This document shows, piece after piece, positions 1 through 38,767 of a DNA stretch of 38,767 nucleotides. Below the pieces are notes generated by a model. It did not search any database. It was not told where the DNA came from and saw only the letters and a program-made list of their open reading frames with translations. The translations under genes and the position numbers were made by a program. How positions within the stretch are numbered: position 1 is the first letter of the stretch; each line of letters begins with the position of its first letter. Location of the stretch: contig CAMOYX010000003.1 in NCBI GenBank assembly GCA_946630615.1, positions 1-38,767 of the forward strand. Direction: 5' to 3'. The stretch comes from an uncultured Mycoplasmatota bacterium. GTDB lineage: Bacteria > Bacillota_I > Bacilli_A > RF39 > UBA660.

Positions 1-397
<397 letters not shown>

Positions 398-513
398 AAT
401 CTATATTAAATATAGTTTAAAATCGAATTGATCTAAGCTTCTAAAAATTGACTTTTTTACTCAGTTTTCAAAGATCTATTTATCTTGCGTTTGAATTCCT
501 CAAGCGCACATAT

Positions 514-542
514 AAGATATCAAATTTTTTAAATCAAGTCAA
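514..542 (-). promoter_or_regulatory. rRNA operon promoter P2 (proximal)
   Basis: TTGACT at 537-542, a 17-nt spacer, and TATCTT at 514-519, reading toward the 16S gene. The predicted start is near 507, giving a leader of about 110 nt. The stretch 398-747 between the 16S gene and the next terminator holds only this leader and promoter material; no ORF is seen there. Confidence 0.65.
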
Positions 543-656
543 CAACTTTTTTTAACTTTTTTTCAAAAAATTTAATTTCTTTTCAAAACATTTACAAGTA
601 GCAATTAAGCTTAATTCTTATTAATGTTTTGTGTACTTTTCGCAAGTACGAGTACA

Positions 657-685
657 ATACTACACTAAAAAAATAAGTAATGCAA
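657..685 (-). promoter_or_regulatory. rRNA operon promoter P1 (distal)
   Basis: TTGCAT at 680-685, a 17-nt spacer, and TAGTAT at 657-662, about 140 bp upstream of P2. Tandem promoters are usual for rRNA operons. A small hairpin (GTACTT/AAGTAC, 633-649) lies at the start of the predicted transcript. A-tracts surround both promoters and could act as UP elements. Confidence 0.5.
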
Positions 686-747
686 GCATAAATTTCAATT
701 TTTTTTAATTTTTTTTATTTTTTTCGTTTTTTTAGCATTTATGCACT

Positions 748-769
748 AAAAAAGAGCCTTACATGGCTC
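748..769 (-). terminator. Terminator of the Ntdp-like gene
   Basis: On the minus strand GAGCC-ATGTAA-GGCTC is followed by six U. It sits 10 nt past the stop codon at 779 and separates that gene from the rRNA promoters. Confidence 0.8.
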
Positions 770-778
770 ATTTTTGGC

Positions 779-1318
779 TTAAAATTGACTATTTTGTAGT
801 TCTTTATACCTATTAGCTAGTGATTCTATATAGTCTTTATTGAATGGATACTCATTATTTTTCTTAATTTCTATTAATTTTTTTAAAGAAAGATTAACAA
901 TTTCATCCAATTCTTTACTATAATGCATTACCTTTTTATGATAATTATATTCATTTCGGTCTAAAATTCTGTATCCTCCATCAGGATAAACTCGTAAATC
1001 AAGATCATAATCAATATATTTTATTACTCCACCATCAATTAAATATGGAGTTGCAATATTACAATAATAGAATAAACCCGCTTTTTTTAATTGAGCAATT
1101 ACATTAAACCATTTATCTTTATAAAAAAATAAAATTGCTGGTTCTTTTGTTAAATGACTAGAACCATCATGTTCTGTTAATCTAGTATGATCATTATATA
1201 CTATAAGTTTATCTTCATCATAATATATTACTGTAGCTTCATCGCTAACTCTATCAAGGTATCCATTATGTTTATAACATTCAATTTTAAGCTTGTCTCC
1301 AATTTTAAAATTTTCCAT
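779..1318 (-). CDS. DUF402 family nucleoside tri-/diphosphatase (Ntdp/YgaC-like)
   Basis: A 179-residue soluble protein that closely follows the pattern of Bacillus YgaC and Staphylococcus Ntdp: YKHNG near residue 15, TREPAI-like KEPAILFF near 59-66, WFNVI at 70-74, YYCNIATP at 84-91, and the metal-binding DUF402 core YIDYDLDLRVYPDGG at about 101-115. Characterised members hydrolyse nucleoside di- and triphosphates with Mn2+ or Co2+. The ATG at 1318 has an AAAGGAC ribosome site. It has its own promoter and a terminator, so it is probably a single-gene unit. The family call is strong; the physiological substrate is not known from sequence. Confidence 0.88.
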   Translation of the reverse strand: MENFKIGDKLKIECYKHNGYLDRVSDEATVIYYDEDKLIVYNDHTRLTEHDGSSHLTKEPAILFFYKDKWFNVIAQLKKAGLFYYCNIATPYLIDGGVIKYIDYDLDLRVYPDGGYRILDRNEYNYHKKVMHYSKELDEIVNLSLKKLIEIKKNNEYPFNKDYIESLANRYKELQNSQF

Positions 1319-1338
1319 AATGTCCTTTCTCGTTAAAC

Positions 1339-1367
1339 ATTATACATAATCTTTAAATAAATTTAAA
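1339..1367 (-). promoter_or_regulatory. Promoter of the Ntdp-like gene
   Basis: TATAAT at 1339-1344 preceded by a 17-nt spacer and a weak -35 TTTAAA at 1362-1367. It lies between the ctpA terminator and the ATG at 1318. Confidence 0.5.
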
Positions 1368-1394
1368 GAAAAAAGGAAAACTATTTGTCTTCCT
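1368..1394 (-). terminator. Terminator of the S41 protease gene
   Basis: AGGAAGAC-AAATA-GTTTTCCT, an 8-bp stem with one G-U pair, followed by six U on the minus strand, directly after the stop codon at 1396. Confidence 0.8.
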
Positions 1395-1395
1395 C

Positions 1396-2598
1396 TTAAC
1401 TCTCTAATATCTCTATAGCTTTTAAAACTTGAGTATCTACTTCATCTTCAGTAGTTAATGTAACTTCATAATCCGGTGTAATACCTTTTTGATCTATATT
1501 CTTACCACTTGGACTATACCAGTAGCTTGAAGTATATTTAACCATACTTCCATCTGATAAAGTACTAGTGTCTTGTACTCTTCCTTTACCATAAGTTTTT
1601 TCTCCAACTACTATAGCTCCGTAAGATTCTTTTAATGCAAGTGTAAGCATCTCAGATGCTGATGCAGTAGCACCATTAGTAAGTATTACCAATTTAAAGT
1701 CTTGCTTCTCATCTGAATCATCATACTTAGTAATCTTATTACCGTTTTTATCTTCTAATGTATATATAGCTTTACCTTTTTCAATAAACATAGAAGCAAT
1801 TCCATTAACAGAGTTTAAATATCCTCCTCCATTAAATCTTAAATCTAATATTAAAGATTCCATACCTTCACTCTTTAAATCATTTAAGGAGTTTCTAATC
1901 TCATCTGAAGATGTTTTAGTAAATGAATCCAAATATATATATCCAATCTTCTTATCACCTGTAGTCTTTAATATTCCACTTTTAAGTGGTGTAGATATAT
2001 CTCCAATTCCTACACTAAATTTAATTATCTCTTCTCCTCTTTTTACAACTATTTCATTTGTGCTCTTAGTTTTATCTATATAACTTATTGTTTTAGAAGA
2101 ATTTTCATTAGTTACATCATTACCATTTACTTCTACTATAACATCTCCTACTTCTATTCCAGCCTCTTTTGCAGGTCCTTCATATACTTTAACTATTTTG
2201 TTATCTAAAGATATAGAAACACCAATCCCCTTAAATGTGCCATTTAAACTATTTTGTAAAGCACTAGATTCATCTTTATCTAAATAAGCTGTATAATCCT
2301 CATTTAAGTAGCTTAGCATTGCTTTAATAGCTTGATCTACCATTCCTTGCTTATCATATTCTTTTCCATAGTATTTTTCTTCTATACTATTATAAACATC
2401 TAATAATTCTTTAATAGAAGAATCATTTAAAGCATTTCCATATAGTATCTTAGATTTATTATAAAAAATAATTCCAACAGTAAGTCCGCTTATAATAGCT
2501 GTAATTAAAACAATTATAATTACACTTAATAAACTAAAACCTTTAAGTTTATTCTTTTTATTATCTATAATTTCTGTATCTATATTATTATTTAGCAT
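1396..2598 (-). CDS. S41 family carboxy-terminal processing protease (CtpA/CtpB-like)
   Basis: A 400-residue serine protease. A transmembrane anchor at about 21-46 places the rest outside the cell. A PDZ domain follows at roughly 115-200 (GIGV near 124-127, GDVIVEVNG near 151-159). The catalytic domain has the Ser/Lys pair: S313 in TASASEM and K338 in TYGKG, exactly 25 residues apart as in E. coli Tsp. The start chosen is the ATG at 2598 with AAGGTGA nine bases upstream. The in-frame GTG at 2610 lies inside that ribosome site, so it is unlikely. Family members trim C-termini of secreted or membrane proteins. The gene follows a thioredoxin-like membrane protein gene. Confidence 0.92.
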   Translation of the reverse strand: MLNNNIDTEIIDNKKNKLKGFSLLSVIIIVLITAIISGLTVGIIFYNKSKILYGNALNDSSIKELLDVYNSIEEKYYGKEYDKQGMVDQAIKAMLSYLNEDYTAYLDKDESSALQNSLNGTFKGIGVSISLDNKIVKVYEGPAKEAGIEVGDVIVEVNGNDVTNENSSKTISYIDKTKSTNEIVVKRGEEIIKFSVGIGDISTPLKSGILKTTGDKKIGYIYLDSFTKTSSDEIRNSLNDLKSEGMESLILDLRFNGGGYLNSVNGIASMFIEKGKAIYTLEDKNGNKITKYDDSDEKQDFKLVILTNGATASASEMLTLALKESYGAIVVGEKTYGKGRVQDTSTLSDGSMVKYTSSYWYSPSGKNIDQKGITPDYEVTLTTEDEVDTQVLKAIEILES

Positions 2599-2645
2599 TC
2601 TTATTATCACCTTACGATAAAAATGTTAACACAATTATTTGCATT

Positions 2646-2674
2646 TTAAAAGAGTGATTAAAATCACTCTTTTA
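2646..2674 (-). terminator. Terminator after the thioredoxin-like gene at 2664
   Basis: Palindrome AAAAGAGTGATT/AATCACTCTTTT overlapping the stop codon, with a short U run on the minus strand. It is modest because the U-tract is brief. Confidence 0.6.
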
Positions 2675-3173
2675 TTCCTAATTCTTTTTTAATAGCTTCT
2701 TTACCCTCTAAGTATTTAACTATTTTACCTTTTCTTATTTTAATTAAAGTACCATCTTTAATTCTTAATTCACTACTCTTAGTTGCATTCTTATTAGATT
2801 CTTCATCATCTTTAACATAATAATCCTTATTTAAACTATTAGCTAAATCTAAATTATATATCTTAATATAGCCTTCATCTTCTTCATCATGATGTTCTGA
2901 AGCAAAGTAATTTAGATATGTTCCAAGAGCACCTGCATTAACTCCCTCACTATCATAGCAAAGTACATAGTATTCAGTTTCTTCCCTATTAAATAATGTT
3001 CCTGCAATAGCTATTTCATCATTTATATAACCACTAGTATATGTATAATCTTTTACTAAATTAGAAGTAAAAGTATTACCTAGTACTAAAGCTATAACAA
3101 TAACTAAAATTATTACTCCTAGTATAATAACAAATCTCTTTACGTATGATTCTATTTCGCTTGTATTATTCAT
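2664..3173 (-). CDS. Membrane-anchored protein, thioredoxin-fold-like, unknown function
   Basis: 169 residues: a transmembrane segment at about 13-33 (VIILGVIILVIVIALVL), then an extracytoplasmic part. Residues YYVLCYDSEG (about 67-76) and the end DGTLIKIRKGKIVKYLEG (about 137-154) resemble beta strands of a thioredoxin domain, the latter matching the cis-Pro loop and last strands of thioredoxins with Gly in place of Pro. There is no CxxC motif, so redox activity is unlikely. It lies between cdaR and ctpA on the same strand, with terminators on both sides. The fold assignment is inference; function is unknown. Confidence 0.75.
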   Translation of the reverse strand: MNNTSEIESYVKRFVIILGVIILVIVIALVLGNTFTSNLVKDYTYTSGYINDEIAIAGTLFNREETEYYVLCYDSEGVNAGALGTYLNYFASEHHDEEDEGYIKIYNLDLANSLNKDYYVKDDEESNKNATKSSELRIKDGTLIKIRKGKIVKYLEGKEAIKKELGIKE

Positions 3174-3221
3174 TATTAATCACCTACGAACAATATTATA
3201 AATTAACTATTAAAATAATGC

Positions 3222-3262
3222 AAAAAGAAAAAGTGGTTAATTATTAGTAATAACCACTTTTA
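3222..3262 (-). terminator. Terminator of the cdaA-cdaR unit
   Basis: AAAAGTGGTTA ... TAACCACTTTT, an 11-bp stem with an 11-nt loop and a U-rich tail on the minus strand. The stem includes the cdaR stop codon. Confidence 0.8.
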
Positions 3263-4607
3263 CTTTACTTGTTGCAACATATGTAATTCTTGGATCATTA
3301 TTTTCAATATTAACATCAACTTCATAAGTACCAGCTTGGTAATCAGTTAAGTTAATATATGCATTAATTGAATTCTCATCAATAGAATTGATTACAGATT
3401 CAACACCCTTAACTTGAATTGCAATAGCGTCTTCATTAACTCTATTAACAGTTAATCCACTAGCTAAATTATTAGCCTTAATATTTTTAATATTAACAGT
3501 TCTTTGAGCTTCTTCATTAAATGTTACAACAATCTTAACATCACTTTCAGAAATGCTTCTAACACCAGTAGGTTTCTTAATTGTTGCATTGTATGTAGTA
3601 GCACCAGTAGTACCCTTACCAGTAACATCAATTGTTACAGGTACTGATGTAATTGATTCAATATCAGTCTTTTCACCATAGATATCTACAGTGTAATCAC
3701 TCTTGCCATTAATAGTAATTGAAGATATTGCCTTACCTTGTACTAACTCACCAGTTGTAGATACAACAATTGGTACAGTCTTCATATAAGTACTAAATGT
3801 AATTGATGCAGACATTGTATTTGGTACAATTTCAACATTATTTAATACATTACCATTTGAATCATATGCAACTAATGGTAAGTTATCAACTTCATAAGTA
3901 ATAGCTTCTTTAAATTTATCACTTGATAAATCTACTAAAGCTTTAACTGTAGCAATCTTAGCTAAAGCATCTTCACTACCTTTAACAACAACTGTATTAT
4001 CATCTAAAGATACGTTAGATACAGAGAACTTTTCATTTAAAGCATCTTCATTTAATAACTCATAAGAAATACTCTTTTCAACAGATACTTTCTTTTTAAT
4101 AACAACTGTTACATAAGCAGGATCTAATTTATAAGATATATTATCGACTGTTTGATTATATGTTAAAGCAACTTTTCTTGGAGTAGAACTTGCATCATAG
4201 TTAGATAAATCTAAAGTAACTTCATGTTCACCTAATTGTTTAGCTAAGTATAAACTACTCTTCTTACCAGTTAAAATAATATCTACTTTATCGATTAAAC
4301 CTTCTACAACATAATTTTCTTTATTATAAATAACATTTACAGGTTCATTAGATAATACCTCAGCTTCAGTTTCAACTAAGTTAATTACTTGACTATCTAC
4401 TAAAAAGAAAAATCCTAAAGCAAGTATTAAACTTACATATACTAAAACTATTGGTCTATTTAAGAACTTTTCTAAATGAATTGGATTATTCTTTAATTTT
4501 TCTCTTAAGAAATAAATAATTCTAGAAACAGGAGTAATAATTATCTTATCTAATAAACGATATAATAAAACGAAAGGTCTACCTAATACTTTTAAAAATT
4601 TCTTCAT
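3237..4607 (-). CDS. cdaR: CdaR (YbbR-domain regulator of diadenylate cyclase)
   Basis: 456 residues with one N-terminal membrane anchor (about 52-70, LVYVSLILALGFFFLVDSQV) followed by tandem YbbR repeats, visible as recurring segments of the type V.I.G.....I..I......DLS. The family binds and modulates CdaA at the membrane. The start chosen is the ATG at 4607 with AGGTGA six bases upstream; the in-frame GTG at 4616 is inside that site. The gene begins 1 nt after the cdaA stop, so translation is probably coupled. The usual third gene of this operon, glmM, is not here. Confidence 0.93.
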   Translation of the reverse strand: MKKFLKVLGRPFVLLYRLLDKIIITPVSRIIYFLREKLKNNPIHLEKFLNRPIVLVYVSLILALGFFFLVDSQVINLVETEAEVLSNEPVNVIYNKENYVVEGLIDKVDIILTGKKSSLYLAKQLGEHEVTLDLSNYDASSTPRKVALTYNQTVDNISYKLDPAYVTVVIKKKVSVEKSISYELLNEDALNEKFSVSNVSLDDNTVVVKGSEDALAKIATVKALVDLSSDKFKEAITYEVDNLPLVAYDSNGNVLNNVEIVPNTMSASITFSTYMKTVPIVVSTTGELVQGKAISSITINGKSDYTVDIYGEKTDIESITSVPVTIDVTGKGTTGATTYNATIKKPTGVRSISESDVKIVVTFNEEAQRTVNIKNIKANNLASGLTVNRVNEDAIAIQVKGVESVINSIDENSINAYINLTDYQAGTYEVDVNIENNDPRITYVATSKVKVVITNN

Positions 4608-4608
4608 G

Positions 4609-5433
4609 CTATTCACCTAACCCTTCATCATTACTTCTATTATCATCAAAGTCATAGAATACTTCAGTCTTAGGTTTTAATTCTTGTGTTAGTTTATCTC
4701 TAAACTCATCTAATGATAAGTTATATTTTAATTCTCCACCACAAGCAATACTAATCTTACCAGTTTCTTCAGAAACTACTAAAGCAAGTGCATCACTTTC
4801 TTCAGCAATACCAAGTGCTGCTCTATGTCTAGTACCTAACTTCTTAGATACATTTGGATTCATACTAGTTCTAAATACTGCACCAGCACATGTTATTCTA
4901 TCTCCTTGGATAATTACACCACCATCATGTAATGGTGAGTTAGGGAAGAATAAATTAGATAATAATTCACTTGAAATATCTGCATAAATCTTAGTTGCTC
5001 TTCCGATATATTCTTGAAGTGAAACATCTCTTTCAATAACTATTAAAGCACCTATACGGTTCATCTTTAAGTATTCAATAGATTTCATTACTTCATCTAC
5101 TAGTTTTTCTCTTTCATCCCCAGTTAAAGTCTTATGTCTACCAAGTAATTGACTTCTACCAATACTTTCTAACATATTTCTAATTTCTGGTTGGAATATA
5201 ACAATAATTGCAAGAGGACCCCATTGAACTACATACTCTAGTAATACTCCTACAGTATATAAATTTAATATCTTACTTAAAATTTCAATTATTACAATTA
5301 ATAATACACCCTTAACAATTAAAATCATCTTTACATTATTTCTAATATTCTTTAAAACAAAATAGAATAATGCCCAGACAATTCCAATGTCTAAGATCTT
5401 TGTGAATAAACCCCAAATGGTACTTAACGTCAC
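4609..5433 (-). CDS. cdaA: Diadenylate cyclase CdaA
   Basis: 274 residues. Three N-terminal membrane helices occupy about 10-85, followed by a DisA_N cyclase domain. The catalytic signatures are intact: SPLHDGGVII at about 165-174 and GTRHRAALGIAEESDA at about 198-213. It makes cyclic di-AMP from two ATP, controlling turgor and cell-wall homeostasis in Firmicutes. The start is GTG at 5433 with AAGGAAGTG upstream. It is followed directly by cdaR and preceded by its own extended -10 promoter. Confidence 0.96.
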   Translation of the reverse strand: MTLSTIWGLFTKILDIGIVWALFYFVLKNIRNNVKMILIVKGVLLIVIIEILSKILNLYTVGVLLEYVVQWGPLAIIVIFQPEIRNMLESIGRSQLLGRHKTLTGDEREKLVDEVMKSIEYLKMNRIGALIVIERDVSLQEYIGRATKIYADISSELLSNLFFPNSPLHDGGVIIQGDRITCAGAVFRTSMNPNVSKKLGTRHRAALGIAEESDALALVVSEETGKISIACGGELKYNLSLDEFRDKLTQELKPKTEVFYDFDDNRSNDEGLGE

Positions 5434-5462
5434 ATTAACACTTCCTTCTATTCTATACTAAA

Positions 5463-5471
5463 ATTATAACA
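5463..5471 (-). promoter_or_regulatory. Extended -10 promoter of cdaA
   Basis: TGTTATAAT on the minus strand, about 30 bp before the GTG start. No good -35 box is seen, which fits an extended -10 promoter. Confidence 0.6.
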
Positions 5472-5495
5472 AAGATTGTTAATTCATTCTAGTAA

Positions 5496-5843
5496 CTATT
5501 TCTTTAATACATCCATGCCATTATCAAACAAAGATGTAACTTCTCCAGATTCTGCTTTAGTTGTATCAGTAATAATATTACTACCAACTGAGAAAGTTAC
5601 ATTAGGACTATCATTATTCATGCTAGTCTTATTAATAGCTCCATTTAAAGATTGATTTGTTTGAGCCTTAGCAAGTAATTCATCAATTGAATAATCATCT
5701 TCACTTCTATGAATAATTTTACTTATTCCTTTTTCTTGTTCTTTTTGATCAACAAAATAACCTACAATAGCAAATATTAATATTAATGCTATCAAAGTAA
5801 ATATAAATGTATTATTTGCTAAGAATGTCATGAATACTTCCAT
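5496..5843 (-). CDS. Small membrane protein, unknown function
   Basis: 115 residues: one hydrophobic helix at about 12-30 (FIFTLIALILIFAIVGYFV) and a hydrophilic tail of about 80 residues rich in Asn, Ser and Thr with no recognisable domain. AGGAGG five bases before the ATG at 5843 is a near-perfect ribosome site. It starts 13 bp after the smpB stop codon, so it is probably the last gene of rnr-smpB. No clear terminator follows before the cdaA promoter. Confidence 0.8.
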   Translation of the reverse strand: MEVFMTFLANNTFIFTLIALILIFAIVGYFVDQKEQEKGISKIIHRSEDDYSIDELLAKAQTNQSLNGAINKTSMNNDSPNVTFSVGSNIITDTTKAESGEVTSLFDNGMDVLKK

Positions 5844-5856
5844 AAATCCTCCTACC

Positions 5857-6285
5857 TTAGAATCTTACGCCTTCTCTTCGTTCTAAGTCTCTCTTTTTAA
5901 TAGCTTCTCTCTTATCATAAAGCTTCTTACCCTTACAAACTGCTATTTCAAGTTTAGCTTTGTTATCCTTAATATACATTCTAATTGGAATAACACTTAT
6001 CTGTGTAAGAGTCTTTTCTTTTATAAGCTTTCTTATTTCACTTTTATGAAGAAGTAGCTTTCTTGCTCTTCTTTCATCGTGATTAAATTGATTAGCTTCC
6101 TTATATTTAGCAATAAACATATTAGTAACAAAAGCTTCTTCTCCCTTGAATGTTACAAAAGCATCCCCTAGATCTACAGATCCTTTTCTAACACTTTTAA
6201 TTTCACTTCCGTTTAATACTATTCCTGCTTCAATACTTTTTCCTACTTCGTAGTTAAAAAACGCCTTTTTGTTTCTTATTTCCAT
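5857..6285 (-). CDS. smpB: SsrA-binding protein SmpB
   Basis: 142 residues, a little shorter than the usual ~155. Family motifs: NKKAFFNYEV near residue 5, EAGIVLNGSEIKSVRKGSVDLGDAF at about 19-43, NHDERRARKLLLHKSEI at about 68-84, and the tail GKKLYDKREAIKKRDLERRE. SmpB carries tmRNA into stalled ribosomes. The start at 6285 is chosen because an AGGGGATGA ribosome site lies 8 nt upstream; an ATG at 6297 directly abuts that site. The 5' end overlaps the rnr 3' end, suggesting coupled translation. The partner tmRNA gene is not in this window. Confidence 0.93.
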   Translation of the reverse strand: MEIRNKKAFFNYEVGKSIEAGIVLNGSEIKSVRKGSVDLGDAFVTFKGEEAFVTNMFIAKYKEANQFNHDERRARKLLLHKSEIRKLIKEKTLTQISVIPIRMYIKDNKAKLEIAVCKGKKLYDKREAIKKRDLERREGVRF

Positions 6286-8395
6286 GCTTTTTATCATCCC
6301 CTGTATTAACTAGTTCAAAGTCTATCATAGCTCTTTCTTTAGATGCAGCAACACATTTAACTCTGACTTTATCACCTATACGATAAATCTTCTTAGTACT
6401 ATTACCTACTAAAGAAAGTATCTCAGGAACATAATTATAATAGTCACCTTTAATTGTGCTTATATGAACTAATCCTTCAACTAAATTTGGAAGTTCTACA
6501 AAGAATCCAAAATTAGTGACAGTATCTATTATACCATCATATTCTTCTCCAATGTGACTTTCCATATATTCAGCCATTTTCATATCATCTACTGCTCTTT
6601 CAGCTTCTTGAGCATTAACTTCTTTTTCAGATGAATGAATTGCTACATTTACTAGTTGCTTAGATAGATAATCAATAGTACTCATTGAATAATCTTTATC
6701 TACTAGATAAGTCTTAATAAGTCTATGAACAGTTAAATCAGGATATCTTCTGATTGGACTAGTAAAATGTGTATAAGCACGTGATGCAAGTCCAAAGTGT
6801 CCAATATTATCACATGCATATTCAGCTTTCTTCATACTTCTTAACATCATAGATGATAATACTTTAAATTCAGGTACTTCATCAAGTTCATCTAATACAG
6901 CTTGCATAGTTAAACTTGTTATATTATGCATTGGTGTCTTAAGTTCATAGCCCATTGCTTTAAGTAAATGTACAAAATCATCTATCTTTTCTTGATTTGG
7001 TTTACCATGGACTCTGTAGATAAATGGTACATCCATATTATAGAAGTGTGAAGCTATAGTTTCGTTTGCAGCTATCATGAAGTCTTCTATTAATTTCTCT
7101 CCATCTTCTCTATCATATTTAACAATATCTATTGCTTTACCATCACTATCTTGAATAATCTTAGCTTCATCAAGATTAAAATCAATATAACCTCTTCCCA
7201 TCTTTTCTTTACGTAAGATGTGAGCTAGTTCATTCATTTCTTTTAACTTATCTGCAAATGGTTCATATCCAGGAGCCACTATATCTCTCATAATAATATT
7301 GTTAACATCTGAATAATTCATTTTCTTACATGACTTAATATAACTTGGATAAATAGAATAATCTATTACTTTACCCGCTTTATTAATCTTCATAGTACAA
7401 GACATTGTAAGTCTAATTACACCTTCATTAAGTGAACAAATACCATTACTTAATTGATGAGGTATCATAGGAATTACAGTATCTGCTAAATAATTAGATG
7501 TACCTCTTTCAAATGCTGCATCTCCTAAACTAGTATTTGGTTTAACATAATTAGAAACATCTGCAATATGTACTCCAAGTATGTAATTTCCATCTTCATC
7601 TCTATCTAAACTTATCGCATCATCTATATCTTTAGTGTCTTTACCATCTATTGTAAAGATCATCTCATTCGTTAAGTCTTTTCTACCTTTTAGTTCTTCT
7701 TCTGATACTTCACTTGGAATACTCTTTAACTCTTCTATTACTTCTTCACTAAATTCAGGTTCTATTTTATATCTTAAAGCTACACTTAAAATATCAATTC
7801 CTGGATCATTTTTATGACCTATAACTTGTTTAATAGATGCTTGATATTTCTTCTTTCCAAGTTGCTTATCAAGCTTAATTAATACTTTATGACCTTCAAC
7901 ACACTTATCCAATGCATTATCGTCAAACTTTAATTCTATATCTAACTTTTCATCATCTAGTTTAACGGCTAAACCTTTCTTAGTTGATATTACTTCTCCA
8001 ACTAAAGTTGATAAATCTCTTTTAATGATTCTATTAACTCTTCCTTCAGGTTTTACACCTTTCTTAATAACTTCACAAAGAACAATATCACCTGATAAAG
8101 CTCCATTGCTCATATCACTAGCAATATATAAGTCTTCTTCATTAGGTAGTATTACAAAGCCAAATCCTTTTCTATTTGCTTCATACTTACCAACCTTCAT
8201 TCCTGGCATATTCTTAATTAATATATATTTATCTTTCTTAGTTCTAAATACTATACCTTCTTCAACTAATGCTTCTAATTCTTCTAATAATTTAGTTAAA
8301 TCACTAGTTTCCTTAAGATTCATTTCATTAAAAATAGACATAGCTTCTAAGGCATCATATTTTCCTTCTAAGAATTCTAAAATAGAATCACGCAT
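6254..8395 (-). CDS. rnr: Ribonuclease R
   Basis: 713 residues. An N-terminal winged-helix and cold-shock region (about 1-215) precedes the RNB catalytic domain with FTIDGKDTKDIDDAISLD near 245-262, whose Asp cluster binds the metal, and RAYTHFTSPIRRYPDLTVHR near 560-580. An S1 domain closes the protein near 620-700 (GEEYDGIIDTVTNFGFFVEL). It is a processive 3'-5' exoribonuclease that, with SmpB and tmRNA, degrades faulty mRNA. The start is ATG at 8395 with AGGAG nine bases upstream; the in-frame TTG at 8404 lies in that spacer. It overlaps smpB by about 32 nt. Confidence 0.95.
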   Translation of the reverse strand: MRDSILEFLEGKYDALEAMSIFNEMNLKETSDLTKLLEELEALVEEGIVFRTKKDKYILIKNMPGMKVGKYEANRKGFGFVILPNEEDLYIASDMSNGALSGDIVLCEVIKKGVKPEGRVNRIIKRDLSTLVGEVISTKKGLAVKLDDEKLDIELKFDDNALDKCVEGHKVLIKLDKQLGKKKYQASIKQVIGHKNDPGIDILSVALRYKIEPEFSEEVIEELKSIPSEVSEEELKGRKDLTNEMIFTIDGKDTKDIDDAISLDRDEDGNYILGVHIADVSNYVKPNTSLGDAAFERGTSNYLADTVIPMIPHQLSNGICSLNEGVIRLTMSCTMKINKAGKVIDYSIYPSYIKSCKKMNYSDVNNIIMRDIVAPGYEPFADKLKEMNELAHILRKEKMGRGYIDFNLDEAKIIQDSDGKAIDIVKYDREDGEKLIEDFMIAANETIASHFYNMDVPFIYRVHGKPNQEKIDDFVHLLKAMGYELKTPMHNITSLTMQAVLDELDEVPEFKVLSSMMLRSMKKAEYACDNIGHFGLASRAYTHFTSPIRRYPDLTVHRLIKTYLVDKDYSMSTIDYLSKQLVNVAIHSSEKEVNAQEAERAVDDMKMAEYMESHIGEEYDGIIDTVTNFGFFVELPNLVEGLVHISTIKGDYYNYVPEILSLVGNSTKKIYRIGDKVRVKCVAASKERAMIDFELVNTGDDKKHGNKKQKGVF

Positions 8396-8420
8396 AATTG
8401 TCAACTCCTAGTCTCAATTA

Positions 8421-8449
8421 ATTATATCTTAGATTTATAAAACTAACAA
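8421..8449 (-). promoter_or_regulatory. Promoter of rnr-smpB
   Basis: TTGTTA at 8444-8449, 17-nt spacer, TATAAT at 8421-8426, minus strand, about 25 bp before the rnr ATG. Confidence 0.65.
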
Positions 8450-8458
8450 TAAAACATT

Positions 8459-8486
8459 AAAAAAACTTGCTTATAAAAGCAAGTTT
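8459..8486 (-). terminator. Terminator of secG
   Basis: AAACTTGCTT / AAGCAAGTTT, a 10-bp stem with a 4-nt loop, followed by a U run on the minus strand, 4 nt past the secG stop codon. Confidence 0.85.
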
Positions 8487-8489
8487 TAC

Positions 8490-8717
8490 TTACATTAAGA
8501 ATAATGCTAATGAAATACCAAAAAATAATAACCCTAAGAATAAAGTTAAACGAGTAATAAATAATTGGCTTCCTCTTTCTTTAACCTTACCAAATAAAGC
8601 TTCAGTATTACCAGCAACTATTTGACCAGCATCACTAGCCTTATTACTTTGTAATAATACAAGTGTTATTAATAAAATAGAAATTACTATTAAAATGATC
8701 TCTAATATATTTTCCAT
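8490..8717 (-). CDS. secG: Preprotein translocase subunit SecG
   Basis: 75 residues with two membrane helices (about 4-20 and 53-73) joined by a conserved polar loop containing GNTEALFGKVKERG. This size, topology and loop are those of SecG, the accessory subunit of the SecYEG channel. GGAGGG lies eight bases before the ATG at 8717. In Firmicutes secG is often next to rnr and smpB, as here. A hairpin (CTACC/GGTAG, 8740-8760) lies between engB and secG but lacks a strong U-tract, so the two may be cotranscribed. Confidence 0.9.
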   Translation of the reverse strand: MENILEIILIVISILLITLVLLQSNKASDAGQIVAGNTEALFGKVKERGSQLFITRLTLFLGLLFFGISLALFLM

Positions 8718-8771
8718 GAGTACCCTCCAATACGTTAATAATCTACCATAAATAGGTAGTTATATCAAGAA

Positions 8772-9344
8772 TTAAATATATCGTTTAATAACTCCATATA
8801 CTTCTTCTCTACCTTTTTTAGTAGAAGATGAAAAGTGAATAAAATCATCTATATTTAAAGTTTCTTTTATAATCTTATCTTGTTTAGCTCTTAAAGACGC
8901 TCCAACTTTATCAAACTTAGTAGCTATAACAGTAACATTAACGTTATAGTATCTTAAGAAATTAAGCATCATTACATCATCATCACTTGGTTTATGTCTG
9001 TAGTCTATTAGTAAGAATACATGATCAAGACTAGTTCTATTCTTTAAATATTCTTCTATCATCATACCAATCTTTTTATCAGTTTCTTTAGATAATTTAG
9101 TATAACCATAGCCAGGAACATCTACTAAGTAAAAAGCATTATTAACTTTATAAAAGTTTAAAGTAACTGTTTTACCTGGTTTAGATGATGTATGAGCAAA
9201 GTTTTTCTTTTGTATTAAAACATTAATTAAACTAGACTTACCAACATTACTTTTACCTACTAATAAAAATTCAGATAAATTATCAGTAGGATATTGACTA
9301 AGTCTTACTGCTACACTTTCTAGGTTAATTGAATCAATTTTCAT
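8772..9344 (-). CDS. engB: Ribosome biogenesis GTPase EngB (YsxC)
   Basis: 190 residues, the standard length. GTPase motifs: G1 GKSNVGKSS (30-38), G2 region with conserved T (SSKPGKTVTLNFY, 53-65), G3 DVPGYG (about 74-79), G4 ATKFDK (about 141-146), G5 SSS near 172. The TrmE/EngB family protein acts in large-subunit assembly. The ATG at 9344 has GGTGATTTTAT upstream and a near-consensus promoter precedes it. Confidence 0.95.
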   Translation of the reverse strand: MKIDSINLESVAVRLSQYPTDNLSEFLLVGKSNVGKSSLINVLIQKKNFAHTSSKPGKTVTLNFYKVNNAFYLVDVPGYGYTKLSKETDKKIGMMIEEYLKNRTSLDHVFLLIDYRHKPSDDDVMMLNFLRYYNVNVTVIATKFDKVGASLRAKQDKIIKETLNIDDFIHFSSSTKKGREEVYGVIKRYI

Positions 9345-9365
9345 ATAAAATCACCACGTGCCTAA

Positions 9366-9394
9366 ATTATAGATTAAATAAGTAATAATTGCAA
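9366..9394 (-). promoter_or_regulatory. Promoter of engB
   Basis: TTGCAA at 9389-9394, 17-nt spacer, TATAAT at 9366-9371. It lies between the typA terminator and engB. Confidence 0.75.
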
Positions 9395-9399
9395 ATAAT

Positions 9400-9427
9400 G
9401 AAAAAAGAAGAATATAAATTCTTCTTA
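9400..9427 (-). terminator. Terminator of typA
   Basis: AAGAAGAA-TTTAT-TTCTTCTT type stem followed by six U on the minus strand, overlapping the typA stop codon. Confidence 0.75.
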
Positions 9428-11230
9428 TCTCTTTAATCTAAATCTTTCTTTAGGATCTAATATAGCTTTACGTAATCTAATATTATCTGGAGTTACCTCA
9501 ACATATTCATCATCTTGAATAAACTCTAAAGCTTCTTCTAAACTAAACTTCTTTGGAGAAACTAAGTTAATAGCTTCATCAGATGATTTAGAACGTGTAT
9601 TAGACATTTCTTTATTCTTACATGGATTTACATCTAAATCATTATCTCTACTATGTAGACCAATAATCATACCTACATATACATCAACAGCAGGACCAAC
9701 AAATAAAGTACCTCTGTCTTGTAAGTTATATAATGAATAACCTAAAGTCTTACCAGTTTCCATAGAAACAAGTACACCATTTTTTCTACCAGCAATTGGT
9801 CCAACATATGGTTTGTATTCATCAAAGTCTCTTACCATAATACCTTCACCACGAGTATTAGTAATGAATGCACTACGATAACCAATTAATCCTCTAGTAG
9901 GAGCAGAAAACTCTAAATGTGCTTGTCCTTCACTATTAGTAGAAACATTTGTTAAAATACCTTTTCTTTCTTGTAAATCATTAATAATAGTTCCTTGATA
10001 ATCTTGAGGACAGTTAATAATTACAGTTTCAAATGGTTCGTATTTCTTTCCATCTCTTTCTTCAAGTAATACTTCTGGCTTAGAAACACATAGTTCAAAA
10101 CCTTCTCTTCTCATGTTTTCAAGTAAGATAGATAAGTGTAATTCACCTCTACCAGATACTTTAAATCCATCAGAGCCAGGTAATTCTTCAACTCTTAAAC
10201 CAACATTAACTTCAAGTTCTCTTTCTAATCTTTCTTTAATATGTCTACTTGTTAAGTATTTACCAGATTGACCAGCAAATGGTCCATTATTAACTAAGAA
10301 GTTCATAGATAGTGTTGGTCTTTCAATATGAATAGGTTCCATTGCTTCTACATGATTTGGATCACATATAGTGTCACCAATCATGATATCTGGACAACCA
10401 GCAAAGATAACTATGTCTCCATAGTAAGCTTCTTTCTTTTCTACTCTCTTAATTCCTTCAGTAACAAATAATTTAGAAATTCTAAATTGCTCTACTTTAT
10501 CAGAACCATTTCTGCATAAAGAAACCATTTCACCAGACTTAACAACACCCTTAGTAATACGAGCAACACCAAGTCTACCTAAGAAGTTATCATAGTCTAA
10601 GTTAGATACTTGCATTTGTAATGGATCTTTAGCATCACCTTTAAATGCTTCAACTTGTTCTAAAACTGTATCAAGTAAAGCATTAACGTTATCAGTTTGT
10701 ACATTTGGATCAAATGTAGCCCAACCATCTCTTGCAACACCATAAATAATTGGGAAGTCTAATTGTTCATCATTAGCATTTAATTCCATGAAAAGATTAA
10801 ATGTTAAATCAACAACTTCTTCTGGTCTTGCATCTCTCTTATCAATCTTATTAATAAATAGAATTGGTTTTAAATTTTGCTCTAAAGCTTTTCTTAAAAC
10901 AAACTTAGTTTGAGGCATTGGTCCTTCTGCAGAGTCAACAATTAAAATAACAGTATCAGCTGTTTTAATAACTCTTTCTACTTCAGAAGAGAAATCAGCA
11001 TGACCTGGAGTATCGATTATATTAATCTTATAATCTTTATATCTAATAGAACAGTTCTTAGAATAAATAGTAATACCTCTTTCTCTTTCAATTGAGTTAG
11101 AGTCCATTACTTGGTCTACTAATTCTTCATGTGAACTAAAAGTACCATTTTGTCTTAATAAAGCATCTACTAAAGTACTCTTACCAGCGTCTACGTGAGC
11201 TACAACAGCTACATTAATAATTTTATCCAT
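9425..11230 (-). CDS. typA: Translational GTPase TypA/BipA
   Basis: 601 residues, within the usual 600-615. G1 AHVDAGKST (about 10-18), RERGITI switch I (about 48-54), DTPGHADF (about 76-83), NKIDK (about 131-135), then EF-G-like domains II, III and V and the BipA C-terminal domain. It is a ribosome-associated GTPase linked to subunit assembly and stress. GGGATGAG precedes the ATG at 11230. Transcription probably starts at the promoter at 11259-11287, immediately after the terminator of the structured RNA. Confidence 0.96.
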   Translation of the reverse strand: MDKIINVAVVAHVDAGKSTLVDALLRQNGTFSSHEELVDQVMDSNSIERERGITIYSKNCSIRYKDYKINIIDTPGHADFSSEVERVIKTADTVILIVDSAEGPMPQTKFVLRKALEQNLKPILFINKIDKRDARPEEVVDLTFNLFMELNANDEQLDFPIIYGVARDGWATFDPNVQTDNVNALLDTVLEQVEAFKGDAKDPLQMQVSNLDYDNFLGRLGVARITKGVVKSGEMVSLCRNGSDKVEQFRISKLFVTEGIKRVEKKEAYYGDIVIFAGCPDIMIGDTICDPNHVEAMEPIHIERPTLSMNFLVNNGPFAGQSGKYLTSRHIKERLERELEVNVGLRVEELPGSDGFKVSGRGELHLSILLENMRREGFELCVSKPEVLLEERDGKKYEPFETVIINCPQDYQGTIINDLQERKGILTNVSTNSEGQAHLEFSAPTRGLIGYRSAFITNTRGEGIMVRDFDEYKPYVGPIAGRKNGVLVSMETGKTLGYSLYNLQDRGTLFVGPAVDVYVGMIIGLHSRDNDLDVNPCKNKEMSNTRSKSSDEAINLVSPKKFSLEEALEFIQDDEYVEVTPDNIRLRKAILDPKERFRLKR

Positions 11231-11258
11231 AATCTCATCCCTTTCGGATATCTAGAAG

Positions 11259-11287
11259 ATAATACAACAATAAAAATAAAAAGACAA
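11259..11287 (-). promoter_or_regulatory. Promoter of typA
   Basis: TTGTCT at 11282-11287, 17-nt spacer, TATTAT at 11259-11264. The -35 box begins right after the U-tract of the upstream RNA terminator. Confidence 0.6.
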
Positions 11288-11288
11288 G

Positions 11289-11314
11289 AAAAAAGTAGTT
11301 ACCAAAGTAACTAC
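11289..11314 (-). terminator. Terminator of the large structured RNA
   Basis: GTAGTTAC-TTTG-GTAACTAC, a perfect 8-bp stem with a tetraloop, followed by six U on the minus strand. There is no coding gene between it and 11974, so it must end a noncoding transcript. Confidence 0.85.
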
Positions 11315-11370
11315 TATTCTCTATGTATACTAAAATATGCTTAAATGAAAAAGATGTACATTAAGCATTA

Positions 11371-11398
11371 ACAAGGGAAACACTAAAGCGTCTCAACC
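11371..11398 (-). repeat. Twin hairpin repeat, 3' copy, inside the structured RNA
   Basis: 28-nt segment starting GGTTGAGACGC and ending GTGTTTCCCTTGT on the minus strand, matching the 5' copy at 26 of 28 positions. The two differences both fall in the tetraloop (UUUA here, UUCG there), so the stem GAGACGC/GUGUUUC is unchanged. Confidence 0.9.
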
Positions 11399-11791
11399 TA
11401 ATATACTCAATATACATCCCATCATGTGAGATAAACTCACGAGTTTTTTTACTAACGTATTCATAACACTACTAAGCTTTCATGATGTAACTCAATAGCA
11501 ATTATAAAAGCCACACAGACAAACCCCACGCGCGTACTTTCCTATGGCCGTCCGATAACCCCGTCGGGTCCGACGCACCACAAGACAGTAATTAATCAGT
11601 TTGCTGCATTCATTAGTAACGTGTGGCTCTAAACTTTTTAAAACTATACCACAGCTATATCTACTAAAAGTTATGGAATAATACCATAATCCCAAAACAA
11701 TAAATCGTTTAGGAATCATAGTAAACTCTACATAACGAGTGATATAACTATAATACAATTCCTAAGCAGACCAGAACTAAAATTAGCAAAT

Positions 11792-11819
11792 ACAAGGGAA
11801 ACACCGAAGCGTCTCAACC
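11792..11819 (-). repeat. Twin hairpin repeat, 5' copy, inside the structured RNA
   Basis: The partner of the copy at 11371-11398, with a UUCG tetraloop. It lies just inside the 5' strand of the closing helix, while the other copy lies near the 3' strand, so the pair is placed almost symmetrically. Confidence 0.9.
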
Positions 11820-11874
11820 AAGTACCAAAACGTTAACCTTAGTACCATGTCTATCCTATATTAGAACCATCTTA

Positions 11875-11903
11875 AATATACCAAACATATATTCATAAAT
11901 CAA
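11875..11903 (-). promoter_or_regulatory. Promoter of the large structured RNA
   Basis: TTGATT at 11898-11903, exactly 17 nt, then TATATT at 11875-11880, minus strand. Predicted start near 11868. Confidence 0.7.
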
Positions 11904-11951
11904 TACTAAATTTTAATTTTTTTTCACTTTACATATTTAATTTACATTTTT

Positions 11952-11978
11952 AAAAAAATAAGAGTATAAACTCTTATT
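11952..11978 (-). terminator. Terminator of the 12552-11974 gene pair
   Basis: AATAAGAGT ... ACTCTTATT stem with a run of U on the minus strand, overlapping the stop codon at 11974. It separates this pair from the structured RNA promoter. Confidence 0.8.
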
Positions 11979-12555
11979 CTTTTTCATCTTTTAAAGTAAA
12001 ACTTTCAAGCTCTACATGTGTAGGCATTATAGCTTTCATCTCTTTAATTCTCTTTCTCTTAGATGCTTTCTTACCGCTTCTCTTAATTAAAATCATAAAA
12101 CTAATAATAGCAACTATAGCATATAAAATATTTAGAATAATAACTAAAGCATTTGCAATATCTAAATTAATTTCAGTAATAACTGGTGTTAATAAACTAT
12201 TTACAAACTCAAATGGTATTTTTAAAAGAATTACTATAAATACAATAATTAGTATGTCTAACACGTTAAAGAAATTAGTTTTAAAATCATTTCCTGTAAA
12301 TGTTGATAAGAATTCCTCTAATCCTAAGTAAATATTTTTAAATTCATTGTAAAAGAATCCTCTTTTACTATTTAATTTATTAACATCTATACCATGCTTA
12401 CTATATATTTCTTTAATAGTATTTTTATAATCTATATCAAGCTTACCATCACTTTTTTCATACTTATTAGATAAAATGTTAAGTTCTTCATTTATTACCT
12501 TATCATCTAATATATATAATTCTCTTTTAATCTTTTCAAATACTTCTTCTTTCAT
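11974..12555 (-). CDS. Two-helix membrane protein, unknown function
   Basis: 193 residues. A charged N-terminal half of about 75 residues is followed by two long hydrophobic helices at about 92-115 (ILIIVFIVILLKIPFEFV) and about 128-157, then a basic segment RSGKKASKRKRIKEMK and a short acidic tail. I do not recognise the family. Its ATG overlaps the stop of the upstream coiled-coil gene in ATGA, so the two are translationally coupled and probably act together at the membrane. Confidence 0.8.
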   Translation of the reverse strand: MKEEVFEKIKRELYILDDKVINEELNILSNKYEKSDGKLDIDYKNTIKEIYSKHGIDVNKLNSKRGFFYNEFKNIYLGLEEFLSTFTGNDFKTNFFNVLDILIIVFIVILLKIPFEFVNSLLTPVITEINLDIANALVIILNILYAIVAIISFMILIKRSGKKASKRKRIKEMKAIMPTHVELESFTLKDEKE

Positions 12556-14255
12556 CTTCCTTGCCTTCCTATCGATATCTTCTTATACGATTCAATCTTA
12601 GAACGTTTAACATCACTTACAATAGTAACATCCTTATCTTTTGTTGTTACAGTCTCATAATGAACAACTCTTATAATATCACTATTATCTTCTTTAATTT
12701 CATTTTGATTCATATCTAAAATAAACATAGGAGTCTTATCTTCAAAGATTAAGTTCTCATCATTAATAAAATCTCTTCTTACCTCTTCATTCAAAAAATA
12801 AGTAACAGAATTTTTATTAACACTAGCAATATAGGTAATTAAATCAGTTGAATACTTATAAGAAGGTGCATGTGATACTTTACTAGAAAGAAGTAAATAT
12901 CTTTCATCCTTTAATACCTTAGGTCCTTTAAAAAACATATTCATCTTAATATTTAATATATCAATATTTAAATCTTTTAATCTATGTTCAATAACTCTAA
13001 CAGATTCTAATAATTCATCATTACTATGTAAATTTAAATCTTTTAAATATTTAAGTCTAAACATTACATTATTACTACTATTAATTATTTCTCTTAAATT
13101 ATCTAAATCTTTTGAACTAGGATTATTATTTAATATATATTTAGATACAAATCTATATTCAACTAATAAATCTCTATCTTCTTTATCTAAATGATTATAT
13201 TTGTTTTCTTTATCTTCTAATTCATCTAAATAAGATAATTCTCTTTTATTAGCAATATCTACTTCATCTCTATCATTAATCTTTAAATTATCAAATTCTA
13301 TAAAATAATCAGCTATAGTCCTAACATCTAAATCCGGTATAATTTCATATTTATCATGAATTCTCTTCTCTTCATTAAGATAGAATGTATCAAAGCTTAC
13401 TATTTTATTAATATTACTTCTACGTTTAATTTCTAATAATTCCATATCAATATTACGTCTTTTCTTAAATGGAATCTTACTACTTAACTCATTATTAACA
13501 AAATCAATCTCTTTATTTATTTCTTCAATTTCTAAAGGCATCTTAATTAATTCATATTTATTATTTAAATAATCACTATCAAGTTCTAGATCTTTTAAAT
13601 AATTAACTAACATACCTATATCAAGTTCAATAGCTTCTCTGTCATTTGCATCCCTAATTGCAGCTTTTAGCTTACTAAACTCTTCATCAAAATTCATTTC
13701 TAATGAAACTAAATCAGTAAAAAATATTTTATTATTGGTTTTATAATATTTATTCTTTAAATCATTTAGTTTTATAGATTTATCATAGTATTTATTAGTA
13801 ATAGTAACTAAATTATTATAAGTATCTACTTGGTTATGTAATTTAGTTAAAACTATTAAACATAATAAATTTAAAGTTCTCTTAATCTTTTTTAAATATT
13901 CATCACTATTATCTATATTATTCTTAAACATATTAATTTGTCTTTTAATCTCTATAAAATTAGTTTCTTCATTTAAAGATAAATTAATTCTAGGATTAGG
14001 AATTTTATAATCATCTAATATTAGATTTAAATGATACTTTGAATTATATTTCTTATAAAAATAATATTTATTTAAAAAATCTTCTAAATCATTATTATCG
14101 TTTGGAATAAAAATTCTGGATAAAGAACCATATACAGGATCCTTAAAAGAATAACTAACTCCAACGCCTAAAACACCATCATAAACATATGGTTCTCTTT
14201 TAGTAGAATAATAGCCAAATTTAATTAAAGTTTTATGTACTTCTTCTCTAGTCAT
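12552..14255 (-). CDS. Large coiled-coil-rich cytoplasmic protein, unknown function
   Basis: 567 residues from the ATG at 14255, chosen because GGGGAG lies four to five bases upstream; an in-frame extension to 14324 would cross the promoter. There is no signal peptide or membrane helix. The first 60 residues hold a compact segment (GVLGVGVSYSFKDPVYGSLS), and the rest is mostly charged helix, e.g. EIKRRSNINKIVSFD and LDELEDKENKYNHLDKEDRD, suggesting coiled coils. No family is recognised. It overlaps the downstream two-helix membrane gene by 4 nt, making a two-gene operon. Confidence 0.78.
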   Translation of the reverse strand: MTREEVHKTLIKFGYYSTKREPYVYDGVLGVGVSYSFKDPVYGSLSRIFIPNDNNDLEDFLNKYYFYKKYNSKYHLNLILDDYKIPNPRINLSLNEETNFIEIKRQINMFKNNIDNSDEYLKKIKRTLNLLCLIVLTKLHNQVDTYNNLVTITNKYYDKSIKLNDLKNKYYKTNNKIFFTDLVSLEMNFDEEFSKLKAAIRDANDREAIELDIGMLVNYLKDLELDSDYLNNKYELIKMPLEIEEINKEIDFVNNELSSKIPFKKRRNIDMELLEIKRRSNINKIVSFDTFYLNEEKRIHDKYEIIPDLDVRTIADYFIEFDNLKINDRDEVDIANKRELSYLDELEDKENKYNHLDKEDRDLLVEYRFVSKYILNNNPSSKDLDNLREIINSSNNVMFRLKYLKDLNLHSNDELLESVRVIEHRLKDLNIDILNIKMNMFFKGPKVLKDERYLLLSSKVSHAPSYKYSTDLITYIASVNKNSVTYFLNEEVRRDFINDENLIFEDKTPMFILDMNQNEIKEDNSDIIRVVHYETVTTKDKDVTIVSDVKRSKIESYKKISIGRQGR

Positions 14256-14278
14256 ATAGCTCCCCATTTTCCAAAATA

Positions 14279-14287
14279 AGTATAACA
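14279..14287 (-). promoter_or_regulatory. Extended -10 promoter of the coiled-coil gene
   Basis: TGTTATACT on the minus strand, about 24 bp before the ATG at 14255. Divergent to the plus-strand promoter 25 bp away. Confidence 0.55.
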
Positions 14288-14311
14288 TAACAAAAAAACT
14301 TATACTAGATA

Positions 14312-14320
14312 TGTTATAAT
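14312..14320 (+). promoter_or_regulatory. Extended -10 promoter of the DUF308-like gene
   Basis: TGTTATAAT on the plus strand, a perfect extended -10, 22 bp before the ATG. Only A-rich sequence at the -35 position. Confidence 0.6.
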
Positions 14321-14341
14321 ACAAAAAAGGAGAAAAAATAA

Positions 14342-14878
14342 ATGAATAATAAAAATATAAATGGCTTAATAACTGACATAGGCCTACTAATACTAGGTAT
14401 AGTAATGGCTATAAATGCTAGTGCTCTACTAAATTTTATATTTAATTTAATAGGTATAGTATTCATAGTAATAGGAATAGTAAATATCATAAGAAATAAT
14501 AATAACAATATAGAAAAAAATATTGCTACCATAATCATGGGAGCAATAATACTTCTAGCATCTAACTTCTTTGTAAGTGCCATAAATGTAATAACAGGTA
14601 TTATATTAACCTTTATAGGTATAACAAAGCTAGTTAATTCTAAATATTACACAGTAATTAAAAGCAAATATATACTACAAATTGTTGGATCAATATTATT
14701 AATAATTCTAGGTTTATACTCAATATTTGCAGATAATATTATATTAAATATAATTGGAATACTTTTAATTATATATTCAGTACTTGATATAGCTAACTAT
14801 TACAATAAATTTAATAATAAACCAAATAACAAAAAATTAAATAGCAAAGTAATAGATGCAACATATAAAGAGAAATAA
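14342..14878 (+). CDS. DUF308/HdeD-like multi-helix membrane protein
   Basis: 178 residues, the only plus-strand gene in the window. About six short hydrophobic helices are paired by tight turns (e.g. GLLILGIVMAINASALL, IGIVFIVIGIVNII, IIMGAIILLASNFFV, GSILLIILGLYSIFA), the repeat style of DUF308/HdeD proteins, followed by an Asn/Lys-rich tail. AAAGGAG precedes the ATG by about nine bases. The function of DUF308 proteins in Firmicutes is not established. It ends in a terminator shared with the convergent thioredoxin-like gene. Confidence 0.8.
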   Translation: MNNKNINGLITDIGLLILGIVMAINASALLNFIFNLIGIVFIVIGIVNIIRNNNNNIEKNIATIIMGAIILLASNFFVSAINVITGIILTFIGITKLVNSKYYTVIKSKYILQIVGSILLIILGLYSIFADNIILNIIGILLIIYSVLDIANYYNKFNNKPNNKKLNSKVIDATYKEK

Positions 14879-14908
14879 AAAAAGTTCACTTAAAGTGAAC
14901 TTTTATTT
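14876..14908. terminator. Bidirectional terminator between convergent genes
   Basis: AAGTTCACT-TAA-AGTGAACTT, a perfect 9-bp stem with A-rich sequence before and T-rich sequence after, so it can serve the plus gene at 14342 and the minus gene at 14903. Confidence 0.85.
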
Positions 14909-15640
14909 TGTTTTCTTTGTAGAAGATTTCTTTTTTGTAGTTTTCTTTGCAGGAGTTTTCTTTGTAGTAGATGATTTACTACTAGTCTTTTTTGTTGTTT
15001 TATCTTCTTTTTTTGAAGTCTTTGGTTTTTCCACCTTTACTTCTTCAACTTCTACTTTAGTTTCTTCTACTTCCCTAGCTTCTTCTTTTTTCTTTAATTC
15101 TTTAACACTAGGTACTCCTGAGTCACCTTTTCTTGCAAATGTAACTGTAGCAATAACAAGTACTAGAATAATAAATCCAACAGCAACAATTCCTATAATA
15201 TCTTTATTGTTATTAGATTCTTCTACTTGACTTTCAGGTAATATAGAAGCCACTTTAGATACAAACTCATCATTTTTATAAGTATCATCAATTGCTTTTT
15301 TAATATCTTCATTATAAGATTCAGCATAACCATTCCATGTTTCATCACCAATTATAATATATGGAACACCATTAACTGTATCTCCCATAGCATCTGCAGC
15401 TTTTTCCATTAACTCTGCATTCTTGCTATTATTCCAAACCTCATAACTTTGTACTTTAAATTTATCTTTATAGTTATCATCTTCTGATAAAGTACCTAAG
15501 AAACTTAAAGCCTTCTTACAATAAGTACAAGTCTCTCCTCTAAAAACATAAACAGTAACTTCTTTAGCATTACATACATTTGGTAATAAAACTAAAGAAA
15601 AAATAGCTATAAATAAACTTAATAATAAATTCTTTTTCAT
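14903..15640 (-). CDS. Secreted/membrane-anchored glutaredoxin-like protein with Lys-rich tail
   Basis: 245 residues. A signal peptide (1-25, MKKNLLLSLFIAIFSLVLLP...CNA) leads into a thioredoxin/glutaredoxin-like domain with the redox motif GETCTYCKKAL at about 35-45 and the cis-Pro loop GVPYIIIGD at about 100-108. A membrane helix follows at about 146-167, then a cytoplasmic tail of about 75 residues, first acidic (EEAREVEETKVEVEEVKVE), then a low-complexity Lys/Ser/Thr stretch. The catalytic domain is therefore outside the cell. Substrate is unknown; disulfide handling is inferred. The highly basic tail might bind nucleic acid or acidic partners. Confidence 0.85.
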   Translation of the reverse strand: MKKNLLLSLFIAIFSLVLLPNVCNAKEVTVYVFRGETCTYCKKALSFLGTLSEDDNYKDKFKVQSYEVWNNSKNAELMEKAADAMGDTVNGVPYIIIGDETWNGYAESYNEDIKKAIDDTYKNDEFVSKVASILPESQVEESNNNKDIIGIVAVGFIILVLVIATVTFARKGDSGVPSVKELKKKEEAREVEETKVEVEEVKVEKPKTSKKEDKTTKKTSSKSSTTKKTPAKKTTKKKSSTKKTK

Positions 15641-15661
15641 ATAAATTTCTCCTCATGTGAA

Positions 15662-15670
15662 ATTATAACA
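15662..15670 (-). promoter_or_regulatory. Extended -10 promoter of the glutaredoxin-like gene
   Basis: TGTTATAAT on the minus strand, about 22 bp before the ATG at 15640, just past the stop codon of the 42-aa ORF. Confidence 0.55.
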
Positions 15671-15674
15671 AATT

Positions 15675-15803
15675 CTAATTTAAAATACTATTACTTTCAA
15701 TAATACCAGCATCTATATTTTTATACATAGTAATTCCTAGCATTATTATAATGAAAATACCTAGAATAAAAAACAAAGATAACTTAAAAAAATCTCTCAA
15801 CAT
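15675..15803 (-). CDS. 42-aa single-helix membrane peptide
   Basis: A small ORF of 42 codons plus TAG. The ATG at 15803 is preceded by AGGTGATTT, a good ribosome site. The product begins MLRDFFKLS and has one hydrophobic helix (LFFILGIFIIIMLGITM, about residues 10-26), then a short polar C-terminus (YKNIDAGIIESNSILN). It lies 60 bp after the radical SAM gene and before the promoter of the glutaredoxin-like gene. Codon use resembles the neighbours. Real expression is inferred from the ribosome site and the clean membrane-helix composition. Confidence 0.6.
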   Translation of the reverse strand: MLRDFFKLSLFFILGIFIIIMLGITMYKNIDAGIIESNSILN

Positions 15804-15863
15804 AAATCACCTATTTATATATATAAACCATAAATATGATTATTATGTGAAAGATTTATGAAA

Positions 15864-16751
15864 CTAAAATAAGCTCATTTGATAATTAGTAGGAATTTCT
15901 TTTTTATAATCTCTTATTATGTCGTCCATATCAGTTAATATACCAACTTCATTACATCTATTAACAAATATTTCCATTAATCTTCGATATTGTAAGCTTG
16001 AAGCAAAATTTCTATTACCATATACAGATTCATAGTCTTTAGATAATCCAGGATATAAGATATCTAAAGCATTATAATAATATGATCTTTGATTAGTCTT
16101 TAAAGTAATACCCATCTTAGTATAAATAAACTTAGCATCCACTTCTTTTGACTTAGCAATAATATTATAAATATTATCTTCACTATCAGTTAAGAATGGT
16201 AATACAGGCATCATTAATACACCAGCGTATATACCAGCATTTCTAAGTTCCTTTAGTACAGCAAATCTCTTAGTAGAAGATATACAATTAGGTTCTATCT
16301 TCTTAGCTAATTCATTATCAAATGTTGTAATGCTAATCTTAACTATTACATTATTCTTTTTACTAATCTCAGAAAGTAAGTCTAAATCTCTTAATATTAA
16401 ATCACTCTTAGTATCTATTGAAACCCCAAAGCCATATTTATTTATCAACTCTAAAGCTCCACGTGTTAATTTTAAATGTTCTTCTTCAGGGTTATAAGGA
16501 TCAGATAAATTACCAAAAGACACAACACCTTTTAACTTTTTATTCTTTAGCTCTTCCTCAAGTATTTCTAAAGCATTTTCTTTTGTTCTTACCTCATCGA
16601 AATTCTCTATCCTATATGATTCACAACGAGAAGAACAGTAAATACATCCTAAAGAGCAACCCTTATACAAGTTCATGTGGTAGTCGATTCCAAACCATCT
16701 ACTTCCCTCATTACTTCTTGTCATAATTGTTCTAGTTTTAATCTTTTCCAA
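15864..16751 (-). CDS. SPL-type radical SAM protein
   Basis: 295 residues from the TTG at 16751. The radical SAM cluster motif CSLGCIYC lies near residues 31-38, with an extra Cys shortly after (SSRC), and GNLSDPYNPEE and DTKSDLILRD follow in the order seen in spore-photoproduct-lyase-like (SplB-related) proteins. Members of this broad group use a 4Fe-4S cluster and SAM; this one's substrate is unknown and it is shorter than true SplB. The TTG start is favoured because the promoter's predicted start site (about 16771) leaves only a short leader, with GGTGG seven bases upstream. A TTG at 16767-16769 would be almost leaderless. Confidence 0.85.
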   Translation of the reverse strand: MEKIKTRTIMTRSNEGSRWFGIDYHMNLYKGCSLGCIYCSSRCESYRIENFDEVRTKENALEILEEELKNKKLKGVVSFGNLSDPYNPEEEHLKLTRGALELINKYGFGVSIDTKSDLILRDLDLLSEISKKNNVIVKISITTFDNELAKKIEPNCISSTKRFAVLKELRNAGIYAGVLMMPVLPFLTDSEDNIYNIIAKSKEVDAKFIYTKMGITLKTNQRSYYYNALDILYPGLSKDYESVYGNRNFASSLQYRRLMEIFVNRCNEVGILTDMDDIIRDYKKEIPTNYQMSLF

Positions 16752-16777
16752 ATCCCCACCACCAATCAATCAATTGT

Positions 16778-16805
16778 ATTATAGCATTTTTCTATCATTA
16801 GTCAA
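16778..16805 (-). promoter_or_regulatory. Promoter of the radical SAM gene
   Basis: TTGACT at 16800-16805, 16-nt spacer, TATAAT at 16778-16783. The -35 box runs on directly from the U-tract of the upstream gene's terminator. Confidence 0.75.
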
Positions 16806-16845
16806 AAAAAGAGAGTTAAGTTAACCTAAAAACTTGACTCTTTTT
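16804..16845 (-). terminator. Terminator of the 17549-16821 membrane gene
   Basis: GAGTCAAGTT / AACTTAACTC stem (one internal mismatch), overlapping the stop codon and followed by U7 on the minus strand. Confidence 0.75.
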
Positions 16846-17549
16846 ATTAAATTATTTGAAACCTCAACCACATTATAATCTCCATCAGCTAAAGGTATTC
16901 TTATAAATAATTCATATTTAATATTCTTATCATTCTTATAATAAGTCATCTCTTCATAATTAATAGATAAGGCATAACCTGGATATCCCTTTAAAAAAAT
17001 AGCATATCTAATCGCACCATCTACTTGAAAATATATATTAAAGAAAAAGAATAAAAGAACGACAATTAATAAACCATATAAATAATTAACTTTAGTATTT
17101 TTCTTACGCTTAACTATTTTAAAAACTAAATAAATAATTAATAATAAAAGAGTTATAAATGTTAAATAAACAAATGCATCTCCAAATATAATTCTAATAA
17201 ATACTATTAAAGTAAAATATAAAAGAATCTTTATTAAATAATATAAAGCTTTAATTTGAATCTTTCTTTTAATAGCTTTATGTAAAACATTAATTAAATA
17301 AAAACTATAAAAAGAATATAGTAAAATCCATAATATAAATAAGAACGTATTACTAGATAATAAATAATCCATATACACGATAGTTGAATAATTTAAACTA
17401 AATTTATTCTTTAAGATGAGTAAACTAACTATCATAGTAACAAAATTAATTAATGTAAGAACTATACTCATCTTATTAATCTTTTTACGATAAAGTAAAA
17501 AAGACTCTAAAAACACAAGTATAAATAGAATAAGAAAAACAAAAAACAT
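16821..17549 (-). CDS. Multi-spanning membrane protein, unknown function
   Basis: 242 residues with about six predicted helices (from the N-terminus: MFFVFLILFILVFLESFLLY, an ILTLINFVTMIVSLLIL-type helix, TFLFILWILLYSFYSFYL and others), then an extracytoplasmic C-terminal domain of about 60 residues after the last helix (GLLIVVLLFFFFNIYF). I do not recognise the family. AAGGTGATAG lies before the ATG at 17549, and a TATAAT box lies near 17568. It appears to be a single-gene unit. Confidence 0.75.
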   Translation of the reverse strand: MFFVFLILFILVFLESFLLYRKKINKMSIVLTLINFVTMIVSLLILKNKFSLNYSTIVYMDYLLSSNTFLFILWILLYSFYSFYLINVLHKAIKRKIQIKALYYLIKILLYFTLIVFIRIIFGDAFVYLTFITLLLLIIYLVFKIVKRKKNTKVNYLYGLLIVVLLFFFFNIYFQVDGAIRYAIFLKGYPGYALSINYEEMTYYKNDKNIKYELFIRIPLADGDYNVVEVSNNLIKRVKFLG

Positions 17550-17586
17550 TCTATCACCTTCAAAAGAATTATAAATTATTAAATAT

Positions 17587-17616
17587 AAAAAAGAAAGATT
17601 TACTAATCTTTCTTTT
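17587..17616 (-). terminator. Terminator of the parA-to-Bax-inhibitor operon
   Basis: AAAGAAAGATT / AATCTTTCTTT, an 11-bp stem with a 4-nt loop and a U run, overlapping the stop codon at 17603. No other strong terminator is seen between it and the parA start at 23566. Confidence 0.8.
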
Positions 17617-18256
17617 TAGCAATTAATCTTAATAACTTAACAAATAAGTTAATAAAATCTAAATATAAACTAAATGCTCCAAATATTGCTAAGTTTTCTT
17701 CAGGAATACTATTTTCTCTTTCAAGTCTTAATACATTTTGTACATCATATCCAATATATAAAACAAATACTAAAACTCCAAGTACAGATATTAATAAAGA
17801 AAATGAATCACTTCTTAAGAATAATATATTAATAACTGCCATTAATACCATACCTAATAAACCAACTAATAAGTAAGGTCCAAATTTAGTTAAATCTAAA
17901 TTAGTCTTCTCTGCAAAATAAGCAAAACTAATAAATAATAATGCTGTAGCAGCAAATACTAATATAACATTAGATAAATCATAATATTGGAATATAGCAG
18001 TAAAAGAAATTCCTGTTAATAAAGAATATAAGAAATACAATACTTTTAAAGTAGAAGCACTCATCTTTCTTATACCAATAGTTAATGAAATAGCAGCAGC
18101 TACTTCAGCTATAACCAAACCTATAACTAAAAATTTATTCTCTAAAAATAAATTATTAACACTTGGAACAACACTTAATGTAAATGCTGTAACAAATGTA
18201 ATAAATAAACCTAATGCTAAAAGTTTAAAACTTTTAGCTAATGTATTACTTCCCAT
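17603..18256 (-). CDS. Bax inhibitor-1 family membrane protein (YccA-like)
   Basis: 217 residues with seven hydrophobic helices. The family signature YIGYDVQNVLRLE near 167-179 and the last helix with GAFSLYLDFINLFVKLLRL near 192-210 carry the paired Asp residues typical of Bax inhibitor-1 proteins, some of which are pH-sensitive calcium leak channels; bacterial YccA interacts with FtsH. AGGAGG lies four to five bases before the ATG. It starts 8 bp after the ychF stop and is the last gene of the operon. Confidence 0.92.
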   Translation of the reverse strand: MGSNTLAKSFKLLALGLFITFVTAFTLSVVPSVNNLFLENKFLVIGLVIAEVAAAISLTIGIRKMSASTLKVLYFLYSLLTGISFTAIFQYYDLSNVILVFAATALLFISFAYFAEKTNLDLTKFGPYLLVGLLGMVLMAVINILFLRSDSFSLLISVLGVLVFVLYIGYDVQNVLRLERENSIPEENLAIFGAFSLYLDFINLFVKLLRLIAKKKD

Positions 18257-18264
18257 ATATCCTC

Positions 18265-19371
18265 CTATACATTAAATCTAAAGTAAACTATATCTCCATC
18301 TTGCATTAAATAATCTTTACCTTCTAAGTTAAGTTTACCAGCTTCTTGAACTTTCTTTTCATCACCAAGTTCTTCTAAATCATTAAACTTAATAATCTCA
18401 GCTCTAATAAATCCTCTTTCAATATCAGAGTGAATAAGTCCAGCACATTCTTTAGCACACATTCCTTTTCTAAAAGTCCAAGCTCTACATTCATCACTTC
18501 CTGCAGTAAAAAATGTTTGTAACCCAAGTAAATCATAAGTAGCAAATATTAACTTATCTAAACCAGAATAATTAATACCAAGACTTTCTAAGAATTCTTT
18601 CTTTTCACTTTCTTCCATCTCAGCCATTTCAGATTCCATCTTAGCACACATAACAATTACAGATGATTCTTCAGCACTAGCAAGGCTTCTTACTTCTTCA
18701 ACATATTTATTTGTTTGCAATACAGCATCATCTTCATTAACGTTAGCAACATAGATAATTGGCTTCGCTGTTAAAAATGAAAATCCTCTCATATAGATTA
18801 ATTCTTCTTCAGTAAAGCTATCCATTATAGTTCTAATAGCTTTGCCATTAGTTAAAGCATCATGACATTTAGATAAACAACTATATTCCAACTTAGCTTG
18901 TTTATCATTTCCTTGTTTAGCTTTTTTTTCAATCTTACTTAGTCTTTGATCAACTATCTCTAAATCAGCAAGTGATAACTCAACATTAATTATTTCTATA
19001 TCTCTTTTTGGATCTACTTCTCCAGCAACATGTATTACATCCTTATCATCAAAGCATCTTACTACTTCAACAATAGCGTCAGTCTCACGAATATTAGCTA
19101 AGAACTTATTTCCAAGTCCTTCACCTTTACTTGCTCCACTTACTAAACCAGCTATATCAGTAAATTCAAAACTTGTAGGCACAGTTCTTTTAGGTATATA
19201 CATATCCTCTAAGAACTGTAACCTAGAATCAGGAACAGTAACAACTCCAACATTTGGATCTATAGTTGCAAATGGATAATTTGCAGCTAATATATGTTTT
19301 TTAGTAATTGCATTAAACAAAGTTGACTTACCAACATTAGGTAGTCCAACTATTCCAGCTTTTAAACTCAT
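18265..19371 (-). CDS. ychF: Redox-regulated ATPase YchF
   Basis: 368 residues, standard length. P-loop GLPNVGKST (9-17), DIAGLVSGASKGEGLGNKFL (G3 region, about 68-87), NVNED in place of NKxD (about 204-208), as expected for this ATP-preferring Obg-family protein, and a C-terminal TGS-like domain with EIIKFNDL and YLMQDGDIVYFRFNV. It binds ribosomes. AGGGGG precedes the ATG. The gene is 12 bp after the abgT stop. Confidence 0.95.
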   Translation of the reverse strand: MSLKAGIVGLPNVGKSTLFNAITKKHILAANYPFATIDPNVGVVTVPDSRLQFLEDMYIPKRTVPTSFEFTDIAGLVSGASKGEGLGNKFLANIRETDAIVEVVRCFDDKDVIHVAGEVDPKRDIEIINVELSLADLEIVDQRLSKIEKKAKQGNDKQAKLEYSCLSKCHDALTNGKAIRTIMDSFTEEELIYMRGFSFLTAKPIIYVANVNEDDAVLQTNKYVEEVRSLASAEESSVIVMCAKMESEMAEMEESEKKEFLESLGINYSGLDKLIFATYDLLGLQTFFTAGSDECRAWTFRKGMCAKECAGLIHSDIERGFIRAEIIKFNDLEELGDEKKVQEAGKLNLEGKDYLMQDGDIVYFRFNV

Positions 19372-19383
19372 TTATTTTCCCCC

Positions 19384-20910
19384 TTACAATGTAGTAGAAC
19401 CATTTATACCTAAAGGTAATCCTACAACAAACCAAACTAATAATATTATTAATAAAATAGCAAACGCAGCAAACACATATGGTAATTGATACTTAATAGC
19501 TTCTTTTAATGTTACATACTCACCATCTTTTGCATTCTTATTAAGTAAAGCTAAATAGATTATAAAGTATGCCATGAATGGTGTAATACCCATTGTAACT
19601 GATTCACCAAATCTAAATATAATTTGAGCATATTCAGGTGATAAACCTGCTTGCATAAATACAGGTACTACAACAGGTGACATTATAGCCCACTTAGAAA
19701 CAGATGTAGGAACAAAAATTGTTGCTATAACTGAAACTATAAATAATAAGATAATTAATGGAAAACCAGTAAAATTTAATGTTCTAAATAAACTAGTTAA
19801 ACTAGCTACAATTACTTCACCAATTCCAGTTTTTCTAAATACACTTATTAATAAAGAACCTACAAATATAAATACTAAAGTATTACCAATTCCATCAAGT
19901 GAATAACCAAGTGCAGAAACTGCATCTTTACTTCCTTTAATAGTTCTTGCCCCAAGTCCATAAAAGAAACCCAAAATTACAAAGAACATAGTAACTATAA
20001 AGATAAATCCTTGAGAGAAGAAACTATCTAAGCTAAATAACTTATCAACATATAATACTTGGCTATGATCTAATAATCTACCTGATAAAGGCAAACCAGG
20101 AATTATATTCCATAAGATAATTAAGAAATATATTAAACCAGCAAAACCAGCAAATAACATACCTCTAATTTCTTTTCTAGTAATTTTCTCTTCCTCTTCA
20201 TCTTTTATCTCATATTTAGATAACCTAGGAGCAACTACTCTTTCAGTTATTGCAGTAACTAATATTGTTATAAGTATTAATGCTACAAACATTATAAATA
20301 CTCCAGATATAGAAGCCATTCTATAATTTATGTCTATAGCTCTTGCTGCTTGTAAACTATAAGATAATAAAGAACTATCTGTAGCTGTAAATATAGCAGA
20401 AATACCTGAACCTATAGTTAAACCAGCAAATGATGCTACTATACCTATTAAAGGATTACGTTTACCATACTTAAATAATAATCCTGATAAAGGTAACATT
20501 ATAATATAAGATAAGTCACCAATTAAACTTCCAACTACACTTAGAAATACTATTATAAATGTAACTGTATTTTTCTTCATTTTCTTTGTTAACAAAGTAA
20601 ATGATGTTTTTAAGAATCCTGATTTTTCCATTAAACCAAAGCCTAATAGAATAATTATCAAACTACTTAATGGTGTAAAACCTACAAAATTTGAAACAGT
20701 AGTTGAGAATATATCTCTTAACCCTTGATAACTAAATAAATTAGTTACTGAAAGAAGCTTTGTTGAAAACTCAAAAGTAGTATGATCTACGTTATATACA
20801 ATTTGACTAACATCTAAAAAATGTAAAATCAAGCTTAATAAACCTACTACTAAAGTAATTATTAATATATTAACAACAGGATGTAAATTCAAAAAACTAT
20901 TCTTTTTCAC
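19384..20910 (-). CDS. AbgT family transporter
   Basis: 508 residues with about a dozen membrane helices. Family segments include NLHPVVNILIITLVV at the start, FVGFTPLSSLIIILLGFGLMEKSG near 74-97, FIIVFLSVVGSLIGDLSYIIMLPL near 118-141 and FVPTSVSKWAIMSPVVVPVF near 394-413. AbgT proteins move p-aminobenzoyl-glutamate in E. coli or export sulfonamides/PABA in some species; substrate here is not determined. The start is GTG at 20910 with AGGTG upstream. It overlaps the end of the DUF951 gene by 14 nt, so it belongs to the operon. Confidence 0.9.
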   Translation of the reverse strand: MKKNSFLNLHPVVNILIITLVVGLLSLILHFLDVSQIVYNVDHTTFEFSTKLLSVTNLFSYQGLRDIFSTTVSNFVGFTPLSSLIIILLGFGLMEKSGFLKTSFTLLTKKMKKNTVTFIIVFLSVVGSLIGDLSYIIMLPLSGLLFKYGKRNPLIGIVASFAGLTIGSGISAIFTATDSSLLSYSLQAARAIDINYRMASISGVFIMFVALILITILVTAITERVVAPRLSKYEIKDEEEEKITRKEIRGMLFAGFAGLIYFLIILWNIIPGLPLSGRLLDHSQVLYVDKLFSLDSFFSQGFIFIVTMFFVILGFFYGLGARTIKGSKDAVSALGYSLDGIGNTLVFIFVGSLLISVFRKTGIGEVIVASLTSLFRTLNFTGFPLIILLFIVSVIATIFVPTSVSKWAIMSPVVVPVFMQAGLSPEYAQIIFRFGESVTMGITPFMAYFIIYLALLNKNAKDGEYVTLKEAIKYQLPYVFAAFAILLIILLVWFVVGLPLGINGSTTL

Positions 20911-21100
20911 TTTCTACACCTACTACCTTCTTTAATTTGCGTAAGAACTCTCTTCTTTCCATCATTATTTCATGTCCACAATTCTCGCATTTAATCTTAA
21001 TGTCTACTCCAACTCTAGTTACAGTCCAAAGATTTGTTTGACATGCATGAGGCTTACGCATTATTACTTTATCCCCTAATGATACTTTCTTATTTTCCAT
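20897..21100 (-). CDS. DUF951 small zinc-ribbon-like protein
   Basis: 67 residues from the ATG at 21100, chosen because GAGGT lies seven bases upstream and the family begins with a short V.LGD.V.M segment; the frame stays open to 21148. Signature: LGDKVIMRKPHACQTNLW, then RVGVDIKIKCENCGHEIMM with a CxxC pair. DUF951 is a conserved Firmicutes family, often next to parB, mscS and ychF, but its job is unknown. It overlaps mscS by 11 nt and abgT by 14 nt. Confidence 0.9.
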   Translation of the reverse strand: MENKKVSLGDKVIMRKPHACQTNLWTVTRVGVDIKIKCENCGHEIMMERREFLRKLKKVVGVESEKE

Positions 21101-21887
21101 TGTGTACCTCAATTTGATTATAAGGAATCTTAATGTTGTTATTATCATATGTTTCTTTAATAATTCTTAAAGCTTTTCTTCTTATAACATATTGATCTTT
21201 TCCTCTACATTGAATAAGTATAGAGTAATTAATAGAAGAATCATTTAGACTATCTATTCCTAAATAAGAAGATGCTATAACACCATCAAGTTTATTAACT
21301 TCTTCTAAAATTTCCTTAATAACACTTTCTACCTTCTCCGCTTTTTCTTCATAAGCTGTTGGAATGTCTATTTTAACACTAGGGCTTGATTGGGACAAGT
21401 TTATAACCTTATTAACATTTCTATTAGCAAATATTAAAGTCATACCTTCAAAGTTCTTAACCTTAGTACTCTTTAAAGATATCTCAACTACTTCACCTAG
21501 GAAATCATCTAATTTAATATAATCTCCAACTACATAGAAATTATCCATGATAATTGAAATACCTGCCATTATGTCTTGAACAGTATTTTGAAATGCTAAA
21601 CCAATAACAGCACCAGCAATTCCTAAAGAAGCAATAATACCATTAGTATCTACTCCATACACATTAAGTATCATTACTATAGCAATAGCAAATATAAAGA
21701 ACTTAATAACATTTTCAGCTAACTGTAATATAGTAGCTCCTTTTTTTACTCTAAAACCCTGTTTATCCTTAATAAATATTCTATGTAATATAGACTTAGC
21801 AAGTTTTAAAAATATAATACTAACAACAATTATAAAAATAGGTTTAATTATTTTTTCATTGTTTAAAAAAGAAAGAACCTTTTCCAT
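21090..21887 (-). CDS. MscS family small-conductance mechanosensitive channel
   Basis: 265 residues. Two or three membrane helices in the first 100 residues lead into the pore-lining signature GIAGAVIGLAFQNTVQD near 92-108, followed by a beta domain (NFYVVGDYIKLDDFLGEVVEI). It gates under membrane tension to release solutes. The ATG at 21887 is 1 nt from the parB stop. This channel is a standard member of the origin-type cluster in Firmicutes. Confidence 0.92.
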   Translation of the reverse strand: MEKVLSFLNNEKIIKPIFIIVVSIIFLKLAKSILHRIFIKDKQGFRVKKGATILQLAENVIKFFIFAIAIVMILNVYGVDTNGIIASLGIAGAVIGLAFQNTVQDIMAGISIIMDNFYVVGDYIKLDDFLGEVVEISLKSTKVKNFEGMTLIFANRNVNKVINLSQSSPSVKIDIPTAYEEKAEKVESVIKEILEEVNKLDGVIASSYLGIDSLNDSSINYSILIQCRGKDQYVIRRKALRIIKETYDNNNIKIPYNQIEVHNGK

Positions 21888-21888
21888 A

Positions 21889-22791
21889 CTACTCGATTCC
21901 TTCTACTTTTATACCTAATGTCTCTAAAATACGTTCTAAGTCTTCATCCGAATCAAATGGAATTTCTAATTTCTTAGCTTTAATTTTTACTTTAGTACCT
22001 ACTTTTTCTCTCATTAGTCTTTCATATATATTAATTTTTAAAGGTCTTTGTACTTTAGTCTTAGTTACTTTTTCTTCACTATTCTCATTCATTTCTCTAA
22101 TGATATCTTCTAAAGCATGAGCAGATATACCATTGTTAATAACTTTTTCAGCTAGTTCAATACATAGCTTCTTATCAGTTATCTTAGATAAGCTTCTTGC
22201 ATGAGCCATAGATAGTTTTCTATCAACAGTATATTCTTTAACTATTTCAGGTAATTTTAAAAGTCCTACCATGTTAACAACATAACTCTTGCTCTTACCA
22301 AACTTCTTAGCAAATTCATCATAAGATAAATGAGATAATTCCATAATTTTTTGATATGCTTCTGCTTCTTCTATTGGGTTTAAGTCTTCTCTTTGAATAT
22401 TTTCAAGTAAAGCTATTTCCATCATTTCAGCATCATCAAAGTCTCTTATAACACATGGAACACTCTTAAGTCCTGCTAGTTTAGCAGCTCTTAATCTTCT
22501 TTCACCTGCAACAAGTTCATAACCTTTAATACTTTTCTTAACAATAATTGGTTCAATAACTCCATGTTCTTTAATAGAATCAGCTAATTCTTGTAAAGAA
22601 TCATCATTAAATGTTTTTCTTGGTTGAAATGGATTACTTCTAACCTCATCAACATTTACTTCATTTAAAGGAGATTTCTTACCTTCTCCAGTACTCTCAA
22701 TAATATTAGCTTCTAACTTATCAAAGTTAATTACTTCATTTGAGAATAATTGTTCTAAACCTTTTCCTAAAGCTTTTCTCTTAGTTTCCAT
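21889..22791 (-). CDS. parB: Chromosome partitioning protein ParB (Spo0J)
   Basis: 300 residues. KRKALGKGLEQLFS at the N-terminus recruits ParA. NPFQPRKTF (about 53-61) and GERRLRAAKLAGL (about 96-108) form the CTPase/ParB_N core, then comes a helix-turn-helix that reads parS (YDEFAKKFGKSKSYVVNMVGLLKLP, about 156-180) and a C-terminal dimer domain. AGAGGTGA precedes the ATG. It overlaps parA by 11 nt. No full parS palindrome was found by eye in this window. Confidence 0.95.
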   Translation of the reverse strand: METKRKALGKGLEQLFSNEVINFDKLEANIIESTGEGKKSPLNEVNVDEVRSNPFQPRKTFNDDSLQELADSIKEHGVIEPIIVKKSIKGYELVAGERRLRAAKLAGLKSVPCVIRDFDDAEMMEIALLENIQREDLNPIEEAEAYQKIMELSHLSYDEFAKKFGKSKSYVVNMVGLLKLPEIVKEYTVDRKLSMAHARSLSKITDKKLCIELAEKVINNGISAHALEDIIREMNENSEEKVTKTKVQRPLKINIYERLMREKVGTKVKIKAKKLEIPFDSDEDLERILETLGIKVEGIE

Positions 22792-23566
22792 CTCTTCTAA
22801 TCACCTCTTTTGCTAAATTTTCATAAGCCAAAGTTGCTCTACTAAGTGGATCATAATCACTAATTGGTTTTCCATGACTTGGTGCTTCTACAAGTCTTAC
22901 TAATCTTGGAATGATTGTATTAAATACTCTATCCTTAAAGCACTTTCTAACATCTTCTATTATTTCTAATCCTATATTTGTTCTACCATCTAACATTGTA
23001 AGTAATACACCTTCAACTCTTAGATTTGGATTAACATTTTCTTGTACTTTAATAACAGTTGATAATAGTAAGCTTATACCTTCTAAAGCATAGTACTCAC
23101 ATTGAACAGGAATTATAACAGAATCACTTGCAGCTAAAGCGTTCATTACAGTAGAACCTAAAGATGGTTGGCAATCAACAATAATATAATCATATTTATC
23201 TCTTACTTGATCTAAAGCATTCTTTAATTGTTCATTTTGTTTAAATGTTTGATCTGTCATAGATCTTCTTGCAAATTCTAAATCTATACCTGCTAAATTT
23301 ATAGTTGTTGGAATAATTGATAAATTCTTAAATTTAGTTTTAATAATCGCATCTTTAACATCAGATTGACCAGTTATAACATCATATATATCTTTATCAA
23401 AATCATTATATTTTAAACCAAGACCATTAGAAGCATTTCCTTGAGGGTCAAAGTCAACTAAAAGAGTTTTCTTTCCCAATTTTCCAAGAGCAGCTGCTAA
23501 GTTAATCGCAGTAGTTGTTTTACCAACACCACCTTTTTGATTAACTAATGAAATTACTTTTGCCAT
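22781..23566 (-). CDS. parA: Chromosome partitioning ATPase ParA (Soj)
   Basis: 261 residues, with the deviant Walker A motif NQKGGVGKTTT near 8-18, DFDPQGNASNGLG near 39-51 and the Walker B-like IIVDCQPSLG near 110-119. It is the chromosomal Soj type without an N-terminal DNA-binding domain. The start is the ATG at 23566 with AAGGGTGAT seven bases upstream; the in-frame GTG at 23578 sits inside that site. First gene of parA-parB-mscS-DUF951-abgT-ychF-Bax inhibitor. Confidence 0.95.
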   Translation of the reverse strand: MAKVISLVNQKGGVGKTTTAINLAAALGKLGKKTLLVDFDPQGNASNGLGLKYNDFDKDIYDVITGQSDVKDAIIKTKFKNLSIIPTTINLAGIDLEFARRSMTDQTFKQNEQLKNALDQVRDKYDYIIVDCQPSLGSTVMNALAASDSVIIPVQCEYYALEGISLLLSTVIKVQENVNPNLRVEGVLLTMLDGRTNIGLEIIEDVRKCFKDRVFNTIIPRLVRLVEAPSHGKPISDYDPLSRATLAYENLAKEVIRRDGN

Positions 23567-23602
23567 AAATTCTATCACCCTTTAAAATTTCTAGTCTAAC
23601 TA

Positions 23603-23611
23603 ATTTTAACA
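23603..23611 (-). promoter_or_regulatory. Likely promoter of the parA operon
   Basis: TGTTAAAAT on the minus strand, an extended -10 with one mismatch in the hexamer, about 37 bp before the parA ATG. Confidence 0.4.
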
Positions 23612-23653
23612 TAGTAATCATTATTTGTCTTTAATTTTTAAGGTAATACATAA

Positions 23654-23686
23654 TAAAAAAATACGTTTATCATTAGATAAACGTAT
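23654..23686 (-). terminator. Terminator of tilS-ftsH
   Basis: ATACGTTTATC-TAAT-GATAAACGTAT, a perfect 11-bp stem with a tetraloop and seven U on the minus strand, 9 nt past the ftsH stop. Confidence 0.92.
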
Positions 23687-23694
23687 TAATTTAA

Positions 23695-25704
23695 TTAATC
23701 TTCTTTAGATTCTTTCTCTAAAGCTTCATCAACTAGTTTAGAAAGTTCATCTTTATCTAGTTTTTGATAATCTTTTATACCTAAATCTTTAGCTTGTTCT
23801 CTTAACTTAGTTAAAGTTGGTTCAACTGTTTTTTTGCTTTCTGCTTCAGATGTAGTAACTTTACCAGTTCTTACAAGTTCATCAATTTGCTCTTTAGTAA
23901 TTGTTTCTCTTTCAATTAATGTATTAGCAATTGACATAACTAAATCTTTATTTTCTTTTAAGATCTTCTTAGCATTAGCATAACATTGATTAACAATCTT
24001 TCTAGTTTCCTCATCGATTTCTAAAGCAACTTGATCTGAGTAATTCTTAGATTTATTTAAATCTCTTCCTAAGAATACATTGTCACTTTCTTCCATCTCA
24101 TAACGCATTGGACCTAAGTCTGACATACCATATTCAGTAACCATAGATCTTGCAAGTCTAGTAGAATGTTTGAAATCATCACTAGCGCCAGTAGTAATAT
24201 CATCTAAGAATAATTCCTCAGCTGCTCTACCACCTAAGCTACTTGTAATGCTTGCAAGCATCTCTCTCTTAGTGTATCTTGCTACATTATCATCTTTTGG
24301 AGTATACGCTGTGTAACCACCAGCATTTCCTCTTGGGATAATAGTAATCTTTTGAACTTCCATAGCGTCTCTTAATTTAAGACCTATAACAGCATGTCCA
24401 GATTCATGAACAGCAGTTAACCATTTAACTTCTTCAGATACTTTTCTGCTCTTCTTAGCAGGTCCCATCATTACTCTATCAGTAGCTTCATCAATATCAT
24501 CAAGAGTAATAGCATTTTCATTTTTTCTAACAGCAAGTAATGCTGCTTCATTCATTAAGTTTTCTAAGTCAGCTCCAGAAAATCCCGAAGTTCTCTTAGA
24601 AATTGCTTTTAAGTTAACATCAGGAGCTAATATCTTATTCTTAGCGTGAACTCCTAATATAGCTTCTCTTTCTTCTGAATCTGGTAGGGATACAGTAACT
24701 TGTCTATCAAATCTACCTGGTCTTAATAAAGCTGGGTCTAATACATCAGGTCTATTTGTAGCAGCAATTACAATTATACCTTCATTGTGTCCAAATCCAT
24801 CCATTTCAGTAAGTAATTGGTTAAGTGTTTGTTCTCTTTCGTCATGTCCACCACCAATACCAGAACCTCTTTGTCTACCTACAGCATCAATTTCATCTAT
24901 AAATATTAAACAAGGAGCATTTCTCTTGGCTTCTTTAAACATGTCTCTAACTCTAGATGCACCAACACCTACAAATAATTCTACAAAATCAGATCCTGAA
25001 ATATAGTAGAAAGGTACATTTGCTTCACCAGCTACAGCCTTTGCAAGTAAAGTTTTACCAGTTCCTGGAGGACCTACAAGTAAAACTCCCTTAGGAATTC
25101 TTGCACCTAACTTTTGGAATTTCTTAGGACTCTTTAAGAAGTCAATCATTTCTTTAACTTCTTCTTTTTCTTCTTTTAATCCAGCAACATCAGTAAATCT
25201 AACTTTACCACCTTCAGGTGCTAACTTAGCTCTTGATTTACCAAAGTCCATAGATCCACCGCCACCTTTAGCCATCTTAGTAAAGATGAAGTAAGTAGCA
25301 ATTAATATTAAGAATAATGGAACTACATTAACTAAAATATAAATCCAGCTAACTGATCCCGGATCAGGATTTGTTTCATATACTTTTAAGTTATTTGATT
25401 CAGCATATGATGTAACTGTCTTTAATTCAGCTTCCACTACTTTAGCGCTAAATTTTTCATTATCTTTATAACTACTTAATTTACCCTCAACATAATAAAC
25501 TGATTTATCAGAACTTGGAGTAATAGTTATCTCTGTTATAGTCTTATTTTGAATTTCACTAATTAATTCACCAGTTGTTATATCATGTGTAACAGTGCTG
25601 CCTAAATTAACAACAAACATTACAGCTAAAACAACTACAGTTAAGACTAAATAAGGAAACACATTCTTCATTAAGTTTTGATTATTGTTTCTCTTAATTT
25701 TCAT
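23695..25704 (-). CDS. ftsH: ATP-dependent zinc metalloprotease FtsH
   Basis: 669 residues. Two membrane helices (about 13-32 and 117-137) flank an outer domain. AAA module: Walker A GPPGTGKT (about 208-215), Walker [11 protein letters not shown] (about 268-277), SRH with [18 protein letters not shown]. Zinc site HESGH at about 431-435 with the third ligand Asp in the later [12 protein letters not shown] segment. It degrades membrane and regulatory proteins. The ATG overlaps the tilS stop (ATGA). In many Firmicutes hpt separates tilS and ftsH; here it is absent. Confidence 0.97.
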
Positions 25705-27041
25705 TTGCTCATTCCTTTCTTTTTATACTTGTATATTATATCATATACGCCGTCTTTTTCTATATCATATTTAGATTTCTTAATACCTAATACCCATAAA
25801 ACTTCGCCTTTACTATCAATTAGTATTGGCACACTGTCTTTCATACTATTTGGTACTTTAGCATCTATTAAAATATCATTAACCTTCTTAGATCCATTTA
25901 AGTTTTTTACTTTAATTCGCATACCATCATATCTATTAACAACATATAAAGGCAAAGTAATATCTTTACTATTCAAATGAATCTCATAATTAGATTTATC
26001 TTCGTAAGTTTTAAGTTTAATCAAATAATTATCATCATATAAATATGTGTTATCACTTACAGGAATCTTAAACAAATTAGATACTCCTGTATTCTTAGTA
26101 ATCTTAAAGAATCCTCTTTCTTTCTCTAAAGTATACCCTCTAGGTAGATTTAAAGATGCAGTCTTCTTATCATTTGTTAATAAATTAATAATATTATTAA
26201 TATGTGTATCATTAATTAAATATAATTCACTTTGATAAACATTCTTTAAATAATATCTCAAGAAATACTTTTGCATTGTTAAAGATAAACCTAAGAAAGC
26301 ATAAATGCTAACTATACCATCTTCAATATAATCTTTATAAACACATGAGGTTATCTTAGCAAGCTCTACACTTGCATCATATACCTCTTTAGAATAATTG
26401 CTAAACTTTTCATAATACTTAGGATTTAATTCTTCTAAGATAGGTAATATCTTAGCTCTAATCTTATTTCTAGGAATTGTAGTATCAAAGTTAGTTTGAT
26501 CAACAACATAAGGAATATTATTTTCTTTGTTATATTCTAAAATCATTTTCTTAGTACATGTTAAAAGAGGTCTAACAAATCTAATTCCATCCCACACTTG
26601 ATCTTTTCGGATACCTGCATATCCTTCTAACGTACTACCTCTTAAAATTCTCATAAGTATAGTTTCTACTTGGTCATCCGCGTGATGAGCAGTAAAAATA
26701 TAAGTTCCATTATATTTCTCATACATATCTCTAAAGAACTTATAACGTTTATTTCTTCCTTCTTCTTCACTAAACTTATTATTTTTATAATCAGTAATTT
26801 GAAAGTATTCTAAAGTAACATCTTTATCTCTTAAATAATCTTTAATAAATAAGTATTCACTTTCATTTTCTTTTCTAGTTCCATGATTAACATGTAAAGC
26901 AATCACTTTAATATCCTTTTTTTCTTTTTCCTTTATAAGTAGATCTAACAAAGCCATAGAATCAGGTCCGCCAGATAAAGCTAAAAGACAAACATCATTA
27001 TCTTTAATTAAATTGTCTAAATATAATTTTGTTTCTTTCAT
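25701..27041 (-). CDS. tilS: tRNA(Ile)-lysidine synthase TilS
   Basis: 446 residues. The PP-loop LALSGGPDSMALLDLL lies at about 19-34, HVNHGTRKESE-like HVNHGTRKENESEYLF near 49-64, and AHHADDQVETILMRILRGS near 117-135. A TilS C-terminal domain covers roughly 365-440 (VNRYDGMRIKVKNLNGSKKVNDILIDAKVP region). It converts the wobble C of the AUA-reading tRNA-Ile to lysidine, an essential step. GGAGG lies four bases before the ATG and a near-consensus promoter is upstream. It is cotranscribed with ftsH. Confidence 0.95.
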   Translation of the reverse strand: MKETKLYLDNLIKDNDVCLLALSGGPDSMALLDLLIKEKEKKDIKVIALHVNHGTRKENESEYLFIKDYLRDKDVTLEYFQITDYKNNKFSEEEGRNKRYKFFRDMYEKYNGTYIFTAHHADDQVETILMRILRGSTLEGYAGIRKDQVWDGIRFVRPLLTCTKKMILEYNKENNIPYVVDQTNFDTTIPRNKIRAKILPILEELNPKYYEKFSNYSKEVYDASVELAKITSCVYKDYIEDGIVSIYAFLGLSLTMQKYFLRYYLKNVYQSELYLINDTHINNIINLLTNDKKTASLNLPRGYTLEKERGFFKITKNTGVSNLFKIPVSDNTYLYDDNYLIKLKTYEDKSNYEIHLNSKDITLPLYVVNRYDGMRIKVKNLNGSKKVNDILIDAKVPNSMKDSVPILIDSKGEVLWVLGIKKSKYDIEKDGVYDIIYKYKKKGMSK

Positions 27042-27060
27042 ATGGCCTCCAAGTAAACAT

Positions 27061-27089
27061 ATTATATAAATAATAAAATATTAATGCAA
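27061..27089 (-). promoter_or_regulatory. Promoter of tilS-ftsH
   Basis: TTGCAT at 27084-27089, 17-nt spacer, TATAAT at 27061-27066. Confidence 0.75.
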
Positions 27090-27091
27090 CT

Positions 27092-27122
27092 AAAAATTAG
27101 CACTTATAATTTATAAGTGCTA
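27092..27122 (-). terminator. Terminator of prfB
   Basis: GCACTTATAA-A-TTATAAGTGC palindrome followed by TAATTTTT on the minus strand, just after the prfB stop codon at 27128. Confidence 0.8.
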
Positions 27123-27127
27123 ATAAA

Positions 27128-28208
27128 CTAACTTTTAAGCAAAGAATCTAATAATTCTGAAATATCTCCATCTAATATTCTGTCTGCATTACTTGTTTCA
27201 TATCCACTTCTAAGATCTTTAACAAGTTTATATGGATATAATACATAATTTCTTATTTGACTACCAAAATTAATAGAGACATTTTCACCTTTAATCTTAT
27301 TAAGTTCAGCTTCTTTCTTTTCTATTTCCATTTCATATAATTTACTTTTAAGCATCTTAATAGCTTCTTCTTTGTTTCTCAACTGACTTCTCTCATTTTG
27401 GCAAGTAACAACTATCTTACTTGGAATATGAGTTATACGAACAGCTGAGTTAGATGTATTTACTGATTGTCCACCAGCACCAGATGAGTGATATACATCA
27501 ATCTTTAAATCACTTTCTTTAACTTCTATATCTATATCTTTATTAAATATTGGAGTTACTAAAACTGATGCAAAGGAAGTATGTCTTCTACCAGCAGAGT
27601 CAAATGGAGAAATTCTAACTAATCTATGTACACCCTTTTCTCTTTTTAAATAACCATATGCATATTCAAAAGATACTTTTAATGTAACTGATTTAATACC
27701 AGCTTCATCCCCAGCTTCTTTATCTATTATTTCATACTTATATCCGTTATGAGTGAAGTATAGTTCATACATTCTTAAAAGCATACTAGCCCAATCACAG
27801 GATTCTGTTCCACCAGCACCTGGGTGTATTTCTAAGTAACAATCTAAATTATCAAATGGTCCAGATAGCAAAGTTTCTTTTGATAGTTCATCGACCTTAC
27901 TTTGTAATAATGGTAGCTCATTTTTAATAGCCTCTAGATCACTATCATCTAACATATTAAGAAGTTCCAAGTTATCACTTATTTGAGAATCCAATTCACT
28001 GCATCTATTAACTATCTTTTTTAATGAAGTTAATTCTTTATTAACTTGGTTTGCGTTATCAATGTCATCCCAAAATCCTTCTTCCATAGTAACTTTAGTT
28101 AGTTCATCAATTTTAACTTTCTTACTATCTAAGTCAAAGACTCCTCCATAGATCTTTAGAAATATCTTTTAATTCATTTAATTGTAATTCTAATTCTCTT
28201 CTATCCAT
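27128..28208 (-). CDS. prfB: Peptide chain release factor 2, expressed by programmed +1 frameshift
   Basis: The ATG at 28208 (GAGGC upstream) opens a 24-codon frame ending ...SKDLWRSL-TGA (TGA at 28134-28136). A +1 shift at CTT-TGA continues with GAC at 28133-28135 into the main frame, giving about 359 residues. Domains: helical N-terminal part, the SPF stop-codon-reading motif in RISPFDSAGRRHTSF, and the catalytic GGQ in HSSGAGGQSVNTSNSAVRITH. RF2 ends translation at UGA and UAA; the in-frame UGA lets RF2 level control its own synthesis. A naive reading that starts at the internal ATG at 28087 would lose about 40 residues. Confidence 0.95.
28133..28147 (-). promoter_or_regulatory. prfB recoding site (internal Shine-Dalgarno plus CTT TGA C)
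   Basis: GGAGGAGTCTTTGAC on the minus strand: the internal SD-like GGAGG is three bases before CTT, followed by TGA and C, the same arrangement as the classic bacterial prfB slip site. Confidence 0.95.
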
Positions 28209-28231
28209 AAAATGCCTCGTTTCAAAAACAA

Positions 28232-28260
28232 AGTATATTAAAGAAAGTATTCTTTGTCAA
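28232..28260 (-). promoter_or_regulatory. Promoter of prfB
   Basis: Consensus TTGACA at 28255-28260, 17-nt spacer, TATACT at 28232-28237. Confidence 0.85.
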
Positions 28261-28272
28261 AAGTATTATACC

Positions 28273-28297
28273 AAAAAAGAAGACTAACGTCTTCTTT
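28273..28297 (-). terminator. Terminator of the diguanylate cyclase gene
   Basis: AAAGAAGAC-GTTA-GTCTTCTTT, 9-bp stem with a tetraloop and U-tract, overlapping the stop codon at 28284. Confidence 0.85.
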
Positions 28298-29888
28298 CAT
28301 GTGTTTTATAATAATTTTTCTTTTTTCTATACATCTTAGAATCAGCAGCTTTAAACATATCTTTTAATAAAGGATTATCAAAATGGTTAGACATTACATA
28401 CCCAACAGAGTAAGATATTTTTCCATTATGTCTACTTTTGTTTGCTTTAGCTACCTCTTTATCAATCTTAGATAATATCTTTTTAAAGGTATCTTCATTG
28501 CAATTATAAATAACTGAAATAAATTCATCCCCACCAAATCTACCAACAAAAGAGTTCCTTGGTAAGTTTGCACGTAAAATATTTGAAAAATCAACCAACA
28601 GTCTGTCGCCAGCTAAATGTCCAAAATCATCATTAATTCCTTTTAAACCATTTAAGTCAAACTCAACAAATACAGTATCAGGAGGTAAAGCATTTGGATT
28701 ACTTATTAACTTTTGACACACATTGTTGTTTGATATACCAGTTAAGACATCTATATTAGATTGAAATATCAGTCTCTTTACTGATGTAAACATAATCGTT
28801 AAAGCAACTATAAAGCATGATAATAATGCACCAGTACAATTAATTGAGTTACCAAACATATAGTAAACAGCAATATCATATGCAACTCCAAAAATAATAG
28901 CTGAGCAGCATAAAGCAGAAAGATTAATAGTTTTAGTATCTTGATAATCTCTAACAAAAGTATAAATAAACGCAATAATTGATAAAACTATATAAATATG
29001 GCTTACAGATAAAAAGTATCTTAATTCAAGAGAAGTAAATGTATCAATTATAATTATTAATAAAGATAACATAACCCCTAAAAAAGCAGTATGCTTTAAT
29101 ACATCCCTATGCTTTGTACTTACATTCATATATGCATACATTAGTAAAGGAATAGGAATTATAAATAATGATAAAAGTGAAATATAATAAGAAACTAACG
29201 TTTCACCAGCAAATATAAACGGAGTATACCAAGTATCAGTTATTCTCCATAAACCTGTTAAAATCATAAATATTCCTAAGAACTCTAAACCAGATTGATA
29301 CTTATAATAAAAGAAGTAGTACGCAGAAAATATTATTATAATAATACCTACAAACATAACAAGTACACTTCCGACTGTTGATGCATTGTTAATATCTTGA
29401 ATACCTCTAAATACTTCTATTGATGAACCATAGTAGAATCTAACTTGAGCAGATTTAAAAGATTCATAAACTGGTTTAATAATAACTTTTAAATCTTTAC
29501 CAACATCATCATCTAAAATTGGAATCATTATGTAATTAGAGCCAACAGTAGAAGTGTAAGTATTTTTACTAGTTAAACTATAAACCAACTGATCATCAAT
29601 AAATGCTTCTACATAAGAATTAGATACATAAAATCCAATTACTGATGCATTATTTACTTGTTCTTTATCTAATTTAAGGATAAACTCTCTAGCAAAATTT
29701 AAAGGTGAATCCTCACATTCGTATTCTTTATAATCATAATCTGTTATCTTACTAGAAGAAATAAAACTTCTGCGAGAATATTCAACATTAGAATTAAAGA
29801 TAACAAATCTTAATAAATATACAAAAGAAACAGCCATCAAAACATAAAATAAAATTTTTAGTGTTCTTATATTGAGAATATTTCTCAC
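28284..29888 (-). CDS. Membrane diguanylate cyclase with 7TM sensor region (GGDEF)
   Basis: 534 residues from the GTG at 29888, chosen for AGGAGG seven bases upstream; the open frame runs further to 29969 through the promoter. One N-terminal helix (about 11-30), an extracytoplasmic domain (about 35-165), seven helices (about 173-370), then a GGDEF domain. The layout is that of 7TMR-DISM sensors. Cyclase motifs are intact: DVLTGISNNN (380-389), DLNGLKGINDDFGHLAGDRL (411-430), GGDEF (452-456). No RxxD inhibitory site is present before GGDEF. It should make cyclic di-GMP in response to an unknown outside ligand. No phosphodiesterase or c-di-GMP receptor is visible nearby. Confidence 0.92.
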   Translation of the reverse strand: MRNILNIRTLKILFYVLMAVSFVYLLRFVIFNSNVEYSRRSFISSSKITDYDYKEYECEDSPLNFAREFILKLDKEQVNNASVIGFYVSNSYVEAFIDDQLVYSLTSKNTYTSTVGSNYIMIPILDDDVGKDLKVIIKPVYESFKSAQVRFYYGSSIEVFRGIQDINNASTVGSVLVMFVGIIIIIFSAYYFFYYKYQSGLEFLGIFMILTGLWRITDTWYTPFIFAGETLVSYYISLLSLFIIPIPLLMYAYMNVSTKHRDVLKHTAFLGVMLSLLIIIIDTFTSLELRYFLSVSHIYIVLSIIAFIYTFVRDYQDTKTINLSALCCSAIIFGVAYDIAVYYMFGNSINCTGALLSCFIVALTIMFTSVKRLIFQSNIDVLTGISNNNVCQKLISNPNALPPDTVFVEFDLNGLKGINDDFGHLAGDRLLVDFSNILRANLPRNSFVGRFGGDEFISVIYNCNEDTFKKILSKIDKEVAKANKSRHNGKISYSVGYVMSNHFDNPLLKDMFKAADSKMYRKKKNYYKTHERRR

Positions 29889-29913
29889 AGCAAATCCTCC
29901 TAAATAATTATAT

Positions 29914-29941
29914 ATTATATATCTTTTACATAAAAAAACAA
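29914..29941 (-). promoter_or_regulatory. Promoter of the diguanylate cyclase gene
   Basis: TTGTTT at 29936-29941, 16-nt spacer, TATAAT at 29914-29919. The -35 box includes the U-tract of the upstream terminator. Confidence 0.55.
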
Positions 29942-29956
29942 TCATGTAAATGATTA
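29932..29956 (-). terminator. Terminator of the XRE regulator gene
   Basis: AATCAT-TTAC-ATGATT stem followed by G and seven U on the minus strand, right after the stop codon at 29960. Confidence 0.75.
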
Positions 29957-29959
29957 TTT

Positions 29960-30640
29960 TTAAATACACTCACTAGTTCCTAAAGGAACTCGATAATTAA
30001 CTAATTCCCCATTACTTAGATATGCATTTATGTTAAGGTAAAAAGTATCATTATCATACTCACTACACTTGTTGTCAAAACCCTTTTCAATAAATTTAAC
30101 ATTCTCTAATATTTTCTTTAATGTATTTGATTCTCCTTCATAAGTATAAGAATCAAGTAAAGTATCATGTTCGTATAAATTAACATATACCTTACTATAC
30201 TTTGAATTATCATCTGTATTATATGAAATACTACTTATATAAATATAAGAATTATCTTTGTTATAAGATATATTACCTGTAATAGCAAAATTACTACAAG
30301 TAGCTTCTAATTCTCTAAAATGCAATTTATCTTCTCCTCTATTAATAGCAAGTATTGCTATTAATATAACAATAATAGATAAAATAGCACCTACAATATA
30401 AGTAATATTTCTTTTCTTATTATCTTTCTTAGATATCTCACCACGATATATATCATCTATAGATACATTAAAATCATGACTCATTTGTATTAATAATTGA
30501 CCATCAGGAATATTCTTTCCATTCTCCCACTTACTAACAGACTGAAAAGTAACATGATATTTATCTGCAAAATCCTTTTGAGTCATATTATTATCAATTC
30601 TAAGTTTCTTGATAAATTGTCCTATCTTCTCTTGGTCCAT
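29960..30640 (-). CDS. Membrane-anchored XRE-family transcriptional regulator
   Basis: 226 residues. An HTH_3 domain at about 6-62 (IGQFIKKLRIDNNMTQKDFADKYHVT, then QSVSKWENGKNIPD) is followed by a basic linker, one membrane helix at about 78-98, and an extracytoplasmic domain of about 125 residues with no family I recognise. It could pass an outside signal to DNA. GGTGATTTT precedes the ATG. Its promoter spacer holds a 12-bp palindrome, a possible autoregulatory operator. The diguanylate cyclase gene follows but has its own promoter. Confidence 0.88.
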   Translation of the reverse strand: MDQEKIGQFIKKLRIDNNMTQKDFADKYHVTFQSVSKWENGKNIPDGQLLIQMSHDFNVSIDDIYRGEISKKDNKKRNITYIVGAILSIIVILIAILAINRGEDKLHFRELEATCSNFAITGNISYNKDNSYIYISSISYNTDDNSKYSKVYVNLYEHDTLLDSYTYEGESNTLKKILENVKFIEKGFDNKCSEYDNDTFYLNINAYLSNGELVNYRVPLGTSECI

Positions 30641-30657
30641 AAAATCACCATGAATTG

Positions 30658-30666
30658 ATTATAGCA
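30658..30666 (-). promoter_or_regulatory. Extended -10 promoter of the XRE regulator
   Basis: TGCTATAAT on the minus strand, about 18 bp before the ATG at 30640. Confidence 0.6.
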
Positions 30667-30668
30667 TA

Positions 30669-30680
30669 GAATAATTATTC
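30669..30680. promoter_or_regulatory. Candidate operator palindrome
   Basis: GAATAATTATTC is a perfect 12-bp palindrome directly upstream of the -10 of a gene that encodes an HTH regulator. Its AT-rich content means chance is possible. Confidence 0.35.
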
Positions 30681-30708
30681 GAATGTTATAAATATGTGAA
30701 ATATAAAG

Positions 30709-31443
30709 CTATTTATTAACTTTTTTTAATGCTTTACCATTTGAATTAGTAGATAAAGTTACAGTTACAATTTCAACTAACGAGGCACTATCAAATATTT
30801 CATAATCCATTGGTAAAGAATTATCATCTAAAATAATACTATCGTCAAAATCAATTTTATACATTTCTCCATTACATGAAACACAATCTAAAATGTCAGC
30901 AGGATTTTCATATAATCTATACAATACAAACTTGTGTTTATCATTATCTACTATTGAATAATAAATACTTCCATTAATCCTATTAATCAATAAATCGCCT
31001 GTTACAAGTGTATTTAAATCTTTAGATAAACTGTTTTCAATTGATTTAGAAGTACCCTTACCATATTTAGATGAAACTAAACCAAATTTATCTTCTTGTG
31101 ATGATCTTACATATTCTCTATGAAATAGATTTAGTAAATAATCATCATCTGCAAATAAGGATTTTTTGCTTTTAATCATTTCCTTTTTAACTTCAACTAT
31201 ATAATTAAGAGAATAATTCTCTTCAGATGATAAACCAAAACAATTTTTTCTAGCATCACCATAAATTTTTAATCCACATACTAAATAATCACTAGAATAT
31301 CTTAAGACAATTCCTTTTTTTAAAGTCCCATCTACATCCATAAATTCAACAACATCACCAAACTTGTATTCATAAATCCAATCTTCAGAATTAAGAGACT
31401 TCTTCTTCGCTAATAATTGTTTTAAACCCTCTAATACATTCAT
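30709..31443 (-). CDS. Hypothetical cytoplasmic protein
   Basis: 244 residues from the ATG at 31443, chosen for GGAGG seven bases upstream; the longer open frame starts before that site. No membrane helix. The N-terminal part has a small beta-barrel look (GDVVEFMDVDGTLKKGIVLRY, about 33-53), as in SH3- or KOW-like folds, and a second strand-rich part follows (TGDLLINRINGSIYYSIVD). I do not recognise the family. It has an extended -10 promoter of its own; no clear terminator follows it. Confidence 0.72.
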   Translation of the reverse strand: MNVLEGLKQLLAKKKSLNSEDWIYEYKFGDVVEFMDVDGTLKKGIVLRYSSDYLVCGLKIYGDARKNCFGLSSEENYSLNYIVEVKKEMIKSKKSLFADDDYLLNLFHREYVRSSQEDKFGLVSSKYGKGTSKSIENSLSKDLNTLVTGDLLINRINGSIYYSIVDNDKHKFVLYRLYENPADILDCVSCNGEMYKIDFDDSIILDDNSLPMDYEIFDSASLVEIVTVTLSTNSNGKALKKVNK

Positions 31444-31470
31444 ACATAAACCTCCATAAAGATAAGTCGT

Positions 31471-31479
31471 ATTATAACA
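31471..31479 (-). promoter_or_regulatory. Extended -10 promoter of the 31443 gene
   Basis: TGTTATAAT on the minus strand, 28 bp before the ATG at 31443. Confidence 0.6.
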
Positions 31480-31498
31480 CAAAGATAAAAATATACAT

Positions 31499-31526
31499 TA
31501 AAAAAGTGAAATTTTTATACTTTCAC
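31499..31526 (-). terminator. Terminator of the 32024-31539 gene
   Basis: GTGAAA ... TTTCAC stem with a 9-nt loop and six to seven U on the minus strand, 12 nt past the stop. Confidence 0.65.
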
Positions 31527-31538
31527 TTAAATTAAAAC

Positions 31539-32024
31539 TCACTTATTAATAACAAAATTAATATTAATAACTTCATCCTGATTCTTAAATCTTATTATAT
31601 ATTGTCCATTACCCTCAAAAAGCATATAAATATACTTAACAAAACTATTATTTGGTTTTAGTACCTCACTATAATCAACCGAAGTATTAGAAAAATATTT
31701 AGATACATTATTTAATTCATTTTCATTAGGTCCATATAAATAATAAGCATTAGGATTAAAATAATAATCTGAATTCTTATTATTAATAATAGTAATTGGA
31801 ATTGATATAACAATTCTACCATTATAAATAGTATCTTCATTAACAATAGTAGAATAAGAATAATCACTTCCTACATTCATACTAACATTATCAAACATAA
31901 AATCAGTACCAAGTGATATATTGCTAACATTAGTTTTAACAGCACTTACTATTTCCTTAGTAACAAAAAATACACACAAAGCAATTATAGAAACAATAAG
32001 TATTGCATATATGTTCTTTATCAT
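31539..32024 (-). CDS. Secreted/membrane-anchored DUF4352-like protein
   Basis: 161 residues with an N-terminal hydrophobic anchor (about 5-25, YAILIVSIIALCVFFVT) and an extracytoplasmic beta-sandwich. The pattern RIVISIPITIINNKNSDYYFNPNAYYLYG, followed about 40 residues on by YIYMLFEGNGQYIIRF, resembles DUF4352-type immunoglobulin-like domains. The role of such domains is not well known. The ATG has AAAGGTAG upstream. A strong terminator lies directly before the gene, so its expression may depend on read-through or on a promoter inside that terminator. Confidence 0.75.
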   Translation of the reverse strand: MIKNIYAILIVSIIALCVFFVTKEIVSAVKTNVSNISLGTDFMFDNVSMNVGSDYSYSTIVNEDTIYNGRIVISIPITIINNKNSDYYFNPNAYYLYGPNENELNNVSKYFSNTSVDYSEVLKPNNSFVKYIYMLFEGNGQYIIRFKNQDEVININFVINK

Positions 32025-32040
32025 AAACTTCTACCTTTCA

Positions 32041-32079
32041 AAAAATAAAAAGGGAATAGTATGACTTATTCCCTTTTTA
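32041..32079 (-). terminator. Terminator between the short leader-like transcript and the DUF4352-like gene
   Basis: AAAAGGGAATA ... TATTCCCTTTT stem (11 bp, 8-nt loop) followed by a U-rich run on the minus strand. It ends only about 17 nt before the ATG at 32024. Confidence 0.8.
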
Positions 32080-32250
32080 TCAAAAAATTGTAAGAATAAT
32101 ATGAATTTGTTTTTTACTTGATCAAATTCTTTCAAGTGTAGGAAACAAACCTACATGTCAATAATAATTTAAAGATAGTAATTTAGGATAGGATCAGTGG
32201 ACTACTATGATAATTATTATTGACTATCATAAACTTCTACTCCTTTCTTG
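32045..32250 (-). ncRNA. Short self-contained transcript (leader, attenuator or small RNA)
   Basis: Starting at a perfect extended -10 (32257-32265) and ending at the terminator at 32041-32079, about 205 nt hold only a 15-codon ORF. A 13-bp perfect inverted repeat (32157-32169 / 32212-32224) covers codons 3-7 of that ORF and sequence 42 nt further on. A second hairpin (GTAGG/CCTAC) lies near 32137-32154. This fills most of the 329-bp gap between genes. Whether it is a regulatory leader of the downstream gene or an independent RNA cannot be told from sequence. Confidence 0.5.
32183..32230 (-). CDS. 15-codon ORF with strong ribosome site (leader peptide or relic)
   Basis: AAGGAG lies nine bases before the ATG at 32230. 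The peptide is MIVNNNYHSSPLILS and ends in TAA. Codons 3-7 form one strand of a 13-bp stem. The upstream block (TATAAT, AAGAAAGGA, GTAGAAGTTTATG) closely resembles that of the gene at 32563, so it may be a duplicated gene start whose body was lost. Confidence 0.35.
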   Translation of the reverse strand: MIVNNNYHSSPLILS

Positions 32251-32256
32251 ATATGT

Positions 32257-32265
32257 ATTATAACA
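32257..32265 (-). promoter_or_regulatory. Extended -10 promoter of the short transcript
   Basis: TGTTATAAT on the minus strand, 27 bp before the ATG of the 15-codon ORF; weak -35. Confidence 0.6.
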
Positions 32266-32313
32266 TTACTTGTTATCAATAAAAGTGAAATTTATGTGAA
32301 AACTATTTTAATC

Positions 32314-32346
32314 AAAAAAAGAAAGCAAATAAATTACTTGCTTTCT
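32314..32346 (-). terminator. Terminator of the 32563-32354 gene
   Basis: AGAAAGCAA ... TTGCTTTCT, 9-bp stem with seven U on the minus strand, 8 nt past the stop. Confidence 0.88.
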
Positions 32347-32353
32347 GACAGTA

Positions 32354-32563
32354 TTATTTCTTTTTATTTTTCCTAGCATCTTGAAAATAAGTTATAGCAG
32401 TAGCTATTAATGATAAACATAAAGCCCATGCTATATTAACCCCCGGATTAAATACAAAGTCTGTTCTTGTAATTAGACTCCAAACCCAATCAAGTAATGT
32501 CCAAATACAAAACGTTGTAATAATGGACACCACAAAATAAATTACATAATTCTTAAACTTCAT
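32354..32563 (-). CDS. Small two-helix membrane protein
   Basis: 69 residues with two hydrophobic helices (about 6-30 and 41-58) joined by a short loop (TRTDFVFNPG), and a basic C-terminus DARKNKKK that should face the cytoplasm. Family not recognised. It has its own promoter and terminator. The ribosome site and start region (AAAGTAGAAGTTTATG) are shared almost exactly with two ORFs downstream. Confidence 0.75.
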   Translation of the reverse strand: MKFKNYVIYFVVSIITTFCIWTLLDWVWSLITRTDFVFNPGVNIAWALCLSLIATAITYFQDARKNKKK

Positions 32564-32593
32564 AAACTTCTACTTTTTTCCTTTCTTAGTCGT

Positions 32594-32622
32594 ATTATAC
32601 ACTATATCCTAATTAAAGCAAA
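32594..32622 (-). promoter_or_regulatory. Promoter of the small two-helix gene
   Basis: TTTGCT at 32617-32622, 17-nt spacer, TATAAT at 32594-32599. Confidence 0.55.
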
Positions 32623-32650
32623 AGAAAAATAAGACATAATTGTCTTATTT
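32621..32650 (-). terminator. Terminator of the CPWC lipoprotein gene
   Basis: AATAAGACA-ATTA-TGTCTTATT, a 9-bp stem with a tetraloop and U-rich tail, overlapping the stop codon at 32645. Confidence 0.85.
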
Positions 32651-33340
32651 TAATTTAAAGAATTCATCAAACATTGCTTTTTGATCATTCTTAATTTCAT
32701 CAGTTAATTCTGCATCATGTTTAGTTTGTTTATCAGAAATACCTTCAATTAACTTTTCTGCTTTACCATCTTTAACAAAGATATAGTTTGGAGCGAAAAT
32801 TCTCTTTTCACCAGTACTTACTTTAACAGTCTTACCAGCATCATCTGTATAAGATAAATTATAATCAGATAAAACATTTCCTAATTTATCTAATAATTTA
32901 TAATATGCATCTGTTCCTTTAGCTGATAATTCTGGTTCATTCTTATCATTTAATTTATAAGTATCTCTTAAAATTTCTTCATGGAAGTCTTCCCAAATCT
33001 TAACATAATAAATCTTATCTACTTTGTTTTCAATTGCAGACTTAGTAGCCTCTTCAATTACACTTCTACACCAAGGACAATGTTCATCTCCAAAGTAAAC
33101 AAAGAATGTTTCATTACTATCAATCTTAGTTAATAAATCTTCTGGAGTAATATAAACAAATGGATTTTTTTCATCTACAGTTATTGTTCTATATTCGAAC
33201 TTACCATTATTTACTCCATTAATCTTTTCATACTCTTCTTTAAACTTAAGAGCATCTTCATTTTTCTTTTCACATCCAGTTAAAGAAATTATACTTGCTA
33301 ATGCTAAGAAACCTGTTAGCACTTTTTTCATTACTTTCAT
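32645..33340 (-). CDS. Thioredoxin-like lipoprotein with CPWC motif
   Basis: 231 residues. A lipoprotein signal peptide ends in the lipobox SLTGC (Cys at about 23), so the protein is anchored on the outer face of the membrane. The thioredoxin-like domain has FVYFGDEHCPWCRSV near 80-94 and the cis-Pro strand FAPNYIFVKDGKAEKLIEG near 180-198. It probably reduces or rearranges disulfides outside the cell, as in bacteriocin-transport-accessory-type proteins; substrate unknown. AGAGGTAAATT precedes the ATG. Confidence 0.88.
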   Translation of the reverse strand: MKVMKKVLTGFLALASIISLTGCEKKNEDALKFKEEYEKINGVNNGKFEYRTITVDEKNPFVYITPEDLLTKIDSNETFFVYFGDEHCPWCRSVIEEATKSAIENKVDKIYYVKIWEDFHEEILRDTYKLNDKNEPELSAKGTDAYYKLLDKLGNVLSDYNLSYTDDAGKTVKVSTGEKRIFAPNYIFVKDGKAEKLIEGISDKQTKHDAELTDEIKNDQKAMFDEFFKLK

Positions 33341-33381
33341 AATTTACCTCTTTTCTATGTTTCAAGTTTATAAAAAATAAT

Positions 33382-33415
33382 AAAAAAAGTAACTAACTTT
33401 AAAGTTGAGTTACTT
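33382..33415 (-). terminator. Terminator of the 34453-33410 gene
   Basis: AGTAACT-C-AACTTTAAAGTT-AGTTACT stem with one bulge and seven U on the minus strand, overlapping the stop codon. Confidence 0.75.
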
Positions 33416-34453
33416 ATTTATTAATTTTTTTATTTTATCTTGCTTAAATATTCTTCTATCTCTAAAAGAATAATAATGGGAAACCTTCACCATTCTTTCA
33501 AAAGAATAATCCTCATCTAAACATCTTTTTTCAATTCTACTAATAACACCAGGAGTTAATACTTCTTTTGGAATATTAACCATATAACCACAACAAGGAC
33601 ATAAATGATAATATCTATGTTCACTATCATATGGATTAACAAATATTTCATCTTCTTTTATATAAAAACTATTACCACAAGGTGATGTGTTTCCTGCTTT
33701 AATAATCTTACTATCACTACCATTACATTCAATTTCTAAATTCCAAGGTAATTCATCATGAAACTCTAAATATATATCTTGTTTCTGATCTTCAGTTAAT
33801 ATACATCCATTGTAATCATACCTGGCAGCATCACTAGATACATAATTTATAAAATTACTTGTTTCTAGTGCTTGATATTCATTATATCTTTTTTTCTTTC
33901 TTTTCTTCTTTTCTTCTACCATACACCATGTATTATTATTACTTATATATGAAATAGAATCTTCATTTTTATATTTATCTAATAATTGATATTGTTCTAA
34001 AGCTAATATTTTTTTATTTCTTATAAATAACATTCCCGATTGCAATTCAATAAAGCTTTTAACTTCTTTTAATAACTTAGTTAAATTAGGAATTATATTA
34101 TTATTCTCTCTACTTAATAATTCTAAATTATTCTTACATTCCAATAAAAAATCAGAATCTTTTTTCTTTTCTTCTAATTCTAAATATAGCTTACTTTCGT
34201 TATATGGAATATCACTTAATAAAAAAGATTCAACATCAGATAATACTTTTTTATCTATTAATCTAATAAATACAGATAGACCATCATCAGTACTTAAAGC
34301 CAATCTAGAATTAAACTCTGATATTCTTCTAATAAATCTATCTTTTTCTTCTCTAGTTTCTTTATATATGAAAGGAGCTAAAATATACTTAGCATTAATA
34401 TATAAATACTTATATCTATTAATAAATTCTTGTTCAATATCTTTATATTGCAT
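33410..34453 (-). CDS. Hypothetical protein with C-terminal zinc-ribbon-like Cys cluster
   Basis: 347 residues, soluble. The first ~200 are helical and charged, including a run of Lys/Arg (EEKKKRKKKRY, about 180-190). The C-terminal part has Cys at 243, 259, 285, 287, 288 and 311, with HLCPCCGYMVNIP at 283-295 typical of a zinc ribbon. That could mean nucleic acid or protein binding, but no family is recognised. AGGAGATATTTC precedes the ATG. The 144-bp gap upstream of the ATG shows AT-rich sequence only. Confidence 0.75.
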   Translation of the reverse strand: MQYKDIEQEFINRYKYLYINAKYILAPFIYKETREEKDRFIRRISEFNSRLALSTDDGLSVFIRLIDKKVLSDVESFLLSDIPYNESKLYLELEEKKKDSDFLLECKNNLELLSRENNNIIPNLTKLLKEVKSFIELQSGMLFIRNKKILALEQYQLLDKYKNEDSISYISNNNTWCMVEEKKKRKKKRYNEYQALETSNFINYVSSDAARYDYNGCILTEDQKQDIYLEFHDELPWNLEIECNGSDSKIIKAGNTSPCGNSFYIKEDEIFVNPYDSEHRYYHLCPCCGYMVNIPKEVLTPGVISRIEKRCLDEDYSFERMVKVSHYYSFRDRRIFKQDKIKKLINK

Positions 34454-34582
34454 GAAATATCTCCTAACAGAATAATAATAAATTAATAAAGTGAAAGAAT
34501 AGTTAAATTACTCTGAAAAATTTTCTTAATCACTTAATATAATTATAATATAAACTTATATTAATTTAGAGTATTGACTTTT

Positions 34583-34615
34583 AAAAAAAGGTAAAAACTA
34601 TTTGTTTTTACCTTT
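34583..34615 (-). terminator. Terminator of the DUF1653 gene
   Basis: AAAGGTAAAAAC-AAATA-GTTTTTACCTTT, 12-bp stem with U7, overlapping the stop codon at 34598. Confidence 0.9.
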
Positions 34616-34900
34616 ATATAATTCAAATCTATATTTTTGTTTAACATTAGGATATTTCTCGTGATCCACTTCAGACATAAACATATCTTTAGGTCTAGCT
34701 GCAAAGTCTACTCCTTTAGTACATTCAGTTTCATATAGTGGTTTATATATAATTAATTCTTCACCATTTTCAGTATGTCTAGCACTTCCTATAATCTCAT
34801 ATAAATATAACTTAGCATTATTAAGTAATGCTTTCTCATCTTGTAGTTCTCTTTTAAAATGTTGTACTATATCTCCTTGATTAAATTCTCTATTATTCAT
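34598..34900 (-). CDS. DUF1653 domain protein
   Basis: 100 residues from the ATG at 34900 with AGAGGTG six bases upstream; the in-frame GTG at 34909 is part of that site. The sequence fits DUF1653 closely: [11 protein letters not shown] near the start, [26 protein letters not shown] in the middle, and [17 protein letters not shown] toward the end. The family is widespread in bacteria and phages with unknown function. It is a single-gene unit. Confidence 0.88.
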
Positions 34901-34959
34901 TATTAACACCTCTTAATTATATTTAATAAATATATATAAATATCTTATACTATTTACAC

Positions 34960-34984
34960 AAAAAAGCATAGTATAACTATGCTT
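34960..34984 (-). terminator. Terminator of the 35459-34977 gene
   Basis: AAGCATAGT-TAT-ACTATGCTT stem with U-tract on the minus strand, overlapping the stop codon at 34977. Confidence 0.85.
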
Positions 34985-35459
34985 TCTTTGTTCTTCTTTT
35001 AATATTTGGATTATATTTAATTTCTTCATTTATAATAGCATTTAATCTTTTTACAAAAGATGCATTATGCTTTGATGCATATTCTTTCCATAAAGGATGA
35101 GTAGGTCCAAACTTTTCTTCGTAAGAAGGTACTCCATCAATAACAATATTATCATCAATAAAAGGAATAGATCTTAATAAATTAAAGTTATTCTCTATAT
35201 CAGCTTCATCAAAACCTCCACAGCTAAGTAACATTAATGTACGATTAAACTTATTTATACTTTTATCACAACAATCACTATATAAAGTATATAAATGAGT
35301 ACCTCTAATATTTAATGAGTCACACAGTAACACATTCATAATACCTCTATCACTTTTCATCATTTGTGCAAGTATAGCAATAGCACCAGGATTACCTTCA
35401 GACATTACATAAATCATATCTTCTATAGTTGAATTACCTCTTAACTTCTCATTACCCAT
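34977..35459 (-). CDS. Conserved-looking hypothetical protein (160 aa)
   Basis: 160 residues, soluble, mostly helical in the first half (TIEDMIYVMSEGNPGAIAILAQMM), with a Cys pair SDCCDKS near 61-67 and a distinctive segment GVPSYEEKFGPTHPLWKEYASKHN near 108-131, ending in a basic tail. The well-ordered composition suggests a real family, but I do not recognise it. GGGAGGTG lies five to six bases before the ATG at 35459. Confidence 0.72.
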   Translation of the reverse strand: MGNEKLRGNSTIEDMIYVMSEGNPGAIAILAQMMKSDRGIMNVLLCDSLNIRGTHLYTLYSDCCDKSINKFNRTLMLLSCGGFDEADIENNFNLLRSIPFIDDNIVIDGVPSYEEKFGPTHPLWKEYASKHNASFVKRLNAIINEEIKYNPNIKRRTKKA

Positions 35460-35518
35460 AATACACCTCCCTGTTTAGGGCTTAGTATAACATATTTTAA
35501 ATTAAATAAAAGCAAAAT

Positions 35519-35559
35519 ATAAAAACTCGCTAGATCTCATTAATAAGACTATGCGAGTT
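35519..35559 (-). terminator. Terminator retained behind the decayed SEC-C gene
   Basis: AACTCGC at one end and GCGAGTT at the other pair perfectly, with a further inner helix, and U5 follows on the minus strand. It lies just past the last codon of the SEC-C remnant. Confidence 0.75.
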
Positions 35560-35566
35560 TAATTAA

Positions 35567-35761
35567 TTATTTAGCACAATATTGTTTATATTTCTTGCCA
35601 TTACCACATTACTTGTAATTTATGGCTTTTATAAGTTCTTGAGAGCATTTTGTAGCACTTTTGGCTATTGAATACACTTGGTAGCTACCGAGAGCATCTG
35701 GAAATTAACTATCAGGGTATCTAAAATACTTTTTAAAGATTTTCCATAATAGTTTAGCAAC
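35567..35761 (-). pseudogene. Decayed C-terminal fragment of a SEC-C motif protein
   Basis: One minus-strand frame reads about 65 codons interrupted by two TAA codons. Pieces: AKLLWKIFKKYFRYPDS, stop, FPDALGSYQVYSIAKSATKC followed by SQELIKAINYK, stop, CGNGKKYKQYCAK, then TAA at 35567-35569. The last piece matches the zinc-binding SEC-C tail (CxCGSGKKYKxCC) with its first Cys-Pro lost. The fragment starts at the 3' end of the P-loop kinase gene, as if that accessory gene replaced its 5' part. This accounts for the 294-bp gap 35460-35753. Confidence 0.6.
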
Positions 35762-36860
35762 TACCTATCTTATCAATTTTTTCTATAAATTCATTTGAAA
35801 ATTTATACCATTTAAATATTGCTTTCTTTTTCTCCATATATTTTTCTAATTCTTCATCTGTATAATTTGGATTATTGTCTTTAAATCTACTTATAGTCCT
35901 ATTGTAACAAGTATCAATAGAAGTTCTAATTATAATTATTTTTCCCTTTAAAAGATTAATATCTTTAATGCAATGAAACTGTGCGCTATCAATAACAATT
36001 GTTTTATCATATTTTTTACAATACTTTAATATCTCAGTATATATTAGATCAAAATCATCTCCACAATAGGGTAACTCTTTATATTTACTTCTAAAATATT
36101 TTCCTAATTCTTTATTGATACCAGTACTATTTTCAAATCTATGTTCAGATAATATTTCATCAGTATCAACTATTAAATATTCACTACTATTAAAATGTTT
36201 TTTAGCATAAGTAGTTTTACCTGATCCACTTTGACCTGTTAAGTTAATAACTTTATCATTAGTTAAATCTTTTATATATGGTTCTTTATCTACAAATCTA
36301 CTAATTAACATATCTGATTTTATCTCATATAAAAACTCATCTATTTCTTTGACAAGCCCATTTATATTTTTTCTATCATTTTTTCCTCCATGAGAAATAA
36401 AATCATTCCACTCTTCTAATACATTATCAATATTATTTTTATTAACTCTATCTTTAATTATTGCATAAGCTGTTTTTTTATAATTCATAATACTTACAAC
36501 ACCAAGTGCTTTATAATACGATTTTTCTGGGATATTAGAGATTTTATAAAAATGAAGAGCTAATTCATCATCAATTTTTCTTGGATTACGTATAATTATT
36601 TTATTAGTTCTAAATATTGTTGTAGCACCCTCTATTTTTATGTTTTCAGCATCATCTGGAATTTCAACATCATAAATTGTATCTCCTCTATGTAACCATC
36701 TTAAAATACAATCTTCTGTTGTATAATTAAATCCTCCAAAATCCCTTCCTTTTTCTGCAGTAGGATTCCATTTTTCGGCAATGTTAACTTCATCTAGTTT
36801 ATATTCAAACCCACCAGCATTTGATTTTAATCCATCCATTACTCTAACGTATTTGATCAT
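35754..36860 (-). CDS. P-loop kinase-like protein fused to an uncharacterised N-terminal domain
   Basis: 368 residues. Residues 1-100 form a distinctive domain (GGFEYKL, FGGFNYTTEDCILRWLHRGD, TIYDVEIPDDAE, FRTNKIIIRNPRKI), and 100-195 are helical. From 205 a nucleotide-kinase-like fold appears: Walker A GQSGSGKTTYAK at 209-220, VDTDEI at 231-236, TIVIDSAQFH, then an Arg-containing lid-like segment RTSIDTCYNRTISRFKDNNP. A kinase or zeta-toxin-like enzyme is plausible, but the substrate is unknown. AGGAGTTGATATT precedes the ATG. It is the last of three accessory genes and abuts a decayed gene. Confidence 0.75.
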   Translation of the reverse strand: MIKYVRVMDGLKSNAGGFEYKLDEVNIAEKWNPTAEKGRDFGGFNYTTEDCILRWLHRGDTIYDVEIPDDAENIKIEGATTIFRTNKIIIRNPRKIDDELALHFYKISNIPEKSYYKALGVVSIMNYKKTAYAIIKDRVNKNNIDNVLEEWNDFISHGGKNDRKNINGLVKEIDEFLYEIKSDMLISRFVDKEPYIKDLTNDKVINLTGQSGSGKTTYAKKHFNSSEYLIVDTDEILSEHRFENSTGINKELGKYFRSKYKELPYCGDDFDLIYTEILKYCKKYDKTIVIDSAQFHCIKDINLLKGKIIIIRTSIDTCYNRTISRFKDNNPNYTDEELEKYMEKKKAIFKWYKFSNEFIEKIDKIGSC

Positions 36861-36918
36861 AATATCAACTCCTATAATAATTATAATATATTCTTTAATC
36901 TCTATTTAAAAACACCCG

Positions 36919-36933
36919 TAAAAAGGTATCTAA
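36919..36933 (-). repeat. Intergenic repeat, copy 1 (TTAGATACCTTTTTA)
   Basis: On the minus strand TTAGATACCTTTTTA ends about 58 nt before the ATG at 36860. The same 15-mer with one change lies before the next gene (37889-37903), and its 9-base core TTAGATACC recurs at 35716-35724. Flanking sequence is also alike between the two full copies. Confidence 0.6.
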
Positions 36934-36973
36934 ATTGATTCAAAACATATAAACCCACAATTTTTTAGCAAGT

Positions 36974-37834
36974 TTATCTATTACCTACAATTACTTTACC
37001 ATCTAGATTACAAATATATGCCTCAGGAATTAGTGCTTTAATTTCTTTTAAAATTTCATTATCTTTTTCATATTTTCTGCCTAATAATATTCCTTCTATT
37101 AAATTTGATGGTAAGCCAAATAAAATTGCTGATTCCCTATCTGTAAAAAAATCGTCTTTATATTTTCTTTGTTTAATAAATTTTTCATAATAATCTTGAT
37201 TAACAAATGGTTTAACGTCATCATCATTTATATTATTCGGATTTAAAATATCTCCTTTTAACAATTCTAAAGAGTGATTATTATTACCGCTAAATATTAT
37301 ACCGATTTGTACCCTATCTTGAACTAAACTTGGCATAAATCTTGCTTCCTTAGTTTGTTCTAAAGTCCACATATGGCAATCTATTTTTGATACTGTATCT
37401 AAAATATTATTCATCTCGTTATATGGAATAACTGCTGTTTGATTCTTTTTGGTATCAACCCCATTCTCAAAAATTCCACTATACATTATAGTTCCACCTG
37501 AATAAAAATTAATATAATCTTTTAAATAATAATCTTTTTTTAAGTTCCATACACCAACACTACTTGGATATTTAGAAAGTCTTCCATCTATAAACCAACT
37601 TGATATTAATCCATCTTTTAATATTTCTTTTAGACCATCAAGGTTTTTATATGTTCCATGTAATAAAGTTCCTTTTTTTAATTTTACTGTATCTCCAAAA
37701 TTATATTTAGCTTTATCTATAACACTATTTTTAACTTCATAATATTTTTTAATTTGCTCTACTAATTTTTTCTTTCCTTTTTCATCAAGCAGCATATTTT
37801 CATTAACTATATTTATATATTCTTCTTTAGTCAT
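36974..37834 (-). CDS. ADP-ribosyltransferase-like protein (candidate)
   Basis: 286 residues, soluble. After a helical start (1-45), residues 55-85 read LLHGTYKNLDGLKEILKDGLISS, the His-Gly-Thr plus GL..I...GL pattern of ADP-ribosyltransferase folds (DarT, Tpt1 and PARP-like). The C-terminus has LPSNLIEGILLG (241-252) and IPEAYICNLDGKVIV (269-283), similar in order to the last strands of such enzymes, with E247 a possible catalytic Glu. The match is by eye and remote. Neighbours are an ABC-type ATPase and a P-loop kinase fusion, as in defence or toxin loci. AGGAGTGATAATTA precedes the ATG. Confidence 0.65.
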   Translation of the reverse strand: MTKEEYINIVNENMLLDEKGKKKLVEQIKKYYEVKNSVIDKAKYNFGDTVKLKKGTLLHGTYKNLDGLKEILKDGLISSWFIDGRLSKYPSSVGVWNLKKDYYLKDYINFYSGGTIMYSGIFENGVDTKKNQTAVIPYNEMNNILDTVSKIDCHMWTLEQTKEARFMPSLVQDRVQIGIIFSGNNNHSLELLKGDILNPNNINDDDVKPFVNQDYYEKFIKQRKYKDDFFTDRESAILFGLPSNLIEGILLGRKYEKDNEILKEIKALIPEAYICNLDGKVIVGNR

Positions 37835-37888
37835 TAATTATCACTCCTATATTAATTATGTCATACTTATTATCATTCAAAAGCCATT

Positions 37889-37903
37889 TAAAAAGGTGTC
37901 TAA
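37889..37903 (-). repeat. Intergenic repeat, copy 2 (TTAGACACCTTTTTA)
   Basis: 14 of 15 bases match copy 1 and it ends 54 nt before the ATG at 37834. The following block (TATAGGAGT then GATA) before the start codon is also shared. Confidence 0.6.
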
Positions 37904-37933
37904 TTTTTGAAAATATAAAAATATTACATTTAT

Positions 37934-38758
37934 TTATTCATCAAATTCTTTGCTATGTTCCTTAAAAAAACTACTATATACTTTTACATTATCAAGTTCT
38001 GTCCACTTTTTCGCTTTAACTGGAACAATATCTAAATCATATATTTTTGCTCCATTTAGCGCTAATAGAAATGGTGAATGTGTTGCAATTATAAATTGGC
38101 AATTATAATATCTCGCAGACTCCTCAATGAATGTTTTTAATTTTAATTGATTCTCAGCGGATAAACTATTTTCAGGTTCATCTATTATATATAGTGCATT
38201 ATCTTCAATTTCATTTTGCCAAAAATCTAATGCTGTTTCTCCATTTGATTCTTGTATAATATTATTATTTCTTAATCTAGTTCTAACATATTTTGATACA
38301 GTCATTCTATTAGAATCCACTTTATTTTTTAAATCTTCATATTGACTTAGACTTGAGTTATATCTTTCTGAAGATGCATTTTTATAGTCATAGTACTCGT
38401 TTATCAAATCTTCTTTTCTTCTATTAACATTTGAATTAATAGCTCTTAAATCTAACAAACAGTCAAATACATCGTCACTCGAAATGTATTTAATACTTTT
38501 ACATTCACTTAGATGTATCAATTCACAATGTTCTCTACATTTTCCTACATACTGATCAAAAAATTCACCTTTTTTATCAATATTTCTTTTAGAAGCATTA
38601 ATTGAATCACTAATTATATTTAAAAGAGTTGTTTTGCCAGAACCATTTCCTCCATAAAAAATAGTTATTGGCTCAAATTCTATATTTTCAAATTTTTTGT
38701 TAGGAAAAATTTTTAAAGGATAGAAATTGTTATGAATATCCATCTTATGCATAATCAT
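37934..38758 (-). CDS. ABC-type AAA ATPase (AAA_21/OLD-like, no TOPRIM)
   Basis: 274 residues as read. Walker A FYGGNGSGKTTLLN (34-47), a helical insert of about 100 residues, the ABC-like signature SNGETALDF (171-179), Walker B ALYIIDEPENSLS (188-200) and the switch His in ATHSPF (225-230). It has the head of SMC/Rad50/OLD-type ATPases without a nuclease domain, the kind often found in defence loci. The start is uncertain because the window ends 9 bp upstream: ATG at 38758, or internal ATGs at codons 3 and 6. No ribosome site is visible. Confidence 0.85.
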   Translation of the reverse strand: MIMHKMDIHNNFYPLKIFPNKKFENIEFEPITIFYGGNGSGKTTLLNIISDSINASKRNIDKKGEFFDQYVGKCREHCELIHLSECKSIKYISSDDVFDCLLDLRAINSNVNRRKEDLINEYYDYKNASSERYNSSLSQYEDLKNKVDSNRMTVSKYVRTRLRNNNIIQESNGETALDFWQNEIEDNALYIIDEPENSLSAENQLKLKTFIEESARYYNCQFIIATHSPFLLALNGAKIYDLDIVPVKAKKWTELDNVKVYSSFFKEHSKEFDE

Positions 38759-38767
38759 TGAATATTC

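Follow-up and report, generated by a model that had tools for sequence, protein, structure and literature searches.

At the end of the window, by which we mean the whole stretch of 38,767 nucleotides that was analysed, lies a block of three open reading frames on the minus strand (37934–38758, 36974–37834 and 35754–36860), matching the three same-strand genes placed there by the original prediction. The window corresponds to contig C3 of an 800-kb draft genome (71 contigs, 87% complete). MAGs that carry relatives of its genes are titled Erysipelotrichaceae, Bacilli, Tenericutes and so on, many with gut sample names. The three genes are AT-rich (G+C 0.245–0.255), as is their neighbourhood, and are separated by gaps of 99 and 113 bp. 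These gaps agree with the leader of about 100 bp that had been attributed to each gene, although promoter-like sites were no commoner than in shuffled sequences (33 found, 37.9 expected), an uninformative result with no excess. A scan for terminators between the three genes found none, and an Rfam search returned no match. The features considered below are as follows.

37934–38767, minus strand: ABC-type (AAA_21/AAA_15) ATPase of the PtuA/AriA kind, with about 14 N-terminal residues lost to the contig end
37895–37903, minus strand: TTAGACACC motif, 31 bp past the ATPase stop, with no secA tail alongside; putative relic of an arm-type site
36974–37834, minus strand: 286-aa protein of an undescribed family, with a predicted ADP-ribosyltransferase-like fold
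36925–36933, minus strand: TTAGATACC motif, 40 bp past the transferase stop, with no secA tail alongside
36306–36860, minus strand: N-terminal domain of the fusion (residues 1–185), stand-alone elsewhere, without recognised family or fold
35754–36305, minus strand: P-loop kinase domain of the fusion (residues 186–368), stand-alone elsewhere
35716–35724, minus strand: TTAGATACC motif at −116 from the secA tail; arm-type sites of other arrays lie at −118
35567–35608, minus strand: orphan secA 3′ end (CGNGKKYKQYCAK, stop) with an in-frame stop codon immediately ahead; presumed right attachment site of the array
27128–28087, minus strand: prfB (release factor 2), which directly follows secA in empty-site genomes

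The ATPase has the complete motif set that had been claimed for it, comprising Walker A (GGNGSGKTT), an SNGE signature, Walker B (ALYIIDEPEN) and an H-loop (ATHSPF), and it matches the Pfam families AAA_21 (3e-12) and AAA_15 (1e-11). The gene does not truly start at position 38758, given previously as its boundary. Its frame stays open as far as the contig end, and the majority of relatives, at 283–295 aa, are about 14 residues longer at the N-terminus; the window edge therefore truncates the gene. PADLOC profiles match the protein (best 6e-17) and a reverse transcriptase (RT) like those of retrons Ec107/III-A adjoins three of 19 relatives, which likens it to the ATPases of Retron and Septu systems (PtuA, AriA). 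Unlike these, most of the relatives are solitary and shorter than PtuA, and the window gene has no RT on its visible side, the other flank being beyond the contig end. The product is presumably an unrelated defence-type ATPase.

Searches of Pfam, NCBIfam, PADLOC and PHROG gave no convincing family for the middle protein; none of the 74 sequences in an alignment of its relatives had a good Pfam score, and a profile search of the PDB found no relative. Of 145 genomes of the same family, 16 encode a related protein, as do 37 of 288 genomes drawn from the order and 123 stretches in a GTDB-based collection. An AlphaFold2 model built from the 74-row alignment reached a pLDDT of 96 and a pTM of 0.92. 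When this model was compared with the PDB using Foldseek, the first six matches were E. coli DarT1, Thermus DarT (two entries), yeast Tpt1, M. tuberculosis DarT and the guanine-specific ADP-ribosyltransferase ScARP, with Scabin ranked eighth; these are all ADP-ribosyltransferases (ARTs) that act on nucleic acids or nucleosides. Each match is weak on its own (best E 0.018, TM-score about 0.3) and it is the agreement of the ranking that argues for an ART fold. Hence, the resemblance to ADP-ribosyltransferases proposed earlier stands in so far as all six best fold matches are ARTs, none of them being significant singly. A comparable search against viral proteins returned uncharacterised proteins only (best E 0.002).

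The HGT pattern from which that proposal began is present as LLHGT, with H59 and G60 invariant among the 74 relatives. Also invariant are Y107, Y111, S112, E163, R233 and E234, among which Y111 and E163, together with H59, would fit an active site of the H-Y-E type. The protein shares with the DarT/Tpt1/ScARP branch its fold ranking, an HG(T) motif on an early strand and the invariant H, Y and E, but it differs in having no sequence match to known families, additional N-terminal helices and no macro-domain partner among its commonest neighbours. On the strength of the model, the middle gene probably encodes an enzyme of the ART superfamily, in a family not previously described, and its activity is most likely the transfer of ADP-ribose from NAD+ to a nucleic acid or nucleotide.

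The third gene is, as predicted, a fusion of an intact Walker A kinase-like domain to an uncharacterised domain. Its Walker A motif lies at about residues 203–212 (AAA_33, 6e-6; PRK, 2e-5), and this second domain belongs with P-loop kinases of the adenylate kinase, dephospho-CoA kinase or Pnkp type. The N-terminal domain, of about 185 residues, has no Pfam family; a profile match in the PDB to GCN5 acetyltransferase (E 0.001, residues 88–162) was judged to be due to chance because the predicted structure of that region consists mostly of helical repeats. Residues 1–185 and 186–368 are encoded as separate proteins in many genomes. The N-terminal domain stands alone on contig C5 of the same genome (L022:2784–3344), both domains are found as separate proteins close together in G114, and they are joined in G039, G057, G075 and G102.

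The three genes had been proposed to form one antiphage or toxin-antitoxin set. In such a system the ATPase would be the sensor, the ART the effector and the kinase a partner. A common strand, short gaps throughout and an ATPase of a kind used in defence are consistent with such a dedicated system. So is the recurrence of fusion domains with the transferase: in 10 of 79 transferase loci the two lie no more than 4 kb apart (operon-like in seven). Against this, relatives of the three genes are mostly on separate contigs, none of the 79 transferase loci contains a relative of the ATPase, and a motif of the array type described below follows each gene. A single system is very unlikely, and we rejected it on the first two of these grounds. 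Examination of co-occurrence and of neighbouring defence genes therefore gave a divided answer: the trio does not travel together, whereas the transferase does recur with the fusion domains and there are defence genes around the relatives. The other suggestion made originally, that the genes may be independent insertions, is close to the truth, and we propose a mechanism for it at secA. A phage origin of the block was also rejected: neither the transferase nor the fusion had a tblastn match among 50,697 phage records, and a scan of viral contigs found no relative of the transferase.

The commonest partner of the transferase is a NUDIX family protein, present in 14 of the 79 loci, always within 4 kb and in an operon-like arrangement in 11; NUDIX is also the leading Pfam family among 103 direct neighbours of the transferase. 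Other partners are an ABC-transporter group (13 loci, three operon-like), a His-phosphatase (12), an HD protein (8) and a HIT-like protein (6), the last having a Pfam E-value of 0.08 and an HVHFHF motif. Operons that contain the transferase also include NUDIX, HIT-like and His-phosphatase genes and the fusion domains, and L094 and L101 have operons of transferase, NUDIX and fusion. These recurrent neighbours indicate that the transferase and the fusion belong to a recurring, shuffled set of nucleotide-handling genes, and the transferase would act alongside the NUDIX, HIT-like, phosphatase and kinase-fusion proteins in at least some genomes.

Two more specific roles can be considered for the transferase, and the NUDIX partner is compatible with both. 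The enzyme could act in phage defence as an effector of the DarT kind, ADP-ribosylating DNA or nucleotides, and the NUDIX protein would then be the counter-enzyme. DarT1 and DarT head the fold matches, the distribution of the transferase is patchy and NUDIX is its most frequent neighbour; yet no macro-domain family is found in the 25 commonest of the 110 Pfam families represented among the 103 direct neighbours, and most loci have no fixed partner, such that this role seems possible but falls short of probable. Alternatively, and with a lower probability that we would call unlikely, it could be an RNA-repair enzyme like Tpt1/KptA that removes 2′-phosphates, partnered by the Pnkp-like kinase of the fusion, while the NUDIX protein clears the ADP-ribose product. 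Tpt1 ranks third among the fold matches and, at E < 0.01, the kinase matches by sequence only PDB entries 4jst, 4gp7, 4gp6 and 4mde, which represent the Pnkp kinase domain. A fusion of KptA with NUDIX is on record (PMC9503650) and also favours RNA repair, but neither RNA ligase nor 2H phosphoesterase is found among the common neighbours.

Beyond the last gene of the block, the interval at 35460–35753 had been described as a decayed gene. It is not a degraded accessory gene; it contains an orphan 3′ end of secA (35567–35608), which encodes a SEC-C tail. The real secA of this genome is on contig C5 (5134) and ends in the SEC-C tail CPCGSGKKYKQCCGK followed by a stop; orphan tails occur at C5:3587 and at position 35608 of the window. 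We searched 98 genomes for such tails with a codon-degenerate pattern, using the reversed pattern as a control. At least two tails on one contig and strand were found in 14 genomes, including this one, and in none with the control. Tandem secA tails are therefore present in at least 13 of the 97 other genomes sampled from the family, usually downstream of secA, and accessory and defence genes lie between them. In G058 the real secA is followed by eight orphan tails over approximately 18 kb, and in G039 by six; there is never more than one real secA in an array. Two genomes (G026 and G096) provide empty sites, in which prfB directly follows secA and the motif described below is missing, while in G005 the order is secA, array, prfB.

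Reading upstream in frame separates the two kinds of tail. There are about 820–840 open codons ahead of 13 real secA ends (one cut by the edge of its locus), against 0–52 ahead of 39 orphan tails, two of which are counted twice in two overlapping loci. About 45 bp, beginning at CCA and ending with the stop codon, are common to the orphans. Direct repeats of the 3′ end of the target gene, at junctions where secA itself is kept intact, were thus found in relatives and among the tails of this genome.

A second repeated feature accompanies the tails. The sequence TTAGAYACCYT has seven copies in the genome, one after each of the three block genes, three on C5 downstream of secA beside accessory genes, and one on C11 that looks like a chance occurrence; six of the seven thus adjoin accessory genes of C5 and the window. 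Across the loci, 39 of 45 occurrences of TTAGATACC (a few counted twice) fall within 260 bp of a secA tail, a zone that makes up 4.5% of the sequence, at distances that are mainly −118/−130 before the tail and +97/+109 or +124/+135 after it. From this spacing, the motifs may be arm-type integrase sites flanking a core on both sides, and the two between the block genes that have no secA tail alongside would be relics. A role for the motif solely as a promoter element was judged unlikely, since the last gene of the block is followed by a copy as well and the spacing from the tails is constant on either side.

SEC-C motifs are also found in proteins other than SecA, and the tails could accordingly be leftovers of ordinary SEC-C genes, or of tandem duplication of secA, and not attachment sites. 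We give this hardly any credence. The open-frame test rules out the tails as real SEC-C genes; moreover, the orphans have some 45 bp in common and sit at cassette borders, motifs occur at fixed distances on both sides of them, and the motif is missing at empty sites.

The candidate integrase is a tyrosine recombinase, about 430 aa long, in which Arm-DNA-bind and SAM-like domains (Arm-DNA-bind_4, SAM_3) are arranged much as in Tn916. It is present in 30 of 141 genomes, and in 11 of these 30 integrase loci a secA tail lies 230–300 bp before the integrase start. The integrase directly follows secA in G005 and G094, and a broken copy lies downstream of secA in G061 and G083. The genome under study has no match to it at E ≤ 1e-60.

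The most likely explanation is that the block is cargo, located distally in an array formed by site-specific accretion at secA. According to the model that we propose, a Tn916-like tyrosine integrase would recombine a core of about 45 bp that is equal to the last codons of secA. Each insertion would keep secA intact and deposit an orphan secA tail at its far end, and repeated insertion would build a row of cassettes carrying accessory genes, among them genes for defence and nucleotide handling. The three genes of the block would then be separate items of accessory cargo at the distal end of the array. Accretion at secA accounts for the tails, the motifs, the empty sites and the independence of the three genes. 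Given prfB in the window and the gene order in G005, the right end of the window most likely continues contig C5, which carries secA. Counting against this reading are the unassembled join, the two intergenic motifs that have no tail, the lack of a match to the integrase at E ≤ 1e-60 in the genome itself, the small share of transferase loci near a tail (see below) and the weakness of each single fold match. We nevertheless consider it very likely that a secA accretion array contains the block, and the fuller statement, combining the array with the functions assigned to its cargo, still likely but with less assurance.

Relatives of all three block genes are found within arrays of other genomes. 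The cassettes of these arrays encode an AbiZ-like protein and a RhuM-type candidate defence protein (PDC-S05), as well as HD, nucleotidyltransferase and other proteins; they also hold a retron RT accompanied by an ATPase of the window family. Past the final tail of the G058 array is a UG26-type RT. The closest relative of the fusion (71% identity) is in the G039 array together with a relative of the ATPase, and transferase genes are found within the arrays of G083 and L153 and between two tails in L134. Only six of the 79 transferase loci have a tail within 8 kb, indicating that the transferase gene also moves by other means.

Accretion of ICE, IME and CIME elements at one chromosomal site is already known (PMC5704250, PMC7563491), and the secA arrays share with it tandem elements bordered by direct repeats of a gene 3′ end, units with and without an integrase, and an integrase of the tyrosine type. 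They differ in that the target is secA and the units are mostly 1–4 kb; in those units that were viewed, no genes for conjugation or mobilisation were noticed. As in staphylococcal SCC at rlmH/orfX, an array of cassettes with repeated att sites occupies the 3′ end of an essential housekeeping gene; SCC elements, however, use ccr serine recombinases, whereas the secA site is linked to a tyrosine integrase. The arrays recall integrons in their rows of small cassettes, which bear a promoter or a single gene and in many cases lack a recombinase; they are distinguished by the secA-tail repeat with Tn916-like arm motifs and a Tn916-like integrase. A more speculative view, which we offer tentatively and think rather unlikely, is that secA 3′ ends in this group of uncultured gut Bacilli serve as an integron-like capture platform, at which a Tn916-type integrase acting in trans collects small integrase-free cassettes with their own core and arm sites. 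Cargo of the platform would include a new NAD+-using defence or repair module, composed of the ART, NUDIX, HIT-like, phosphatase and kinase-fusion proteins.

In a limited search of the open-access literature we found no paper on secA as an attachment site, and the arrays would add secA to the list of genes whose protein-coding 3′ ends serve as insertion sites. Its sequence makes the site simple to spot: the repeat is about 45 bp long and motifs accompany it at defined distances. The arrays also raise the question of how integrase-free cassettes are captured; such cassettes may have been taken up in trans, as in integrons, or may be decayed elements. The transferase family is a probable new branch of the ART superfamily with a recurring enzyme neighbourhood, and the secA arrays offer a fixed address where new defence and accessory genes may be sought across a large group of uncultured gut bacteria.

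In the window at 27128-28200, the release factor gene prfB has what looks like a standard programmed frameshift site. Between prfB and the remnant of the secA tail, the orphan copy of the secA 3' end that is presumed to serve as an attachment site, lies a DUF1653 gene flanked by genes for proteins of 347 and 160 amino acids (33410-35459), neither of which has a family match or a relative among the fetched loci.

About 28133-28139: CTTTGAC, apparent prfB programmed frameshift site, AGGAGTCTTTGAC, 5' of the main frame

A protein of 157 aa that weakly matches the MGMT DNA-binding domain (E 4e-4) is found repeatedly as cargo, in the secA arrays of three genomes.

L022 (same genome as the window), 2199-2672: 157-aa cargo protein
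L239, 15841-16314: 157-aa cargo protein
L242, 8928-9401: 157-aa cargo protein

One locus carrying a relative of the transferase contains nine paralogues of approximately 200 aa in tandem (cluster c7; L154, 1383-6894).

In locus L234, the cassette between two secA tails (11467-13497) pairs an ATPase related to that of the window with a retron Ec107/III-A-like RT, a combination also found in L063 and L065, and this is possibly an undescribed retron effector arrangement.
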